Below the pieces are notes generated by a model. That model had not been told where the DNA came from. It made no database searches and saw only the letters and a program-made list of their open reading frames with translations. Shown here piece by piece: positions 1 through 64,000 of a stretch of 64,000 nt of DNA. The stretch spans positions 1 through 64,000 of the forward strand of contig NBMY01000077.1 in NCBI GenBank assembly GCA_002212985.1. The letters are read 5' to 3'. The stretch is from Sphingobacteriales bacterium TSM_CSS (GTDB taxonomy: Bacteria > Bacteroidota > Bacteroidia > Chitinophagales > UBA2359). Each line of letters starts with the position of its first letter. The stretch's first letter is position 1. The position numbers and the translations under genes are program-made.

Positions 1-473
1 TGACCGTTACGGATGCCAACGGCTGTGTGGTCACTACGGGCGGGGTGGTGAATAATATCGGCGGTCCTTTGGCGAGCGCTTTGGGAGCGGATGCCACTTG
101 CGGCAATTCCGATGGTTCGTTGCTTGTTACGGTTAGCGGCGGTACATCGCCTTACACGTACAGTTGGAGCAACGGCGCTGCCACGGAAGACCTTGTTGGC
201 GTTTCGGCAGGCAGTTATGATTTGACCGTTACGGATGCCAACGGCTGTGTGGTCACTACGGGCGGGGTGGTAAACAACATTGGCGGTCCTTCGGCGAGCG
301 CTTTGGGAGCGGATGCCACCTGTGGCAATTCCGATGGTTCGGTAAATGTTACGGTCAGCGGCGGTACATCGCCTTACACGTACAGTTGGAGCAACGGCGC
401 TGCCACGGAAGACCTTGTTGGCGTTTCGGCAGGCAGTTATGATTTGACCGTTACGGATGCCAACGGCTGTGTG
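1..473 (+). repeat. 222-bp near-identical tandem repeat inside the SprB-type gene
   Basis: The sequence starting tgaccgttacggatgcc occurs at 1, 223 and 445, an exact 222-bp period (74 codons). The first two units are almost identical, differing mainly near 110-130 and 340-350. Identity stops at about 473, after which the repeats are related only at protein level. The array continues beyond the left window edge. Confidence 0.92.
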
Positions 474-1955
474 TCAGTAATATCGGCAGTGGTGGATAAT
501 GTTGCCGGACCAGATGCTACTTTATTGCTGTTGAATGCCTCTTGCGGCAATGCCAATGGCTCAATAAATTTAACCGTAACCGGCGGAACGCCCCCCTATT
601 CTTATACATGGAGCAATGGTGCTGTTGCCGAAGACCTTTCGGGGCTTGCAGCAGGCGATTATATGGTTACTGTAGCCGATGCCAACGGCTGTACCGTAAT
701 GTTGAGCGCCAACATCAGCAACACACCTGTGCCTGCACTTACGGCAACTAGTGTAGATGCCATAGGAGGTAATGCAAATGGCAGTATAAATATCACTGTT
801 TCGGGTGGTACTCCCGACTATGATTACAACTGGAGCAACGGCGCAACCACAGAAGATTTGAGCGGTGTGGCAGCCGGTTCTTATTCCGTAACTGTTAATG
901 ACAGCAACGGTTGTACCGCCACATTAACCATTACAGTTGGCAATATTTCCTGTATTACGGCAACGTTTACTGAAGCCGATGCCACTTGTGGCAATGCGAA
1001 CGGCGAAATAGATGTAACGGTAAGCGGCGGCACATTGCCCTATACCTATAACTGGAGCAATGGCGCAACTACCGAAGATATAACCGGTCTTACTCCGGGT
1101 ATTTATTCTGTAACCATTACCGATGCCAATAACTGTGAAACAGAGTTGACCGCAGCAATAGAGGAAGCAGAAATAGCTGTAGCAGCTTTTACCGGACCCA
1201 CCGGTATTTGCCTCGGCGAAACGGCCACCTTTACCTTTACCGGAACAGCTCCGTCAGGCACTTCATTTAACTGGAATTTTGGTTCGGCAGGTCAATTAAC
1301 GGGGCCGGGGCCGCACACGGTAACCTGGAATGCTGCCGGTATAGAAACAGTTACATTAACCGTAACCGATGCCAACGGTTGTACCGACATATATACCCAA
1401 ACCATTTTAATTTCTACGGTAAATGTAACGGCAACCATAGAACCGGGCGGCATGATTGCTCCGGGCGACACAGTATTGTTGAGCGCTAATGCTATATCTT
1501 TGCCCGTTAGTACGGTAATTTATGAATGGACAGCCAGTAGTGGCACCATTGATTGTCCAAGCTGCCCCGAAACAATAGCCATTCCTTCGGAATACAATAC
1601 TGTTTACACCGTTACGGCAACAGACAGTCTTGGTTGTAATGCCAGCGCCTCTGTATCGGTTACCTGGATGTATGAAAAATATGTTACCATACCCAATGCG
1701 TTTTCTCCCAATGCCGATGGACGAAATGATATTTTCAGATTGGTGGGCATTAATATTGCCAGTTTTGAACTACATATTTACGACCGTTGGGGTGGCAACA
1801 TGTTCTCTATTGAAGATACTGATATTGGAAAGGGTTGGGACGGAAAGCACAACGGGATTGATTGCGAGCTTGGAGTTTATGTTTATTATGTTTTAGTTAC
1901 TTTTACCGACGGAACTACACAGAAACTGAAAGGCAATGTTACCCTCATCAGGTAA
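3..1955 (+). CDS. SprB-repeat surface protein, C-terminal part (5' end outside window), T9SS type B C-terminal domain
   Basis: The frame is open from the first bases of the window, so this is the last 650 residues of a larger protein; the GTG at 27 lies inside a repeat and is not a start. It shows five full SprB-type repeats plus the tail of another, each with the pattern CGN.(N/D)G, GGT.PY.Y.WSNGA and V.DANGC. A PKD-like domain follows (about residues 395-480). The last 90 residues form a gliding-motility-associated C-terminal domain (CHU_C type) with NAFSPNADGRND and YDRWG. In this family the C-terminal domain directs export by the type IX system and attachment at the cell surface, as in SprB-like adhesins. 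A strong terminator follows at 1999. Family call is secure; ligand and role in gliding are unknown. Confidence 0.93.
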   Translation, partial: TVTDANGCVVTTGGVVNNIGGPLASALGADATCGNSDGSLLVTVSGGTSPYTYSWSNGAATEDLVGVSAGSYDLTVTDANGCVVTTGGVVNNIGGPSASALGADATCGNSDGSVNVTVSGGTSPYTYSWSNGAATEDLVGVSAGSYDLTVTDANGCVSVISAVVDNVAGPDATLLLLNASCGNANGSINLTVTGGTPPYSYTWSNGAVAEDLSGLAAGDYMVTVADANGCTVMLSANISNTPVPALTATSVDAIGGNANGSINITVSGGTPDYDYNWSNGATTEDLSGVAAGSYSVTVNDSNGCTATLTITVGNISCITATFTEADATCGNANGEIDVTVSGGTLPYTYNWSNGATTEDITGLTPGIYSVTITDANNCETELTAAIEEAEIAVAAFTGPTGICLGETATFTFTGTAPSGTSFNWNFGSAGQLTGPGPHTVTWNAAGIETVTLTVTDANGCTDIYTQTILISTVNVTATIEPGGMIAPGDTVLLSANAISLPVSTVIYEWTASSGTIDCPSCPETIAIPSEYNTVYTVTATDSLGCNASASVSVTWMYEKYVTIPNAFSPNADGRNDIFRLVGINIASFELHIYDRWGGNMFSIEDTDIGKGWDGKHNGIDCELGVYVYYVLVTFTDGTTQKLKGNVTLIR

Positions 1956-1998
1956 TTGTTGTTCAAGTCTGTTGCTTATAAAGGTTTCAATTCAATTG

Positions 1999-2031
1999 CC
2001 ATGCACTTAAGGTATTGCTTTAGGTGCATGG
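1999..2031 (+). terminator. Rho-independent terminator of the SprB-type gene
   Basis: A 12-bp stem (ccatgcacttaa with ttaggtgcatgg, one G-U pair) encloses a 9-nt loop and is followed by a T-rich tract (ttgttgttttt). It sits 44 nt after the stop codon. Confidence 0.8.
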
Positions 2032-2110
2032 TTGTTGTTTTTCGTTTGATTTTGGCAATAAAAACGAAAGTTTTCAGTTTTAAGAGCGTTACCAAGAAAA
2101 AACATTTATA

Positions 2111-2518
2111 ATGGTGTTACCTGTTCTTAACCAGAAAGTGATTCGCTTGCTTCTTTTTACACTTATTTTGGCTATTTGGGCAGGGCAGGAGCGAAGCGCT
2201 GCTCAGTGCCAGATACCTGCAGATTCGGTTTTGGTTAAAGTAGGTGAGTATTGCACTGTTAGCGGCAAGGTAGTTTCGGTATTCCAATCAAATAAATCGG
2301 ATACCAAGCCGGTTTACCTAAATATTGAAAAACCCTACCCAAATCAAGTATTTGAAGTAGTTATTTTTGCAAAAGATGTTCAGAATTTTTCCAAACATCC
2401 CAGGGAGTTATATGAGGGCAAGAAGGTAAAAGTAAGCGGCGTAATAGAGCTCTACAATAACCGTCCGCAAATAATAGTAAAAGACCCCAAGTATATTGAA
2501 ATTGATTCGACTGAATAG
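2111..2518 (+). CDS. Secreted OB-fold-like small protein
   Basis: A 135-residue protein with an N-terminal hydrophobic export signal (about residues 10-31, ending near RSAAQC). The rest resembles a single OB-fold of the nucleic-acid-binding (tRNA-anti-like) kind: VGEYCTVSGKVVSVFQS, then a strand pattern ending in YEGKKVKVSGVIELYNNRPQ and IIVKDPKYIEI. Similar exported OB-fold proteins are common in Bacteroidota, sometimes beside nucleases, but no nuclease is next to it here. No catalytic residues are visible. The terminator at 1999 separates it from the adhesin gene, so it is probably transcribed alone. Fold assignment is an inference from the strand pattern; the function is unknown. Confidence 0.7.
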   Translation: MVLPVLNQKVIRLLLFTLILAIWAGQERSAAQCQIPADSVLVKVGEYCTVSGKVVSVFQSNKSDTKPVYLNIEKPYPNQVFEVVIFAKDVQNFSKHPRELYEGKKVKVSGVIELYNNRPQIIVKDPKYIEIDSTE

Positions 2519-2589
2519 GAAGACAGCTTGACAGACAATGAGTAAGCCCGAAAAGGCGATTGCTGTGATGCGGTATTTGCTTTGCTTGA

Positions 2590-3369
2590 TTATCGGGCTA
2601 CTTTCATATAATCGAGGGTAAAGGCCGAATCTGGCAGAGGGTCGTAATTTACCGTATTATATTCCACTGTAGTTTTTTGTGTTTCATCAGCAGCGCTAAT
2701 CCATTCAACCAGTTGCGGTATGGTGCGGCCGCCGGCGGCCGGTTGTGTTTGCAGGGTGGTGGCGGTAATAATGAGGTAATCATCTTCATCATAATATTCA
2801 GCTTTTTCAATAACATAGTTTTTGGAGTTAATATACAGTTCAGTTCTGTACCATATCTGCAATGCTTCGCTGTTGGGGACCAGTTCAATGAGGTAGCAAT
2901 CTTGCCCATTTGCTTTGGTGAAGTTTTTGAAAGATGCAGTAAAATCATCGGTCAGTGAGTGGTAGGCGGTTATATCGGCAATAGTGAGTTGGGTATTCAT
3001 CCATTTTTCGGCAATTTCGGGGTTGGTAAGTTTGCTCATTTTTTCATTGGCAGGTTGCCATTTCCAAACTTCTTTTCCTTTGCGCAGGTAAGCGGTTCCT
3101 TTATCGCGTGCTGGTGCAGTTACCAAAGCCAGCATGTTTTCGGGTGTTTTTTGCCATGTTTTTACTACTATTTCTATAACTTCCGTGCCGGCGTTGTAGT
3201 TTTTGATGTTTAGTTCGGTTTGCATACTGTTATTTCCATAGAGGTTTTGTACGGCTTTTTGAACCAGTTCTTTTGCACCGGGCAGCGAAGCATGTAGCGA
3301 ATTTTTCCATATAAGGGCAGGTATTGCCAATACCAGAAAGAGCATCATGAGCAACAATTGCTTTTTCAT
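2590..3369 (-). CDS. Outer membrane lipoprotein-sorting (LolA-like) protein
   Basis: A 259-residue exported protein with a signal peptide at residues 1-27 and no lipobox. The body matches the LolA-like family annotated as outer membrane lipoprotein-sorting protein (PF17131 type): an early helix AKELVQKAVQNLYG, then alternating strands including KTWQKTPENMLALV, GTAYLRKGKEVWKWQP and YDEDDYLIITATTL. Members are thought to bind lipid or lipoprotein acyl chains in the periplasm. In other genomes they often sit near RND or ABC exporters; no such partner is present here. The gene is convergent with the OB-fold gene, and I see no clear terminator between them. The start ATG at 3369 is followed at once by KKQLLL, fitting a signal peptide. 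Confidence 0.8.
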   Translation of the reverse strand: MKKQLLLMMLFLVLAIPALIWKNSLHASLPGAKELVQKAVQNLYGNNSMQTELNIKNYNAGTEVIEIVVKTWQKTPENMLALVTAPARDKGTAYLRKGKEVWKWQPANEKMSKLTNPEIAEKWMNTQLTIADITAYHSLTDDFTASFKNFTKANGQDCYLIELVPNSEALQIWYRTELYINSKNYVIEKAEYYDEDDYLIITATTLQTQPAAGGRTIPQLVEWISAADETQKTTVEYNTVNYDPLPDSAFTLDYMKVAR

Positions 3370-3464
3370 TTTGCTGAGGATTAGTTGAGTTACTTATTAT
3401 TTAAGAACAGGAAAAACAGGATTTGTATCCTGCATTTTGGGTAAAAGTACACAAAATGTAATAA

Positions 3465-3496
3465 AAAAGCAAGCAATAAAATTATTGCCTGCTTTT
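3465..3496 (-). terminator. Rho-independent terminator of the M14 peptidase gene
   Basis: On the minus strand, a 15-bp near-perfect stem (aaaagcaggcaataa with ttattgcttgctttt) is followed by a T tract. It lies about 50 nt after the stop codon of the peptidase gene. Confidence 0.72.
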
Positions 3497-3545
3497 GTTT
3501 ATGAAAAAAGAGCAGAGTGATTTTGACCAACGGTTAATGGTGCGT

Positions 3546-6008
3546 TTAGTTTTTGCCTTTGTTTACCACCAACATTTTGCGTGCGGGGGTATTACCTGCG
3601 CTGTTTTGCAAGTAATAGAAGTACAAACCACTATTAAGGTTTTGGGTATTAATGGTAAGGCTGCCTTTGCCGGGCACAGGCGCAATGGGCAGGCGCAGTA
3701 CCACGGCACCGGTAATGTTGGTAACCACCAACTCTGCCGGGGCGGGTGTTTGGTGCGGCTGCACAAAATACACTTCGGTTTGGGCAGTAGCGGGGTTGGG
3801 TATACAGGGCAACAGCAACAAATTGCCTGAAATTGTGGAGGTAGCAGGCACTGCGGTTGCAGGTTCGGTGGCAAGCGGAAGCTTTTCCACTACTAAATCA
3901 TCAAAGTAAAAGCCGTCGTATTGCACGGCATTATCAGATACAAGAACCAGCCGCAATTGAATTAAACTGCCTGCAAAATCGGTTAAATTAACAGTTTCCT
4001 GCACCCAATCGGGTTGAATACCATCATACACCGGTTCGCCGTTAAACTGGCTGGGCGTGCCAATACGGGTGTATTTTCCGCAAAGAGGGGTAACCGTACC
4101 GCTGGCCAGGTCAATAGCTTGCAGTTGTACCATATCGTAAGAGGGTTCAATAGCCCATTTTGTCCAAAACCGCAATTCGGCAAAGCTGCATTGGGTAAGG
4201 TCAATAGTATCAGTAAGCGTAAGGGTGTTCAGGTCGTTAGGCGGATAGTCGCCGTCGGGTGAGTCGGTGATACTGGTACTTTCCGATACATAATCGATTC
4301 CGGTAAGTCCCCAGTTGGCACTATCAGAAGTTTGCCAGCCGGTCAGGTTGGTACAAGGGTTGGTATAGGCAATAACGGGTACGCCGTAGTGTTTGGTAAT
4401 AGTTTGTTCTAATGTTAACCCCTGTTCGTTGTTGAGCAGCAGTTTAAAACTAACGGAACTGCCCTGTGCAATGGTATCGGACAGGGTAATGCCAATTTGC
4501 CCGGTATAGGTTTGCTCCAGTTCAAGCCCCGAAACTACAAGCGGCTCACCGGCGGCAACAATGTTGCTGCTTTGCGGCACCAATGAAACGGTAAAACTGC
4601 CGCCGTCTTGCAGCCCAATGCGTTTAAGGGTAAAATGAATAACCGTATCGGTTGTGCTGAGGTATTGGCCGTTGGTTTCGGCGAGCAGACCGTAATTGTG
4701 CAGAAATCTTATAGCGCTTAGGTTTTGCCACATGGTACTTTGGCAAATAGGAATAATACGTTGAGTACTTGGCCAAAAACCGTCTTCATACCTGCGCCCT
4801 ATTTCGGGTGTAAAGGAAAAAATTTTGTTTTTGGTTTCCTGTTCGCCATACATCCAATCGTCCGAAACGCCGTTGGTAAGGTAGCCTACGGTTTCGTTGC
4901 CGGTTCCCCATACAAAGTTATTTTCTTTGGTCATTTCGTGTGCGTAAGCCCTGAAGAGCGTAGAGTCGGGTGTTTGATAGGAGGGTACGTAACCCCAGGG
5001 GTAAATAAGCAGGTTGCCCGAACTATGGTAGTTGAGCGCAATTTGAAACTGATGTGTTTCACAAAACGTTTGTATGGCCTGGGTTTCGGGTTCCGAAAAC
5101 GCTTCGGGGCCGCGGTAGGTGCTACTGTTGGTATTGGGCGATGAGCCGTTATCGTCAAATCCCCACAAAAAGCCATAATTTCGGTTAAGGTCAACACCAT
5201 AAGTTCCGTCAGTATTATCGCGGCGGTTTTTGCGCCACATGCCGCCGCCGCTGGGGTTGGTAAACTCATTCCATTGGTAGCCGTCGGGGTTCAGGCAGGG
5301 CACTATATAAATTTCGGAGTTGTCAATAAGGTAAGCAATATTGGGGTCGGTTTCGTAATGCTCAAGCAGGTAATACATGAAAAAAATCATTTGCGAAAGC
5401 GAGGCCGGCTCGCGGGCATGATGCAGGGCGGTTAGCAGTATTTGTGGTTCACCGGTTTCGTCTGTTTGGGGGTTATCCGAAATTTTTACCCAATAAACCG
5501 GGTTGCCTTCCTGGGTGGCAAAACCTTCAATGGGTTGTACGGCGGTAATAAGACTGCTGTAGAGCGTGTGCATGGTATCGAGGTGTGCCAGCATTTCGGT
5601 ATAGGTAAAAAAGCCGCCCATGCTACCCAGTTGAAAATGTTGAGGGGTTGGAAAGTTGGATAAAACCGGTTCGCACATGCCCTGCACTTCGGCTGATTTT
5701 TCGGAGTTATGAAAAGGTTTTTCGTTCCGATGACGGTAGAACTGCGCCATATCGGGCTGCAAAACTTCATAAACAAATCCCGATGCTCCTATGAGCGCCA
5801 GTTCTGTTTCAGAAAATTCACCTATCAGGTAAGCGCCTTGCTTATAGTCGCAATGGTCAACCGGAAGTCCTAATTCCGACAACAAAGCCATGCCGTCGTT
5901 TCCGGTAAAAATTTTTACTCTACTGTACAATTCCTGCTGTGCCTTCAGGGCAGGAGCGTCAAACAGCAAAGCAAACAATAAAAAGCAACAAAAAGCAATA
6001 TTTTTCAT
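3546..6008 (-). CDS. Secreted M14 zinc carboxypeptidase with jelly-roll domain and T9SS type A sorting domain
   Basis: An 820-residue protein from the ATG at 6008; an upstream in-frame start would put 40 unlikely residues before the signal peptide (MKNIAFCC...LKAQ). The M14 domain spans about 130-430. Zinc ligands are visible as H197-x-x-E200 in HHAREP and H328 in NYHSSG; the substrate arginine lies in DLNRNYG and the catalytic glutamate in SFTPEIG. A beta-rich jelly-roll region (about 560-715) with WGLTG and YDGFYFDDL follows. The last 80 residues are a type A T9SS sorting domain (P.IPNPATAQTEVYF ... LNSGLYFYYLQ). It probably digests peptides outside the cell. It is divergent from the glutathione peroxidase gene with 97 bp between starts. 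Confidence 0.93.
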   Translation of the reverse strand: MKNIAFCCFLLFALLFDAPALKAQQELYSRVKIFTGNDGMALLSELGLPVDHCDYKQGAYLIGEFSETELALIGASGFVYEVLQPDMAQFYRHRNEKPFHNSEKSAEVQGMCEPVLSNFPTPQHFQLGSMGGFFTYTEMLAHLDTMHTLYSSLITAVQPIEGFATQEGNPVYWVKISDNPQTDETGEPQILLTALHHAREPASLSQMIFFMYYLLEHYETDPNIAYLIDNSEIYIVPCLNPDGYQWNEFTNPSGGGMWRKNRRDNTDGTYGVDLNRNYGFLWGFDDNGSSPNTNSSTYRGPEAFSEPETQAIQTFCETHQFQIALNYHSSGNLLIYPWGYVPSYQTPDSTLFRAYAHEMTKENNFVWGTGNETVGYLTNGVSDDWMYGEQETKNKIFSFTPEIGRRYEDGFWPSTQRIIPICQSTMWQNLSAIRFLHNYGLLAETNGQYLSTTDTVIHFTLKRIGLQDGGSFTVSLVPQSSNIVAAGEPLVVSGLELEQTYTGQIGITLSDTIAQGSSVSFKLLLNNEQGLTLEQTITKHYGVPVIAYTNPCTNLTGWQTSDSANWGLTGIDYVSESTSITDSPDGDYPPNDLNTLTLTDTIDLTQCSFAELRFWTKWAIEPSYDMVQLQAIDLASGTVTPLCGKYTRIGTPSQFNGEPVYDGIQPDWVQETVNLTDFAGSLIQLRLVLVSDNAVQYDGFYFDDLVVEKLPLATEPATAVPATSTISGNLLLLPCIPNPATAQTEVYFVQPHQTPAPAELVVTNITGAVVLRLPIAPVPGKGSLTINTQNLNSGLYFYYLQNSAGNTPARKMLVVNKGKN

Positions 6009-6042
6009 GCGTATTAAATTGGTAAAATACAGTTGATAAACA

Positions 6043-6050
6043 CAAAAGTA
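6043..6050 (-). promoter_or_regulatory. Candidate Bacteroidota -7 element for the M14 peptidase gene
   Basis: The minus strand reads TACTTTTG, a match to TAnnTTTG, about 35 nt upstream of the ATG at 6008. No clean -33 TTTG lies at the usual distance, so this is a moderate call. Confidence 0.42.
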
Positions 6051-6105
6051 TGAACAAATAGCGGCAACGTTGGTTAATAAAAGAATAAAAAAACTGTATA
6101 AAAAG

Positions 6106-6612
6106 ATGGTTGCGAACGAAAAAAACATTTACCGGTTTGAAGTGGAAGATTTAGCAGGCAAAAAAGTTTCTCTGGCCGATTATTCCGATAAGGTAATATT
6201 GGTGGTAAATACGGCTACTGCCTGCGGTTATACGCCGCAGTTGGCTCAATTGGAACAATTGTACGAAACATACAAAGATAAGGGTTTTACCGTATTGGCC
6301 TTCCCATCAAACGATTTTGGCCAACAGGAACCCCTTGAAGGTGAAAAAATAGGTCAATTTTGTCAGCGAAACTACGGTGTTACTTTTCCGGTATTTGGCA
6401 AAGTGCATGTAAAGGGCAGTAAAATTACGCCGCTGTTTCGCTTTTTATCGGAAAAAAGTGAGAACGGACGGGTTAGTTCTACCCCAAAATGGAATTTTCA
6501 CAAGTACCTCCTTAACAGAAAGGGCGAGGTGGTAGATTATTTTTATACCATTACCTCTCCAACATCAGGCAGGGTAAAAAGAGCGGTTGAAAAACTGTTG
6601 GCAGAGCAGTAA
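6106..6612 (+). CDS. Glutathione peroxidase family (thioredoxin-type peroxidase)
   Basis: A 168-residue protein, the usual length of bacterial Gpx/BtuE/BsaA proteins, which reduce hydrogen and lipid peroxides. The peroxidatic cysteine is C40 in NTATACGYT. The FPSNDFGQQEP motif (residues 66-76) and W129-N130 in WNFHKYL supply the remaining tetrad residues. The first element reads NTATACGY where many relatives have NVASKCGF. In bacteria such enzymes usually take electrons from thioredoxin rather than glutathione; a resolving cysteine may be C86 in GQFCQRNY. The start is the ATG at 6106, since the upstream TTG adds only a lysine-rich tail. It is convergent with the permease gene, 11 bp apart. 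Confidence 0.93.
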   Translation: MVANEKNIYRFEVEDLAGKKVSLADYSDKVILVVNTATACGYTPQLAQLEQLYETYKDKGFTVLAFPSNDFGQQEPLEGEKIGQFCQRNYGVTFPVFGKVHVKGSKITPLFRFLSEKSENGRVSSTPKWNFHKYLLNRKGEVVDYFYTITSPTSGRVKRAVEKLLAEQ

Positions 6613-6623
6613 AACATCAAATT

Positions 6624-8312
6624 TTAGTAGTGTGCTTTGCGGAGTTTGCTGTTTTTATAACTGTATCCGAAATAAATTACTAAGCCAATCAAGAGCCAAA
6701 TAATGAAACGCATCCAGTTGGTCCAGCCAAGTTCGGTCATGAGATAAAAGCAGGTAAGCAGCCCCAAAGCCGGCAAAACAGACAGGTTATGCCTGAATGC
6801 CTGAATGGCAAGCGCAATGGCAACAGCCACAAAAAGCCAGTAGGGGAGCAGGTGTTTGAGTTTATCCCATCCCGATGTTGAATCGTTCAGGAAACCCATT
6901 ACCACATGGGGGAAAAACCAGTACAAACCAAAAAACAGAGCTCCGACAATGGCGGGTATAATAATTTTTCCGTTTATATAGGGCACTTTAAACTTGCCGT
7001 ACTGATAGCCTTTGCCCTCCAAAACCAGCACGCCGCCATTTACCAATACAAAGGCAAACAGGGTTCCAATGCTGGTAAGGTCTGTTACTTCGGTAAGGTT
7101 CATAAACAAGGCGGGAATGGCTACTAAAAAACCGGTAACAACAGTAGAGAAGGACGGTGTGCCAAACCGAGGGTGAATGCGCGCAAAAACCGGCGGCAGC
7201 AGCCCGTCTCGGCTCATGTTCATCCAAATTCGGGGTTGCCCCAGCTGAAATACCAGCAATACACTGGCTGTGGCAATAATGGCACTAAAGGCAATAATGC
7301 CGCTAATCCAGTTCATACCAAGTTTGGCAAAAACATGTGCCAGCGGGTCGCCTACGTTCAATTCGGTATAGCTTACCATGCCGGTAAGCACAAAAGCAAT
7401 AATTACATATAAAACGGTACAGATAATGAGCGAGTAAATCATGCTTTTGGGTAAATCGCGTTGCGGATTTTTACACTCTTCGGCGGTGGTAGAAATTGCA
7501 TCGAACCCGATGTAGGCAAAAAACACCGCGGCCACCCCTTTCATTACCCCGCTAAAACCATTTGGCGCAAACGGAACCCAATTGGCCGGGTTTACGTAAA
7601 ATATACCTATCAAAATAACCATTACAATAACGCCTAATTTGAGCAACACCATCAGGTTGCTGGCTGTACGCGACTCGCGTATGCCAATATAGCAAAGAAT
7701 AGTAATAATAAACACAATCATGAGTGCCGGAAAATCGGCAATGAGCGGCAGCCCGAAGATTCGGGGTGCATTCACCCAGGCTGCATAGGCTTCCGATGCC
7801 GTATCTCCGGCGGTAAAAGCCCGCCAGGCGGTAAGTCCGTCCATGGTCAGGTATTCGGGCAGGTGAATGTTAAACCCTTTCAGGAGGGTAGTAAAATAAT
7901 CGGACCAGGAGATAGCAACGGCAATATTGCCAATGCCGTATTCCAACAACAAGTCCCAGCCAATTATCCACGCAACCAATTCGCCAAAGGATGTGTAGGC
8001 ATAGGTATATGCGCTGCCTGCCACCGGCACGCGCGAGGCAAACTCGGCATACGACAGGGCAGAAAAAGCACAGGCAATGGCGGTAAAAATATACAACAAA
8101 GATACTGCCGGCCCGCCGTTAAAAGAGGCTTTACCCACGCCTGCAAAAATGCCTGCACCAATAATGGCGGCAATGCCAAAAGCGGTAAGGTCGGTTAAGG
8201 TGAGGTGGCGTTTTAGTTGGCCGTGCCCGTCAACGGCATCTCCGCCGCCGGCTTTAAACTCTTCCAGAACCCTGTCAATGGGTTTGGTGCGGTTAAGGTC
8301 TTTCCAGTTCAT
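6624..8312 (-). CDS. Amino acid permease, APC superfamily (cationic amino acid transporter-like)
   Basis: A 562-residue integral membrane protein with about 12-14 hydrophobic segments. The N-terminal cytoplasmic stretch (residues 1-38) leads into TLTDLTAFGIAAIIGAGIF, the glycine-rich first transmembrane segment of APC transporters that forms the substrate site. FFAYIGFDAISTTAEECKNP is the typical TM6 region followed by a conserved acidic loop. The layout resembles YfnA and eukaryotic CAT-type transporters, suggesting uptake or exchange of amino acids by proton coupling. Substrate cannot be told from sequence. No amino acid degradation genes adjoin it. Its start ATG at 8312 faces the RidA gene, and the roughly 265-bp divergent gap contains a promoter for RidA. 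Confidence 0.9.
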   Translation of the reverse strand: MNWKDLNRTKPIDRVLEEFKAGGGDAVDGHGQLKRHLTLTDLTAFGIAAIIGAGIFAGVGKASFNGGPAVSLLYIFTAIACAFSALSYAEFASRVPVAGSAYTYAYTSFGELVAWIIGWDLLLEYGIGNIAVAISWSDYFTTLLKGFNIHLPEYLTMDGLTAWRAFTAGDTASEAYAAWVNAPRIFGLPLIADFPALMIVFIITILCYIGIRESRTASNLMVLLKLGVIVMVILIGIFYVNPANWVPFAPNGFSGVMKGVAAVFFAYIGFDAISTTAEECKNPQRDLPKSMIYSLIICTVLYVIIAFVLTGMVSYTELNVGDPLAHVFAKLGMNWISGIIAFSAIIATASVLLVFQLGQPRIWMNMSRDGLLPPVFARIHPRFGTPSFSTVVTGFLVAIPALFMNLTEVTDLTSIGTLFAFVLVNGGVLVLEGKGYQYGKFKVPYINGKIIIPAIVGALFFGLYWFFPHVVMGFLNDSTSGWDKLKHLLPYWLFVAVAIALAIQAFRHNLSVLPALGLLTCFYLMTELGWTNWMRFIIWLLIGLVIYFGYSYKNSKLRKAHY

Positions 8313-8526
8313 AAGTTGGTTGGTGTATTTAAACGGTTAAGCAGCAGAATTTTATTTTTGTGTGAAATATAGGCAATGTTTCAGAATTGCAGCCATAAAC
8401 CCGCAATTAGTAAACATAAAAGCCCGCAGAAATTGCAGTTTTAGCTCTCACTATAGTTGTGTGACTGAAATACAGCATATGTTTTCTGTTAAGTTTCAGA
8501 AAAGTTTCCATTTTACTATGCTTAGG

Positions 8527-8554
8527 TTTGTTTGTAATATTGACGTTATCTTTG
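8527..8554 (+). promoter_or_regulatory. Bacteroidota-type promoter of the RidA-family gene
   Basis: TTTG at 8527-8530, a 16-nt spacer, and TATCTTTG at 8547-8554 (TAnnTTTG). The expected start point is a few bases downstream, giving a leader of about 17 nt before the ATG at 8578. A second TTTG at 8531 overlaps the spacer. Confidence 0.55.
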
Positions 8555-8577
8555 TGTTTAATAAAAAAACGGCAGGT

Positions 8578-9003
8578 ATGAATAGAATAAACATTGGTTC
8601 GGAAACAGTTTGGGAAGATATGGTTGGTTATTCGAGGGCGGTAAGGGTAGGAGATATGGTGAAGGTATCGGGCACTACCTCGGTAAACGGAGCAGAAGTT
8701 CAACATGAGGGCAATGCGTTTGAGCAGGCAGTTTTCATATTTCAGAAGATAGAAAATGCGCTATTGCAGGCTGGTGCAACCATGCAAGATGTTGTTGCAA
8801 CGCGCATATATGTTGTAAACATTGCCCAAAACTGGGAGGCAGTAGGTAAGGCACATGCATTGTTTTTTAAGCACATTAAGCCGGCAGCAACTATGGTGGA
8901 AGTATCGGGGCTTATTAACCCCGGCTTGCTGGTAGAAATTGAGGCAGAGGCAATTATTTCGGATCATGGAAGTCTTGCACATCAGCCACACAGCATTAAA
9001 TAA
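8578..9003 (+). CDS. RidA family (YjgF/YER057c/UK114) protein
   Basis: A 141-residue protein in line with the RidA family, whose archetype hydrolyses reactive enamine/imine intermediates made by PLP enzymes. Conserved features: VGDMVKVSGTTS near the N-terminus, the QAVFIFQKIENALLQAGATMQDVVATRIYV core including the active-site arginine (TRIYV), and the glutamate-bearing strand GLLVEIEAEAI. It looks closer to the broader Rid subfamilies than to E. coli RidA, so the true substrate is uncertain. The start is the ATG at 8578, directly after a consensus promoter; the longer frame upstream has no family similarity. The next gene, rfbA, starts 79 bp later. Confidence 0.9.
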   Translation: MNRINIGSETVWEDMVGYSRAVRVGDMVKVSGTTSVNGAEVQHEGNAFEQAVFIFQKIENALLQAGATMQDVVATRIYVVNIAQNWEAVGKAHALFFKHIKPAATMVEVSGLINPGLLVEIEAEAIISDHGSLAHQPHSIK

Positions 9004-9056
9004 ACATGTTATGCATCTTTTTGCCAAATTTATATGGTAGAACGCTAAATAAAAGG

Positions 9057-9064
9057 TATTTTTG
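9057..9064 (+). promoter_or_regulatory. Candidate -7 element upstream of rfbA
   Basis: TATTTTTG fits TAnnTTTG and lies 18 nt upstream of the GTG start. No TTTG is found at the usual upstream distance, so confidence is limited. Confidence 0.38.
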
Positions 9065-9082
9065 AGGCAAATTAGATAAAAC

Positions 9083-9946
9083 GTGAAAGGAATTATACTT
9101 GCGGGCGGTTCGGGCACTCGGTTGCACCCCATTACCTATGCAATCAGCAAACAAATAATGCCCATTTACGACAAGCCCATGATTTATTACCCGCTTTCTA
9201 CCCTAATGCTGGCAGGTATTAATGAAATATTGCTCATTTCTACCCCGCAGCATCTGCCCCTGTTCCGGCATTTATTGGGAGATGGCTCGTCTTTTGGCTG
9301 CACTTTTTCTTATGTAGAGCAGTTGGTGCCCAACGGGCTGGCGCAGGCTTTTGTATTAGGCGGCAATTTTATTGGCAAGGATAAAGCAGCTTTGGTTTTG
9401 GGCGACAACATCTTCTACGGCACCAAATTTGAAAGTCAACTGGAAGAGTGCACACAGGTAGAAGGCGGCTTAATTTTTGCCTACCATGTATCTGACCCCG
9501 AACGATACGGCGTGGTAGAGTTTGACCAAAACAACAAAGCCGTTTCTATTGAAGAAAAACCACTGCAGCCAAAATCCAACTATGCAGTGCCCGGCTTGTA
9601 TTTTTACGACAACTCAGTTATTGAAATTGCCCGAAACCTGCAACCAAGCAAACGCGGAGAATACGAAATTACCGATATAAACCGTGAGTACCTGCGCCGA
9701 AACCAGCTGCATGTAGCCGTGCTGGATCGCGGCACTGCCTGGCTTGATACCGGAACCTTTGAGTCGCTAATGGAAGCCAGTCAATTTGTGCATGTATTGG
9801 AAAAAAGACAAGGTTTAAAAGTAGGTTGTATAGAAGAAATAGCCTACCGAAAAGGATTTATTGATGCGGCACAGTTAGAGCGATTGGCGCACCCGTTGCT
9901 TAAAAGCGGCTACGGGCAATACTTGCTTGATTTGCTTCAATACTGA
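9083..9946 (+). CDS. rfbA: Glucose-1-phosphate thymidylyltransferase
   Basis: A 287-residue protein that makes dTDP-glucose from glucose-1-phosphate and dTTP, the first step to dTDP-L-rhamnose and other dTDP-sugars for surface polysaccharides. Its length matches RmlA/RfbA. The N-terminus [20 protein letters not shown] holds the nucleotide-binding loop G-G-S-G-T-R, followed by [25 protein letters not shown] and [21 protein letters not shown] are further family motifs. The start codon is GTG at 9083, since no in-frame ATG precedes the loop. rmlB, rmlC and rmlD are not nearby, so the pathway is scattered or this copy is isolated. Confidence 0.96.
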
Positions 9947-10079
9947 ACCATTTGTACTAACTGCAAGTTGTAGCATATAGCATTGTAAATATGCCGCAAC
10001 CCTGTCGATTGCAAGATTAATGGCAGCATGAACCCAATAAAAAGCAATTTACAGTTAACCATTTTTAAAAAACTGCCTC

Positions 10080-10337
10080 ATGGAATTCCAAAATGAAAAC
10101 AGCCGCCAAAATCCTTACAACCCGCAGGGTAATATTTGGGGGTGGAAATTTTCTGCCTTTTCTTTTATATTAATAGCTGTTTTGGCCTATGTAGCCTTTG
10201 TAATAGGAGAAGGTCCGGGTGCAGTGAAACAGCCGCTTCCCGCAGACTCGGCAACAATAACCAATGCCAAAGCACTACCAGACACCGCCTCCGACACATC
10301 GGGCGGCAATGCCCGGCTATTAAAAACCAATCGGTAA
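10080..10337 (+). CDS. Small single-pass membrane protein, unknown function
   Basis: An 85-residue protein with an N-terminal polar stretch rich in Asn and Gln (residues 1-20), one transmembrane segment (about 22-43, WKFSAFSFILIAVLAYVAFV) and a short polar C-terminal tail. I do not recognise a family. The codon pattern is like its neighbours and the frame opens with a plain ATG. A small hairpin begins at its stop codon. It stands between rfbA and dapF without tight spacing to either. Probably a real gene, but only its membrane topology can be inferred. Confidence 0.62.
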   Translation: MEFQNENSRQNPYNPQGNIWGWKFSAFSFILIAVLAYVAFVIGEGPGAVKQPLPADSATITNAKALPDTASDTSGGNARLLKTNR

Positions 10338-10356
10338 CCGGTTGCATTTACCGGTT
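10336..10356 (+). terminator. Possible weak terminator hairpin
   Basis: A 7-bp perfect stem (aaccggt / accggtt) with a 7-nt loop, followed by gtttt, begins in the stop codon of the small membrane protein gene. Short T tract, so weak. Confidence 0.4.
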
Positions 10357-10496
10357 GTTTTGCGCACCTCCAAGTAGTAGTAGAAAAATCGGGTTATTCA
10401 ATAATAAGTTCCCAATTTTTCTCCCTTTAAATCGCCAAAGTATTCTGCGCATCTGTTATCGGTTAAACTCTGTTTCTTAATTTTTTAAATGAACAT

Positions 10497-11285
10497 ATGG
10501 ACATTTTTTTTGAAAAATACCACGGTACCGGCAACGACTTTATCATGATAGATAACCGCAGTATGTTGTTGCCACGCGTTTATACCGATGCATATGCCTT
10601 GTGGTGCCACCGCCGTTTTGGTATAGGGGCCGATGGGGTTATACTTATTCAAAACCGGGCCGGCTATGATTTTGAAATGGTGTATTATAATGCCGATGGA
10701 AAAGAAGGCACCATGTGTGGAAACGGCGGGCGGTGTGCCGTAGCTTTTGCCCGGACAGTAGGTGTTTTTACAGACAACACTACCCGTTTTATTGCTGCTG
10801 ATGGCTTGCACCGGGCTGCCATTGACCCACAAACGGGCATGGTTTCATTAGAAATGCAGCCTGTTGAACAGGTGCAGTTATACCAAAACGATTATGTGAT
10901 AGACACCGGCTCGCCGCATTATGTAAAAATAGTAAACGGTTTAAACAACATAAATGTATTTGAACAGGGCGCTCAAATAAGATACAGCCCTAATTTCAAA
11001 GAACAAGGCATTAATGTTAATTTTGTACAACTCAATGCACAGGGCATTGCCGTTGCTACCTATGAACGGGGGGTTGAAAATGAAACCTATTCCTGCGGAA
11101 CGGGCGTTGTGGCATCAGCTATTACCTTTGCCATGTTGCAAAACCGGCTGGGAACAGTTACCGTTCCGGTAGAAACAAAGGGCGGGCAACTTTGGGTCCA
11201 ATTAAACAACCACCAAAACCGCTTTACAGATATATGGCTCAACGGCCCTGCCACCTTTGTATTTAAAGGAACAATAGCCATCTGA
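10497..11285 (+). CDS. dapF: Diaminopimelate epimerase
   Basis: A 262-residue enzyme that converts LL-diaminopimelate to the meso form for peptidoglycan and lysine synthesis. Both catalytic cysteines are visible in their motifs: C in GTMCGNGGRC (near residue 75) and C in YSCGTGVVAS (near 200). The N-terminus FEKYHGTGNDFIMIDNR is diagnostic. The ATG at 10497 fits; another ATG at 10489 is out of frame. No other lysine-pathway genes adjoin it. The CorA gene starts about 85 bp downstream on the same strand. Confidence 0.97.
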   Translation: MDIFFEKYHGTGNDFIMIDNRSMLLPRVYTDAYALWCHRRFGIGADGVILIQNRAGYDFEMVYYNADGKEGTMCGNGGRCAVAFARTVGVFTDNTTRFIAADGLHRAAIDPQTGMVSLEMQPVEQVQLYQNDYVIDTGSPHYVKIVNGLNNINVFEQGAQIRYSPNFKEQGINVNFVQLNAQGIAVATYERGVENETYSCGTGVVASAITFAMLQNRLGTVTVPVETKGGQLWVQLNNHQNRFTDIWLNGPATFVFKGTIAI

Positions 11286-11369
11286 AAAAAACATGCCCCA
11301 AACATTTAATCGGCTTGGCAAATATGCCCGGTCATTTGCACGTTTCATTATTGTTTAATTCTGTTGCTC

Positions 11370-12326
11370 GTGATAAAGTACTACATTAAAGAAAAGCACG
11401 GCGTTCTGAAAGAGCTTGGCAAGCCCGAAAAAGGGGCTTGGATAAATGTGTACCCGCCTTATACACACGAGGAATTAAAGAAACTCAGCGATGAACTGGA
11501 TATTTCTACCGATTTTTTCATTGACTCACTCGATATTGATGAACGTTCAAGGTATGAACAGGAAGAGGGAGTACGCTTTATTGTGGTAAACATTCCCATA
11601 AAAAATGAAAATGAAGACGAAAACGGACACGAAGCCCTATATATTACCGCACCTGTGGGTATTGTGGAGGTAGATGATTATATTGTAACCATTTCGGCTT
11701 TTAAAAACTTGGTGGTTGACCATTTTCTCAATTCCGATGTAAAAAGTTTTCAAACCGGCGACCATAGCCTCTTCATCCTGCTGTTTTTTGAAAGAACAGT
11801 GCATTATTTTTTGCACTTTCTCAAAAATATGAACCATCAGCGCAATTTGTACGAAAAAGAACTTTATACCGCAGTACGCAATCAGGAGCTGTCTAAACTA
11901 ATGCGCCTGCAAAAAAGTCTGGTCTATTTTGTAACCACCCTGCGCGACAATGAACTTACCATGCTGCGTATGCAACGCACCGATTTTTTAAACATCAATG
12001 ACAGGGAAGAGGAAAAAGATTTTTTCTCCGATATTATGATTGATATGAATCAGGCACAGGAAATGGCTCAAATTTACACCAACATTCTCAATGCTACCAT
12101 GGATGCCTTTGCCTCTATTATATCAAACAACATGAACACCATTATGCAGCGGCTTACCTCCATTACCATTGTGTTAATGGTTCCAACTTTGGTAGCCAGT
12201 TTTTACGGCATGAATGTGCCCTTGTTAGGGCAGGAAAGCCCTCATGCTTTTGCAAGGGTAGTACTGTTTGCTGCCGTGCTTACCATAAGCATTGTCTGGT
12301 TTTTTATGCGCAAAAGGTTATTTTAA
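11370..12326 (+). CDS. corA: CorA family magnesium/divalent cation channel
   Basis: A 318-residue protein of the CorA family, pentameric channels for Mg2+ (sometimes Co2+ or Ni2+) in the inner membrane. The long N-terminal cytoplasmic domain (1-250) includes the acidic and helical stalk. Two C-terminal transmembrane segments follow, with the signature YGMN after the first (VLMVPTLVASFYGMN) and a basic tail MRKRLF. I chose the GTG at 11370 (MIKYYIKEKHG) because CorA homologues in the phylum start this way; a TTG two codons earlier is possible. Its last 9 bases overlap the end of the convergent PP2C-like gene. Confidence 0.92.
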   Translation: MIKYYIKEKHGVLKELGKPEKGAWINVYPPYTHEELKKLSDELDISTDFFIDSLDIDERSRYEQEEGVRFIVVNIPIKNENEDENGHEALYITAPVGIVEVDDYIVTISAFKNLVVDHFLNSDVKSFQTGDHSLFILLFFERTVHYFLHFLKNMNHQRNLYEKELYTAVRNQELSKLMRLQKSLVYFVTTLRDNELTMLRMQRTDFLNINDREEEKDFFSDIMIDMNQAQEMAQIYTNILNATMDAFASIISNNMNTIMQRLTSITIVLMVPTLVASFYGMNVPLLGQESPHAFARVVLFAAVLTISIVWFFMRKRLF

Positions 12327-13778
12327 GGTATCTTTCAACGAGCGAACATAAGTAGTTGCCTGTTTAATGGCATTGGCGGCAGAAAGCGTGTCTTCTTTAA
12401 GGCGGGTATTGCACTCATTTATTTTATCCAATATGCGCTTGTTAGTTTGGTCGTAAAACAAGGCTTCCAGCAGTGCATTTCGGGCGCTGGCATAATCTTT
12501 TACGGTATAGAGGCTATCGGCTTTTTTAAGACGAGTCTTTTTTTCGTCGTCAATCAGTTTTTTTATTTGGTTTACCTTGTTTTGAACATCGGAATTGTCG
12601 GTATCCATGGTATAGGCCCGTTCATAAATAGTTTTGGCTTCAAAAAATTCGCCTGCGTCAAAAAGCGAGTCGCCCTGAGTAACTATTATAGCCTGCCGCA
12701 TTTTTTGCAACATATATTGGGCAGTGCTCAGCGCTTCGGTATCAGATGTCTCAATAGACAGGGCTTTTTCAAGATCCGAAATAGCTTTGGTATAGTTGCC
12801 TTCACCGGCTAAAGCTTGTGCTTCGCTAATAAGGTTGTTAACCATCCGTTCGGGCTGGTTGCTAAAGTAGCGGTACAACAAAAAACTACTGGCCGTTAGC
12901 ACCAAAATGGCGGTAAGTACAATGCCGGCTTTCAGCATGGCATCGCGGCCAACTCCCATTGTTTTAGACTGACTGCTATGGTGAAACAAATCGGCATAAG
13001 AGGAAAGGTTGTTGTCGGCATGTTGCAAATTACCTTTTGCATTGGTCAAAACCGAGTTTTCTATTTGTACTACAAACAGTGCAGTATTGGTGGTTTCAAA
13101 CTCGGGGGTGCTTTGCAGCTTGGCAGCTATGCTTTGGTACAATGCCTGCCCATCGGTTGCATGAGTGCAAATTTGGGCAAGTTGCTCTTCGCCTGTGGCA
13201 GCAACAACAGTAGGCGTACAAAGCAGCAGCAAGTCGCCTGCCTGAATGTTGGTAATGGTAGAAACACTGGCCCAGGCCGGTTCGGTGCCGTTAATGCCGC
13301 GCGGAACGGTTATAACCTTGTCCTGCATCATCATATTGGCAACATGGTCTTCGGTTTGGTACAAAATTCTGCCCTGCCTTATATGGTATGCCCTGCAATT
13401 ACCCACCCAGGCTAAGGTAATACTGCCATCGGAGTTAAAATGCGAAAGCGCCAACACCCCATACACACCGGCAAGGCGCGGGTATTGGTTCAGGTATTTT
13501 TGTGCTTCACGCTCAGCCAGGCGCAGTGCATCATTCATCACAACCTGCCCCAAACGCTCGGTTTTAAGCCTTGTTGAACCGGTAAGTATGCGCACAAAGG
13601 TATTGTTGGCAATGGTAGCCATGTTGTGCGTATGCTCTTCCAACCCAATACCGGCGCTTACAATAAACAATCTATTGGCCGGGGTGGCTTCGTTTTGAGG
13701 CGGATATATATGATGATGACCGCTGCTTTTGTCTTGCGTATTATCTAAGGCATAAACAGCTTTTATTGTTGTATTCAT
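12318..13778 (-). CDS. PP2C-like (metal-ligand-deficient) membrane protein with TPR domain
   Basis: A 486-residue protein in three parts: a PP2C-like domain (about 1-240), one transmembrane segment (about 287-310, MLKAGIVLTAILVLTASSFLLY) and a TPR-like region (about 320-470). The fold markers of PPM phosphatases are present but each metal-binding aspartate is replaced: VADGMGG appears as VSAGIGL, VGDSRAY as VGNCRAY, LLCSDGL as LLCTPTV, and DNIT as TNTA. Catalysis by the usual two-metal mechanism therefore looks impossible, so this is best read as a pseudophosphatase that may bind phosphoproteins or sense a partner. The gene overlaps the corA stop tail-to-tail. A kinase partner is not nearby. 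The domain call rests on my alignment by eye. Confidence 0.8.
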   Translation of the reverse strand: MNTTIKAVYALDNTQDKSSGHHHIYPPQNEATPANRLFIVSAGIGLEEHTHNMATIANNTFVRILTGSTRLKTERLGQVVMNDALRLAEREAQKYLNQYPRLAGVYGVLALSHFNSDGSITLAWVGNCRAYHIRQGRILYQTEDHVANMMMQDKVITVPRGINGTEPAWASVSTITNIQAGDLLLLCTPTVVAATGEEQLAQICTHATDGQALYQSIAAKLQSTPEFETTNTALFVVQIENSVLTNAKGNLQHADNNLSSYADLFHHSSQSKTMGVGRDAMLKAGIVLTAILVLTASSFLLYRYFSNQPERMVNNLISEAQALAGEGNYTKAISDLEKALSIETSDTEALSTAQYMLQKMRQAIIVTQGDSLFDAGEFFEAKTIYERAYTMDTDNSDVQNKVNQIKKLIDDEKKTRLKKADSLYTVKDYASARNALLEALFYDQTNKRILDKINECNTRLKEDTLSAANAIKQATTYVRSLKDTLK

Positions 13779-13807
13779 ATTTTGTTAGGTTTGGGCGAAA
13801 CAGCCCA

Positions 13808-13815
13808 CAAAAGTA
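13808..13815 (-). promoter_or_regulatory. Candidate -7 element for the PP2C-like gene
   Basis: The minus strand reads TACTTTTG (TAnnTTTG) 30 nt upstream of the ATG at 13778. The -33 element is unclear. Confidence 0.42.
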
Positions 13816-14001
13816 CAAAAAATATCTGTTCTGTCAGGTTAAATGCTCTCTTTGACATTTTTTTGTAAAAAATTTACCCAACACCAGTTGCCGGGTTTTA
13901 AGCAGGTGGTTGAATACGCTGTTTTAAATTTACACCCTTTTTTGTACCTTTACCCCAAAGTTGTATTGTACCACTCCTTGTATCAACAAAAAAGGTATTA
14001 C

Positions 14002-15294
14002 ATGAAAAAAAACAGAATTGTGTTGGTTGATGGTTGCCGCACGCCTTTTTTAAAGTCGGGCACAGATTATATGGATTTAATGTCGTATGAACTTGGACAG
14101 TTTGCCATTAAGGGCCTGCTCGATAAAACCGGTTTAGACCCCCGCCATACCGATGCCGTGGTTATGGGAACCGTAATTTCTAACCTGCGTACCAGCAACG
14201 TAGCCCGCGAAGCTGCCCTTACCGCCGGCATTCCAAATACCACTCCTTGCCATACTGTTACCATGGCTTGTATTTCGGCCAACCGCGCTATTGCCGACGG
14301 GGTGTATGCTCTCATGGCACAACATGCACAGGTGGTAATTGCCGGCGGTGTAGATACCGCCTCCGATACCCCTATTGGGTTTACCAAAGCCATGCGCAAC
14401 AAATTGTTTAAGGCGCAAAAACTCAGAGGAACCATGGATATGCTTAAATTCGCATCAACCTTGCGCCCCACCGATTTTATCCCGGATAAACCTGCCATTG
14501 CCGAGTATAGCACCAACCGAACCATGGGGCAGGATTGCGAAATTCTGGCAGCCAAATACGGTGTTTCAAGGCAGGAACAAGATGAATTTGCTGTGCGCTC
14601 CCATCAACTTGCCGGAAAAGCCGCCGAAAACGGCAATCTGACAAACGAAATTGCCCCGGTGGCCATACCGCCGTCGTTCCTGCCAATTGCGAAAGACAAC
14701 GGCATAAGACCCGATACTACTTACGAAGGCATTGCCAAACTTAGCCCCGCTTTTGACCGTCAATTTGGTACTCTTACTGCCGCCAACTCTTCTTTTTTAA
14801 CAGATGGCGCAGCAGCAGTATTGCTTACCACCGAAGAAAAAGCCCTTGAACTGGGGCTAACCCCCAAAGCGGTAATTGTTGATTTTACCTTTACCGGGCA
14901 AGACCTTGAAGAAGAATTATTGCTTGGACCTGCATATGCTACTGCAAAATTGCTTGGGAAAACCAAATATAAACCCGATGATATTGATGTTTTTGAATTT
15001 CACGAAGCATTTGCCGGACAAATTTTGGCCAACCTTAAATGCCTTGCATCCGATGAATTTGCACAACAAAAACTGGGCTTAAAAAAAGCAATCGGACACA
15101 TTCCAATGGATAAATTTAACCTTTGGGGCGGCTCACTTTCCATAGGGCACCCCTTTGGCGCTACCGGCGCCCGCCTGCTCACCACCGCTGCCAACCGCCT
15201 CATTCAGGAGAACGGAAAAAGAGCGCTAATTGCCGCCTGCGCCGCCGGCGCACACGGCCATGCCATGCTTATTGAACGCTATCAGCCAGCTTAG
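14002..15294 (+). CDS. Acetyl-CoA acyltransferase (thiolase, HADHB/FadI type)
   Basis: A 430-residue thiolase, close in pattern to the beta subunit of the trifunctional fatty acid oxidation enzyme. It would cleave 3-ketoacyl-CoA with CoA to acetyl-CoA and a shortened acyl-CoA. The acylated cysteine is C90 in TMACISANRA; the histidine lies in FEFHEAFAGQILANLK and the second cysteine in AACAAGAHGHAM. The last motif has A-H where most relatives have G-Q or G-L. WGGSLSIGHPFGATG is another family mark. The ATG at 14002 is preferred over an upstream in-frame start that adds 53 non-conserved residues. The alpha (hydratase/dehydrogenase) subunit is not adjacent. A phosphatidyltransferase gene starts 11 bp downstream. 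Confidence 0.93.
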   Translation: MKKNRIVLVDGCRTPFLKSGTDYMDLMSYELGQFAIKGLLDKTGLDPRHTDAVVMGTVISNLRTSNVAREAALTAGIPNTTPCHTVTMACISANRAIADGVYALMAQHAQVVIAGGVDTASDTPIGFTKAMRNKLFKAQKLRGTMDMLKFASTLRPTDFIPDKPAIAEYSTNRTMGQDCEILAAKYGVSRQEQDEFAVRSHQLAGKAAENGNLTNEIAPVAIPPSFLPIAKDNGIRPDTTYEGIAKLSPAFDRQFGTLTAANSSFLTDGAAAVLLTTEEKALELGLTPKAVIVDFTFTGQDLEEELLLGPAYATAKLLGKTKYKPDDIDVFEFHEAFAGQILANLKCLASDEFAQQKLGLKKAIGHIPMDKFNLWGGSLSIGHPFGATGARLLTTAANRLIQENGKRALIAACAAGAHGHAMLIERYQPA

Positions 15295-15305
15295 TCCGAA
15301 ACGCC

Positions 15306-15905
15306 ATGCCAACAGCAAGCACCTCCTCAATCAATTTAGCAAATGCGCTTTGCGTGTTCCGCCTTTGCATGGCATTGCTGCTGCCTGTTTTAGCATGGCA
15401 GGGACAGCAAATGGCTTTCCTGTACTGCCTTGCTGCCGCCCTGTTTTCCGATGCCATTGATGGGTTTATTGCCAGAAAATTGCAGCAAACCTCGCAGTTG
15501 GGAACAAAATTAGACAGTTGGGCCGACCTTACCTTGTTTATTACCACACCATTGGGCGCATGGCTGCTTTGGCCCCATGTTATTGCTCAAGAAAGGGTAT
15601 ATGTTGCCATGATACTGCTGGCATTAATTGTGCCTATTGCCTTTGGTTTGGTGAAATATGGCCGAATTACCAGTTACCATACCTACATGGCAAAAACATC
15701 GGGGGTTCTAATGGGCTTTTCATCGTTGTTGCTGCTTTTTAATATTACACCATGGCCATTCAGATTTGCTGCCGTTTTTATGGTAGCCGAAGCTCTTGAA
15801 GAAATTGCCATAACCGCTACCCTGCCGCAATGGACCAGCAATGTGCCTACCCTTAAACATGCCCGCCGGTTGGTAAAAAAAGAAAGAATAGAGAGGCAAC
15901 AATAG
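15306..15905 (+). CDS. CDP-alcohol phosphatidyltransferase family protein
   Basis: A 199-residue integral membrane enzyme. The family signature D-G-x2-A-R-x8-G-x3-D-x3-D is complete, starting in SDAIDGFIAR and ending in LGTKLDSWAD. Such enzymes transfer a phosphatidyl group from a CDP-alcohol to an acceptor (glycerol phosphate, serine, inositol and others). About five or six hydrophobic helices are visible, and the C-terminal tail is basic (HARRLVKKERIERQQ). The acceptor cannot be told: a PgsA-like role is plausible but the sequence is diverged. The gene starts 11 bp after the thiolase stop, so the two are probably co-transcribed. Confidence 0.88.
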   Translation: MPTASTSSINLANALCVFRLCMALLLPVLAWQGQQMAFLYCLAAALFSDAIDGFIARKLQQTSQLGTKLDSWADLTLFITTPLGAWLLWPHVIAQERVYVAMILLALIVPIAFGLVKYGRITSYHTYMAKTSGVLMGFSSLLLLFNITPWPFRFAAVFMVAEALEEIAITATLPQWTSNVPTLKHARRLVKKERIERQQ

Positions 15906-16155
15906 TTTGGTAATGAGCGTTTTATACCAGCTTCCTGCAAAAGCACAACGTTACATATATGCCATACTTCAGGTTCAAGGCAGTTTTTTGCTACAGGGGT
16001 TATTAATATACATCTTTTTGCCTTACCTTAGCCCATGGTAACCATTAGCACTGCTATGTAATCTTGACAGGTTGGCTATTTCAATGCCTTTAAAACCTTA
16101 TAACTGCTAAAGATTTATTATGCCCTGTTATAACTGTTCGTATTAACTGTTGTTT

Positions 16156-17172
16156 ATGAATAAACGTATTGCAAGAGTAGCCATTTTTCTTTTTGTTTCG
16201 GGCCTTATGCTGCCCCTGTTGTTGTGGATTTTTGTGCAACCGGCAAACGCATGGGGGTTTTGGGCGCATAAACGTATCAATCGCTTGGCTGTTTTTACCC
16301 TGCCACCCGAAATGATTGGATTTTATAAAGAAAATATTGAATTTATAACCGAACACGCCGTTGACCCGGATAAGCGCCGCTATGCCACCGTTGACGAAGC
16401 GCCCCGTCACTATATAGACCTTGACCGCTACGGCACTTACCCCTTTACCGAAATGCCCCACCGTTGGGACGAAGCGGTTTCAAAATTTACCGAAGACACC
16501 CTCAAAGCGCACGGCATTGTGCCATGGCATGTTGAACTCATGCTTTTCCGCCTTACCGATGCATTTAAAGAAGGTAACTCCAACCGCGTATTACGTCTGT
16601 CGGCCGAAATAGGTCATTATATTGCCGATGCACATGTGCCCCTGCATACCAGCAGCAATTACAACGGGCAAAAAACCAATCAACAGGGCATACATGGGTT
16701 TTGGGAGTCAAGAATTCCGGAACTGTTTGGTGATAACTATGACTATTGGGTGGGTAAAGCAAGGTATGTAAGCAAACCCAACGAAACCATCTGGAAATTT
16801 GTGCTGGAAAGTGCCAATGCTGTTGACTCGGTGCTGAATTTTGAACGCGAACTTACTCTTGCCTCTAGTACAGACGAAAAATACTGCTACGAAACCCGCG
16901 CACAAACCATAGTACAAACTTATTGTGAAGATTTTTCAAAGAATTATTCCGATATGCTGAACGGAATGATTGAACGCCGTATGCGCGATGCGGTAATTAA
17001 CGTGGGCAGTTTTTGGTACACAGCCTGGGTGCGCGCCGGCCAACCCGATTTAAACAAATTAGACACTACTCCTCTTACCGCCGAAGAAGAACGCGAACAA
17101 CAGGAACTGGAAAAAGCATTTCAGAAAGGCGAAATTAAAGGACGGGCACACCCCAACCACCCACACCCGTAA
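16156..17172 (+). CDS. Exported zinc-dependent phospholipase C / S1-P1 nuclease-like protein
   Basis: A 338-residue protein with a signal peptide (residues 1-about 32, ending ANA). The mature N-terminus begins WGFWAHKRINR, so a tryptophan can act as first zinc ligand, as in alpha-toxin-type phospholipase C and S1/P1 nuclease. Further ligand motifs are AEIGHYIADAHVPLHTSSNY (H, D, H, H) and GIHGFWE. Trinuclear zinc phosphoesterases of this fold act on phospholipids or nucleic acids; the sequence alone does not decide which. The C-terminus is acidic then basic and ends HPNHPHP. The ATG at 16156 is preferred to the TTG two codons upstream. The 250 bp upstream shows no clear promoter. Confidence 0.82.
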   Translation: MNKRIARVAIFLFVSGLMLPLLLWIFVQPANAWGFWAHKRINRLAVFTLPPEMIGFYKENIEFITEHAVDPDKRRYATVDEAPRHYIDLDRYGTYPFTEMPHRWDEAVSKFTEDTLKAHGIVPWHVELMLFRLTDAFKEGNSNRVLRLSAEIGHYIADAHVPLHTSSNYNGQKTNQQGIHGFWESRIPELFGDNYDYWVGKARYVSKPNETIWKFVLESANAVDSVLNFERELTLASSTDEKYCYETRAQTIVQTYCEDFSKNYSDMLNGMIERRMRDAVINVGSFWYTAWVRAGQPDLNKLDTTPLTAEEEREQQELEKAFQKGEIKGRAHPNHPHP

Positions 17173-17232
17173 GCAAACTTAGCGCTTATGTTACCTAATT
17201 TGGCAAGCATCATTGGCAGTAAATTGGTCTTG

Positions 17233-17925
17233 TCACCAGTCCTCTTTGCCAAACATCCCAACGGGCGCAAACAGTGCATGCAGGTCTTCTTCCATGGCCT
17301 GCTCACAAACAGCTATACATGCCTCTAATTGTTGCTTGTCATTTTCCGAAAAACTTCCCGGCATTACCCGTCGGTACATGCGCTCTAAGCCATACAGTAA
17401 ACCCGAGTTGGTTTGATAGTGGTATAAATATTTATTTGTACAAAACAATTCAAAATGCCCTATAAATTGCCGGGTTTCTTTCTTTTGCATACCCCACAAC
17501 TGCATGTAATTGCCTATGATTGCTGTATTGGTTTGCAGCAGGGCATTATAGTAGTGGTTGCATAATTGCGGGTGCTGTTTCATAAGCAGTCGGTCTATAA
17601 GCATTTCGAGCAGAACGTGGGCAACAAAGTAGGTGTATTTGGGTATGCTTTGCAGGTTTGCCTTATATATGTTGCTTTTCACCAACTCAAAATGACGTCT
17701 GAAAAATGCCGAAGTATGAAAAAATTTATCGGCATGGTGGTGCCGTGCTACACCGGCATTTACTTCATGCAGCAGGGGTTGTGTACTTGTTTGGGGTGGT
17801 AGCTGAATTGCCTGTATGCGGTAACCTTTCCCAAAACTGCGCCCCAAATCGGGCAACATAGCGCCGGCGGTAAAATGCGGTCGGGGGTCGGTATGGTCTA
17901 AGTAGAAATGCGCCAGGTAATTCAT
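17233..17925 (-). CDS. AcpH-like (acyl carrier protein phosphodiesterase, DUF479) family protein
   Basis: A 230-residue protein starting MNYLAHFYLDH, the characteristic N-terminus of the AcpH family, which removes the phosphopantetheine arm from acyl carrier protein. Next come GAMLPDLGR (usually GNFLGD.) and a histidine/aspartate cluster HHHADKFFHTSAFF followed by VAHVLLEMLIDRLLM, in line with an HD-type metal site. The middle and C-terminal parts are diverged from E. coli AcpH, so another phosphohydrolase activity is possible. It is convergent with the zinc phospholipase-like gene. The start ATG at 17925 is the first and only sensible one. Confidence 0.78.
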   Translation of the reverse strand: MNYLAHFYLDHTDPRPHFTAGAMLPDLGRSFGKGYRIQAIQLPPQTSTQPLLHEVNAGVARHHHADKFFHTSAFFRRHFELVKSNIYKANLQSIPKYTYFVAHVLLEMLIDRLLMKQHPQLCNHYYNALLQTNTAIIGNYMQLWGMQKKETRQFIGHFELFCTNKYLYHYQTNSGLLYGLERMYRRVMPGSFSENDKQQLEACIAVCEQAMEEDLHALFAPVGMFGKEDW

Positions 17926-18118
17926 AGCTGTTAAACGGGGGCAATGCTTGTATGGTTGAGTTGGAAAGGGTTTAAGGGCAATACAAAAACAGGTAAGTTG
18001 AAAAAAAAACTGACTCCGGCGGTTACAGATGCCTGCCTTGATTTACCAACTTTTGAAAACCCGAAAACAGAAAGCCACAAAAACACAAAATTAACTTACA
18101 ACAAAAAACAACAAAACC

Positions 18119-18676
18119 ATGAAAACCTTTGTAAAAGCATTTGTTTTTTTAGCCCTTTTTGCTGCCTTTGCCCATGCTGCCTTTGCCCAAAGTAACAACA
18201 TACAGTTGTCGCCTGCCAATTCCAATTTCCAAAACATTGCCGTTAACCCAGGAATTGTGGCAGTTTTGGCATCATCGCAAATTACCGGCACCATTACTTT
18301 TTCAAAATCGCTGGGTATGCCGGCCAATTTTACCGACAAGGTAAAAACAAACATGAAAGCCTACAAGTACGATTTGGTAAACGGACAACTTAAAAATCCC
18401 CAATTGTTGAATAACCTGAGCATTGCCATTACTGATGCTACTACTGCTTCATCGGCTTATTATAAGTTTAACTACGTGTTGAGCGGCAGTATGCCAACAG
18501 GCAAACCCATTGTTGTGGGTATAGGTGATTTTTGCGTGGAAAGTTGCGGCGGACTGGGTGGCATACACATGGTGTTTGCTACCAACCCCCAAACGCTTAT
18601 TGCCGTTCTTACCAGTTCCGATAAAGTATTTGAAAACTACAACTTTACCGCCGATAAACAGGCCATTCCTTATTAA
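18119..18676 (+). CDS. Secreted protein of unknown function (paralogue A)
   Basis: A 185-residue protein with a clear signal peptide (residues 1-23, ending AFAQ). I do not recognise the family. It is a paralogue of the next same-strand gene (18976-19527): shared blocks include TGTITFSKSLGMPANF, the block KAYKYDLVNGQLKNPQLL, and SGSMPTGK. Two cysteines (CVESCGG) lie near residue 140. The mature protein is probably a compact beta-rich domain. A strong terminator follows 42 nt after its stop, so the two paralogues are separate transcripts. The gene is a convincing coding region because the paralogue conserves the same frame. Confidence 0.78.
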   Translation: MKTFVKAFVFLALFAAFAHAAFAQSNNIQLSPANSNFQNIAVNPGIVAVLASSQITGTITFSKSLGMPANFTDKVKTNMKAYKYDLVNGQLKNPQLLNNLSIAITDATTASSAYYKFNYVLSGSMPTGKPIVVGIGDFCVESCGGLGGIHMVFATNPQTLIAVLTSSDKVFENYNFTADKQAIPY

Positions 18677-18717
18677 TGCTTGTCTGTACCAGTTTTCTAT
18701 TAATATACTAACTGCTC

Positions 18718-18745
18718 CGGCCCTTTGTCTTTTGGCAAGGGGCCG
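18718..18745 (+). terminator. Rho-independent terminator between the two paralogues
   Basis: A GC-rich stem (cggccc / gggccg, extended by a tt/aa step with one bulge) is followed by ttttgttttt. It is 42 nt after the stop codon at 18676. Confidence 0.75.
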
Positions 18746-18975
18746 TTTTGTTTTTACCGCGTTAGGTATCCTTTGGAAAACCTGCCTTGCACAAACCGGA
18801 ATGGTTTTGCTTCGGGTTATGCAGGCAAACGGCAGTGTGGTCATAAAACAGAGTTTGCTGATGATGGGCGCTGGCGCTTTTGTTAAAAAAATTGTCAGCA
18901 AACGGTTACAATTGCGCCCGTCGGTTTACCAATTACCGAAAACAACATAAATAAACCATCTAAAAATTCAAAACT

Positions 18976-19527
18976 ATGAAAGCAACATTACCAGCAATTC
19001 TTTTTGTTACCGGCATTTTTTGTTTTACGGCTGTTTGGGCCGGCAATACCACCCAAATTTCGGGTGTTGTGATGTTTCCTAAATCTATGGTTGTGCCGGC
19101 AGATTTTGCGGCTTCGGTGACAGCTAATATTAAAATATACAAGTATGACATGGTAAACGGGCGCTTACATAACCCTCAGCTGGCAAGCGGATTAACCGTA
19201 ACCATAAGTGGCATTACAACACCTGACGATGCCAACTATTACACCCTTGGCTATGCCATAAGTGGCAACTTGCCAGAAAACAAGGTGTTTATTGTAATGA
19301 TTGAAAATTTCACCTTACCCAGCCCCGTTGGTTGTGGCGAGTTGCAGTTTATGTTTAACATTACCGGCAAATCACCAATTATTAAGCCCGAAGCAAATAC
19401 AGCCGTTGACAACTATAACTTCAGTGCCACATCAACATTTTTTCGGCAGAATGCTGCATACAACGCCCTTAAATTTGTAGAAAGCAACCGCCCCGAGGGG
19501 GCATGGCATAATGCGCTGGTTTATTGA
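18976..19527 (+). CDS. Secreted protein of unknown function (paralogue B)
   Basis: A 183-residue exported protein (signal peptide about 1-22, ending VWAG), homologous to the gene at 18119. Aligned blocks: ISGVVMFPKSMVVPADF, IKIYKYDMVNGRLHNPQL, the AISGNLPENK turn and a core strand before NYNFSA. It lacks the signal-proximal insert of about 25 residues found in paralogue A. No catalytic motif is visible. The intervening 300 bp hold the terminator at 18718 and no other gene. The pair looks like a tandem duplication that has diverged considerably. Function unknown; a surface or periplasmic role is inferred only from the signal peptide. Confidence 0.76.
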   Translation: MKATLPAILFVTGIFCFTAVWAGNTTQISGVVMFPKSMVVPADFAASVTANIKIYKYDMVNGRLHNPQLASGLTVTISGITTPDDANYYTLGYAISGNLPENKVFIVMIENFTLPSPVGCGELQFMFNITGKSPIIKPEANTAVDNYNFSATSTFFRQNAAYNALKFVESNRPEGAWHNALVY

Positions 19528-19574
19528 TTGCTGTTTTATGCTAATACAAGCAATGCCGCCCGCTGCACTTTACC

Positions 19575-22484
19575 TCAGGTGTTGCGGGTTTTGCGTTTAA
19601 GCTGGTGCCAGCCGTAAAATGCCAGCACTGTGGCGGGCAACAGGCATAAAAGCCAAAAAACAAACGCATGTTGGGTGGGTATGGGTTGTGTGTTGCCCAG
19701 TTGCACAAAGGTTGCCCAATAAAAAGGGTAGGAGGTAAGACGGTCGGCAGAGGCGAGAAAAGCAAGTTTGGCTTCTTGCAAGGCAACATCTTTGTTTTTT
19801 TGCTGCATTAAATTCTGGTAAAAAGTTTGCATAATTTGCCGGGTACTGGCATCGGCTGCTTTCCATAAACTCATTACTATGCTGGGGCAGCCGGCATAAA
19901 TAAAGCCCCTCGACAGGCTCATAATTCCTTCGCCTTTCTGAACCTGTCCTTCTCCGGTGCTGCACGCACTCAACACTGCCAAATCGGCGTTCAGGTTCAT
20001 GGTGTAAAGCTCGTAGGTATTCAGTTCAGCTTCATCTGCGCTCGCGCCGGGAGGTTGGGTAAACAGCAGCTTTGAGTACATGGGGTTTTGGTCGTTTACC
20101 TCGCCGTGCATGGCTAAGTGTATAATTTTATACTTACCGGCCATGTTCTTAAAACGTTCTTTGGTGGCAGTTTGGTCTAAAAAAGCCTGGCCGCCGGTAA
20201 GCTGGGCAATTTGCGCTACTTCCTCTACAGCGCCTTGCAGTTGTGCCTGTGTATCCTGTGGCGGGTTGTTATTGCCCGGCTGCTGTATATATTGGGGAGC
20301 AAAACCGGCAAACAGTTTGGCGGCTGTTTGGTGGTGGGCAGCTGTTTGTTGCTCCAGCAGCAATGTTGCCGATGCACCGTAGCTTATGGCATAGCGCTGC
20401 AACAGGTACAGCGGTGCCAAGGTTCTGAAATCGGCACGGGTGCTGTCGGGGAGGGTTGGCAGCAGTATTTCAAAGGGAAGGTAACCCAGTTTTCCATCGG
20501 GCACAATGATGAGGCGGTTTATTCCTGCGGGCATTTGTGCCAAAGGCTGTTGCAGAAGGGTATTATACAGGCGGTGTGCACATTGTGTAAATACGGCAAA
20601 AGCCTGTTTTGTATTCCGTTGTACTGCACCGGGTTGCGAAAGCAGGGTGCGTATTGTATCGAGGTCTTGTTCAAAAGCAGGCGTTTTGTTCAATGTGTAC
20701 AGAACAGCAGTAGGGCGGGTTACCACTATGGCATAAATAGAGGAATCGGCGGTAAAATAGTTAATGAGAGCCGTATTTTCGTTGAGCAATTTACCCGATA
20801 TATCGGCAATGCCGGCTGTTTTGGCCTCAAATTTAAGCCGGTTGTATTGCGGGTACTGTTGTTCTATGAGTTGGGTAAGGCGGTTGCTTTTCCGGCGCAG
20901 GTCAAACAGTTTTTTATCGGTTAATTGCAAACTGTCATCAGGGGCTTGTTGCTGCTGCATTTCAAAATAATGCTGTTCTGTTTGTGCAAGGGTTTCGCGC
21001 AGTTGCCGGTCTTCTTCCAGCAGCTTTGGCGGCAGGTTGGAAAACAGGCGGGCTTCGTTGTTTTGAACACTTTCCAGCAAAACGGCAGCTTTGTACTGCT
21101 CGGCAAAAAGCAAAGCGGTATCTGCCATGTGCTGGTTGGGTTGATGGGCATATAGTTGTGTAGCAGCCCACATGGCACGTTCAAAGTTGGAATAGGTGAG
21201 GTTTGACAGTTTGAGTTTTGATAGTTCCGATGCATAACTGCGGCGCAAAAAATTAATATGTTTTGCGGCCAACCCGAAACAGGACAGCGCCCGGTGCAGC
21301 AGCACGGTATCGGGTTGATGCCGGTATAGTTGCAGCCAAACTTCGCCCTTTGATTGCAGAATATCGAAAAGCCAGGGGTCGGGTATAAAGTGTTTTTCCG
21401 ATGGGTTGGCGGTTGGCATCGTATCGTTAAAGAAAGGCAGTAGGGCAGTAAGGGCATTTTGGTAATATTGCAAAGCCTGTGCCGGCTGGCTAATATCGGC
21501 ATAAGCGCCGGCTATTCCTGCATAAATACGGGTAATATCGCGGTGTTTATCTCCGTAGAGTTGTTTGGCAATGTTAAGCGATTGGCGGTAACCTGCAATG
21601 GCCTGGTCGAAATTGCCCTGCTGCTGTTGCACCTGCGCCATAGAAAGATAGGCGGCAGATACATACTCATGCGTGTTTCCGTATTGGTGAATAAACAGTT
21701 GCAGCGCTTGTTGCAGGTAGCTGCCGGCTTTACCAAACTGCTGCTGCCCCTGGTATGAGGCGGCAATATTGGTAAACACCACCGCCCTGAAACCATCATC
21801 GGGTTTCAACAGTGCAAGGGCGCGGTTAAATTGTTCCAACGCTTTGTCAAAATCGTTCCAGTTTTGGTAAACAATTCCCAAATCGTTGTAGATACGGGCG
21901 GCTACTTCCACGTCGTTCAGTTGCAGGCGTATGCGCAGGGCTTCGCTCAGGTGGTCGGTAGCCTGCTGGTAATCCATGCGGCGGCCGTAAATGTTGCCAA
22001 TATTTTTTTGAAGGGTGGCTACGGTGGCATCTTCAACGTGGTGTATTTCAAAAATGGCAACCGCCTGTTGGTAGGCAATCATGGCGCTGTCGAATTTGCC
22101 CCATATATCGTAGGCGGTGCCCAACCGGGTAAGTACCCGGGCGGTAATGGTATCGGTAGCGCCAATTTCTGAAAGGGCAATTTGGGCGGCTTGTTGCATG
22201 TGCTGAACAGAAGCCTGAAAGTTGCGGGACGATTTATAAATTTCGCGCACTTTATTTATACAGTCAAACCATTGCTGCCAGTTTCGGGCTGTTTTGTAAC
22301 CGTTGGCAGCCTGTTGGAATAAGGCAATCGCGCTATCGGGCAAGTTTTGTTTTTGCAGCCTATTGGCTGTTTCATATAAGCTGTCGGTTGGGTCAATGCC
22401 TTGCGGCGGGGCAAACACAGTAAAAGCCAGCAGCAATGCCACTGCTGCCCCTGTACACAATATGGCTGCCGGTTTAAGTAACAA
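19575..22484 (-). CDS. TPR repeat protein with C-terminal CHAT peptidase domain
   Basis: A 969-residue protein. An N-terminal hydrophobic segment (1-25) is followed by many tetratricopeptide repeats (about 30-400), a helical linker, and a CHAT domain (about 650-930) related to caspases. The catalytic dyad is present: H in IIHLAMHGEVND and C in LAVLSACSTGEG, followed by GEGIMSLSRGFIYAGCPSIVMSLW. A final transmembrane segment (FVFWLLCLLPATVLAFYGW) and a basic tail (KRKTRN) suggest membrane anchoring. CHAT proteins are proteases in some immune and regulatory systems. No effector, gasdermin or CRISPR genes are nearby, so the target is unknown. The start is TTG at 22484; no in-frame ATG precedes the hydrophobic segment. 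Confidence 0.9.
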   Translation of the reverse strand: MLLKPAAILCTGAAVALLLAFTVFAPPQGIDPTDSLYETANRLQKQNLPDSAIALFQQAANGYKTARNWQQWFDCINKVREIYKSSRNFQASVQHMQQAAQIALSEIGATDTITARVLTRLGTAYDIWGKFDSAMIAYQQAVAIFEIHHVEDATVATLQKNIGNIYGRRMDYQQATDHLSEALRIRLQLNDVEVAARIYNDLGIVYQNWNDFDKALEQFNRALALLKPDDGFRAVVFTNIAASYQGQQQFGKAGSYLQQALQLFIHQYGNTHEYVSAAYLSMAQVQQQQGNFDQAIAGYRQSLNIAKQLYGDKHRDITRIYAGIAGAYADISQPAQALQYYQNALTALLPFFNDTMPTANPSEKHFIPDPWLFDILQSKGEVWLQLYRHQPDTVLLHRALSCFGLAAKHINFLRRSYASELSKLKLSNLTYSNFERAMWAATQLYAHQPNQHMADTALLFAEQYKAAVLLESVQNNEARLFSNLPPKLLEEDRQLRETLAQTEQHYFEMQQQQAPDDSLQLTDKKLFDLRRKSNRLTQLIEQQYPQYNRLKFEAKTAGIADISGKLLNENTALINYFTADSSIYAIVVTRPTAVLYTLNKTPAFEQDLDTIRTLLSQPGAVQRNTKQAFAVFTQCAHRLYNTLLQQPLAQMPAGINRLIIVPDGKLGYLPFEILLPTLPDSTRADFRTLAPLYLLQRYAISYGASATLLLEQQTAAHHQTAAKLFAGFAPQYIQQPGNNNPPQDTQAQLQGAVEEVAQIAQLTGGQAFLDQTATKERFKNMAGKYKIIHLAMHGEVNDQNPMYSKLLFTQPPGASADEAELNTYELYTMNLNADLAVLSACSTGEGQVQKGEGIMSLSRGFIYAGCPSIVMSLWKAADASTRQIMQTFYQNLMQQKNKDVALQEAKLAFLASADRLTSYPFYWATFVQLGNTQPIPTQHAFVFWLLCLLPATVLAFYGWHQLKRKTRNT

Positions 22485-22536
22485 AATGTCTTTATTTTTG
22501 GGTAAAACAGTTTAACTATACAGCTATAATCTGTAT

Positions 22537-22571
22537 TTTGCAGTAAAAATAGCGGTTCTTTTGTACTTTTG
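22537..22571 (+). promoter_or_regulatory. Candidate promoter for the coiled-coil exported protein gene
   Basis: TTTG at 22537-22540, a 23-nt spacer, and TACTTTTG at 22564-22571. The leader to the ATG at 22762 would be about 185 nt, which is long; I see no gene in that stretch. Confidence 0.42.
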
Positions 22572-22761
22572 GGCGTTTTATTGCATTTGCCGTAACTTGT
22601 CAGGTTATTTTTGCGGCAAGGCGGCGTTTTTTACCCGGTCTGCCTGCATTCATCGCACTACAACTTGTGGCAGGTTACCAAAAAGTTTGTTTTGGCATTT
22701 GTTTGGCACAACGGTTATGCTTTTTTATTTTTCTATCATTTAAACTGTATTGCACTTCACT

Positions 22762-23553
22762 ATGAAACAACTAATGCGCACTGTGTTTACCTTATGGGTC
22801 TTTGCAGCAATTTTGAGTATGGGTATTTTATTTCGGGTTCAGGCGCAACCTCCAAAAGGCAATGCACCTGTTACCCCTCCGGCTTCGGTAAAGCAGCAGC
22901 AGTCCGCCGACTCGCTCCTTGCGCCTATGCCCGAACCGCCCAAAATTGAAATTGCCGAAAGTTATGAAACTATATATTCGCATCAAGGTCCAACCATAAG
23001 AATTAACATACCGGCAGCCGACCTGAAAAATGTTGAAAAAGCGTGGGTAAAATACCTTAAGAATTTTAAGGGCAAAACCAAAGGCACCAGAGGGGAGTTT
23101 TATACCGGCGGCGCAAATATTAACGGAGTGGGGGCGTTGGTAAACCTATACTCAAAAATTGACGGAAACGATAAAGGCGCTTTATTGAAATTGCAGGCCG
23201 ATATAGGCGGCGGTACTTACCTTAGCTCAAAAACCGATGCTGCTAAATTTGCGGTTATGCAAAAAATATTGCTCGATTTTGCCATTAGCGAATCTGTAAG
23301 AGCCTATAAAAATGTGCTTATGAATGAGGAAGGCAACTTGTTGGAACTTGACAACGCAAGAACCGACTTGAAGGATACCGAAACCGGACTAATGGAAGAG
23401 CTTACCAACCTTCGTGCAGCTATGCAACGTACAGAAGCGCAACTGGCAGAAAACAAGGAAGCACAGAAGCGCTTAAATTACGACATTAAAAAGCAGATAA
23501 ATATTGTTGAATATATCAAAAGGGCGCTTGCAAGTGTGGGGCAGCAAAAATAG
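22762..23553 (+). CDS. Exported protein with C-terminal coiled coil, unknown function
   Basis: A 263-residue protein with a signal peptide (about 1-28, ending RVQAQ), a proline-rich linker (about 30-65), a conserved-looking globular part (about 70-190) and a charged coiled coil (about 195-250). The globular part has RINIPAADLKNVEKAWVKYLKNF and FYTGGANI, which resembles other Bacteroidota exported proteins of unknown role. I know no name for it. I chose the ATG at 22762 over a TTG four codons upstream. It is divergent from the TPR-CHAT gene, sharing about 280 bp of intergenic DNA, and converges with the phosphodiesterase gene. Confidence 0.75.
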   Translation: MKQLMRTVFTLWVFAAILSMGILFRVQAQPPKGNAPVTPPASVKQQQSADSLLAPMPEPPKIEIAESYETIYSHQGPTIRINIPAADLKNVEKAWVKYLKNFKGKTKGTRGEFYTGGANINGVGALVNLYSKIDGNDKGALLKLQADIGGGTYLSSKTDAAKFAVMQKILLDFAISESVRAYKNVLMNEEGNLLELDNARTDLKDTETGLMEELTNLRAAMQRTEAQLAENKEAQKRLNYDIKKQINIVEYIKRALASVGQQK

Positions 23554-23584
23554 GGTTGTCTTCGGCGTTGAAGTTTCTGGCTTT

Positions 23585-24550
23585 TCAAGGTGCGGCTACC
23601 AGCCTGCCGTGATTTACAAACAACTCCATAGCGGGGTTTCCGGCCCAGTGCGCAGGTGGTTGCAAGCCCAATAACTTGGCAACGGTTGGGGCTATATCAT
23701 AAATTTGGAGGCTGTTTTGAATGGCATAACCTTTTTTTATGCCCGGCCCGCAAATGATAAAGGGTGTGTTGCATTCTTCGGGTGTTTGGCCGCCGTGGTT
23801 GTGGTCAATACCGCCATGGTCGGTGGTAATAATAAAAACGGTATTCGCCGCCATTCCCGATTTATTGACAGCAGCTACTATGCGGTTGAGCAGCGCATCG
23901 GTAGTTTCTATGGCTTCAATATAAGCCTTTGACCCATAACCGAAAATGTGTCCGGCATGGTCCACATTATCAAGGTGCAGGAAAGTAAACGCGGGCTTAT
24001 GTTTTTTAATATATCGGGCTGCGCAGTTAACTGTCATAGATTCGTTGCCAGTGTGCGTAAACCTGCCAGGTGCGAAGGGTTCTATAAGCCGTTTCAAATC
24101 TTGCCATTGGTAGAAGCAGGCGGTGGTGGCATGGGGGTGTTGGCGGCGCAAAATTTCAAACAAAGAGGGCACCGGTAGTTCATAACCGCTGTTGGAGGAG
24201 GTTGTTTTTCCTGTATCTGGCGCTTTCCATCCATTTTTATAAATGCCGTGTACTTCCGGTAATACACCGGTTAACAAAGACGCCCAGTTGGGGCTGCTTA
24301 GGGTTGGCTGTACCGGTTGCACTTGCATAGACCATGCTCCGTTTTTGCGCAATCCATCTATTACAGGAGTACTTGCACGCAACAATCCGTCTGTGGTAAG
24401 CCCGTCAATGCCAATCATTACTACATGCATTGGCAGGCCGGTGCAAAGCGCATGGTCGGGCTGTGGGTAAATGTTGTTGTTTCCTGTTACAAATAAAGGT
24501 TGTACATACAGCATGTACAACACTGTTACCAGCAAGTTTAGAAAATGCAT
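23585..24550 (-). CDS. Exported alkaline phosphatase-superfamily phosphodiesterase (type I phosphodiesterase/nucleotide pyrophosphatase)
   Basis: A 321-residue protein with a hydrophobic N-terminal signal. Metal and nucleophile motifs of the family are in order: MIGIDGL (metal aspartate), TLSSPNWASLLTG (nucleophile region), LHLDNVDHAGHIFG (D, D, H) and ITTDHGGIDHNHGGQ (D, H, H). The fold hydrolyses phosphodiesters or sulfate/phosphonate esters outside the cytoplasm; the natural substrate cannot be inferred. Size is near the minimum for the family, with no extra domain. The start ATG is at 24550. A -7 promoter-like element lies about 32 nt upstream of it. Confidence 0.88.
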   Translation of the reverse strand: MHFLNLLVTVLYMLYVQPLFVTGNNNIYPQPDHALCTGLPMHVVMIGIDGLTTDGLLRASTPVIDGLRKNGAWSMQVQPVQPTLSSPNWASLLTGVLPEVHGIYKNGWKAPDTGKTTSSNSGYELPVPSLFEILRRQHPHATTACFYQWQDLKRLIEPFAPGRFTHTGNESMTVNCAARYIKKHKPAFTFLHLDNVDHAGHIFGYGSKAYIEAIETTDALLNRIVAAVNKSGMAANTVFIITTDHGGIDHNHGGQTPEECNTPFIICGPGIKKGYAIQNSLQIYDIAPTVAKLLGLQPPAHWAGNPAMELFVNHGRLVAAP

Positions 24551-24581
24551 GTTTTGATGCGTTTTTTTTTAAATAGCGCCG

Positions 24582-24589
24582 CAAAATTA
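24582..24589 (-). promoter_or_regulatory. Candidate -7 element for the phosphodiesterase gene
   Basis: Minus strand TAATTTTG (TAnnTTTG), about 32 nt upstream of the ATG. A short palindrome gtacatgtac lies just upstream at about 24604. No good -33 element at standard spacing. Confidence 0.36.
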
Positions 24590-24640
24590 CGAAAAATAAC
24601 ATTGTACATGTACCGTCCCCAAAAATGGCAATATAGTTTG

Positions 24641-25189
24641 TTACTTCCAGTCCTGTTTTAAGATACTGTAAACCCGTAAATTTACAAAGCGTCCATTGAG
24701 CCACTCGCTTTGTCGTTCGGTGCCTTCGTAGGCAAAACCCAGCCGCAGGGGTATGGCGCTGCTTTTGTCATTGCCTTCGGCACATCTAATTACAATACGG
24801 TTCAGGTCATAAAAATCAAAAGCCATGTCAATTAAACCCCTGCAGGCACGTGTCATAATACCGCGCCCCTGCCAGGATTGTCCCAGCCAATAACCAATAT
24901 AGGCTTTGCGGTTAAAAGTATCAATAAAATGCAAATCAATCAGCCCGGTAATTTGGTTTTTGTACCAAATGGCATACACTACCTGCTCCAGCCTGTTTTT
25001 TTTCGAGGTGGTTTGTCTTATAAACTGCTCGGTTTGTTTGGCGCTTATGCTGTACATTACCCATGGCAGCCAGGTCGCAAGATAACTTCGGCTGCTTTCT
25101 ATCAGCGCGTAGAGGGCGGCCGCATTGGCCGGTTCTGCCGGTTTTAGTGCAATTTCGTGGTCAACGGGTATGGTTATATATTGGCTCAT
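24641..25189 (-). CDS. GNAT family acetyltransferase (RimJ/RimL type)
   Basis: A 182-residue N-acetyltransferase. The acetyl-CoA-binding motif A reads YWLGQSWQGRGIMTRACRGL, with the Q-x-x-G-x-G core, and LNRIVIRCAEGNDKS with PLRLGFAYEGTER is the typical motif B region. RimL-type enzymes acetylate the N-terminus of ribosomal protein L7/L12, while related RimJ-type proteins act on other amines or antibiotics; the sequence does not decide. The ATG at 25189 gives MSQYITIPVDHEI and is the natural start. It is probably transcribed on its own; a TACCTTTG element lies upstream. Confidence 0.9.
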   Translation of the reverse strand: MSQYITIPVDHEIALKPAEPANAAALYALIESSRSYLATWLPWVMYSISAKQTEQFIRQTTSKKNRLEQVVYAIWYKNQITGLIDLHFIDTFNRKAYIGYWLGQSWQGRGIMTRACRGLIDMAFDFYDLNRIVIRCAEGNDKSSAIPLRLGFAYEGTERQSEWLNGRFVNLRVYSILKQDWK

Positions 25190-25278
25190 GGCGTTGCATT
25201 AAATTTTAGGGTGTTTTGATCATTAAAAAATAGGCGGTTGGTAAAACCCGGCATATTATTATGTACTTTTACCGTTTA

Positions 25279-25286
25279 CAAAGGTA
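25279..25286 (-). promoter_or_regulatory. Candidate -7 element for the acetyltransferase gene
   Basis: Minus strand TACCTTTG (TAnnTTTG), 90 nt upstream of the ATG at 25189. The divergent gene at 25332 has a similar but imperfect TACTTTTA on the plus strand nearby. Confidence 0.4.
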
Positions 25287-25331
25287 GCATTGTCACTGCA
25301 ATATAACCTAACTAATTTCAATTTTCACTCA

Positions 25332-25889
25332 ATGAGCAACAGGAGCTTGTTTTTCTTAACCGTTACCTGTTTTGTGGTGCAAGTTCTGGTCATAACCACC
25401 GCCTGCAGCACTTCAAAAACACCGCTAACCACCATGGACAAACCCCAAAACACACCGCAACCACCTGTTTCAATCAAATATATAGAGGTGATTTTAAATC
25501 CGTCAAATCGCCAAACCGCACTCCTGCCTTTTAACCCGTCCGACTCAATTTTGACCCGGGCTGCCAAAGAAACCAATTTGCAAACACTCATCGGGGTGTT
25601 ACAGTTCAATCCTGCCATGCACCCCGTTTCCAGCGTACTTACTATGAACGGCTGGGATGTTCCGCTTACCGGCATTCGCATGATAGAAGCCCGAAGCCCC
25701 ATGCCCATTACCATAGAACCCCTTCAAATGGGTAAGTTGGCTCTGGTACAGGGTTTTTTTCACGGAGCAACGCTCTATCAGGCACACATTATTGCCGTAT
25801 TTTCCGATACGCCCATGGATTTGTTGTACCGGCTGTTGGGCAACAACTGCCCCGATATAGAACCCTTTTTGCAACGGGCAAAAGACTAA
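25332..25889 (+). CDS. Putative lipoprotein of unknown function
   Basis: A 185-residue protein with an N-terminal hydrophobic segment (about 5-22) ending VITTACST, a possible lipobox with the cysteine near residue 24. The rest has alternating hydrophobic strands (KYIEVILNPSN, VSSVLTMNGWDVPLTG, KLALVQGFFHG and HIIAVFSDTP), suggesting a small beta-sandwich. I do not recognise the family. The start is the ATG at 25332; a GTC-led longer frame upstream is not needed. It is divergent from the acetyltransferase. A GC-rich hairpin follows the stop codon. Confidence 0.68.
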   Translation: MSNRSLFFLTVTCFVVQVLVITTACSTSKTPLTTMDKPQNTPQPPVSIKYIEVILNPSNRQTALLPFNPSDSILTRAAKETNLQTLIGVLQFNPAMHPVSSVLTMNGWDVPLTGIRMIEARSPMPITIEPLQMGKLALVQGFFHGATLYQAHIIAVFSDTPMDLLYRLLGNNCPDIEPFLQRAKD

Positions 25890-25904
25890 AATTGCTTTGT
25901 TAGG

Positions 25905-25945
25905 CTTGCCGCCGTAAGCATTATACACCACGCAAAGGCGGCAAG
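25905..25945 (+). terminator. GC-rich hairpin after the lipoprotein gene
   Basis: A perfect 9-bp stem (cttgccgcc / ggcggcaag) with a 23-nt loop, 15 nt after the stop codon. No T tract follows, so it may act as a transcript-end stabiliser rather than a terminator. Confidence 0.35.
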
Positions 25946-25998
25946 AGCGGCAGTACGGGGTAAAAAATAGATTTTCGGTTCACTTTCCTTGCAGTTTG

Positions 25999-26030
25999 TT
26001 GTATAAACCGCGCTTTATGGCGTATTTTTG
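25999..26030 (+). promoter_or_regulatory. Candidate promoter of the P5C dehydrogenase gene
   Basis: TTG at 25999-26001 (part of tttgttg), a 21-nt spacer and TATTTTTG at 26023-26030. The ATG is at 26082, giving a leader of about 45 nt. Confidence 0.52.
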
Positions 26031-26081
26031 TGGCGCAAAAAAATTGTTTAACCGCTGCCAAAGCCCTCAAAATTTTTTCCT

Positions 26082-27716
26082 ATGCTTACAGGCTTTTTTT
26101 CCGTACCACAGCCTCAAAACGAACCTGTACTTTCCTATGCTCCCGGAAGCGCGGAAAGAACAGCCCTAAAAGCAGCCCTTAAAGCGGCAAAATCGGTTGT
26201 TGCCGATATACCCATGTACATTGGCGGCAATGAAGTGCGAACAGGCAACTTAGTAGCCATACACCCTCCGCACGAAAGAGCACATACCCTTGGGCACTAC
26301 CATAGGGGCAACAGCCAGCATGTGGCGCAGGCTATAGATGCTGCCCTTGCGGCCAAACCGGCATGGGAAGAAATGCCATGGGAACACCGCGCAACGATAT
26401 TCCTCAAAGCAGCCGATTTATTAGCCGGACCCTACCGTTATGCCATTAATGCGGCCACCATGCTGGGGCAATCCAAAAACGCATATCAGGCAGAAATTGA
26501 CTCTGCTTGCGAGCTGATAGATTTTTTGCGGTATAATGCTTACTTTATGCAGCAAATTTATGCCAACCAGCCCGCTTCTTCCAAAGGCGTTTGGAACCGC
26601 ATGGAATATCGCCCCTTAGAGGGGTTTGTACTGGCCATTACCCCTTTTAACTTTACCGCCATTGCCGGCAACCTGCCAACCTCTCCCGCCCTTATGGGCA
26701 ATACGGTGGTGTGGAAACCGGCCGAAACACAAATATATTCGGCCAATATTATAATGGCGGTGCTGCGCGAAGCCGGCCTGCCCAATGGAGTAATAAACCT
26801 TGTTTACACCGACGGCCCTACGGTAGGCAATACCGTTTTTGCCCACCCCGATTTTGCCGGCATACACTTTACCGGTTCAACCGGCACGTTTCAGTACATG
26901 TGGAAAACCATTGGCAGCAATATTGCCACTTATAAAACCTACCCGCGCATTGTGGGCGAAACAGGCGGTAAAGATTTTGTTGTTGCACATCCATCGGCAA
27001 AACCCGAGTTTGTGGCCACCGCACTCTCCAGAGGTGCTTTTGAATATCAGGGGCAGAAATGCTCGGCCGCATCAAGAGCCTATATACCCAAAAGCCTTTG
27101 GATGGAAGTGCGCGAACTGCTCACCGAAGACCTGATGGAGTTTAAAATGGGTACGGTGGAAGATTTTGGCAACTTTATTAATGCCGTTATAGACGAAAAA
27201 TCGTTTGATAAAATTGCTCAATATATTGAAGCCGCCCGAAACCACCCCGATGCCGAGATTATTGCCGGCGGAAATTATAGCAAAACCGAGGGCTTTTTTA
27301 TAGAGCCCACGGTTATTTTGGTAAAAGACCCGAACTATATCACCATGTGCGAAGAAATTTTCGGGCCGGTACTTACCGTTTATGTATATAACGACCACCA
27401 GTTTGAAGAAACGCTCGATTTGCTCAATAAAACATCGCCCTATGCCTTAACCGGTGCGCTGTTTGCCCAAGACCGGCAAGCTATTGCTATGGCTGCTCAT
27501 AAACTGCGCCACGCTGCAGGCAATTTTTATATTAACGACAAACCTACCGGGGCAGTGGTAAACCAGCAACCCTTTGGCGGCGGACGTGCTTCGGGTACCA
27601 ATGATAAGGCAGGTTCTTACCTCAACCTCATCAGGTGGGTGTCGGCAAGGTCAATTAAAGAAAATTTTGTGCCGCCGGCCTCTTATAAATACCCCTTCCT
27701 TAGCAGCGAAGAGTAA
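26082..27716 (+). CDS. pruA: L-glutamate gamma-semialdehyde (1-pyrroline-5-carboxylate) dehydrogenase
   Basis: A 544-residue aldehyde dehydrogenase of the ALDH4 type, which oxidises glutamate semialdehyde from proline breakdown to glutamate with NAD+. The N-terminus has NEPVLSYAPGS, typical of the group. Substrate and cofactor motifs: FTGSTGTFQ, GETGGKDF with the general-base glutamate, and EYQGQKCSAASRAY with the catalytic cysteine; EEIFGPVLTVYVY and FGGGRASGTNDKAG are at the C-terminal side. Length matches stand-alone PruA of Bacteroidota rather than the bifunctional PutA. Proline dehydrogenase is not adjacent. The Wzz-like gene starts about 120 bp after its stop. Confidence 0.95.
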   Translation: MLTGFFSVPQPQNEPVLSYAPGSAERTALKAALKAAKSVVADIPMYIGGNEVRTGNLVAIHPPHERAHTLGHYHRGNSQHVAQAIDAALAAKPAWEEMPWEHRATIFLKAADLLAGPYRYAINAATMLGQSKNAYQAEIDSACELIDFLRYNAYFMQQIYANQPASSKGVWNRMEYRPLEGFVLAITPFNFTAIAGNLPTSPALMGNTVVWKPAETQIYSANIIMAVLREAGLPNGVINLVYTDGPTVGNTVFAHPDFAGIHFTGSTGTFQYMWKTIGSNIATYKTYPRIVGETGGKDFVVAHPSAKPEFVATALSRGAFEYQGQKCSAASRAYIPKSLWMEVRELLTEDLMEFKMGTVEDFGNFINAVIDEKSFDKIAQYIEAARNHPDAEIIAGGNYSKTEGFFIEPTVILVKDPNYITMCEEIFGPVLTVYVYNDHQFEETLDLLNKTSPYALTGALFAQDRQAIAMAAHKLRHAAGNFYINDKPTGAVVNQQPFGGGRASGTNDKAGSYLNLIRWVSARSIKENFVPPASYKYPFLSSEE

Positions 27717-27838
27717 ACAGAAATACCCATAAATAACCGATTGTGCTAATAAAACATATTGCACATCCTTTTTTTGTGAGGATTTTGTTGCTGCCACACT
27801 AAATCAAGATTAACCGCCAACAAGCCGCAAGCCCTTTT

Positions 27839-28903
27839 ATGCCCGAAAAATTCCAATACGATGCTTCACTTAAAACAACCTTGCTGGTTATCAGAGATTA
27901 CCTGCTTGAGTTTGTGGGAAAATGGTACTGGTATGTGCTGGTTTGCGGTGTATTATGCGTGTTTGCCTATATTAATGCCAAGCGCAAACCAACAACCTAT
28001 ACCGCAACCGTAACCTTTATGACCACCTCCGATTCGCCCTCCCGATTTTCGGGTTTTATGCAACTTGCAGGGCAATTGGGCATTAATACCGGTTCGGCAG
28101 GCAGCGAACTGAAATCGGAAAAAATTGTTGAACTGCTTAGTTCAAAGTATATCATCTACAATACCCTACTCAAAAAAATTGACATAAACGGCAAGTCAGA
28201 TCTGCTTTTTAACCATTATATTGATCTCTTTGACTTGTCTGCCGACCTGGAGCGAGCCGATACCACTTTGCACAATTTCAGGTTTACCGCCACCGATGCC
28301 GACAAATTTTCGTTTAAAGAAAACAAAGTGGCCAGTATGCTGTATAAAGATATTTTTGAAACCTACCTCAGTACCAATACCAGCAAAAACGGTATTATGA
28401 AAGCCGAATGCACCACCAAATCGGAACAGTTTTCAAAGGAATTTACAGCAGAATTGGTAAAAACCCTGAGCGATTATTATATAAAGAAAACAGTGGAGCA
28501 AGAGTACGAGGCTTACCGGCTTATTGATAAACGGGTTGACTCTTTGTACCGCCTGCTCATAAGCAAGGAAAATGCCCTGGCCGAGTGGATTGACGACCAC
28601 CGCAGCGCACTGCGGGCCAATACCCTGCCTGCCACGGTTATGATGCAACAGCAACGCCTCGAAAGCGAAGCCGAAGTATTGAACGTAATGTATGCCGAGG
28701 CAGCCAAAAACCGCGAAGTAGCTAAAATGAATCTGGTAAGCGGCACACCCATTATACAAATTATTGATTACCCGACTTACCCGTTGCCCAAAAAGAAACC
28801 CGGCGCTCTTATTCCTTGTTTTTTAATGTTGGTGATATCGGGTGGTTTGCTCACCGTATTTTTTACCCTTCGTAAATTGGTGCGCGATGCCTTTGCTGCC
28901 TGA
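27839..28903 (+). CDS. Wzz-like polysaccharide chain-length determinant / co-polymerase membrane protein
   Basis: A 354-residue protein with two transmembrane segments: WYWYVLVCGVLCVFAYINA near residues 30-48 and PGALIPCFLMLVISGGLLTVFF near 320-342. The large region between them faces outward and includes a helical part (about 230-290). The second segment is preceded by the proline-rich PTYPLPKKKPG typical of Wzz/Wzc proteins, which govern surface polysaccharide chain length. It lacks the Wzc tyrosine kinase domain. No polysaccharide cluster adjoins it, although rfbA is 18 kb away. An unrelated role in envelope assembly is possible. Confidence 0.82.
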   Translation: MPEKFQYDASLKTTLLVIRDYLLEFVGKWYWYVLVCGVLCVFAYINAKRKPTTYTATVTFMTTSDSPSRFSGFMQLAGQLGINTGSAGSELKSEKIVELLSSKYIIYNTLLKKIDINGKSDLLFNHYIDLFDLSADLERADTTLHNFRFTATDADKFSFKENKVASMLYKDIFETYLSTNTSKNGIMKAECTTKSEQFSKEFTAELVKTLSDYYIKKTVEQEYEAYRLIDKRVDSLYRLLISKENALAEWIDDHRSALRANTLPATVMMQQQRLESEAEVLNVMYAEAAKNREVAKMNLVSGTPIIQIIDYPTYPLPKKKPGALIPCFLMLVISGGLLTVFFTLRKLVRDAFAA

Positions 28904-28968
28904 AAAATTTATGGATTTATTGCTCAAATTGACAAAAGTCATTGCACAGGGAAGTATATTAACCGAAA

Positions 28969-28994
28969 TTTGAAACTGAAAAGCGTTATTTTTG
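28969..28994 (+). promoter_or_regulatory. Candidate promoter of the small conserved gene at 29033
   Basis: TTTG at 28969-28972, a 14-nt spacer (shorter than usual) and TATTTTTG at 28987-28994. The ATG at 29033 is 38 nt downstream. Confidence 0.43.
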
Positions 28995-29032
28995 ACATTT
29001 AAAAAATAAAATAATTAAAAACTCTTTATAGT

Positions 29033-29392
29033 ATGCTAATTACCGACGAAAAAAAAATCAGTGAAATCCAAACCGAGTTTCATGCGAAGTTTCCATATTT
29101 GAAACTGGAATTTTACTCCCAACCACATACCGAAGGCGGCATTTCTGCCCATAATATGCTTGATGCGGGTAAAACAGTGGGCGAAGTGCGCACCATACAC
29201 CAAGAAGGCAACCTGAGCATAAACGGCAACCTGAAAGTTAGTACGCTTGAATCTAATTTCAAGGAAATGTACGGGCTGAATGTGCAGGTGTTTAGGCGAT
29301 CCAGAAAAATATGGCTTCAAACCACCGCTACCGATGAGTGGACGCTGGCAGAACAAAACCGCTTAGGCGAAGAAACCGGACTCTACGACTAA
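29033..29392 (+). CDS. Conserved small protein of unknown function
   Basis: A 119-residue soluble, charged protein with no signal peptide. It looks like a small conserved Bacteroidota protein without an assigned function: helix DEKKISEIQTEFHAKFPYLKLEFYS, a glycine-rich loop, then GEVRTIHQEGNLSINGNLKVS and an alpha/beta end KEMYGLNVQVFRRSRK. The C-terminus is acidic. It starts at the ATG at 29033, which follows a TAnnTTTG element. The next gene starts about 50 bp later on the same strand. No catalytic residue is evident. Confidence 0.72.
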   Translation: MLITDEKKISEIQTEFHAKFPYLKLEFYSQPHTEGGISAHNMLDAGKTVGEVRTIHQEGNLSINGNLKVSTLESNFKEMYGLNVQVFRRSRKIWLQTTATDEWTLAEQNRLGEETGLYD

Positions 29393-29445
29393 CCCCACGC
29401 TTTGGTAAACGCTTGCCAAATTCAAATGCCGGAAAACCGGATTAA

Positions 29446-29865
29446 ATGAACAGCATTTATATACTACAGCGTAGCAGTAGGGCAGGTATGGCCTTTTGCG
29501 TTGCCTGGCTGTTGCCGGCAATCTTGTTGTGTGTTTTACCCACCTGTAACACCAGCCCTGCGGGTGCAACCAAAAACGGCAGCACCGCAGAGGTTTCTAT
29601 ACCACAAGATACCATGGTGCGCATATTAATTGATATGCACCTGGCAGAAGCCATGATTCAAAGTGTGCGCCGCGACCGAGATACAACGGTAAAAGCGACT
29701 ATACAAGACTACTACAATACCATTTACAAAACCCACCATATTACCGAACAGCAATTCAAAGAGGCATTCGTTTTTTATAGTCAGGACATAGAAACATTAG
29801 ACAAAATGTATGACGACATGCAGATATTGCTTAGCAAAATGGAAGAGGAGGTAAAAGTAAAATAA
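29446..29865 (+). CDS. DUF4296-type putative lipoprotein
   Basis: A 139-residue protein with an N-terminal hydrophobic segment and a lipobox-like LPTCN (cysteine near residue 34), so probably a lipoprotein. The mature part begins with PQDTMVRILIDMHLAEAMIQS, a strong match to the start of DUF4296, and the final third is helical (FKEAFVFYSQDIETLDKMYDDMQILLSKMEEEVKVK). Members are common in Bacteroidota and their role is unknown. An alternative in-frame ATG at residue 15 would shorten the signal region. It is convergent with the aspartic protease gene, 14 bp away. Confidence 0.8.
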   Translation: MNSIYILQRSSRAGMAFCVAWLLPAILLCVLPTCNTSPAGATKNGSTAEVSIPQDTMVRILIDMHLAEAMIQSVRRDRDTTVKATIQDYYNTIYKTHHITEQQFKEAFVFYSQDIETLDKMYDDMQILLSKMEEEVKVK

Positions 29866-29879
29866 CCCTGCCGCCCGGG

Positions 29880-31118
29880 CTATATGGGCCGGGTTAATAC
29901 AAACTGTGTGCGAACCGTTTTCCCGTTTTGCCGCAATTTCAGCCTTATTTTTTTACCCGGTTTTTTGTTGAGCATATCATACAGTTCGCCAATGCTGGCA
30001 GTGTGTGCAAAAACACCGTTTATTGAAATCAGTTCATCGCCGGGTATAATGCCGGCCTGTGCCGCCGCGGAATTTGGGCGCACATAACTAACCGTTATGT
30101 TCTTGTAGGTAGCGCCTCTTGCTTCCAGTTGAATTCCGCTAAGGTCATACAAAAAAGGACTTTTTAAGTGCGAGTTAGGGTTAAGGTACATTTCCTGTTT
30201 GGGGTAGTTTAGTACTACCGTAAAGCGGCATAAAATATCGCCGCCCAAATTTCCATCCCAGTTGTTGTCTTGTTCTATAGCCAGTTGCAATGATTCATCA
30301 TCGGGAAACCCGGCTACCGGTTGCTTCATAACAAAACCGCCAAACGAGAGGCTGCCTAATCGTCCCATTTTACCCATTATATCACCGCTTAACCCGCGCC
30401 CAAGGTAAGAAACAATACAGGTATCGGGCAAAGGAACTTTTTGCTCAAACACCGTTAGTGCCTGTGTGGCACCGGTGTCAATAAGCAGGTTCAGTTTTGC
30501 CGTATCGGCTTTTGAGCCGGTAATAAGAGCCTCAATATAAGGTTTGCCGTTTTTGAGGGTTATTTTTGCCCGGTTTCCTTTGGCTTTGTATTTGTAATGT
30601 TGCGGGCTGTAGAGTTGAATGTATTTTTGACGATAGTTAATTTCGACAATAAACTTGCTAAACAGGTCATTACCAATAATACCATATACCGGTTTACCAA
30701 ACACCTCCGAAAAAGAAATTAAATCGGGGGGCAACACAACCAATTCCATATTACTGCCTTCTACTTCGGGCATATTCAGTTGAATACCGCCAATGAGCCG
30801 GGCTAAAATGGCATCGCCCTGTCCCAATCCCTGTATTTTTATGTTTCGCCCCCGGTTGGTTACGCCAATTACATTCAGCAACATGGGTTCGGTAATTACC
30901 GTAGTGCGCGAACCGGTGTCTAAAATAAAATTAACCTCCACCCTGTTGTTAATTTTTATGGGCAGCAGTATAAGGTTGTGTTGTATTTCAACCGGAATGC
31001 GCACCGTTTTGCGTTCGGGCGAGGTAAAGCGGAATTGGGCTTTTATAGGATTTACATGAACGAGCAAACAGGTAAACCACAGCAATAAAAGCCAATATTT
31101 ACCCCCTTTTTGGCGCAT
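29880..31118 (-). CDS. Double-DTG retropepsin-like aspartic protease with C-terminal PDZ domain
   Basis: A 412-residue exported protein (signal peptide about 1-27). Two catalytic DTG motifs are present: VNFILDTGSRTTV near residue 65 and LNLLIDTGATQAL near residue 210, so one chain supplies both lobes of a pepsin-like active site. A PDZ domain closes the protein (about 325-400: VSYVRPNSAAAQAGIIPGDELIS...). PDZ domains bind peptide ends and may position substrates. This family is known in Bacteroidota as an aspartyl protease with PDZ; its target in the envelope is unknown. The start ATG is at 31118. Confidence 0.9.
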   Translation of the reverse strand: MRQKGGKYWLLLLWFTCLLVHVNPIKAQFRFTSPERKTVRIPVEIQHNLILLPIKINNRVEVNFILDTGSRTTVITEPMLLNVIGVTNRGRNIKIQGLGQGDAILARLIGGIQLNMPEVEGSNMELVVLPPDLISFSEVFGKPVYGIIGNDLFSKFIVEINYRQKYIQLYSPQHYKYKAKGNRAKITLKNGKPYIEALITGSKADTAKLNLLIDTGATQALTVFEQKVPLPDTCIVSYLGRGLSGDIMGKMGRLGSLSFGGFVMKQPVAGFPDDESLQLAIEQDNNWDGNLGGDILCRFTVVLNYPKQEMYLNPNSHLKSPFLYDLSGIQLEARGATYKNITVSYVRPNSAAAQAGIIPGDELISINGVFAHTASIGELYDMLNKKPGKKIRLKLRQNGKTVRTQFVLTRPI

Positions 31119-31283
31119 GGCAGTTGTTGTTTTTGGTCTTGACCATTCAAAACAGTTAAAAAAAGTTTTTTTATGACTTTTATTAAGCCGTTTTGCTTTT
31201 TGGTGTGTTAAGTAATTGTAAAGATACGGTTTCTGTATGTAGCTTACCCCAACTTTTACTTACAAATTTGATAACAGCAATCT

Positions 31284-31853
31284 ATGCCCGCTTTAGAAAC
31301 CATACCCCTTGCGCTTGGCTATACCGCCCCCGCCTTTAACCTGCCCGATGTGGTAAGCGGCGAGTGCGTTAGTTTGGAAGAAATTAAGGGCCGCGTAGCA
31401 ACCGTGGTAATGTTTATTTGTAACCATTGCCCCTATGTAATACATGTAAACCCCGAATTGGTGAAAGTAGCCAACGATTACCTGCATCGGGGAGTGGCCT
31501 TTGTGGCCATCAGCAGCAACGACATAACCCTTTACCCCGACGATGCTCCTGCCAAAATGCGGCAACGCGCGCTGGAAATGAATTACCCCTTTCCTTATTT
31601 GTATGATGAAACTCAGGAAACAGCTAAAGCGTACCACGCTGTTTGTACTCCAGATATTAGTGTGTTTAATGCCGGTCTTCAATGTGTTTACCGAGGCCGC
31701 TTAGATGACTCGCGCCCCGGAAACAACCTTCCACTAACCGGTGCCGACCTCCGCAATGTGCTCCATGCCTTGTTACACGGCAACCCTTTGCCCGCAAAAC
31801 ACTACCCCAGCATAGGCTGCAGTATAAAATGGAAAGGGGAAGCGCCATATTAA
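31284..31853 (+). CDS. Thioredoxin-family (AhpC/TSA-like) protein
   Basis: A 189-residue thioredoxin-fold protein without signal peptide. CNHCPYV is a CxxC redox motif in the usual position after the first strand, and APAFNLPDVVSGE and GVAFVAISSNDITLYPDD match the redoxin family of thioredoxin-like proteins. It may reduce disulfides or act as a peroxiredoxin-like enzyme; partner unknown. A second pair of cysteines lies near the end (CVYRG and GCSIKW). The ATG at 31284 is natural. The decayed redoxin-like gene at 35390 belongs to a different subfamily. Confidence 0.87.
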   Translation: MPALETIPLALGYTAPAFNLPDVVSGECVSLEEIKGRVATVVMFICNHCPYVIHVNPELVKVANDYLHRGVAFVAISSNDITLYPDDAPAKMRQRALEMNYPFPYLYDETQETAKAYHAVCTPDISVFNAGLQCVYRGRLDDSRPGNNLPLTGADLRNVLHALLHGNPLPAKHYPSIGCSIKWKGEAPY

Positions 31854-31862
31854 CAAAAAAAT

Positions 31863-31893
31863 TTTGCAATATCGGTGAAAATGCGTATCTTTG
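31863..31893 (+). promoter_or_regulatory. Consensus Bacteroidota promoter of the cysteine-rich repeat gene
   Basis: TTTG at 31863-31866, a 19-nt spacer and TATCTTTG at 31886-31893: an exact match to the phylum consensus. The ATG is at 31948, so the leader is about 45 nt. This is the best promoter in the window. Confidence 0.78.
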
Positions 31894-31947
31894 TACCGAA
31901 ATTAATTTTTAACCTATTACTTGTCATTAAAAACTTTTCTGCATCTC

Positions 31948-32505
31948 ATGAAAAAAATTCTTGGTTTTTGTATCGTTCTTATTGCTTTACTTGCATTTAA
32001 CAACACTTTTGCGCAAACTTCAAATACCAGTCAAAATGGCAACGAAGCAAAACCTGCCTGCGCCGGTAAATCTGCCGCCTGTTGCAAAGACAAAAAAGGC
32101 ACCGCCAGCGCCGAACAAGGCAGCACCAAAATGGTAGAAGCCGGCGGCGTATCGGCCAATGCCAAGCCCGCCTGCGCCGGTAAATCTGCCGCCTGCTGTA
32201 AAGACAAAAAAGGCACCGCCACCGCCAGCGCCGAACAAGGCAGTACCAAAATGGTAGAAGCCGGCGGCGTATCAGCTAATGCCAAACCCGCCTGCGCCGG
32301 TAAATCTGCTGCCTGCTGTAAAGACAAAAAAGGCACCGCCAGCGCCGAACAAGGCAGTACCAAAATGGTAGAAGCCGGCGGCGTATCGCCCGAAGCCAAA
32401 CCCGCCTGCTCCGGTAAATCTGCTGCCTGCTGTAAAGATAAAAAATCGGCCGCTTCTTGCGATAAAGAGAAAAAAGCCGAAAATGCTACAACCCCGCAAG
32501 AGTAA
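31948..32505 (+). CDS. Exported cysteine-rich tandem-repeat protein, possible metal binder
   Basis: A 185-residue protein with a clean signal peptide (1-22, ending TFAQ). The mature part is four tandem units of 38-40 residues: KPACAGKSAACCKDKK followed by a Ser/Gly-rich spacer (ASAEQGSTKMVEAGGVS). Each unit has one cysteine then a CC pair, 13 cysteines in all with the final SCDK. Lysine and cysteine content resembles small metallothionein-like or metal-scavenging proteins, but no such family is recognised, so metal binding is only an inference. The start is the ATG at 31948. A consensus promoter precedes it and a strong terminator follows, so it is a one-gene transcript and likely well expressed. 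Confidence 0.82.
   Translation: MKKILGFCIVLIALLAFNNTFAQTSNTSQNGNEAKPACAGKSAACCKDKKGTASAEQGSTKMVEAGGVSANAKPACAGKSAACCKDKKGTATASAEQGSTKMVEAGGVSANAKPACAGKSAACCKDKKGTASAEQGSTKMVEAGGVSPEAKPACSGKSAACCKDKKSAASCDKEKKAENATTPQE
32050..32445 (+). repeat. Four tandem 114/120-bp coding repeats
   Basis: Units begin at 32050, 32164, 32284 and 32398. Spacing is 114, 120 and 114 bp; the 120-bp unit carries a 6-bp insertion (two codons, Thr-Ala). The fourth unit is partial (16 codons). Units are almost identical at DNA level, a sign of recent tandem duplication. Confidence 0.88.
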
Positions 32506-32528
32506 TTAACCGCTTTTGCTTGCTACTT

Positions 32529-32573
32529 CATCGGGTAACTTACAGTTGCACATGCGCTGTGGGTTACCCGATG
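32529..32573 (+). terminator. Strong Rho-independent terminator of the cysteine-rich gene
   Basis: A perfect 11-bp stem (catcgggtaac / gttacccgatg), extended by an inner acag/ctgt step, is followed by T-rich sequence (tttgttttagctgttttttt). It is 24 nt after the stop codon. Confidence 0.82.
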
Positions 32574-32698
32574 TTTGTTTTAGCTGTTTTTTTCCTGTCC
32601 TGAAACAAGAGGGGAACTTTTAAAACAAAACTATGGTTATATCAGGTACTTTACAACACATAATACCAATCTTTACACCATATTTAATTCCTTCAAAA

Positions 32699-32935
32699 AT
32701 GACATCAATACAATTTAATGGAAAAATAGTGCGCAAAAAAATTGGCCCCGGTTTTTGGGGAATTGAAGAAGACGGCAACGGCAACAAATGGTTTCCGGTA
32801 AACCTGCCCGAAGAGTTACAACAGGACGGATTACCCGTTTGGGTGGAAGGAGAAGAAATGCCCGATTTTGTTTCGGTATTCATGTGGGGAAGCGGTTTTA
32901 CTATTACCGGCTATAAAATTTTGCCCAACGCGTAA
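32699..32935 (+). CDS. Small conserved protein of unknown function
   Basis: A 78-residue protein without signal peptide. It reads as a small beta-barrel-like domain: QFNGKIVRKKIGPGFWGIEE, then GNKWFPVNLPEELQQDGLPVWVEGEEM and VFMWGSGFTITGYKIL. A glycine-rich turn pattern suggests an OB or SH3-like fold, but I recognise no name. The ATG at 32699 is chosen over the ATG at 32633, whose upstream residues are hydrophobic and unlike the rest. It stands between the terminator of the cysteine-rich gene and the subtilase gene; no operon partner is evident. Confidence 0.66.
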   Translation: MTSIQFNGKIVRKKIGPGFWGIEEDGNGNKWFPVNLPEELQQDGLPVWVEGEEMPDFVSVFMWGSGFTITGYKILPNA

Positions 32936-33054
32936 GTAAGACAGGAAAAACACCCGCCTGATACTTGAAATGCTTAATTACTGCCGTAAAAATTGTCTTA
33001 TTCTGACGACGTATGTTATGCTATTCACCTTTACCATAAAAACCAACATTTAGT

Positions 33055-34629
33055 ATGCTCTTTACGTCTGTAACCTCACAATACACCACTGCTTATTTGC
33101 TCATGTTTGCATTGGCTGTTTTATGGTCTTTATTATCGGCCAAAAAACGCGGTGGCAGCTTGGCTTCGTTTTTAGGCACCGGCTTTTTCCTGTCGTTGGC
33201 CTTTTACCTGTTTACCGTATTTCAGCACCGTTCTGCCATGGCGGTTAACCCCGTTTGGCTTTTGGTAAGAGATTTAGGGGTTATGCACCTTACTACTACC
33301 CTTGCAGCGCGTGCCGCTTTGTTTAAACCCGCACTGCTGTTGCTGTTAACCGGTATTTTATTGGCGTTGCCCTTTTACCGCAGCAACGTATTGCTTAACA
33401 GTTTTTCAGGGCAGTCGCTAGCTGCAGGCAGCCTTGACCCCAATGCCGAACTCCTTATAGATGTAAAAGATGCCCAACATACGGCAGCCATTCAAGACAT
33501 GTTAAACCCATACGGAGCAAGTTTGCAACCGGCTTTCCCTGCTATGCGCCACCCCGATTATGCCAACCTCGATGATTATTTTGTTATTGACCTGCCCGCA
33601 CAAAACGCAGGTAAAGCGCAGCAACTTTTAGAAGAACTGCAACAGCTTACCACAGAAGTAGATTGGGTAGAAACCAACGAGGTAATAACCTTAGACCCGC
33701 CCCAACCCACTCACTCCCTTAAAAAAGACAACAGTCCTTACCCTATTAACGATGCCCGATTGGGAGAACTGTGGGGTTTTAGCGCCATGAACATGGCCGG
33801 ATTGTATAACAATTTACTGAAAGGCAACCTGCGCCCCGCCAAAACTGCCCGAATTGCCATACTCGATACCGGCGTTGATGCCGCACACCCCGATTTGAAA
33901 GACAATTTTTTCACCACCGATGAACGCTATAATACCGATAAAATGGGACACGGAACCCACTGCGCCGGCATTGCTGCGGCAGTTTCAAACAACGGTATCG
34001 GTATTGCCTCGTTTTCGCCCGATAACAGTCTGGTAAAAGTAACTTCGGTAAAAGTGCTGACCGATAGCGGTATGGGAACCCAGCAATCTATTATTCAAGG
34101 CATCATTGAGGCAGCCGATAAAGACTATGATGTTATTTCCATGTCGTTGGGCGGCAGGGCAAACCCCGATGCCAACAAAGCCTATCAGGAGGCTGTTGAT
34201 TATGCCGCCAAATCCGGAGCTATCATGATTGCCGCCGCCGGCAACAGCAGCGACAACGCCAAAAACTACGTGCCGGCAGGATGCAAAGGCGTTATAACCG
34301 TGTCTGCCATTGACTCCGATTTAAAACTGGCAGAATTTTCAAACTATATTTCCGATGTAGAAATGGGTATTGCCGCTCCGGGCGTTGATATTTTATCTAC
34401 CACTCCCAACGGCAACTACGACCTTATGAGCGGAACCTCTATGGCCACGCCTTATGTGGCAGGGTTGGCAGGTATATTAAGAGCGGTAAATCCCAATTTA
34501 AACACCCGCAACCTGTACGATATTTTATCTCAAACAGGTATTGATACCAAAAATACCGCACAATCGGGCAAGTTAATTCAACCCGTGGCAGCTATGGAAG
34601 CCGCCATGCGACAGCCGGCGTCAAATTAG
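33055..34629 (+). CDS. Membrane-anchored subtilisin-like (S8) serine protease
   Basis: A 524-residue protein. The N-terminus has about three hydrophobic segments (10-28, 40-58, 95-112), so the protease domain is tethered to the membrane. A propeptide-like region (about 130-210) precedes the subtilase domain (about 255-510). The full triad is visible: D in RIAILDTGVDAAHPDL, H in GHGTHCAGIAAA, S in SGTSMATPYVAG; the oxyanion asparagine is in AAAGNSSDN. S8 proteases of this type often act in surface protein processing. The next gene (DUF697-SHOCT) starts 28 bp after its stop and is probably co-transcribed. Confidence 0.92.
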   Translation: MLFTSVTSQYTTAYLLMFALAVLWSLLSAKKRGGSLASFLGTGFFLSLAFYLFTVFQHRSAMAVNPVWLLVRDLGVMHLTTTLAARAALFKPALLLLLTGILLALPFYRSNVLLNSFSGQSLAAGSLDPNAELLIDVKDAQHTAAIQDMLNPYGASLQPAFPAMRHPDYANLDDYFVIDLPAQNAGKAQQLLEELQQLTTEVDWVETNEVITLDPPQPTHSLKKDNSPYPINDARLGELWGFSAMNMAGLYNNLLKGNLRPAKTARIAILDTGVDAAHPDLKDNFFTTDERYNTDKMGHGTHCAGIAAAVSNNGIGIASFSPDNSLVKVTSVKVLTDSGMGTQQSIIQGIIEAADKDYDVISMSLGGRANPDANKAYQEAVDYAAKSGAIMIAAAGNSSDNAKNYVPAGCKGVITVSAIDSDLKLAEFSNYISDVEMGIAAPGVDILSTTPNGNYDLMSGTSMATPYVAGLAGILRAVNPNLNTRNLYDILSQTGIDTKNTAQSGKLIQPVAAMEAAMRQPASN

Positions 34630-34657
34630 TTTATTTAAATTTTTTAAAGTTCAAAAA

Positions 34658-35287
34658 ATGAGTGCAGATAAACAGGCTCGTAAAACCAAAGCTACCGACA
34701 TTATTACCCATAACGTACTGTTAAGTATGGGAGCGGCCATTATACCTGTTCCGGTGGCCGATATTATAGCCCTTACCACCCTGCAGGCCAAAATGTTGAA
34801 GGAGTTGTGCGATTTGTACCAGAAACCTTTTTCTAATGACATTGCCCGAAACATTATTACCGCAGTTGCAGGCAACAGCCTTGCCCGCATAGGTTCAAGT
34901 ATTATTAAGGCCATACCCGGCTTGGGCACATTAATAGGCGGCGTTTCGGCGGTAATATTATCTGGCGCTTCTACCTATGCCATTGGCCAGGTATTTGTAA
35001 AAAATCTGGAAGAAGGCAAAGCAATGGAAGAAATTAATCTCGATGCAGCCCGCGAACTATATAAGCAGGAACTTGAAAAGGGTAAAGAAGTAGCATCGCA
35101 GTTGGAAAAAGAATCGGAAGTTCCACCCGGTTCTACGTCAACAGGCAATGATAGTACAGATTTTGAGGAAAACAAAAGAATGAATGTCATTCATCTGCTT
35201 AAAGAACTAAGTAACCTTAACCAGCAGGGCATTATTACCGATGAAGAATTTGCTGCCAAAAAGAAAGAGTTGTTAGAGCAAATTTAA
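34658..35287 (+). CDS. DUF697-like membrane-associated protein with C-terminal SHOCT domain
   Basis: A 209-residue protein. The first 120 residues resemble DUF697: two amphipathic/hydrophobic helices (LLSMGAAIIPVPVADIIALTTLQAKML and IKAIPGLGTLIGGVSAVILSGASTYAIG), with the glycine/proline-rich turns seen in GTPase-associated YcjF-like proteins. A charged linker (about 120-170) leads to a C-terminal SHOCT domain, LLKELSNLNQQGIITDEEF then AAKKKELLEQI, a short helical module commonly found at protein ends. Function is not known; it may interact with the protease in the same operon. Clear ATG at 34658. Confidence 0.82.
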   Translation: MSADKQARKTKATDIITHNVLLSMGAAIIPVPVADIIALTTLQAKMLKELCDLYQKPFSNDIARNIITAVAGNSLARIGSSIIKAIPGLGTLIGGVSAVILSGASTYAIGQVFVKNLEEGKAMEEINLDAARELYKQELEKGKEVASQLEKESEVPPGSTSTGNDSTDFEENKRMNVIHLLKELSNLNQQGIITDEEFAAKKKELLEQI

Positions 35288-35389
35288 CCCAAACCGTTCG
35301 TATTTTTGTTGCTGCCTGCGTTTCAATGATGCCAAACGCCTTCATTTATAATTATATTTGTAGGTCTGTTTTGCAAAGCAGGTTGCAGC

Positions 35390-35776
35390 ATGAAAAAAAA
35401 CTGGTTATACTTATTGCCGTATGCTTACTGTTGTCGGCTGTTGCCTGAAAGCAGGTAAAGCTGGTACAAAGCCTTGTAAGGGAAGCAGGTATTTTGCAAG
35501 CGGGCAAAGCAAACGTTCTGTTTTTTCTTGATACCGGTTGCCCCATCAGCAGGCAAATGACATTGTATATACGCCAGTTGGAATCGGGGGCAGATACGGC
35601 AAAGGTAGTCTTGTTACTGGTATTTCAGCCGCCCGAAAAAAAGGCGCGAATTTCCCGTTTTCTTTCAACTTACAGGCTGCAAGGGTTGCCATCATAAAAA
35701 AGGCAGCGCTCCGTTTGCGCTCACCACCTATGAGCAGGCAGTCCAGCGTGCACCCATGATTGCCCATGTTACCTAA
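35390..35776 (+). pseudogene. Decayed redoxin-like (thioredoxin-fold) exported protein gene
   Basis: A reading frame broken in at least three places. From the ATG at 35390, eight A's are followed by a frame that spells a signal peptide, LVILIAVCLLLSAVA, only if one A is added (MKKKL...). A TGA at 35446 stands where the lipobox cysteine (TGC or TGT) would be. The same frame then continues open through LVQSLVREAGILQAGKA and FFLDTGCPISRQMTLYIRQLE, a redoxin motif, to a TAA at 35695. A shift into the next frame restores GSAPFALTTYEQAVQ and APMIAHVT up to a stop at 35774, and another frame gives a possible tail to about 35842. This looks like a dead gene. The remaining sequence up to 36033 shows nothing recognisable. 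Confidence 0.7.
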
Positions 35777-36033
35777 AAAAAATACATACCTCCGTTTCCG
35801 GCAGATGCAACTTACCGCAGCTATTCCAACCAAAATTGTTTAACCCCTAACTCTTAATTTTCTTACGGACTATATCCGAAGAAAAATATCCCGGTTTAGC
35901 AAAGATATTCAATATATTTATGCGCTATAGTTATGTCTTATTTGCAACTAAGCGCTTTTTGACACAACAAACTAACCTGTAATAGCCCGTCTCAACTTCA
36001 ACAGTCGCGTAGCCTTTACATATTGCTGACAAT

Positions 36034-37317
36034 TTATATCCTGCCTTTCCATCGGTCGTAGGCGGCACGCTCCAGCGCTTCTCGGTGGTTGGGGTGAGCA
36101 ATGCGAATAAGTTCTACAGCCCGTTCTTTAAGGGTTTTACCGTACAAGTTGGCAATGCCGTATTCGGTAACCACATAATGCACATTGGCGCGGGTAGTTA
36201 CCACACCGGCGCCTGTTTTCAGGGTGGGTACAATTTTACTTTCGCCCTTTGCGGTAGTAGAGTTAACGGCAATAATTGGCTTACCGCCCGGCGAGTAGCT
36301 GGCGCCACGTATAAAGTCCATTTGTCCGCCCACGCCGGAGTAAATACTTGTGCCAATAGAATCGGCACAAACTTGGCCAGTAAGGTCAATTTCTATGGCG
36401 CTATTAATGGCTGTTACCTTCGGGTTTTGTCTGATAATAGCGGTATCGTTTACAAAAGCCGCATCGAGCATGAGTACGCGTGGATTATTATGAATAAAAT
36501 CATACACCTTTCGGGTACCCATAACAAAGCTGGAAACTATATGGTTGGGGTGTATTTTTTTATATTCGTTGGTAATAACACCGCGCTCAATGAGGGGCAG
36601 CAGCCCGTCAGAAAACATTTCGGTATGCACGCCCAGCCCTTTGTGGTTGGTGAGGTTGGCCAATGCTGCATTGGGTATGGAACCTATGCCCATTTGCAGG
36701 GTAGCGCCATTATCTACCAGCGTAGCTATATGTTCGCCAATTTTCATTTCAGATTGGCTGAGTTTGGGCATGGGTGCTTCGGGTAGCGGGATATCGCTTT
36801 CTACGAAGTGATCAATACTGCTTACATGTATGGGGGCATCGCCCAGGGCACGGGGCATAAAACGGTTTACCTGTGCTATTACCTTTTTAGACATTTGCAC
36901 CGCCGCCAGCGTAGAATCTACCGAACAACCAAGCGATACATAGCCATGCTTATCGGGCAATGAAACCGATATGAGCGCCACATCAATAGGCACTAATCGT
37001 TGTCTGATAACTAAAGGCACTTCGCTTAAAAACAGGGGCATATAATCTGCCCGACCTTCTTTTATGGCTTGCCGCACGTTTGGGCCTACAAAAAAAGAGC
37101 AGACTTTAAAAATGCCTTCATATTCGGGGTTGGCATAAGGCGCTTCGCCCTCGGTATGCAGGTGAAGAATGCGCACATTGCGCAGTTCATGGGCGCGTTG
37201 CATGAAGGCATTTATTAAAAACTGTGGCGCTGCCGCCACACTGTGTATATATACACTATCGCCCGATTGGATATAGCCTGCCGCCTGTTCGGGCGATATA
37301 AAATTAATTGATGACAT
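36034..37317 (-). CDS. Acetyl-CoA hydrolase/transferase family (4-hydroxybutyrate CoA-transferase-like)
   Basis: A 427-residue family I CoA-transferase. These enzymes move CoA between acids such as acetate, succinate, butyrate or 4-hydroxybutyrate through a glutamyl-CoA thioester. The catalytic glutamate is in LGVHTEMFSDGLLPLIE, and the CoA-site glycine loops are in LQMGIGSIPNAAL and SGVGGQMDFIRGASYSPGG. The C-terminus ends with VVTEYGIANLYGKTLKERA and HPNHREALERAA, typical of the group. The exact acid pair cannot be told. The gene lies downstream of the OstA-like gene with 57 bp between, so it might be co-transcribed although metabolically unrelated. Confidence 0.93.
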   Translation of the reverse strand: MSSINFISPEQAAGYIQSGDSVYIHSVAAAPQFLINAFMQRAHELRNVRILHLHTEGEAPYANPEYEGIFKVCSFFVGPNVRQAIKEGRADYMPLFLSEVPLVIRQRLVPIDVALISVSLPDKHGYVSLGCSVDSTLAAVQMSKKVIAQVNRFMPRALGDAPIHVSSIDHFVESDIPLPEAPMPKLSQSEMKIGEHIATLVDNGATLQMGIGSIPNAALANLTNHKGLGVHTEMFSDGLLPLIERGVITNEYKKIHPNHIVSSFVMGTRKVYDFIHNNPRVLMLDAAFVNDTAIIRQNPKVTAINSAIEIDLTGQVCADSIGTSIYSGVGGQMDFIRGASYSPGGKPIIAVNSTTAKGESKIVPTLKTGAGVVTTRANVHYVVTEYGIANLYGKTLKERAVELIRIAHPNHREALERAAYDRWKGRI

Positions 37318-37374
37318 TTTTTGTGCTTATTTTTGAAAGGTTTTGTAATGAATTGCCTGAAATTGTAAAATAAA

Positions 37375-39183
37375 TTATTGTAAAAACATTTGCGGTCGCT
37401 GCGGTCTTTTTTCTTCCTGCCATTTAAACCCTTTCAGTATAAAATCTGCCGGATTGACCTGCTGAATAGGGTAGAAGGTGGCTTCGGGTTTTTCAATAAA
37501 ACTTATTCTGTCCACTTCTTTTGCTTTTAAATAAATGTACATTTGTTTGCTTTGTGCTCGGTTTAAGCCGTTATACTCCTGCTTTTCGTTTTTTATATAG
37601 TAAATGCTTTCGGCGTTACCGTCTGCAAAAATATGCGTTAGGGTAGAATCGTTGAAAAAGCCGGTAATATTTTTTGCTTTCACCTGATTAAAAACCCCTT
37701 CCTGCTCTTTAGAGGCCATAAAAGATGAGCGTATAAGGAGTATTTGTTGCAGTTGGTTATTTCGGGTATGTGCAATAATGGTATCGGCATAAAGTTGGTA
37801 ATTGTCTGACCACACAATTGGGTTGTAGTACATCCTGAACACCGAATCGGTGGTAGAATAAGCCAGCGAGTCACAAATTCCCTGCATATCGGGTCTGAAG
37901 ATGTGAACGTTCCTGTAAGCGTAAAAGGTTTTTTGGGTAGCGGTATCCTGTTTGGCGGTATCGGGTTTTGCGCTATTTGGTTTATTGGGTTGGGTAAAGC
38001 CTTTCAGGGTATCGGCAGTAAGGAAAAGGGTATCTTTACCGCTTATGTTCATGAGTAAGGGGCGGTTATAGGCCAGCACGGTATGGTTTTTATCGTCAAA
38101 ATCGGCTGCCTGACTTTTTATGGTAATGTTTTGGCTGGTATCTGTCCAAAGCACATTGCCGCGCGCCTTGCCAAAACCCGATACTTTGTTGTAGTCAAGG
38201 TCATCGGCAATAAGGGTTTGCGGCGGGTTATTCACAGCGGTGCGCTGGTTAAGTTTAAGGCGGTCGTTTTTGGTATCATACACACCCGAAGTGGTGTTAA
38301 TGGTACTGCCATCTTTACCCTTTATGGCAGATTGCCCCGAAAATTCTGCCGTTTCGGTTCTGATGTCGTAATTTAGTTGCGGTGTATGCAAATCGTATTC
38401 GGGCGAAACTAAGTGTACATTTTCTTCAAATATGGTTTTTTTTGTGGCGCCGTAGTAGTGTGCCTTTTCGCTGGTTAGGGTGGTGGTTCCGTCAACTAAT
38501 TTACCGCCGCCGCTGTAGGTGCCTTCCTGCGTGTTTACATCATAGTCCATGTGTTGGGCGGTAATGTTTACTTTGCCATCTGTAAGGCGCACGTTGTTGT
38601 AGAGTTCGGCTTTTTTGGTATTCACAAAATACTCTACCTTGTCGGCATAAACGTCGTTTTTTTTGTCGGTCATAAATACGTTGTTTTGCAGCACCGCTTT
38701 TTTGGGCGCAACAAAATAGTACAGGGTATCGGCTTTTATGTCGGTTGTTTTGTCGTTCAGTTTTACGCGGTCGTAGAAGGTGGCTTTTTGCTTGTTGCCG
38801 TTATAGATAAGCCTGTCGGAATAAATATTTACCGAGTCTCCTTGTGCAATATGAATATTTCCGAAAGCCTCAATGTTGTTTTCTTCAAAGTAAAACATGG
38901 CGCTGTCGCAGTGCATGGTTACCTCGCCTTGTTGCAGCATTACGTTGCCAATTAGTTTTCGGGCAGGTTTGTTGCCTTTGGCAATCACTTCCAACAGGTC
39001 GGTGCTTAAAATTTGCAGGGTTTTATCGTCTGTGGCGGGGGTGGGCGGGGTAATGAGCGGTGGTTGTTGTGCAAACAGCAACAGGTTGGTACACAAGCAG
39101 TATAACAGCAGGGCTATTGGCAGCAACGGTTTTTGCAAAAGATGCAGTTGAGTTAAAATTGAAGTTATCGCATACGGTTTCAT
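37375..39183 (-). CDS. OstA-like protein (LptA/OstA_2 family), LPS transport
   Basis: A 602-residue exported protein from the ATG at 39183 (the ATG at 39306 would add 41 unlikely residues before the signal peptide). Signal region about 1-37. The body is a long series of beta-strand pairs of the OstA/LptA jelly-roll type: DLLEVIAKGNKPARKLIGNV, then MHCDSAMFYFEENNIEAFGNIHI and repeated A-Y-Y/V-N-V motifs. The family carries LPS across the periplasm. Bacteroidota homologues are longer than E. coli LptA and hold several OstA modules, as here. It lies in the envelope block next to the MlaD gene and near lptD. Confidence 0.88.
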   Translation of the reverse strand: MKPYAITSILTQLHLLQKPLLPIALLLYCLCTNLLLFAQQPPLITPPTPATDDKTLQILSTDLLEVIAKGNKPARKLIGNVMLQQGEVTMHCDSAMFYFEENNIEAFGNIHIAQGDSVNIYSDRLIYNGNKQKATFYDRVKLNDKTTDIKADTLYYFVAPKKAVLQNNVFMTDKKNDVYADKVEYFVNTKKAELYNNVRLTDGKVNITAQHMDYDVNTQEGTYSGGGKLVDGTTTLTSEKAHYYGATKKTIFEENVHLVSPEYDLHTPQLNYDIRTETAEFSGQSAIKGKDGSTINTTSGVYDTKNDRLKLNQRTAVNNPPQTLIADDLDYNKVSGFGKARGNVLWTDTSQNITIKSQAADFDDKNHTVLAYNRPLLMNISGKDTLFLTADTLKGFTQPNKPNSAKPDTAKQDTATQKTFYAYRNVHIFRPDMQGICDSLAYSTTDSVFRMYYNPIVWSDNYQLYADTIIAHTRNNQLQQILLIRSSFMASKEQEGVFNQVKAKNITGFFNDSTLTHIFADGNAESIYYIKNEKQEYNGLNRAQSKQMYIYLKAKEVDRISFIEKPEATFYPIQQVNPADFILKGFKWQEEKRPQRPQMFLQ

Positions 39184-39312
39184 GTATATGCGCTTGGCGT
39201 TTGTTTTGAGTTTATTGCAAAACAATACAGGTGTTATACTGGTAATAAGCGGCTTTACTTGTACCATTCCTAAACGCACCGAACAGGCTGTTTGTTGCTG
39301 TTGCAAACTTGT

Positions 39313-40410
39313 TTAAAATTTTTCGCTCTTTTTGTCTTGTTCCTTGGGTTCTTGCCCGGTGGTGGGCGGCGGTGCGGCATTTTTTTTCTGCCGGTTAATG
39401 GTAATGAGCGAAAAGCCGAGGTAATTTTTGGGGTTTTGGCGAAGGTCAACCAGGAGGCGGTCTAAATCAAGGCTCGATTGTTCTAAGTTTTTATAGAGCG
39501 AGGGGTTGTTTAGGAGCATGGCCACACTGCCCTCGCCACTTTTAATTTTGGCGGTTATTTGGCTTAGTTCGTCAAGGGTGGCATTGGCTTTTTGCATAGT
39601 GGCAGCAATATCGGTTTTGGAGAGGTTGCCCGACAATGTGTTTAAATTGCCGGTAAGTGTTTCGGCATTTGCTACAATATTGTTAATTTTTGAAGAATTG
39701 CTGCTGATAGTTTTGCTAAGATCTTCCACATTTTGAAGTATATTGCTTACTTTACCCAAATCATTTTCCGAAAACTCACTCATGTTGGCCAGCAGTATTT
39801 GCACATCGGTAAGAGAATTTTTTACTGCGGTAATGCTTTGGGCAACTTCATTCATAATTTTATCCATTTTATCTGAACGGATAATTTTATTCACCGCTGC
39901 CATAGTAGAATCAAGGGTTTGGAGCAGGTGTTCGGCTTTTGTTTTAATGGGTTCTATTTCTTTGAGCGCCATTTCGGTAATGCCTTGTTCGCGCAAGCCT
40001 TCTAAGGTATCGCCGGGAGTAACGTACACCACTTTTGCCAGGTCTTCGGCGGTTTGTACCTGAGGCATTTTCAATTCAAGCGCTTTATCGCCCAACAGGC
40101 TGGAACTTACAATTTGAAGGGTAGAGCCTTTGGGTATATCAATAATTTCTTTCAGCGAAAAGCGCACCACTACCTTAGCGGGGTCGTCTTCTTTGAGGTA
40201 AATTTTATCTACAATGCCAATTTGCAGCCCGTTTACCAACACCGGATTAGCCGGCAACAGCCCGTCAACCCGTTCATATACAGCATAATAAACAATTTGC
40301 TGCCTGAACAGGTTTTTGCCTTTCAGATAGTTATAGCCAAGCACTAAGGTAATAATGGCGGCAAGGGTTAGAGCGCCTACCTTGGTTTCGTTTGATATTT
40401 TGATACTCAA
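39313..40410 (-). CDS. MlaD/MCE family lipid transport protein
   Basis: A 365-residue protein with one N-terminal transmembrane segment (ALTLAAIITLVLGYNYLKG) and a single MCE domain (about 38-125: YERVDGLLPANPVLVNGLQIGIVDKI). A long coiled-coil tail (about 150-330) follows, ending with a charged proline-rich segment. MlaD-type proteins form rings that shuttle phospholipids between membranes with an ABC transporter. The permease and ATPase (mlaE, mlaF) are not in this window. The start codon appears to be TTG at 40410 (SIKISNETKVG follows), matching the family N-terminus (usually MKISNE.KVG). It is downstream of the amidase gene with 198 bp between. Confidence 0.92.
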   Translation of the reverse strand: MSIKISNETKVGALTLAAIITLVLGYNYLKGKNLFRQQIVYYAVYERVDGLLPANPVLVNGLQIGIVDKIYLKEDDPAKVVVRFSLKEIIDIPKGSTLQIVSSSLLGDKALELKMPQVQTAEDLAKVVYVTPGDTLEGLREQGITEMALKEIEPIKTKAEHLLQTLDSTMAAVNKIIRSDKMDKIMNEVAQSITAVKNSLTDVQILLANMSEFSENDLGKVSNILQNVEDLSKTISSNSSKINNIVANAETLTGNLNTLSGNLSKTDIAATMQKANATLDELSQITAKIKSGEGSVAMLLNNPSLYKNLEQSSLDLDRLLVDLRQNPKNYLGFSLITINRQKKNAAPPPTTGQEPKEQDKKSEKF

Positions 40411-40608
40411 AGTGCAAATGTTTTAGGGTACAGTTGAATGCTTTTGCAAATTAACCGATAAATTTTTGATAATTGGTTAAATCCAACGCAAAAACCTTGC
40501 CGCAAAGGTAAAAAAGTACGGTTTTTGTTGTACCGCCGCCGGTCGGTATTTTTTAAGGTGTTGCTTTTGTTTGGGGTATTGCCTGCGGTATGCAGGCCGG
40601 GGCTGCCT

Positions 40609-41466
40609 TTATTTTTTGGGTTTCTTTTCGCCGTTTTTGCCACGGCCGTCCCAATCGGTTTTGTATTCTTTAAAGGCGCGGTAAATGGCCGAGGCAATAT
40701 AGGCCTGCCCGTCGTCTGAGGCAAGGTATTTCTCCTCTGTTTTGTTGCTCAGGAATCCGGTTTCTATAAGTACGCTGGGCATGTTGGTTTTGTACAAAAC
40801 CAGGAAATTGGCCGGCTTTACCCCGCGGCTGTTGCGGTTGGCCCGGTTTTTAAACTGGTAATCTATCATGCTCGCAAAGATTTGACTTTCTGCCATGTGC
40901 GAGAACTGAAACAGGCTAAATATAATGGTAGATTGCGGATCTTGCAGGTTAAAACCGTCGTAGTTGTCTTTGTAGTTTTTTTCCAATGCAATTACCGAGT
41001 TCTCCCTGAAAGCCACCTCTAAGTTATCGCCTGCTTTTTCGGGACCCATAATGTAGGTTTCGGTGCCGTGTACCGAAGCGGTTTCGGGGGCGCTGTTGCA
41101 ATGTATGGAAATAAACAAATCGCCCCCGTTGCGGTTGGCAAAAGAGGCGCGCTCGTGCAATTCTACAAAGGTGTCGTCATTTCGGGTGTATAATACTTTT
41201 ACCCCCGGCACATTTTCCGAAATATATTTACCCACCTTAAGCGCAATAGACAGGGCAACATCTTTTTCTTTGGTAGTTTTACCCGAACATCCATTATCTT
41301 TGCCCCCGTGACCGGCATCTATTATGACCGTATTAAGGGGGCGGTAAAAGTAAGTGTTCTCTTTTGACAGCGAGGGAACTAACCACAATACAGAAAAAAA
41401 CAGAAAATAAACAGGTATTTTTTTAATAAAACAGAATTGAAAAGCGTTGAAATGACCGGTTATCAT
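40609..41466 (-). CDS. N-acetylmuramoyl-L-alanine amidase (Amidase_3, AmiC-like)
   Basis: A 285-residue exported peptidoglycan amidase, which cuts the link between muramic acid and the stem peptide. Zinc ligands and catalytic glutamate are in order: H in VIIDAGHGGKDNG, E in TTKEKDVALS, H in ISIHCNSAP, E in VLIETGFLSN. A signal peptide is at residues 1-about 34. Two ATG starts compete: 41466 gives the neater signal peptide and is my choice; 41523 would add 19 residues. A consensus promoter at 41590-41621 serves either. The tail is basic (GRGKNGEKKPKK). It heads the envelope block amidase, MlaD, OstA. Confidence 0.92.
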   Translation of the reverse strand: MITGHFNAFQFCFIKKIPVYFLFFSVLWLVPSLSKENTYFYRPLNTVIIDAGHGGKDNGCSGKTTKEKDVALSIALKVGKYISENVPGVKVLYTRNDDTFVELHERASFANRNGGDLFISIHCNSAPETASVHGTETYIMGPEKAGDNLEVAFRENSVIALEKNYKDNYDGFNLQDPQSTIIFSLFQFSHMAESQIFASMIDYQFKNRANRNSRGVKPANFLVLYKTNMPSVLIETGFLSNKTEEKYLASDDGQAYIASAIYRAFKEYKTDWDGRGKNGEKKPKK

Positions 41467-41589
41467 GTGTTCCTGTGTTTCTTGTAAATACAATCTGCAA
41501 TTTGCAACCGTTTTTCTGCGCATTCAGCTTGGTATGTATTTAAAGCTTCGGCTTTTACCACAATGCGTATTGCTTTACCTTTGTTGGCG

Positions 41590-41621
41590 CAAATTTATAT
41601 ATTATAGAGTGAAACTGCAAA
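41590..41621 (-). promoter_or_regulatory. Consensus promoter of the amidase/MCE/OstA cluster
   Basis: On the minus strand: TTTG (41621-41618), a 20-nt spacer and TAAATTTG (41597-41590). The expected transcript start is near 41584, 60 nt before the upstream ATG. A further TAAATTTG lies just beyond on the same strand. Confidence 0.62.
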
Positions 41622-41644
41622 TTTATCCCTTGGTTTAATCTGCT

Positions 41645-44269
41645 TTGAGAAAAACTGTACATATACTTTTGACTTTGTTGCTTTGCTTTTGCGCAAGCAG
41701 GCCGGGCGCTTTTGCCCAAAACCTGCCCAATGCAGCGCTACCCGACTCATTGGCGTTGCCGCAACCCGATTCGCTCAAAAACACCGCCGATACCGTACAA
41801 CTTAAAATAGCCGAAGGCGCTATTAAGGACAAGGTTACCTACAGCGCCCGAGACTCTATAGTATATGATGTTACCAACCAGAAAATTTACCTCTACTCAA
41901 AAGCCAAAATTAAACAGGCCGATATGGCCGTGAGCGCCGCCGATATTGTGCTGGATTATACCCAAAAAACCATTAAGGCAGCCGCAAGAACCGATTCGCT
42001 GGGCAATTTGTCTGATATACCGGTGTTTACCGAGGGCGGGCGCGAGTTCCAGTCTGACCAGATTGTCTATAATTTCGATACCCGAAAAGGACGGCTTACC
42101 CACCTCGTAACCCAGGAAGGCGACGGGTACCTGCGCGGCGAAGTGGTAAAGAAAAACGAAAACAACGAAATGTTTGGCCGCAATGCCTTTTATACTACCT
42201 GTAACTTAGAGCATCCGCATTTTAAAATTAATGTAAACAGAGTAAAAATTATTCCCGATAAACTCATAGTATCGGGACCGGCACAACTCATTCTGGAAGA
42301 TGTGCCCACGCCGCTGTTTTTACCCTTCGGAATTTTTCCCATTGCCAAGGGGCAGCGTTCGGGAGTTTTGCTGCCGGCCTACGGCTATTCGCCCAACCGG
42401 GGGTTTTACTTTCAGGGCGGCGGCTACTATTTCGGGTTTAACGATTTTGTTGACCTTGCCCTTACCGGCGATATTTATACCAACGGCAGTTGGCGGGTAA
42501 ATGCCTCATCGGGCTACCGAAAACGCTATAAGTTTAACGGCAATGTAAGCATTGATTACGGCATTAACAAAGACGGCGACCGTATAACCACCAATTACAC
42601 CGAACGCAGCAACTTTTTTGTGCGTTGGCTGCATACCCAGGATGCCAAAGCACGCCCCAACAGCACTTTTTCTGCCAATGTGAGCTTTGGCAGCAGCGGC
42701 TACAACCGCGAGTTTGAAGTGCGAAACGCCAGCGTACTTACCAACACCCTTAGCTCAAGCATAAACTACAATGCCGGTATTGCGGGCACTCCCCTGCGTA
42801 TGGCCATTAACGCTCGCCTCGACCAAAATACCAATACCCAGTTGGTAAACCTTACCCTGCCCAGCTTTAGGGTTGATATGAGCCGGCAGTTTCCGTTTGC
42901 CCGAAAAGTGCAAACCGGCGGCGCCCGTTGGTACGAAAAAATTGGCATTACCTACTCTATGCGCGCCGAGGCCAGAAGCACCGTTACCGACTCGCTGCTG
43001 TTTACCCAAACCGCCCTTAAAAACGCCAAATACGGCATAGAACATACCGCCGCCACCAGCACCAATTTCAACCTGTTTAAATACATTAACATAAGCCCGG
43101 CAATTAATTACGCCGAAGCATGGTATTTTTCTACCACCCAAAAACAGTGGATACCCGATACCACCTACCAAACCATTACCCTGCCCAACGGCGAAACCAC
43201 CATTGACACCCTGCTGCCCCGGCTCGAAGTGCTGACCAACAACGGCTTCCGGCGGGCGGTAAAACAACTCAACTCCAGTGTAAACCTCACCACCAAACTG
43301 TTCGGGTTTCTTAATTTCAAAAACGGTAAAATTAGAGCCATAAGGCACGAAGTAACCCCCTCGGTAAGTTTAAACTACCAACCCGATTTCGGTACCGATT
43401 TCTGGAACTACTACCGCTATGTGCAAAACAACGCCAAAGGCGACAGCACCCGATACTCTGTTTTTGAAGGTGCAATATTCGGCGCACCCTCCGGCGGCGC
43501 CGTGGGGTCGGTTGGGTTTAACCTCAACAACACCCTGCAAATGAAAACCTTTTCGGCAAAAGATACCACCAACAACGGCGAAAAAAAAATAAACCTGCTC
43601 GACCGCCTTAACTTCAGCACCTCCTACAACTTTTTGGCCGATAGTATGCGCTGGGCGCCCGTTAACTTTAGCGGCGGTTTAACCCTGGCCCGAAAAGTGC
43701 AGGTAAACCTCAGCGGTTCCCTCGACCCCTATGCCATAGACAACAACGGCCGAAGCATTGCCCAATCGCAATGGCAACAGCAAAAACAACTGCTGCGCCC
43801 GGCCAATTTTAACCTCACCGTTGCCACTCAGTTCAGCTCCAAAGAACTCGAAACCCTTACCGCCAAATCGGGCACCGAACAGGAAAAAGAAGAAGTACAA
43901 AACAACCCCGATGCGTTTATGAACTTCAATATTCCCTGGCGCATCTCGCTCGATTATACCCTTAGCCTGCGCCCCACCCGCCGAAACGGGCAAGATACCA
44001 CCTTGGTTACCCAAAGCCTGAACTTTAGCGGAGAGGTAAATCTTACTCCAAAATGGCGCGTGGCTTTTAACTCTGGATACGATTTTGCTTTCAAAAAACT
44101 TGCTCGCACCACCTTAGACATTACCCGCGACCTGCACTGCTGGGAAATGCTCCTTACCCTTGCACCTACCGGCGCTTACCGCTACTATGTATTTACCATA
44201 CGCGTAAAATCTGCCCTGTTGCAAGACCTTAAACTTACCCGCCGCCGTTTCTGGCAAGATTTAAACTAA
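41645..44269 (+). CDS. lptD: LptD-like outer membrane LPS assembly protein
   Basis: An 874-residue outer membrane barrel protein that inserts LPS. Signal peptide about 1-24 (GAFAQ). An N-terminal OstA-type periplasmic domain (about 70-225: VTYSARDSIVYDVTNQKIYL; REFQSDQIVYNFDTRKG) precedes the barrel; TPLFLPFGIFPIAKGQRSG marks the junction typical of the LptD_2 family in Bacteroidota. The remainder alternates short strands with aromatic residues up to the end RRRFWQDLN. E. coli-style conserved disulfide cysteines are not apparent. The TTG at 41645 is the only fitting start. It is divergent from the amidase/MCE/OstA genes with 178 bp between, consistent with shared control of envelope assembly. 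Confidence 0.88.
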   Translation: MRKTVHILLTLLLCFCASRPGAFAQNLPNAALPDSLALPQPDSLKNTADTVQLKIAEGAIKDKVTYSARDSIVYDVTNQKIYLYSKAKIKQADMAVSAADIVLDYTQKTIKAAARTDSLGNLSDIPVFTEGGREFQSDQIVYNFDTRKGRLTHLVTQEGDGYLRGEVVKKNENNEMFGRNAFYTTCNLEHPHFKINVNRVKIIPDKLIVSGPAQLILEDVPTPLFLPFGIFPIAKGQRSGVLLPAYGYSPNRGFYFQGGGYYFGFNDFVDLALTGDIYTNGSWRVNASSGYRKRYKFNGNVSIDYGINKDGDRITTNYTERSNFFVRWLHTQDAKARPNSTFSANVSFGSSGYNREFEVRNASVLTNTLSSSINYNAGIAGTPLRMAINARLDQNTNTQLVNLTLPSFRVDMSRQFPFARKVQTGGARWYEKIGITYSMRAEARSTVTDSLLFTQTALKNAKYGIEHTAATSTNFNLFKYINISPAINYAEAWYFSTTQKQWIPDTTYQTITLPNGETTIDTLLPRLEVLTNNGFRRAVKQLNSSVNLTTKLFGFLNFKNGKIRAIRHEVTPSVSLNYQPDFGTDFWNYYRYVQNNAKGDSTRYSVFEGAIFGAPSGGAVGSVGFNLNNTLQMKTFSAKDTTNNGEKKINLLDRLNFSTSYNFLADSMRWAPVNFSGGLTLARKVQVNLSGSLDPYAIDNNGRSIAQSQWQQQKQLLRPANFNLTVATQFSSKELETLTAKSGTEQEKEEVQNNPDAFMNFNIPWRISLDYTLSLRPTRRNGQDTTLVTQSLNFSGEVNLTPKWRVAFNSGYDFAFKKLARTTLDITRDLHCWEMLLTLAPTGAYRYYVFTIRVKSALLQDLKLTRRRFWQDLN

Positions 44270-44318
44270 TGCAAAACCCCAATTAGGTTGGTCGCGCTCC
44301 AGAATCCTGTCCCCAGAT

Positions 44319-44611
44319 CCTGTCGAAGGGGCGCCAAATTTTGTCCCCTGCTCCTGTCGAAGGCGTTCCCTGCTCCTGCCGAGTTCGCTCCCTGCTCCTG
44401 TCGAAGGCGCTCCCTGAGCCTGTCGAAGTCGCTCCCTGCTCCTGCCGAGTTCGCTCCCTGCTCCTGTCGAAGGCGCTCCCTGAGCCTGTCGAAGTCGCTC
44501 CCTGCTCCTGTCGAAGTCGCTCCCTGCTCCTGCCGAAGTCGCTCCCTGCTCCTGCCGAAGTCGCTCCCTGCTCCTGTCGAAGTCGCTCCCTGAGCCTGTC
44601 GAAGGGGCGCC
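44319..44611. repeat. 22-bp tandem repeat array (12 copies) with flanking 17-bp direct repeat
   Basis: The pentamer CCCTG recurs at exactly 22-bp steps from 44346 to 44588 (12 copies). The unit is CCCTG, then (CTC/GAG)CCTG, then (T/C)CGAAG or CCGAGT. Copies 2-4 and 5-7 form the same trio of variants, so there is a 66-bp higher-order period. The 17-mer cctgtcgaaggggcgcc occurs at both ends (44319 and 44595). The core gagcctgtcgaag resembles repeats known to be scattered between genes in many Bacteroidota genomes. It is in the spacer after lptD and is not a CRISPR because there are no unique spacers. Confidence 0.9.
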
Positions 44612-44838
44612 GTTTTTAATGTTTATATGCACATCAAACAACAAAATGAAAATACATAAAAAATACGGAAAATGTTTTTGGGAAAATTTCTGTCATTTTT
44701 GGGTAAAAATTTTTCAATTTAATTTTAAATATAGGTAAATTTATTTTTGAAAATAATTGTAAATCAATTGATTAAGCATTTTAAAATATTTTAACGTAAT
44801 ATTTTTCTGCTTTGTTTTCTGTTTTTCTTTAAAAGTTA

Positions 44839-44869
44839 TTTCGCAATAGTTTAGAACTTATTAACTTTG
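44839..44869 (+). promoter_or_regulatory. Candidate promoter of the secreted repeat protein gene at 45004
   Basis: TTTC at 44839-44842, a 19-nt spacer and TAACTTTG at 44862-44869. The region 44640-44860 is very AT-rich and holds no other clear feature. The leader to the ATG would be about 130 nt, with a GC-rich stretch near 44880-44945. Confidence 0.48.
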
Positions 44870-45003
44870 AGCGATAACACGCAGCTTGAGCGAGGTAAAA
44901 GTTTGCACAAAGCAAAGCAGCGGTAGGCTACAGAAGAACGCCCTGCCCATAAATGAGAGACAAACACATTTCAATAAAAAAACAATCTAAAACCAAAAAA
45001 ATT

Positions 45004-46014
45004 ATGAAGAAGTTAGTCTTACTCCTTTCCCTGGCAGTTTTTGCTGCTACCGGCGCTTTTGCGCAAACTACTCCCGCATCCGACCAATGTAGCCAAGGAG
45101 GCACCGACACTTCTGTCGGTCAAGGTCCTAACAGCACCTTTACAACGCCCAACAGTTTCACCATCTCCATTCCTGCTCCCACCACCTCGTTCACATTTAG
45201 CGCTGTTGCCGGACAAACCGACAACGACCAGGGTGTAACCGGTTTGGTAGTGCGCGAATATTTGGGTGGCGATGAAATAAGCTGCTTTGGCCGTGGCGAC
45301 GGTGTTATTGCCGCATACGTTGTGGGTGGTACCGCTCCTTACACTTTCACACTGTATCGAGAGGCTGGTGCTACTGATGTTTTGGTTGCTACTAGCCCAT
45401 CTGTTCCCGGTTCTTGTACTGGTGGTACCTGTTCTGGTAACTTTGAATTTAACGGCGGCACAGGTGGAAACTTTGCAACGTTGTTAACAACAGGACAATA
45501 TTACGTAAATGTTATCGATGCAAACGGTTGTGCTATCAGCTCGCTCACTGCGCCTACCTTTACCGGCGGTGCTGTAGGCACAGGTTACACCGCAGCTCTC
45601 ATTACACTTGAACAACCAGATGCGCTACAGGTTACCTATTGCCAAACTCCGGACCTCTGTCTGGCAAGTACCGGTCAAATTCAGTTGAGCATTACCGGTG
45701 GTACGCAGCCTTATGCGCTTACTTGGGCTGCCGGCACCTATAACGGCACTACTGCTCCCGGTGGTGTAGCTCCTGCTGCACAAGCCGGCAGCATTACGGC
45801 AGGCACGGTTACCAGCGCTACCTCACCCACATTAGTTGGTACCACACCCGCTACTGCTCAAAACGTAATGGATGCTGCTGCCCCCGGCGATTTAGCAACA
45901 GAAACCGAAAATACGCAAACAGTGCCCCAGCCGGTTACCATTTCCAACTTAACGGGTAGCTACAACTACAACTTTAGCGTTAATGACGCCAACAATTGCC
46001 CAATTGTACAATAA
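45004..46014 (+). CDS. Secreted repeat protein, SprB-like, without sorting domain
   Basis: A 336-residue exported protein from the ATG at 45004 (signal peptide 1-20, ending GAFAQ). It carries two or three degenerate SprB-like modules: GGTAPYTFTLYREAG then TTGQYYVNVIDANGC, and LSITGGTQPYALTWAAG then YNYNFSVNDANNC. It stops soon after the last DANNC, and neither a type A nor type B T9SS sorting domain is present. Either it is a genuine short secreted protein or the 3' part of a larger adhesin has been lost. Codon use is like its neighbours. A promoter lies upstream and two hairpins lie downstream. Confidence 0.78.
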   Translation: MKKLVLLLSLAVFAATGAFAQTTPASDQCSQGGTDTSVGQGPNSTFTTPNSFTISIPAPTTSFTFSAVAGQTDNDQGVTGLVVREYLGGDEISCFGRGDGVIAAYVVGGTAPYTFTLYREAGATDVLVATSPSVPGSCTGGTCSGNFEFNGGTGGNFATLLTTGQYYVNVIDANGCAISSLTAPTFTGGAVGTGYTAALITLEQPDALQVTYCQTPDLCLASTGQIQLSITGGTQPYALTWAAGTYNGTTAPGGVAPAAQAGSITAGTVTSATSPTLVGTTPATAQNVMDAAAPGDLATETENTQTVPQPVTISNLTGSYNYNFSVNDANNCPIVQ

Positions 46015-46039
46015 TGAGTTAAGAGTTTCCTAACTCATT
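46013..46039 (+). terminator. Hairpin at the stop codon
   Basis: Perfect 9-bp stem aatgagtta / taactcatt with a 9-nt loop, starting in the stop codon of the secreted repeat gene. No T tract, so weak. Confidence 0.42.
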
Positions 46040-46059
46040 TGCGTAATCCTTAACCCTCA

Positions 46060-46123
46060 AAGAGCAGCAGGCGCCGCGCCTGCCATTAAACAAGTGTGGT
46101 TTCTGCTGCTCTTATAACAACAC
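46060..46123 (+). terminator. Long hairpin with nested GC-rich stem
   Basis: Outer stem aagagcagcag / ctgctgctctt (11 bp) encloses a 42-nt loop that holds a smaller inverted repeat (aggcg/cgcct). A T-rich stretch (tttccctttttag) follows about 10 nt later. Probably a terminator of the gene at 45004. From here to 46326 I see nothing else. Confidence 0.55.
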
Positions 46124-46326
46124 TTTCCCTTTTTAGTAAACCTCCTGTCATCAAACGTTGAAGGTTTGTAAGTGACGCTATTTTTTACCGGTTACTTTAA
46201 TTTGAAATTTATTAAAGTTCGGGAAATCTTAATCAGATTAATTTAATCAATGGAGTTAGACTTATTTACTGATGTAAACACTATTTTATATGTTTTAGTT
46301 GATTGAGTAAATTTTCTATTTAAGTA

Positions 46327-48540
46327 ATGATTAATTATGTTTTTCATAGAACAAATAAACCTATCAATAGGCATTTTACATGCCTGTTGATTTTCTTTTT
46401 GGCATTTGCCCAATATGCCAATACGATTACTCATGAATATGTATGGGACGATTCAATAGTAATTAAAAACAATGAAAAGGTACAAAAAGGAATTGCCGGT
46501 ATTCCTTCTTTATTTGAAAGAACCCGAAGCAACGAATTAACCGATCAATACGGTTTTAGGCCGGTGGTTTTAAGTTCTTACGCATTGGAAGTTCATTTTT
46601 GGGGGTTAAATCCAATGGTGAACCACTTTTTTAATGTGCTTTATTTTTCATTGCTATGCGTATTAACCTACTTGCTGCTAAACAGCCTGTTCCCTTTAAA
46701 CCGCATACTTTGCTTCTTAATTACCCTGCTGTTCATTGTACACCCCCTTCATGCCGAGGTTGTTGCCAACATTAAAGGGCGCGATGAAATTTTTGCCCTG
46801 CTTTTTACCGTCGTTAGTTTCCTGGCATTATTAAAGTATGTACAGTCTAATTCGGGTTTGTTGCTCGCAGCGGCTGTTTTGCTGTTTCTGCTTGGCATTT
46901 TATCAAAAGAAAACAACCTCTTTTTTGCAGTTATCATACCGGTTTCTCTAATATGGCTAAAAAATATTTCGCTTAACAAAACTTTGTTCATTGCGCTGCT
47001 GCTTTCGGGTGTTAGCGCTTTTTTGGTTACCGGCACACTTACATTTAAATTGCTGCTTATACCTGTGGTATTACTTATGGTAGGTGTGCTACACCGGCTA
47101 CATGGTTGGGTTTTGCACATAAAGGCTCAAAAGGTTTTTTCAACATCGGTTGCCATAGGGGCCGCCTTTTTGTTTTTCTGGTTAATTGTAGCGGCCTATG
47201 CATACAATGACATGCCCGCCGTAACTTCCGAACAGGTGGCTGCAGCCCCCCTTTCTATACTTGCCGATGATGCAGATGGTTTGTACATGGAAGACAAGGT
47301 ATTGGGAAATCCGCTAAGAGGATTGCCGCATGATGCTTTCCCGCAGTTATTGGCAAACTCGTTTTTAATTCTCTTTAATTATTTGAAACTCTTCTTCTAT
47401 CCGGTATCATTGGTTTATTACTATGGTTTTAGTTATGTGCCGTTGGTGCATTGGAACAATGCGCAGGTTTTAACATCGGTGCTTATTTACAGCCTCCTCA
47501 TAGCATTGCTTTTTTACCATACCGCACATTACAAAGAACTTGCTTTCGCCACTTTGTTTTGCCTGCTCTCCATTACGCCTTATACGCATGTGCTGAAAAT
47601 ATTAGACGATTACATGGCAGACAGGTTTATGTTTGCCCCGTCATTAGCGCTGTGTACCATGGTAATGTTGGTGTTTTGGAAATACGGCAATTTGTCAGAT
47701 TTATTTGCCGGGGCTAAAGCGGGGTTGGGTAAGCGACTGCAAACGCTGCCTTTGCGGACTGTGGCAGTGGCTGTTTTTCTGTTGTTCAGCATTCCCCTGC
47801 TTTCCATGCAAACGCTACAGCGCAATCAGGTATGGAAAGATAATTATACCCTCGTAAGTTCAGACTTGCCCAAACTTGCCAATTGTTCAAGAGCACATTA
47901 TTATTATGCCAACGAGTGTTTTAATCAATACCTGCTTACCGAAAACCTACAAGCAAAGGCTAATTTTAAAGAGGCCACCATAGAACACTATAAAAAAAGT
48001 TTCTCCATACACAAAGCTGCTTTTTTTGCTTACACAGGATTGGCAAAAGCCTATGTGGCATTTAACGAACCTCAAAACGCCTTGCCGGTTTTGCAGGAAA
48101 TATTGCGTCTGTATCCACATCTGGCAATTAGCCATTACCAAATGGGGCATTATTACTATACACAGCAAGCCTATGAAGCGGCAATTCCTTTTTTGCAAAA
48201 AGCTTTTGAATTAAGACCTCGGTACAGAGAAACATATGCAGACCTTGCCTGGTCGTACCATTACGTTGGAAAAGACGATGAAGCGGTAAATGTATTGAAA
48301 AAAGGAATTGAAATAATGCCCGATTTTTTAAGCAATTACGGTAACCTGAGTGCCATATATTTTGATTTGGGGCAGTACAACGATGCTATGAACCTGTTGC
48401 TTACTGCTTTAAAATTTGACCCGATGGGAGAACCCATATACGACATGATCATCTATCAGTACGATGAAAGAGGTGAGTTCGACAAAGCAGAAAAATACTA
48501 TCGTGAAGCAAAAAACAAAGGACTGCTGAAAGGAAAATAA
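46327..48540 (+). CDS. TMTC-like integral membrane glycosyltransferase with C-terminal TPRs
   Basis: A 737-residue protein: about 10 transmembrane helices (1-460) then TPRs (about 560-737). The N-terminal part resembles GT-C glycosyltransferases of the O-mannosyltransferase/TMTC kind (PMT-like, DUF1736): YVWDDSIVIKNNEKVQKGI has the acidic pair in the first outward loop, and FIVHPLHAEVVANIKGRDEI is the matching later motif. Members transfer a sugar from a lipid carrier to proteins outside the cytoplasm. It ends 10 bp before the longest possible frame of the giant surface gene, so the two may be co-transcribed and the giant protein might be a substrate; this is inference. Plain ATG start at 46327. 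Confidence 0.85.
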   Translation: MINYVFHRTNKPINRHFTCLLIFFLAFAQYANTITHEYVWDDSIVIKNNEKVQKGIAGIPSLFERTRSNELTDQYGFRPVVLSSYALEVHFWGLNPMVNHFFNVLYFSLLCVLTYLLLNSLFPLNRILCFLITLLFIVHPLHAEVVANIKGRDEIFALLFTVVSFLALLKYVQSNSGLLLAAAVLLFLLGILSKENNLFFAVIIPVSLIWLKNISLNKTLFIALLLSGVSAFLVTGTLTFKLLLIPVVLLMVGVLHRLHGWVLHIKAQKVFSTSVAIGAAFLFFWLIVAAYAYNDMPAVTSEQVAAAPLSILADDADGLYMEDKVLGNPLRGLPHDAFPQLLANSFLILFNYLKLFFYPVSLVYYYGFSYVPLVHWNNAQVLTSVLIYSLLIALLFYHTAHYKELAFATLFCLLSITPYTHVLKILDDYMADRFMFAPSLALCTMVMLVFWKYGNLSDLFAGAKAGLGKRLQTLPLRTVAVAVFLLFSIPLLSMQTLQRNQVWKDNYTLVSSDLPKLANCSRAHYYYANECFNQYLLTENLQAKANFKEATIEHYKKSFSIHKAAFFAYTGLAKAYVAFNEPQNALPVLQEILRLYPHLAISHYQMGHYYYTQQAYEAAIPFLQKAFELRPRYRETYADLAWSYHYVGKDDEAVNVLKKGIEIMPDFLSNYGNLSAIYFDLGQYNDAMNLLLTALKFDPMGEPIYDMIIYQYDERGEFDKAEKYYREAKNKGLLKGK

Positions 48541-48658
48541 CTTTAAAAAAATGCTCTTTACGGTTGTAAAGGTTGGCAATCGACTTGAAAACAATCAACC
48601 TGTTTGTTATCAAAACCCGAAACAACAAGTAAAGAGCGTAAATTATAGCAATTCAATT

Positions 48659-51600
48659 ATGTGCAATAGTAAAAAAATGATTGAGTTTATAATGCACTCA
48701 TCTATACATAAAATACCCATCGGCCTTGCAATTGTATTGCTTGGATTTGCCTTGCTGCTTCCTGCACAAAAGTTAAATGCACAGTGTGCAAACGATAACG
48801 CATTTCAGGGAACGGCGGGCGATTTTTGTGCTTTAAACATCACCTCTTCAACGGCTGCTTCTGCAAGGGCAGGTTGGTATATTGACTGGCCGGTTTCTAC
48901 AGGGCATACTTACCGGTTTTCTCATTGTGGCGGCAGTTTTGATTCAAGAATTACGCTCTATAATGGCACCAGTACAACTTCTTTAGCATTTAACGATGAT
49001 AACGGCGTTGCTTGTACTGGAGTAGCCGCATCATTACAATGGACAGCAACATATACAGGTAATGTTCGTGTATTGACTGATCAATGGACAAGCGGTGATG
49101 CTTGTTCGCCTTCAGGTGCATTTATTGCTCTAGCTGGTTCAATTGTTAGTTTCAAAGCCGGTACCAACTTCTCTACCCCAATTGCGGTTGGTACTTTATC
49201 GGGCTGTGCTTCATACAGCAATACACAAGATAATGGCACCTGCTTTTTCAATGATTTCGGTCAAGCCAGCGGCGATATTTATTACCAGTTTGTATTAAAT
49301 AATACCGCTACGGTAAATCTTTCACACTGCGGCTCTGGTTTCGATACTTATATGTATCTGCTCAACAGCGGCGGTGGTACAATTACCTCAAACGATGATA
49401 GCGGACCCTTGTGTGCTTCAACAACTTCCTCTATTCAAATTTCACTCGGTGCCGGCACTTACTATCTGGTCTCAGAAGGATTTAGCTCCAATACCGGCAA
49501 CATCAATACTCAAATTTCCATTCAGCCTCCAACCGGCGGCAGTATTTCAGGCAGCGCTTCTGCGGTTTGCCCCGGCCAAACCGGCACTACCTATACCATT
49601 AGCGGGGTAAGTAATGCAACAGACTACTTATGGTCTGTTCCCGCCGGCGCAACCATTACTGCAGGGCAGGGTACTACCTCTATTACCGTTACATGGGGCA
49701 CTACGGGTGGCAACGTAACCTGCACACCCCGCACCTATGGCGGAACCTGTAACGGAACCGCAGTAAGTTTTGCCGTTACCATGCAAACCAACTCCACCGC
49801 TCCATCGGGCATTACCGGCAACACTACCATTTGTGCAGGTGGCAGCACCACACTCACCGTTTCGGGCGGCAGTTTGGGTACCGGTGCAGGCTGGTTTTGG
49901 TACAGCGGCAGTTGCGGCGGCACGTTGGTTGCTTCCAATACATCAAGTGTATCGGTAGCTCCAGGCTCTACTACTACCTACTTTGTACGGGCACAGGGCA
50001 CTTGTAATACTACCACTTGCGCCAGTGTAACGGTTTCGGTTGTAGCAGACCCATCCATTTCCGTATCGGGCGCCACTACTGTTTGTTATAACGGAACAGC
50101 CACGCTATCCGCTTCGCCAGCCAACGGTACGGGAACCTGCACCATTCAGTGGCAAAGCAGCCCCAATAACAGCACCTGGACAAATATCAGCGGTGCAAAC
50201 AGCAGTACCTATACTACGCCGGCGCTAACTTCCTCTACCTGGTATAGGGCTACCTACAGTTGTACAGGAAGCGGTTGCGATGCAGCAACATCGGGTAGCA
50301 TACTGGTAACGGTAAATTATCCTACTGGTGCTCAGTTTGGTAATCCTATTGTGGTTGGTACGCTATCGGGTTGTGCTTCTTATAGCAACACACAAAATAA
50401 TAGTACCACAAACTGTTTCCTCAATGACTTTGGCCAAGCCAGTGATGATATTTACTACCAGTTTACGTTAAACAATACGGCAACTGTAAATATTTCGCAT
50501 TGTGGTTCTGCCGTAGGTGATACTTATATAAGCCTGTTGAACAGCGGTGGCGGAATTATCCAACAGGTTGATGACAACGGACCCATATGTTCGGGTTTAC
50601 AGGCTTCTATACAAGCTACTCTTGGTGCAGGCACTTACTATGTAGTATCCGAAGGTTATAGCACAAATGCCGGTGATATTACCACCCAAATTTCCATACA
50701 GGCTCCTACGGGCGGCAGTATAACGGGCAACTCGGCAGTTTGCCCCAGCCAGGCGGGTACTACTTATACCATTAGCGGCGTTAATTTTGCAACAGATTAC
50801 CAGTGGTCTGTTCCAGCGGGCGCAACCATTACTGCAGGTCAGGGTACTACCTCTATTACCGTTACATGGGGCAGCACAGGCGGCAACGTAACCTGTACGC
50901 CACGCACTTATGGCGGAGCATGCAGCGGAACGGCGGTGAATTTTGCCGTTACCATGCAAACCACCTCAAGTGCACCAACAGGAGTAAGCGGTGCAGCTAC
51001 TATTTGTACCGGTGGCAGTGCTACGCTCACCGTATCGGGCGGCAGTTTAGGTACCGGCGCAGGCTGGTTTTGGTACAGCGGCAGTTGCGGCGGCACGTTG
51101 GTGGCTTCCAATACGTCCAGTATAACAGTTTCACCGGGTTCAACCACTACCTATTTTGTAAGGGCCGAAGGTACTTGTAATACCACCACTTGCGCCAGTG
51201 CAACGGTTACCGTTGTAGCCGATCCTGTTGCTCCAACAGCCACCAAATCGCCTAATGTGACAACTGTTTGCGCTGGCGCAACCTTAACCTTAACCGGCGT
51301 AACCGATAACGGGGGCGGCACCGGCACCTGCAACATAGAGTACAGCGCCAACGGCGGCGCATGGACTACCACATTGCCCAGTCTTACCGCAACCGTAGGA
51401 ACCAACAGCATTGCAGTGCGCAAAAACTGCAACGGTTCAGGTTGTGATATTTCACCTGTTAATACCTACTCATGGACGGTTGTAGCCGATCCGAGCGCTT
51501 CAACACCATCATTCACCAACAGCAGCATTTGCGTTGGCGGCAGCACGGTAGTAAGCACTACTGCTTCAGGTGGTACGGGCAGCTATACCTACCAATGGCA

Positions 51601-54600
51601 ATATTTCAATGGCAGCACTTGGGGAAGCGTGGTAAACGGTACACCTGCGGGATCTGCCTATACCAATGCCACTACAGCAAACTTGACCATTGCAGGTATC
51701 AGCGCTGCGGGCAGCTACCAATACCGTTGTGTTGTAGGCGATACCGGTTCGGGTTGCGATGCTGTTAACAGTGCGGCTTCCACGTTAACCGTTGTAGCCG
51801 ATCCTATAGCGCAAACCATTTCACCGTCAGTAGCCAATGGCACAACGCTTTGTGTGGGCGGTACGGTATCTGCTACGTTTTCGGGTGGTTCGGGAGGTAC
51901 CGGCACTGTAACCGATACGTATGAATTTAGCACCAACAGCGGCGGCAGTTGGAGTGCCTATACGCCCGGAAGCACCATTACCGCCACAACCGGCATGTTG
52001 GGTACCAATACTATTCAGATTAGAACACGCCGCACCGCTACCGGCAACGGTTGCGATGCCAGTGCATACAATACGGTTTCCTATTCGGTTAACCAGTTAG
52101 ACTATGCTAATCTTCAATTCCCCGCTTCTGCTACAATATGCCAGGGCAATAGTTTTACTGCCTACGGGCAAGTGTACGAACTGGGTGTAACCGAAGCTGC
52201 AGGAGCAGGCGCCGGCATTACTGCCCAAATTGGATATAATACCGCTAATACCGACCCCTCAACCTGGACTAACTGGTCTTCAACTACCTTTAACATACAA
52301 TTGGGTAATAATGATGAATATGCCGGAACACTTTCGGGCTTGGCTGTAGGTACTTATTATTATACGTTCCGTTATTCGCTCAACGGCTGCCCCTACCAGT
52401 ATGGCGGTTTCAGCGGCGGTTTCTGGAACGGCACTACCAATGTAAACGGCGTACTTACGGTAAACCCCAACCATACCATTACGCTCACTTCTGCCGTTGG
52501 TACCAATAACCAAACCGTTTGCCAGAATGTTGCCATTACCAACATTACCTATTCGGTTGGCGGCGGCGCAACCGGAGCATCTGTTTCAGGTTTGCCAAGC
52601 GGCGTAACGGGTTCGTTCAGTGCAGGCGTGTTTACCATCAGCGGCGCCCCAACTGCTGCCGGTGGCACTTACAACTACACTGTAACCACTTCGGGAAATA
52701 GTTGTACCGTTGCAACCGCCACCGGAACCATTATTGTAAAAGAACTGCTCGATTATGCCAACCTACAGTTCCCCGCAACTGCCACAATTTGTCAGGGCGG
52801 TTCCGTAACTGTTTTTGGGCAGGTTTTCGAACCGGGTGTAACGCCCGGTGCAGGCGCACAAGGACCCGGTATTACAGCAGAACTTGGTTACAGTACCTCT
52901 AACTCCAATCCCAACACATGGACAAACTGGCAAACTGCCACTTTTAACTCCGGCGGAGGCGGCGCCAATAATGATGAGTATCAGGCTAACTTAGGCGCTG
53001 CACTTACACCGGGTACCTACTACTATGCCTACCGCTATACTCTTAACGGTTGCCAGTATCAATACGGCGGCTACAGCGGCAGCGGCGGCGGTTTCTGGAA
53101 TGGCAGCACCAATATAAGCGGGGTATTAACCATTGTAGCCGACCCCACCGCCCCCACCAACACGCCTACCCCTGCTGCGGGTGCGGTTTGCGTAGGTGCA
53201 GTTTTAAGCGTTACTGCATCGGGGAGTACCGGTGGCACAGGCAATTGTACATATCAATACGCCATTGACCCCGGTACAGGTACTTTTGGTGCATTTGGGG
53301 CAACAAATTCTGTAACAGCTTCCAGTGTTGGCAACGGCACTTACCGAATTAAATCGAGATACAGTTGCGATGGAACCGGCTGCGATGTTTCAGCCGAAAC
53401 TACTACCACATGGACAGTTGTATCAGACCCGACGGTAACCATAAGCGGCGCTGCCGATGTATGCTTTGGCGGTAGTGTAACGCTTACTGCAAACGTAAGC
53501 GGCGGCTCAGGCACGAGCAGTTACCAATGGCGTCGCAACAGCACCAATATATCGGGGGCTACTTCATCAACCTATACCACCGATAACACGCTTGTAGCAG
53601 GTAGTTACAGTTACGATGTGATTGTTACACAAACTGGCAGCGGTTGTTCAAATACGGCCACTGCGGTATCTGCCAATGTAGTAGCCGACCCCGCCCTGTC
53701 TGCCCCAACCTTAACCAATGCATCGATATGTATTGGAGGTAGTACCGCTATCAGCACAAATGCCACAGGTGGCACGGGAACATTTAATTATCAATGGCAA
53801 TATTCTGCAAATGGCAGTACAGGTTGGGCAAACGTAGCAACAGGTACACCAACTGCATATACCTATACCAATGCCACTACATCAACTTTAAATATAGCCA
53901 CAACCAATAGCGCATCGCCAGCAACGGTTTATTACCGGTGCCTGTTAAGCAGCAATACCCCGGCCGGCGCCGGGTGCGATGCCACATCGGCCAATGCCGT
54001 ACTAACTCTGGTAGCCGACCCTGTATCACCTACTTCATCCACTAAATCACCCAATGCCACGTCAGTCTGTGAAGGCTCAGCCCTTACCATTAGCTCGCCA
54101 ACCGGCGGCAGTGCCGGCGTAGGTTGTGTTTTGGAATACAGGTTTACCCAAGATGGTGGCACAACTTTTTCAACACCTTCAACAAGTATTCCGGTACTAA
54201 CTGCCAATTTGGGCGGTTATGATGCCATACAAGCTCGGTATAACAGTTGTTTAACGGGTTGCGATCAACCATCTGCATGGGTTACAATAGGACAATGGAC
54301 GGTTATAGCCGACCCTGCTATCACTGCAACCACCCAACCTCCCAACCCGATTTGCCCGGGCGGTAGCGGAACCTTTACCGTTTCAGCCACAGGTGGAACC
54401 GATGGAACGGGGGCAACAGCACGAACCCAACAATGGCAATATTCGGCTAATGGTACTACGGGTTGGGCAAATGTAATTGATGGTACTCCTACAGGTGTTA
54501 CTTACGGTGGTACCGGGACAGCTACTTCTTTAGTGGCTAGTACCAATAACAGTACCACACTTCCTGGCACCTATTATTATCAGGTAATTGTGGGTGCTAC

Positions 54601-57600
54601 TGGCGATAACTGTGCATCGGTAACATCCGGCGTATTATCTATGACTGTAGTAGCTGAGGCATCTCCCCCAACTGCCACTCAATCGCCAAGTGCCACTACG
54701 GTTTGTGTTGGAGCCAGCTTAACCCTCATAAATCCGGTATTGGGCAGTGGCGGTGCAGGTACCCAAACATTCGAATACAGTACTACAAGTGCCAGTTCTG
54801 GGTTTAGTACTACCGTCCCAACCCTTACCCCTTCTTCGGCAGGCTCGTATAGTATTTGGATACGCACTAGCCCAACAGGATCGGGTTGCGGAATTTCAAC
54901 AGCCACGCAATACACATGGACCGTAGTTGCCGACCCAACTATATCTACTCAACCAATTACTACCCAAACAGTATGTATTGGCGGCACGCCTGCCAATTTG
55001 ACTGTTGTGGCAACAGGAGGCACGCCGTCTTTAACCTACCAATGGTACAGCAATACTACTAACAGCAACAGCGGCGGTACAAGTTTAGGCAGTACTAACG
55101 GAGCCCAAACGGCAACTTATACGCCCCCAACTGCATCTGCCGGAACGGTTTATTACTATTGTGTAGTCAGCTCATCGGGCGATGGTTGCACATCGGTTTC
55201 GAGTAATACGGCAACCGTTATTGTAGCTGATTATCCTGTAACCACAGGTACTACCATCTGTCAAGGGGGCAGCGGAACTATTGCGGTTACCAGTTCTTGT
55301 TCCGGAGGGGCCGTGACCAGCCTTACAGGTGCATGGAATGCAGCCACCGACCCCACAGCCAACCGACCAATATTAGGTACCAATTCTGGATCTTGTGCTT
55401 TCACTACATCAGGTTCTGTGCGCAATTATGTAGCCACACCTTTTCAAGTATCGGTTACGGGTAATTATATTTTTGAAATGGTAAATAATGCCACTTATGA
55501 TGGTGAAGGCTATATCGTATCAGCAGATTTTACACCCGGATTTTGTCCCGGTTCGGGCGGTACCGGAACTTGGTATAGAAACGACTCCGATAGCAGCCCT
55601 TCGGGTGATGAACCACGGATAGGTAATGCCGCTGATGGCGGAGCAGGGGTTTTGACACTTACTGCCGGTGTAAATTACATGTTAGTTTCTACAACTTATG
55701 GCTCAACAGGTACTGTAACTGCATCATTTACATGGACTATCACGCCGCCGTCGGGTGGGGGTATTCTTACCGATGTTGTTCAATGGTACACTGCCGCATC
55801 TGGTGGTTCACCCATTGGCACAGGTACGCCTTTTAACCCGGTTGGTGTGGCTGGCTCGGGTTTGGCAAATACCAATACACCCGGTACCTATACTTTTTAT
55901 GCTGCCTGTTCGGGCAGCCCTAACTGCCGTACAGCAGCTACTTTTGTGATAAACACCTCTGCCACAGCTAATGCAGGCACTGCCCAAACGATATGTGCTG
56001 GCGGTAGTGTAACTTTAGCAGGCTCGATAGGTGGGAGTGCCACAACAAGTACATGGAGTGCGCCAAGCGGCACTTTTTCCGATGCCACATCTTTAACCTC
56101 AACCTATACGCCAAGCATAACAAGTGGCACTGTAACGCTTACCTTAACCACCAACGACCCCGACGGCGCAGGCCCTTGTACGGCAGCTACCTCAACGGTA
56201 GATATTACGGTTATTGCCCCACCTGTTACCACAGGAGTTACAATTTGCCAAGGGGGTAGTGGAACATTGAGTTCATCTACTACTTGCCCCAATACCTTTG
56301 TTAATTCGGGCACAACCATATCAGGCACATGGACAGCCGGTACAGACCCCGTTGCAAGAAGACCCATATCATCTCCTATGACCAATACTAATACTTGTTC
56401 TTTTGATGCATCTATTACCAGAAATTATGTGGCTACATCTTTTCAGGTAAGTGTAACAGGCAATTATGTGTTTGAAATGAATAATGACTCTAATTTTGAT
56501 GGTATGGGTTACATAGTAACAGGAGCATTTGTTCCCGGAACTTGTCCCGGTGCAGGAACATGGGTTAGGGGTGATCAGGATGACGGTGTAGCCGGCAACG
56601 AACCCCGATTAGGTGCAAGCGGAGTAGGGGCGGGCGTTATGACCTTAACAGTAGGTACAACCTATACGCTTATATCAACTACATGGGGAGCATCAAGTGG
56701 TACTTATAGTGGAACATTTGCATGGACAATTACACCGCCTTCGGGAGGGCAAATTATGTTACAGGGTGCTGGGCAGATAGAATGGTACACGGCTGCATCG
56801 GGAGGCTCGCCCATTGGTACAGGTACGCCTTTTAACCCGGTAGGTGTGGCTGGTTCGGGATTAGCAAATACCAACACACCCGGTACTTATACTTATTATG
56901 CCGCTTGTTCGGCTAATCCCACTTGCCGTACAGCCACGACTTTTGTAATTAATCAGGCCGCAACTGCCAATGCAGGCAGTCCCCAAACGGTATGCGCAGG
57001 TGGTACGGTAACATTGGCGGGCAGCATAGGAGGCAGCGCTACAAGCAGCACATGGAGTGCGCCAAGCGGCACATTTTCCAATGCCAGTTCTTTAACCTCC
57101 ACCTATACGCCAAGCATAACAAGCGGCACAGTTACCCTAACCTTAACCACCAACGACCCCGACGGGGCCGGACCTTGTACAGCAGCTACCTCTGTGGTGG
57201 TAATCACAGTAACGCCCACCAACACGGTGAGCTCAGCATCCAGTACGCCCACTTTGTGCATCAACACCGCCTTAACCCCCATCACGCACACCACCACGGG
57301 CGCTACGGGCATCGGTTCTCCCACAGGTTTGCCCTCGGGTGTTACGGCAAGTTTTGCAAGCAACACTATTACCATCAGCGGCACACCTACGGCATCGGGC
57401 ACTTTCAGCTACAGCATACCCTTAACCGGCGGCTGCGGCAGCGTGAGTGCCACGGGTACCATCACCGTAACGCCGAATAACACGGTGAGTGCGGCATCCA
57501 GTACGCCCACGCTGTGCATCAACACCGCTTTAACTCCCATCACGCATACCACCACGGGCGCTACGGGCATCGGTTCTCCCACAGGATTACCCTCCGGCGT

Positions 57601-60600
57601 TACGGCAAGTTTTGCGAGCAACACCATTACCATCAGCGGTACGCCTACGGCATCGGGCACGTTCAGCTACAGCATACCCTTAACCGGCGGCTGCGGCTCG
57701 GTGAACGCAACGGGCACCATCACCGTAACGCCGAACAACACGGTCAGCGCGGCATCCAGTACGCTCACATTGTGCATCAACAGCGCCTTAACCCCCATCA
57801 CGCACACCACCACGGGCGCTACGGGCATAGGTTCTCCTACGGGCTTACCCTCCGGCGTTACGGCAAGTTTTGCAAGCAACACCATCACCATCAGCGGCAC
57901 ACCAACAGCATCGGGCACGTTTAACTACAGCATCCCCTTAACCGGCGGCTGTGGCAGTGTGAGCGCCACGGGTACCATAACGGTTAATCCCGATAACACG
58001 GTGAGTGCGGCTTCCAGCACCCCCACGCTGTGCATCAACACCGCCTTAACCCCCATCACGCATACCACCACAGGCGCTACGGGCATCGGTTCTCCTACAG
58101 GTTTGCCCTCGGGTGTTACGGCAAGTTTTGCCGGCAACACCATTACCATCAGCGGCACACCTACGGCGTCGGGCACGTTCAGCTACAGCATACCCTTAAC
58201 CGGCGGCTGCGGCTCGGTGAACGCCACGGGTACGATTACGGTGTCTTCTACTCCCACGGGTGCACAAATCTCCAATCCCATAGTTGTTGGTACGCTTAAC
58301 GGTTGCGCCACCTATGCCGACACGCAGGACAACAGTCCTTCAAATTGTTTTCAGAACAACTACGGTCAACCCAGCGATGATATATATTACCAATTTACCC
58401 TTGCCTATCCGGCTACGGTAAATATTTCGCTTTGCGGTTCAACCATTTACGACTCCTTCCTGAGTTTGCTGAACAGCAGTGGCGGCTTTATTCAGTTTAA
58501 TGACGACAATGGGCCCTTATGTACCGGTTCTAATGCTTCTATCAGAATTTCGCTGGCTGCCGGCACCTATTATGTTGTTTCCGAAGGTTATGACAATAAC
58601 GCAGGCAGTATCAATACCCAGATTTCCATTCAGGTTCCCACGGGCGGAACCATATCGGGGCCCACTGCGGTTTGTCCCAATTCTTCGGGCATAACCTATT
58701 CCATTGCCGGCGTTAGTTATGCCACCGATTATTTGTGGACAGTTCCGGCAGGCGCTACTATTACTGCCGGTCAGGGCACTGCAACTGTTACGGTAAACTG
58801 GGGAAGTTCAGGTGGCAACATCACCTGCACACCGCGCACAAACGGGGGCACCTGTAGCGGAACTGCGGTTAGTTATGCCGTAACCATGCAAACCAATTCA
58901 ACAGATCCGACAGGTATAACCGGCTCAACCATTATTTGCAACGGTTCGGGTACTACCCTTACGGTTGCCGGCGGCAGTTTGGGAACCGGCGCCAGTTGGT
59001 ATTGGTACAGCGGCAGTTGCGGGGGCACTCCTGTTGGAACAGGAAACTCGGTAAGTGTATCGCCTGCAACAACTACTACTTATTATGTTCGGGCAGAAGG
59101 CACCTGCAATACAACCGGCTGTGCCTTTGTAACCGTTACGGTAGATGAGGTAAACACTATAACTCTTTCATCGGGTAGCAACACCCAAACCGTTTGTGAG
59201 TATTCGCCTATTACCGACGTTGTATATACCATAACCGGCGCAACCGGTGCATCGGTAAGCGGGCTGCCTTCGGGAGTAACCGGCACGTATAGTGCTGGCA
59301 CCTTTACCATTAGCGGCACACCCACAGCATCTGGCGTTTACAATTACACGGTTACTACAAGCGGCAATAGTTGTCCGCCTGCAACAGCAACCGGAACCAT
59401 TACTGTAAACAGCCTTATTGATTGGGCTAATTTGCAGCATCCGCCATCGGGTACTGTATGTTATGGCGCTAATTTTACGGTATATGGGCAGGTATATGAA
59501 CCTGGTGTAACGCCCGGAACCGGTATTCAGGGAGCCGGTATAGATGCCGAGTTTGGTTACAGCACATCCAACACCAACCCGTCGGGATGGACCAACTGGG
59601 CTGCTGCTACTTTTAATGCTGCCGGCGGCGGAACCAATAATGATGAGTATATGTACAACTTTATTGCACCGACATCGGGTACATATTACTATGCTTTCCG
59701 CTATCGTTTAAACGGATGTGAATGGCAATACGGCGGCTACAGCGGCAGCGGTGGCGGATTTTGGAATGGCAGCACCTATGTTAGCGGGGTATTAACTGTG
59801 TTGGAACCAGTAAACTATGGAACAGTTGCCAACGGCGATGAGGCATTGTGCAGTGGCGACGACCCGTCAAACATTACCTTATCTGCTGCGCCATCGGGCG
59901 GTGCGGGCACATTTACCTATCAATGGTATTATCAGGACGGAATCGTAACTTGCCCTACCGGAACCAATACCACAGGCTGGACACTTATAAGCGGAGCCAC
60001 CGGCAGCAGTTACGACCCGCCCGCTGGGTTAACCGTATCCAGAACTTATGCTTTATTAGTAGATGCAACCGGCACACCCGATTGCGGCCCGGCAACATGG
60101 GCTAGCGGTTGCCGCAAAGTAACGGTAAATGTATGTTGTGTAGCTCCCGATTTGCTGAGCTATGCCGTGAACCCCGCAAGTTATTGCGAAAATGCACCTA
60201 TTACGCCGAATCTGGCTACTGTGAGTGGTTCCACCCCGATGACGTTCTCTGTCAGCCCGTCCCTACCTGCAGGATTAAGTTTAAATACCACTACCGGCGA
60301 AATTACGGGAACACCAACCGTTCCGACAACTGCCGCAGATTATACCATTACCGCTACCAATGCTTGTGGTTTTACCACAGTTGCCTTAAATATTGCCATC
60401 AATTCATTATCGGTTCCGCCAACCGGAGCAACCGGTACAACCACCATTTGCGAGGGCAACAGCACTACGCTAACCGTTAGCGGCGGTTTTGCCGGTACCG
60501 GTGCTGTAGCACAATGGTTTACCGGATCCTGTGGCGGCACTTCCGTTGGCACGGGCAATTCCATAACTGTTTCGCCCACCGTAACCACCACCTATTATGT

Positions 60601-62317
60601 AAGATACAGCGGTATTTGCAATACCACTTCCTGCGGAAGTGTAACGGTAACGGTAAATACACTTTCTATTGCACCTACTAACATAGATGGTACTACTACA
60701 ATTTGTGCCGGCAATAATACGACATTAACGGTTAGCGGAGGATACTTAGGTACCGATGCAATAATTGAATGGTTCACAGGTTCATGCGGCGGTACTGCCG
60801 CCGGTACGGGTAGTTCCATTAACGTTTCTCCTTCGGTTACTACTACTTATTATGTTCGCTACAATGGAGTGTGCAACACCACTTCCTGCATTTCGCAAGA
60901 AGTTACAGTCAATCCGTTGCCGCAAGGAAGTCTTACTGCTAACGGGCCTTTCTGCGGAACAGACGGCGGAGCCGGAATGCTGACCTTTACCGCTACTGCC
61001 GGGGCAGATTCCTTGTCTCTTTTATTGCAAGACCAAGATGGTGTGATTTATAATTTTGATGGCAACTCTTATCCAAAAGTAGCTAGCGGAGTTCCATTTA
61101 ATGCACCCGTTACACCTATTACCACTACAACTACCTTTACCATCAATGCCATATTAGATGCCAACGGTTGCTTCCGAAATAGTGGAATAACCGGGCCAAC
61201 GGCATCTATTGTTATCAATGATCCTGCAACCGTAGAAGCCGGCGGGCCCGATTCTGCTTGTCAATCGGCAACGCCAGCCCCCATTACTCTTAGTGGAGCA
61301 AGTGTGGGTGGTGGTGCAACCACCGGAGCATGGAGTATTACTTTCGGAACCGGTACCTTAAGCAGTACCGCTCAAACCGCAAATCCAGAAACTGTTACCT
61401 TTACTCCCGATGCTAACTTTAGTGGTACCGTAACTCTTACCTTAACCACCAATGACCCCGACGGCGCCGGTCCCTGCTTAGCTGCTACCGATACCAGAGT
61501 CATAACCGTTCATCGTTCTCCCACTGTTTCGGCAAGTAATACTAGTCCTGTTTGTGTTGGTGAAAGTATCAACCTTTCAGCCAACTTTACTCCAAACGGT
61601 ACAAGTACCACTGCAACTGCATGGAGTTGGAGCGGACCCAACAGTTTCAGTTCAACTGCACAAAATCCGCCTGCGTTTACAGCTTCTCTGGCTTCGGCAG
61701 GTACTTATACGGTAACCGTTACTGACAATAACGGTTGTACCAATTCAGCACAAACTACGGTTGTGGTAAACGCATTGCCGGTATGCTCGGTATCTGGTGC
61801 AACAACTGTATGTCCTTCATCAACCGGAAACGTATATACAGCTACCGCAGGTATGAGTACTTATGCATGGAGTATAAGCGGCAGTGGCTCAATTTTTGGA
61901 GCCAATAATGGTCCATCCGTGTCAATTGATGCAGGTTCGGCTTGTAACAGCTCCTTTACCTTATCTGTTACTATTACCGATGGTAATGGTTGTACCGCTT
62001 CTTGTAATTATATAGTGAATGTAAATGACACAACCGCTCCGGCAATCAGCGGCACCTTAACCGCCATCAATCAGGAAGGCTGTTCAGCATCGGATGCCCC
62101 AGCCGCGACCAATACTTTGGCATATTTAACGGGCAATGGGTTAACGATAACGGATGCCTGCGGCACCGGCAACCTGACGGTGACGAGCAGCGATGGAACG
62201 CCAACTGGCAGCTGTCCATGGTCGATTATTCGCACCTACACGGTAACGGATGCCTGCGGCAACAGCAGCACGGCACAACAGACCATTACGGTAGATGATA
62301 CTCGCTCCGACGATTAG
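48659..62317 (+). CDS. Giant modular secreted surface protein (frame ends at a probable frameshift)
   Basis: A 4552-residue reading frame. The signal peptide is within the first 45 residues (IPIGLAIVLLGFALLLPAQ). I chose the ATG at 48659; 48677 and 48692 are also possible, and an upstream frame from 48551 is unlikely. Modules in order: N-terminal PPC-like domain; [PPC-PKD-like-Ig-like] at about 49155-50050 and 50320-51220; Ig-like and 'GQVYEPGVT' domains at 52096-53140; more Ig-like units; a 329-residue module twice (55241-57214); four 86-residue putative-Ig repeats (57221-58252); [PPC-PKD-Ig] again (58255-59140); putative-Ig plus 'GQVYEPGVT' (59150-59800); Ig/PKD-like units to the end. No sorting domain is reached because the frame stops at TAG 62315. 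The frame on the other side is described separately. Likely an adhesin exported by T9SS. Confidence 0.9.
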   Translation: MCNSKKMIEFIMHSSIHKIPIGLAIVLLGFALLLPAQKLNAQCANDNAFQGTAGDFCALNITSSTAASARAGWYIDWPVSTGHTYRFSHCGGSFDSRITLYNGTSTTSLAFNDDNGVACTGVAASLQWTATYTGNVRVLTDQWTSGDACSPSGAFIALAGSIVSFKAGTNFSTPIAVGTLSGCASYSNTQDNGTCFFNDFGQASGDIYYQFVLNNTATVNLSHCGSGFDTYMYLLNSGGGTITSNDDSGPLCASTTSSIQISLGAGTYYLVSEGFSSNTGNINTQISIQPPTGGSISGSASAVCPGQTGTTYTISGVSNATDYLWSVPAGATITAGQGTTSITVTWGTTGGNVTCTPRTYGGTCNGTAVSFAVTMQTNSTAPSGITGNTTICAGGSTTLTVSGGSLGTGAGWFWYSGSCGGTLVASNTSSVSVAPGSTTTYFVRAQGTCNTTTCASVTVSVVADPSISVSGATTVCYNGTATLSASPANGTGTCTIQWQSSPNNSTWTNISGANSSTYTTPALTSSTWYRATYSCTGSGCDAATSGSILVTVNYPTGAQFGNPIVVGTLSGCASYSNTQNNSTTNCFLNDFGQASDDIYYQFTLNNTATVNISHCGSAVGDTYISLLNSGGGIIQQVDDNGPICSGLQASIQATLGAGTYYVVSEGYSTNAGDITTQISIQAPTGGSITGNSAVCPSQAGTTYTISGVNFATDYQWSVPAGATITAGQGTTSITVTWGSTGGNVTCTPRTYGGACSGTAVNFAVTMQTTSSAPTGVSGAATICTGGSATLTVSGGSLGTGAGWFWYSGSCGGTLVASNTSSITVSPGSTTTYFVRAEGTCNTTTCASATVTVVADPVAPTATKSPNVTTVCAGATLTLTGVTDNGGGTGTCNIEYSANGGAWTTTLPSLTATVGTNSIAVRKNCNGSGCDISPVNTYSWTVVADPSASTPSFTNSSICVGGSTVVSTTASGGTGSYTYQWQYFNGSTWGSVVNGTPAGSAYTNATTANLTIAGISAAGSYQYRCVVGDTGSGCDAVNSAASTLTVVADPIAQTISPSVANGTTLCVGGTVSATFSGGSGGTGTVTDTYEFSTNSGGSWSAYTPGSTITATTGMLGTNTIQIRTRRTATGNGCDASAYNTVSYSVNQLDYANLQFPASATICQGNSFTAYGQVYELGVTEAAGAGAGITAQIGYNTANTDPSTWTNWSSTTFNIQLGNNDEYAGTLSGLAVGTYYYTFRYSLNGCPYQYGGFSGGFWNGTTNVNGVLTVNPNHTITLTSAVGTNNQTVCQNVAITNITYSVGGGATGASVSGLPSGVTGSFSAGVFTISGAPTAAGGTYNYTVTTSGNSCTVATATGTIIVKELLDYANLQFPATATICQGGSVTVFGQVFEPGVTPGAGAQGPGITAELGYSTSNSNPNTWTNWQTATFNSGGGGANNDEYQANLGAALTPGTYYYAYRYTLNGCQYQYGGYSGSGGGFWNGSTNISGVLTIVADPTAPTNTPTPAAGAVCVGAVLSVTASGSTGGTGNCTYQYAIDPGTGTFGAFGATNSVTASSVGNGTYRIKSRYSCDGTGCDVSAETTTTWTVVSDPTVTISGAADVCFGGSVTLTANVSGGSGTSSYQWRRNSTNISGATSSTYTTDNTLVAGSYSYDVIVTQTGSGCSNTATAVSANVVADPALSAPTLTNASICIGGSTAISTNATGGTGTFNYQWQYSANGSTGWANVATGTPTAYTYTNATTSTLNIATTNSASPATVYYRCLLSSNTPAGAGCDATSANAVLTLVADPVSPTSSTKSPNATSVCEGSALTISSPTGGSAGVGCVLEYRFTQDGGTTFSTPSTSIPVLTANLGGYDAIQARYNSCLTGCDQPSAWVTIGQWTVIADPAITATTQPPNPICPGGSGTFTVSATGGTDGTGATARTQQWQYSANGTTGWANVIDGTPTGVTYGGTGTATSLVASTNNSTTLPGTYYYQVIVGATGDNCASVTSGVLSMTVVAEASPPTATQSPSATTVCVGASLTLINPVLGSGGAGTQTFEYSTTSASSGFSTTVPTLTPSSAGSYSIWIRTSPTGSGCGISTATQYTWTVVADPTISTQPITTQTVCIGGTPANLTVVATGGTPSLTYQWYSNTTNSNSGGTSLGSTNGAQTATYTPPTASAGTVYYYCVVSSSGDGCTSVSSNTATVIVADYPVTTGTTICQGGSGTIAVTSSCSGGAVTSLTGAWNAATDPTANRPILGTNSGSCAFTTSGSVRNYVATPFQVSVTGNYIFEMVNNATYDGEGYIVSADFTPGFCPGSGGTGTWYRNDSDSSPSGDEPRIGNAADGGAGVLTLTAGVNYMLVSTTYGSTGTVTASFTWTITPPSGGGILTDVVQWYTAASGGSPIGTGTPFNPVGVAGSGLANTNTPGTYTFYAACSGSPNCRTAATFVINTSATANAGTAQTICAGGSVTLAGSIGGSATTSTWSAPSGTFSDATSLTSTYTPSITSGTVTLTLTTNDPDGAGPCTAATSTVDITVIAPPVTTGVTICQGGSGTLSSSTTCPNTFVNSGTTISGTWTAGTDPVARRPISSPMTNTNTCSFDASITRNYVATSFQVSVTGNYVFEMNNDSNFDGMGYIVTGAFVPGTCPGAGTWVRGDQDDGVAGNEPRLGASGVGAGVMTLTVGTTYTLISTTWGASSGTYSGTFAWTITPPSGGQIMLQGAGQIEWYTAASGGSPIGTGTPFNPVGVAGSGLANTNTPGTYTYYAACSANPTCRTATTFVINQAATANAGSPQTVCAGGTVTLAGSIGGSATSSTWSAPSGTFSNASSLTSTYTPSITSGTVTLTLTTNDPDGAGPCTAATSVVVITVTPTNTVSSASSTPTLCINTALTPITHTTTGATGIGSPTGLPSGVTASFASNTITISGTPTASGTFSYSIPLTGGCGSVSATGTITVTPNNTVSAASSTPTLCINTALTPITHTTTGATGIGSPTGLPSGVTASFASNTITISGTPTASGTFSYSIPLTGGCGSVNATGTITVTPNNTVSAASSTLTLCINSALTPITHTTTGATGIGSPTGLPSGVTASFASNTITISGTPTASGTFNYSIPLTGGCGSVSATGTITVNPDNTVSAASSTPTLCINTALTPITHTTTGATGIGSPTGLPSGVTASFAGNTITISGTPTASGTFSYSIPLTGGCGSVNATGTITVSSTPTGAQISNPIVVGTLNGCATYADTQDNSPSNCFQNNYGQPSDDIYYQFTLAYPATVNISLCGSTIYDSFLSLLNSSGGFIQFNDDNGPLCTGSNASIRISLAAGTYYVVSEGYDNNAGSINTQISIQVPTGGTISGPTAVCPNSSGITYSIAGVSYATDYLWTVPAGATITAGQGTATVTVNWGSSGGNITCTPRTNGGTCSGTAVSYAVTMQTNSTDPTGITGSTIICNGSGTTLTVAGGSLGTGASWYWYSGSCGGTPVGTGNSVSVSPATTTTYYVRAEGTCNTTGCAFVTVTVDEVNTITLSSGSNTQTVCEYSPITDVVYTITGATGASVSGLPSGVTGTYSAGTFTISGTPTASGVYNYTVTTSGNSCPPATATGTITVNSLIDWANLQHPPSGTVCYGANFTVYGQVYEPGVTPGTGIQGAGIDAEFGYSTSNTNPSGWTNWAAATFNAAGGGTNNDEYMYNFIAPTSGTYYYAFRYRLNGCEWQYGGYSGSGGGFWNGSTYVSGVLTVLEPVNYGTVANGDEALCSGDDPSNITLSAAPSGGAGTFTYQWYYQDGIVTCPTGTNTTGWTLISGATGSSYDPPAGLTVSRTYALLVDATGTPDCGPATWASGCRKVTVNVCCVAPDLLSYAVNPASYCENAPITPNLATVSGSTPMTFSVSPSLPAGLSLNTTTGEITGTPTVPTTAADYTITATNACGFTTVALNIAINSLSVPPTGATGTTTICEGNSTTLTVSGGFAGTGAVAQWFTGSCGGTSVGTGNSITVSPTVTTTYYVRYSGICNTTSCGSVTVTVNTLSIAPTNIDGTTTICAGNNTTLTVSGGYLGTDAIIEWFTGSCGGTAAGTGSSINVSPSVTTTYYVRYNGVCNTTSCISQEVTVNPLPQGSLTANGPFCGTDGGAGMLTFTATAGADSLSLLLQDQDGVIYNFDGNSYPKVASGVPFNAPVTPITTTTTFTINAILDANGCFRNSGITGPTASIVINDPATVEAGGPDSACQSATPAPITLSGASVGGGATTGAWSITFGTGTLSSTAQTANPETVTFTPDANFSGTVTLTLTTNDPDGAGPCLAATDTRVITVHRSPTVSASNTSPVCVGESINLSANFTPNGTSTTATAWSWSGPNSFSSTAQNPPAFTASLASAGTYTVTVTDNNGCTNSAQTTVVVNALPVCSVSGATTVCPSSTGNVYTATAGMSTYAWSISGSGSIFGANNGPSVSIDAGSACNSSFTLSVTITDGNGCTASCNYIVNVNDTTAPAISGTLTAINQEGCSASDAPAATNTLAYLTGNGLTITDACGTGNLTVTSSDGTPTGSCPWSIIRTYTVTDACGNSSTAQQTITVDDTRSDD
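55241..57214 (+). repeat. Tandem 987-bp (329-residue) module, two copies
   Basis: The marker accacagg...ATTTGCCAAGGGGG (or close variant) starts at 55241 and 56228, 987 bp apart. Each copy has the order TICQGGSGT; NYVAT.FQVSVTGNY; EPR.G; TITPPSGG; WYTAASGGSPIGTGTPFNPVG; AGTAQT or AGSPQT; TTNDPDGAGPCTAATS. The second half of each copy is more conserved than the first. Confidence 0.86.
57221..58252 (+). repeat. Four tandem 258-bp repeats (86 residues, putative-Ig domains)
   Basis: aacacggt(g/c)ag recurs at 57221, 57479, 57737 and 57995, exactly 258 bp apart. Units are nearly identical at DNA level and encode TLCIN(T/S)ALTPITHTTTGATG then GSPTGLPSGVTASFA.N, TISGTPTASGTF and GGCGSV(S/N)ATGTITV. 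Recent tandem duplication is the simplest reading. Long antisense open frames here are by-products of the repeats. Confidence 0.94.
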
Positions 62318-62573
62318 CGGCATCTTAACCGCCATCAATCAGGAAGGCTGTTCAGCATCGGATGCACCTACAGCGACCAATACTTTGGCATATTTGACGG
62401 GCAATGGGTTAACGATAACGGATGCCTGCGGCACCGGCAACCTGACGGTGACTAGCAGCGATGGAACGCCATCGGGCAGCTGTCCATGGTCGATTATTCG
62501 CACCTACACGGTAACGGATGCCTGCGGCAATAGCAGCACGGCACAACAGACCATTACGGTAGATGATACAGTG
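62036..62573 (+). repeat. Two adjacent 270-bp-class repeats, the first 2 bp short
   Basis: gctcc-aligned unit starts are at 62036, 62304 and 62574. The second unit is exactly 270 bp; the first is 268 bp, because the end of unit 1 reads gata-ctcg-ctccg where unit 2 reads gata-cagtgg-ctccg. This 2-bp shortfall breaks the reading frame of the giant gene. Confidence 0.9.
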
Positions 62574-64000
62574 GCTCCGACGATTACCTGCCCTGCCACT
62601 ATATCACAAACCGCAGATGCAGGTTTATGTACGGCAATTGTTTCCATAACTCCGGCAACAGCCACTGATGTTTGCAGCACGCCCACGGTAGTTGGAGTGC
62701 GAAGTGACGCATTGGCGTTGAACGCGCCTTACCCGGTAGGAAATACAACTATTACATGGACAGCTACAGATGCATGTGGTAATTACTCGAACTGCGTACA
62801 AACTGTTACTGTTACCGATGATGAGTTGCCGGTTTTGGCACCTTGTCCTGCAAATATAACAGTGTGTGTGGGTGCCACGGTGAACTTTACCGCACCTACT
62901 GCTACTGATAATTGCCCCGGCGTTACAGTGACACAAACCGGCGGTCAACCCAGCGGTATCACCTTTAACAGTACAGGTATAACAACAAATACTTTTGTGG
63001 CTACCGATGCAGCATCCAATCAAAGTGCGCCTTGCAGCTTTACCGTAACGGTTGTTGAAGACCCCACCCTGAGTGCAACGGGCGATGCTACTATTTGCAT
63101 TGGAGGCAGTACCCTGTTAACAGCTACGCCGGCCGGCGGCTTTACCTGCAGCCCTGTAAACTGGGAGGAAAGTGTCAATGGCGTATCGGGTTGGGCGCCC
63201 ATAAGCGGTGGAACGGGTAATACGCTTACCGTAAGTCCCTCTGTCACTACTTATTATCGGGCTGTTTATACCTGTACCGGTAATGGTTGCGACCCCAGTC
63301 CTTTGTATTCGGGTAATGTGTTGGTAGCAGTGGTTAATCCGCCATCTATAAGCGTTTCGGGTGGTGGTTCAATTTGTGCAGGTTCTTCCGCCATTATAAC
63401 CGCATCAACTTCGGGCGGAACCGGCACGTGTGGCATTACCTGGGAAAGCAGCACTAATGGCATTGACTGGGTGGTTATTGCCGGAGAAACCGGTGCCATA
63501 TACACTACGCCTGCATTAAGCACCGGCACTTACTATTACAGGGCAACTTACGGTTGCAGCGGCAGCGGATGTGCGCCAGCCACTGCCGGGGTAACGGTTT
63601 TGGTAAATGCTAATCCGTCACCCGATTTTGGTATGGCCGACTTATCGGTATGTGCCAATGAACAGGGTGTAACCTACACGTTGAGCAGTACATACAACAA
63701 CTATACATGGGCCGTAACAGGCGGCACCATAGCAAGCGGCGGCGGAAGCGTTGATGCCAGCGTAACCGTGAACTGGGGTGCGGCAGGAAATGGCACGGTA
63801 AGTGTTACAGTTTCTGATGGCAATACCTGCAACGGTACAACAACAGCCAATGTTACCATAAACAGCCGCCCTACGGTTACTTACTGCCAAAGCCCCGATT
63901 ATTGCTTAACAAGCGAAGGAGGTGTATCCTTTAACATACAAGGAGGTTTACCGCCCTACACAGTTTCGTGGACACCGGCAGGAGGTACGCCTTCTTCTCC
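62310..64000 (+). CDS. Continuation of the giant surface protein after the frameshift (runs off window)
   Basis: In the frame beginning at 62310 I translated every codon to the window edge and found no stop (563 codons). It begins inside the repeat that was just interrupted (TISGILTAINQEGCSASDAP...), so it is the same protein one frame over, not a new gene. A HYR-like domain follows at about 62580-62820 (PTITCPATISQTADAGLC; WTATDACGNYSNCVQTVTVTD), then Ig-like and PKD-like units with GGTPSS at the edge. The C-terminal sorting domain should lie beyond 64000. Whether the break is real decay or an error in the repeat cannot be told here. Confidence 0.85.

Follow-up and report, generated by a model that had tools for sequence, protein, structure and literature searches.

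The 64-kb stretch of DNA analysed here (the window; source genome G000) contains a minus-strand gene for a protein with a PPM/PP2C-like phosphatase domain in which residues of the active site appear to be exchanged. The question raised by this locus is whether its product, the window protein, is an enzyme, has taken on a role of another kind, or is encoded by a gene that is being lost.

Architecture and descent of the window protein

The frame extends over 12318..13778 of the minus strand, starts with an ATG at 13778, ends with a stop codon at 12318-12320, and comprises 486 codons. Three parts can be discerned. The first is the PPM-like domain (residues 1-245, 13044..13778, minus strand), which was delimited by profile and fold searches. 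It is followed by a single transmembrane (TM) helix in a Kyte-Doolittle scan (residues 284-302, 12873..12929, minus strand); the same scan yielded one TM helix in all 15 members of the pseudo-PPM family described below. The third part is a domain of three TPRs (residues 309-486, 12321..12854, minus strand), based on Pfam TPR_2, predicted helical repeats and TPR folds in the PDB. TPR_2 (PF07719) reached 38.3 bits with a cut-off of 27. AlphaFold models were built from an alignment of two sequences, the window protein and its orthologue L032. The full-length model, in which the TPR helices 309-485 have pLDDT values of about 70-88, was used for the TPRs only; modelling of the PPM part gave a result of low quality (pLDDT 49.5). 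The preliminary description of this DNA had already reported an intact frame of 486 residues and a TM helix joined to TPRs, and both observations held. A PPM domain, a single TM helix and a further domain, a layout like that of PstP, were found in 15/15 family members.

The best family match of the PPM domain was Stp1 (NF033484; 35 bits, E 1e-8). The window protein did not reach the curated cut-offs, with 30.8 of 230 bits for NF033484 and 16.5 of 20.3 bits for PF00481. Other family members did pass the cut-off of 24 for PF13672 (L037 37.6, L045 25.8, L036 24.9). For comparison, 40 PPM proteins from the taxonomic family and order of the source, 15 of the pseudo-PPM family and 25 of active type, were aligned with MAFFT; this set does not hold all PPMs of these genomes, and a later PF13672 search gave further ones. 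An hhalign comparison of the 15 family members with 19 of the 25 active-type proteins gave a probability of 100 and an E value of 3e-68 over 237 columns. A PDB profile search returned chains with the PPM fold (best E 9e-19), and when the low-confidence PPM-domain model was used for a fold search, all of the first 50 matches were structures of the PPM fold (best Z 11.4). By this profile and fold similarity, the window protein is a PPM by descent, yet the two features tested for active PPMs are both absent: it has 0/5 Asp ligands, and the phosphate-binding Arg is replaced (K17).

The source assembly is 86.9% complete (173 contigs), and the genomes used for comparison are likewise drafts, many of them incomplete. 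An orthologue in G002 (L003/L032) is 91% identical to the window protein, and a relative in G001 (L004) 51%. Among named relatives the closest, with 90% identity, is a 'Sphingobacteriales bacterium TSM_CSM' contig. A gene of the family adjoins dapF and corA in five genomes of two genera (G000, G001, G002, G013, G017), and neither a kinase gene nor an active PPM gene is adjacent to the gene of the window protein. Elsewhere in the window, 19575-22484 (minus strand) encodes a protein of 969 aa that combines a CHAT (caspase-like) domain with TPRs and has a relative in the corresponding stretch of G002, and a single open frame of 4588 codons extends over 48551-62317 (plus strand).

Graded loss of the active site

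Ligand columns were numbered after L033, an active-type PPM paralogue in G000. In this numbering R17, D22, D42, D125, D201 and D240 are kept in 25/25 active-type proteins, and the window protein keeps none of the six (R17K, D22H, D42A, D125N, D201P, D240T); the MAFFT alignment and the hhalign profile-profile alignments agree on the placement of the ligand columns. In the window protein itself the replacements, all encoded on the minus strand, are K17 at the column of the phosphate-binding Arg (13728..13730), H22 at the motif-1 Asp (13713..13715, by alignment), and, in both alignments, A42 at the DGxGG Asp (13653..13655), N127 at the GDSR Asp (13398..13400) and T230 at the DN Asp (13089..13091). 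P189 (13212..13214) occupies the column of the SDG Asp, which is present in 25/25 active-type and 0/15 family proteins; for the Arg the numbers are the same.

In the preliminary description four motifs had been quoted, and all four are borne out: VSAGIGL (A42), VGNCRAY (N127), LLCTPTV (P189) and TNTA (T230). The claim of four replaced ligand Asp is correct according to the two alignments, but incomplete, as the losses of the motif-1 Asp (H22) and of the Arg (K17) had been missed. The wording 'all four metal ligands' needs to be corrected, because the GDSR Asp is a ligand of the third-metal type and not of the two core metals. We take R20, D38, D118 and D191 of PstP to be the equivalents of R17, D42, D125 and D201, based on the motifs. 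In PstP these are described as conserved active-site residues, mutation of which reduces function (PMC13129536), and a review states that a PPM becomes inactive when the Arg or any one of the metal ligands is missing (PMC13358185).

The region of the flap is shortened as well (residues 146-182, 13233..13343, minus strand): from the His of the DH motif to SDG, the span that holds the flap, there are 46-47 residues in 15/15 family members vs. 56-60 in the 25 active-type proteins. Several other residues of the fold are kept in the family, i.e., R129 of the GDSR motif (15/15), D144 (14/15), H145 (15/15) and G43 (15/15). The counterpart of the latter in SpoIIE, G629, binds the M2 metal by its carbonyl according to PMC5468089. 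The retained fold together with R129, D144 and H145 could be taken to mean that the old active-site groove holds phosphoproteins without cleaving them, and a phosphopeptide reader had indeed been proposed. This is disfavoured because the phosphate-binding Arg, present in 25/25 active-type proteins, is gone from all 15 family members; the metals that bridge the phosphate are lost too, and the flap stretch is about 10-14 residues shorter in 15/15. We regard such a reader as improbable.

A cluster of histidines (H21-H23, H49, H51; 13710-13718 and 13626-13634, minus strand) lies near the old metal site and is largely restricted to the window clade. The PPM alignments revealed no metal ligands at other positions, and the cluster leaves room for a metal site of a different kind. 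It could be imagined that H22, H23, H49 and H51 replace the Asp residues and bind zinc or another metal, so that the protein would be an enzyme. H23 and H49 occur in the rows of the window protein, G002 and G001, H22 and H51 in two of these three, and PHLPP2, itself a pseudophosphatase, has one Zn bound at M2; yet PHLPP2 is reported in the same source to be inactive even with metal (PMC12002173). In the remaining 12 rows of the family His is absent from these positions, except for a motif-1 His in L046, and the phosphate-binding Arg is lost also in the proteins with the cluster. A rebuilt enzyme is thus very unlikely.

The taxonomic family of the source is represented by 20 genomes, and the 15 proteins of the pseudo-PPM family are distributed over 11 of them. 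The SDG Asp is replaced in all 15 (Q in seven, P in six, E and S in one each), and the phosphate-binding Arg is kept in 0/15. The other Asp residues were lost to different extents: motif 1 is kept in 6/15, DGxGG in 6/15, GDSR in 4/15 and DN in 4/15. The maximum in the family, three of the five Asp, was found in G007, G001b, G002b and G002c, L037 being a protein with three, and none is left in the window protein and its relatives in G002, G001, G003 and G010. By alignment, the window protein is among the most degraded members. The family lengths range from about 490 to 932 aa, and the long members have additional TPRs and a C-terminal part. In G001 and G002 a second family paralogue lies next to the gene of a ribosomal protein; the G000 assembly has neither the paralogue nor this flanking gene, so that the lack of the paralogue in G000 may be only apparent.

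In a tree based on all PPM columns the 15 family rows form one group (support 100/100). After removal of eight stretches (ligands, flap, signature; 128 columns left) the family is split into two groups, and a single group was found in 30% of 200 bootstrap trees. When only ligand and flap columns were removed (200 left; two long rows, L024 and L061, omitted), two groups were again obtained, because L026, an active-type protein with a very long branch, falls inside the family. A single group was seen in 10% of these bootstrap trees and was not rejected (p-AU 0.474); the branch with the other 22 active-type rows is supported with 98/99. Separate support for one origin comes from the TM-TPR part, since its full length was found in the taxonomic family only: among 396 order-level genomes all 11 holders belong to it, a twelfth match (G283) being a partial TPR match only. 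At the class level 15 of the other 294 genomes drawn match, over part of the TPRs only. Two scans of viral contigs for further relatives yielded one distant match and then none.

Selection and a motif gained on the putative switch helix

Comparison with the 91%-identical G002 orthologue gave a dN/dS (NG86) of 0.066 when the entire gene was used; taken separately, the PPM part has 0.08 and the TM-TPR part 0.048. The values of seven neighbouring genes range from 0.012 to 0.139, with 0.115 for dapF. The gene of the window protein is under strong purifying selection. The earlier statement that it looks selected rather than decayed is therefore supported, as its value is no worse than that of dapF and the family has 15 members. 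The window clade has no ligand left and is without the C-terminal half that its long relatives in syntenic position have (G013, G017), which might be expected of a gene in decay. Decay is refuted by the dN/dS; the relatives with 91% and 51% identity have an open frame, and an upstream octamer is conserved, so that this reading is hardly credible. The octamer, TACTTTTG (13808..13815, minus strand), is located 37 nt upstream of the ATG. It was found 35-40 nt before the start in G000, G002, G001 and G003, i.e., in 4 of the 14 upstream rows examined (for L037 and L038 the start used is not at an ATG), with 0.10 occurrences expected per 150 nt. It resembles the Bacteroidota -7 element, TAnnTTTG.

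The family has also acquired a signature, GQxxxNxALRxxER (residues 77-90, 13509..13550, minus strand), which was recognized by conservation and a helix in the model. R86, E89 and R90 are present in 15/15 members, N82 in 14/15, and G77 and Q78 in 13/15 each. The columns conserved in the family and not in active-type proteins include R86, R90 and K220 (15/15) and N82, N115 and S171 (14/15). The signature is situated on helix 74-98 of the PPM-domain model (pLDDT 49.5), which by its order in the fold would correspond to the switch helix alpha2. Switch helices alpha1-alpha2 are described for SpoIIE and other PPMs, and RssB is named in the same source as a PPM that employs the switch while being no phosphatase (PMC5468089). 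This gained motif on the putative switch helix, as compared with RssB, is the main ground for reading the protein as a binding module.

Constraint is strongest in the TM-TPR part (0.048 vs. 0.08 for the PPM part) and the neighbours, dapF and corA, are housekeeping genes. Both would fit a structural anchor, in which the TPRs work as an envelope scaffold, the dead PPM domain does no more than plug the cytosolic side or help in oligomerisation, and no link to kinases exists. But the PPM part is itself constrained, the switch-helix motif is invariant in 15/15, and the PPM part is always kept, whereas the window protein lacks the extra TPR and C-terminal parts of the long members. A mere anchor thus appears rather unlikely.

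Taken together, the sequence data define the window protein as a PPM of the Stp/PstP type that has lost all Asp ligands and the phosphate-binding Arg, carries a TM helix and TPRs, and is kept by selection. As the fold was kept, the chemistry was lost stepwise and a new conserved patch arose, it is probably a signalling protein and not an enzyme. On balance, we favour a signalling pseudophosphatase that would act by protein binding in genomes with many Hanks-type kinases. The signalling scaffold suggested before is a plausible candidate role.

In this favoured reading of a binding protein, the PPM domain would be cytosolic and the TPRs would be outside the inner membrane, in analogy to PstP and the transmembrane Hanks kinases. 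The outer TPRs might sense, or assemble with, a partner in the envelope; the signal would be relayed to the PPM fold, and the switch helix would bind another protein of the cell, for which a Ser/Thr kinase or an active PPM is the likeliest candidate. The activity of this partner could be raised or lowered without any chemistry, much as RssB binds its partners through a dead PPM domain. More specifically, though as a tentative proposal only, the family might represent a class of bacterial transmembrane pseudophosphatases in which the TPR sensor drives the switch helix and its new Arg/Glu/Arg face docks onto Hanks-type kinases or their active phosphatase, regulating them without catalysis.

Kinase setting and comparison with known systems

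Pkinase frames of at least 100 bits were tallied manually, each frame once. In the 11 genomes that carry the family the numbers are 5, 6, 6, 5, 6, 3, 3, 9, 7, 6 and 6, and in the nine genomes without it 1, 2, 0, 0, 1, 3, 1, 2 and 1 (Mann-Whitney p 1.2e-5). The strong kinases of G000, five in number, are encoded on C137 (two), C28, C110 and C171. Most family-bearing genomes cluster on trees of active-type proteins, so that the association may go back to one evolutionary event and the p value should not be read as independent support.

A link to kinases via a shared outer domain was also considered. The G000 kinase L132 has a TM helix, TPR parts and an FGE-sulfatase domain, and the match to the TM-TPR profile of the family in this genome has E 1e-8. 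L063 (5836-9210, plus strand, G010:C160), a Ser/Thr kinase of 1125 aa with a TM helix, TPRs and a sub-threshold Sel1 repeat, matches with its TM-TPR part with E 2.4e-19, and in total 4 of the 12 kinase-region proteins tested gave a match. The best non-family match in the generic TPR background reached E 1.5e-17, and this link is therefore rated as weak.

G000 has an active-type PPM-TM protein (L033 on C39) beside a VWA gene. Small PPMs of another class (L159 on G000:C2, L161 in G002, L163 in G007) are situated beside a VWA-like frame, with kinase-like frames on the same contigs; the G000:C2 type is among the PPMs added by the later PF13672 search and was classed by eye. In G013 (C64), an FHA-ABC transporter protein, an active-type PPM-TM protein and a Ser/Thr kinase adjoin each other (L050, 1907-8033).

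With its fold retained, its catalytic motifs lost and its gene maintained, the window protein has the properties of a PPM pseudophosphatase. In the literature searched such proteins are mostly eukaryotic, with the exception of RssB. The living members at several stages of active-site emptying, together with a gained motif on a regulatory helix, would make the order of chemistry loss and binding gain testable. In addition, annotation based on the fold would label some of these proteins phosphatases.

PstP has a cytosolic PPM domain followed by a TM helix and an outer part, a layout to which that of the window protein is likened. The window protein shares the PPM fold with PstP and Stp1, the latter being its best family match, and differs by the absence of the Asp ligands and the phosphate Arg, by the shortened flap and by TPRs as outer domain. 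L033 (G000:C39) has the same fold and PPM-TM layout, but retains all ligands, the Arg and the full flap and has no TPR domain of this type. PP2C proteins with TPRs are already in print (PMC12088040). TAB1 and PHLPP2 of animals likewise have a PPM domain with lost metal ligands (PMC12002173, PMC13358185), but they keep one metal site, in contrast to 0/5 Asp here, and architecture and kingdom differ. A functional parallel is offered by RssB, the E. coli adaptor of ClpXP, another PPM-fold protein of bacterial origin that lacks the active-site residues and acts by binding other proteins (PMC7226468, PMC5468089); its PPM domain binds sigma S and ClpX according to the former report. RssB is a soluble response regulator, whereas the window protein is a membrane protein of the Stp type with TPRs. 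RssB has been published before, and the literature searched contained no Stp-type transmembrane pseudophosphatase from bacteria; within this scope, a membrane-anchored, TPR-bearing bacterial family of the Stp type, in which stages of the loss are preserved, is new.

Follow-up and report, generated by a model that had tools for sequence, protein, structure and literature searches.

The window analysed here, a stretch of 64,000 bases, covers bases 1-64000 of the 90,260-base contig NBMY01000077.1 from Sphingobacteriales bacterium TSM_CSS, whose draft assembly comprises 173 contigs and is 86.9% complete. The last part of the window is taken up by a giant gene that extends overall from 48551 to 64106 (about 15.6 kb and about 5,190 codons) and encodes a repeat protein in two frames (Table 1). 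Pfam matches in the upstream frame include four PKD_6, eleven Ig_7 and three PPC domains, along with an HYR_4C match at residues 4532-4581, corresponding to 62144-62293. Against the HYR_4C (PF23237) cut-off of 27 bits, the downstream frame scores 41.8 and lies above it, while unit A by itself, read in the upstream frame, scores 26.8, just below. The downstream frame is a 600-codon remainder that lacks a signal peptide. The original prediction described the locus as a giant adhesin gene; the term adhesin draws only on domain content (PKD, Ig, HYR and PPC modules). Further upstream within the gene, at 57203-58233, lies a tandem array of four 258-bp units, the later ones matching the first at 83-90% identity; all stay in frame, in contrast to the 268-bp spacing at the break.

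Table 1. Features at the frame break and around the end of the giant gene. Positions refer to the window unless marked as contig positions.
Feature	Position	Strand	Remarks
Upstream part of giant repeat protein gene	48551..62317	+	4,588 codons, ends at TAG 62315-62317; signal peptide near N-terminus
Repeat unit A (HYR_4C module)	62036..62303	+	268 bp to next unit start; upstream frame; holds the short linker
Frame-break linker	62297..62309	+	Compared with linker 62565-62579, two bases shorter, with one further base difference
Downstream part of giant gene	62304..64000	+	Shifted frame; runs past the window to the contig stop at 64106
Repeat unit B (HYR_4C module)	62304..62573	+	270 bp; read in the shifted frame
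HYR domain after unit B (match coordinates)	62565..62813	+	Pfam PF02494, residues 88-170 of downstream frame
Next gene, HYR/SprB/PKD surface protein	contig 64201-68484 (L004:4202-8485)		Complete; own signal peptide; T9SS type A tail

The two frames meet within a pair of tandem repeat units. Unit starts at 62036, 62304 and 62574 give spacings of 268 and 270 bp, and a period of 268 was found independently by Tandem Repeats Finder. Units A and B are 95% identical over 267 nt with no gaps, indicating that the repeat is not due to chance. The frame through 62304 encodes the same module as unit A (APTISGILTAINQEGCSASDAP...) and is open to the window edge. Because the linker after unit A is two bases short, the 4,588-codon frame stops at its TAG codon. 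The sequence and the frame translations thus bear out what had first been described, namely an upstream frame ending at TAG 62315 beside a neighbouring open frame with the same repeat, and unit spacings that reveal two missing bases; the linker is a net two bases short and carries one base difference in addition. The site of the frameshift is likewise as predicted, but the extent given for it, 62036-64000, took the window edge as the end, whereas the downstream frame ends at 64106.

The stop at 64106, just outside the window, is the natural end of the giant gene, because the homologue in G002, a member of the same genus, ends at the same motif (TDANGCSP, on G002:C31) and before the same next gene. 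The shared end motif and the shared next gene also rule out a second frameshift near the gene end, a candidate raised by the stop at 64106 coming without a sorting domain. The order of the giant gene and the next gene is kept in G002, and in a second relative, G001, the next gene lies at a contig edge; its product is 55% identical to that of G002 and 83% identical to that of G001. For annotation, 48551-64106 is best treated as one interrupted gene rather than two, and the window edge should not be taken for a gene end.

Comparison with G002 also shows that the two frames were originally one gene, since a single 901-codon open frame in that genome matches both sides of the break, at 62% identity to residues 3852-3954 of the upstream frame and at 44% identity to residues 245-599 of the downstream frame. 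The HYR_4C pair itself has no match in this 901-codon frame and would have been either gained in the TSM_CSS lineage or lost in G002. The lesion region is absent from the G001 assembly, where a repeated stretch inside the giant gene marks the end of one contig and the next contig begins in the following gene. In G002, the giant gene is split across two contigs, one of which contains 264 consecutive N.

The differences between the two units bear on the age of the break. With each unit translated in its proper frame, A and B differ at 13 bases. Nine of these are third-position differences (binomial test against one third, p = 0.009), and of the ten changed codons six are synonymous and four replaced. 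This bias indicates that, for the greater part of its divergence, unit B was translated in the frame it now occupies, and that the break is either recent or present in the assembly alone.

The lesion is about evenly balanced between being real in some or all of the sampled population and not, which places this reading slightly ahead of an assembly artefact. A real lesion would mean that the gene for a giant, secreted, multi-domain surface protein has recently lost a net two bases from the linker that joins tandem, near-identical HYR_4C modules. Translation would stop a few codons past the lesion, yielding a secreted-type protein without unit B, the HYR domain and the conserved C-terminal end, and the 600-codon remainder would carry no signal peptide. 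The lesion in the sequence, the common origin of the two frames, the natural gene end and the recency signal are shown, and the presence of the lesion in cells and a loss of surface display are inferred. Exact matches between A and B reach 56 bp at most, less than the length of a usual short read. Beyond the loss itself, the linker differs from both of its neighbours, and its own base difference indicates that it was not simply copied from one of them. Counter to a real lesion, the break falls exactly where the tract common with one neighbour ends and that of the next neighbour begins, as would be expected of a false join.

An artefact, although it falls short of an even chance, is a serious rival, since repeat genes break the assemblies of both TSM_CSS and its relatives. 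Under this explanation, the true locus is intact, perhaps with more than two units, and repeat copies were joined with a two-base linker error. Among roughly 19 long repeat-rich frames sampled in the TSM_CSS genome, about half reach the edge of a contig or fetched stretch, mostly true contig ends. The assemblies of G001 and G002 both break inside the giant gene, and the 90-residue unit of Draconibacterium sits at contig ends. Repeat-driven collapse and mis-assembly of surface proteins are also documented (PMC6868369). Several features of the locus speak against such an error: A and B share no exact match above 56 bp, the linker carries its own difference, and comparison with G001 reveals no frame errors elsewhere on the contig. 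A contig built only from read k-mers should, moreover, hold no unseen linker. De Bruijn contigs contain observed k-mers only, which applies here if the contig was assembled in this way. A search elsewhere in the genome for leftover unit copies, a sign of a collapsed array, returned only 53- and 35-bp matches, on C16 and C6.

A reversible on/off switch, in which recombination between near-identical units shifts the array by 268 bp and so changes the frame of one gene half relative to the other, is very unlikely. A copy-number change would alter the frame because 268 leaves a remainder of 1 on division by 3, two 95% identical direct tandem repeats flank the lesion, and frameshifts with array reshuffling have been described in the repeat adhesin BadA of Bartonella (PMC8859334). 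However, the lesion lies outside any simple-sequence tract, loss of a unit is not readily reversible, and the spacing in the other tandem array of the giant gene is a multiple of 3. The more specific proposal of an HYR_4C frame toggle, in which unit recombination would switch the giant surface protein between a full-length and a truncated form, is slightly less probable still. Assembly error, true loss and a phase-variation-like event had all been listed in the original prediction; the list is sound, and the comparison narrows it, with the hallmark of slipped-strand variation missing. The simple-sequence tract required for slipped-strand phase variation is absent at the frameshift: homopolymers and short-period tracts are lacking from 62290-62320, where the 268-bp period is the only one reported by Tandem Repeats Finder.

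Programmed ribosomal frameshifting joining the two frames is rejected as highly improbable. Both frames are open and overlap around the site, but inspection finds no slippery heptamer or shift-prone codon there, the downstream RNA is no more stable than its shuffles (z = 0.29), and G002 keeps a single frame. At 29 other HYR-type junctions, a small sample drawn from the fetched loci with a strict pattern, the frame simply continues, and among the junctions scanned only the linker at the lesion stops it. General sequencing indels are rejected because 20 open frames elsewhere on the contig, together about 9,200 codons, each align to G001 in a single frame with no break, although a few of them are antisense overlaps and the set therefore represents fewer independent genes; this frame-by-frame alignment was used because gap counts from nucleotide alignment are misleading, nearly all gaps being clustered and cancelling.

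If the lesion is real, the upstream product retains its signal peptide but ends before unit B and everything that follows it, and loss of the conserved C-terminal end would probably prevent normal surface display. The outcome would be comparable to that described for Bartonella BadA, a repeat adhesin that is frameshifted in some strains (PMC8859334). In Bartonella henselae, BadA is encoded by a long repetitive adhesin gene that is frameshift-broken in some strains and needs long reads for correct assembly (PMC8859334). The likeness to the TSM_CSS gene lies in a long repetitive gene with a frameshift break; BadA differs in belonging to an unrelated trimeric autotransporter family in a pathogen, and its variation has been shown across strains, as against one TSM_CSS sequence. 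The break is of an ordinary kind and not a new mechanism. It offers a worked example of why reads are needed before a frame break within the tandem repeats of a draft assembly is taken as biology.

The giant protein resembles other giant HYR/PKD/Ig-module surface proteins of Bacteroidota (SprB-like, CHU_C-associated), with which it shares a signal peptide, a length of thousands of residues, tandem Ig-like modules (PKD_6, Ig_7, HYR and HYR_4C) and a neighbouring gene with a T9SS type A sorting domain. Unlike these proteins, it ends without a detected T9SS sorting domain: neither a type A nor a type B C-terminal sorting domain was found in its last 600 residues or at the end of the G002 homologue. 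Tandem HYR_4C modules in Draconibacterium consist of the same 90-residue unit, with 67-72% identity in the best segment and a similar linker type (DDT-x-AP), and also lie at assembly breaks. Unlike the TSM_CSS pair, the Draconibacterium units remain in frame.

A 353-residue secreted SprB-repeat protein is encoded upstream of the giant gene (window 44953-46014). It shares with the giant protein (contig 63877-64106; L004:3878-4107) a near-C-terminal domain with the pattern VTYCQ-PD-CL...GG..PY (40% identity over 58 residues, E 4e-11), and no recognised T9SS sorting domain was found in either protein. Similar ends occur in G002 and in the small protein of G001, and the domain may represent an undescribed terminal domain or export signal.

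Other repeat-rich loci were noted in the same genome. The contig itself begins inside another repeat protein (window 1-1955), which contains a 222-bp tandem array and a T9SS type B tail. An intergenic tandem repeat of 22 bp, present in about 12 copies, lies at window 44346-44604. On the minus strand of L114:2-8839 (G000:C168), a long repeat protein frame of 1,096 residues is a second case of such a frame without an evident sorting tail, and another long secreted repeat protein comes directly after it.
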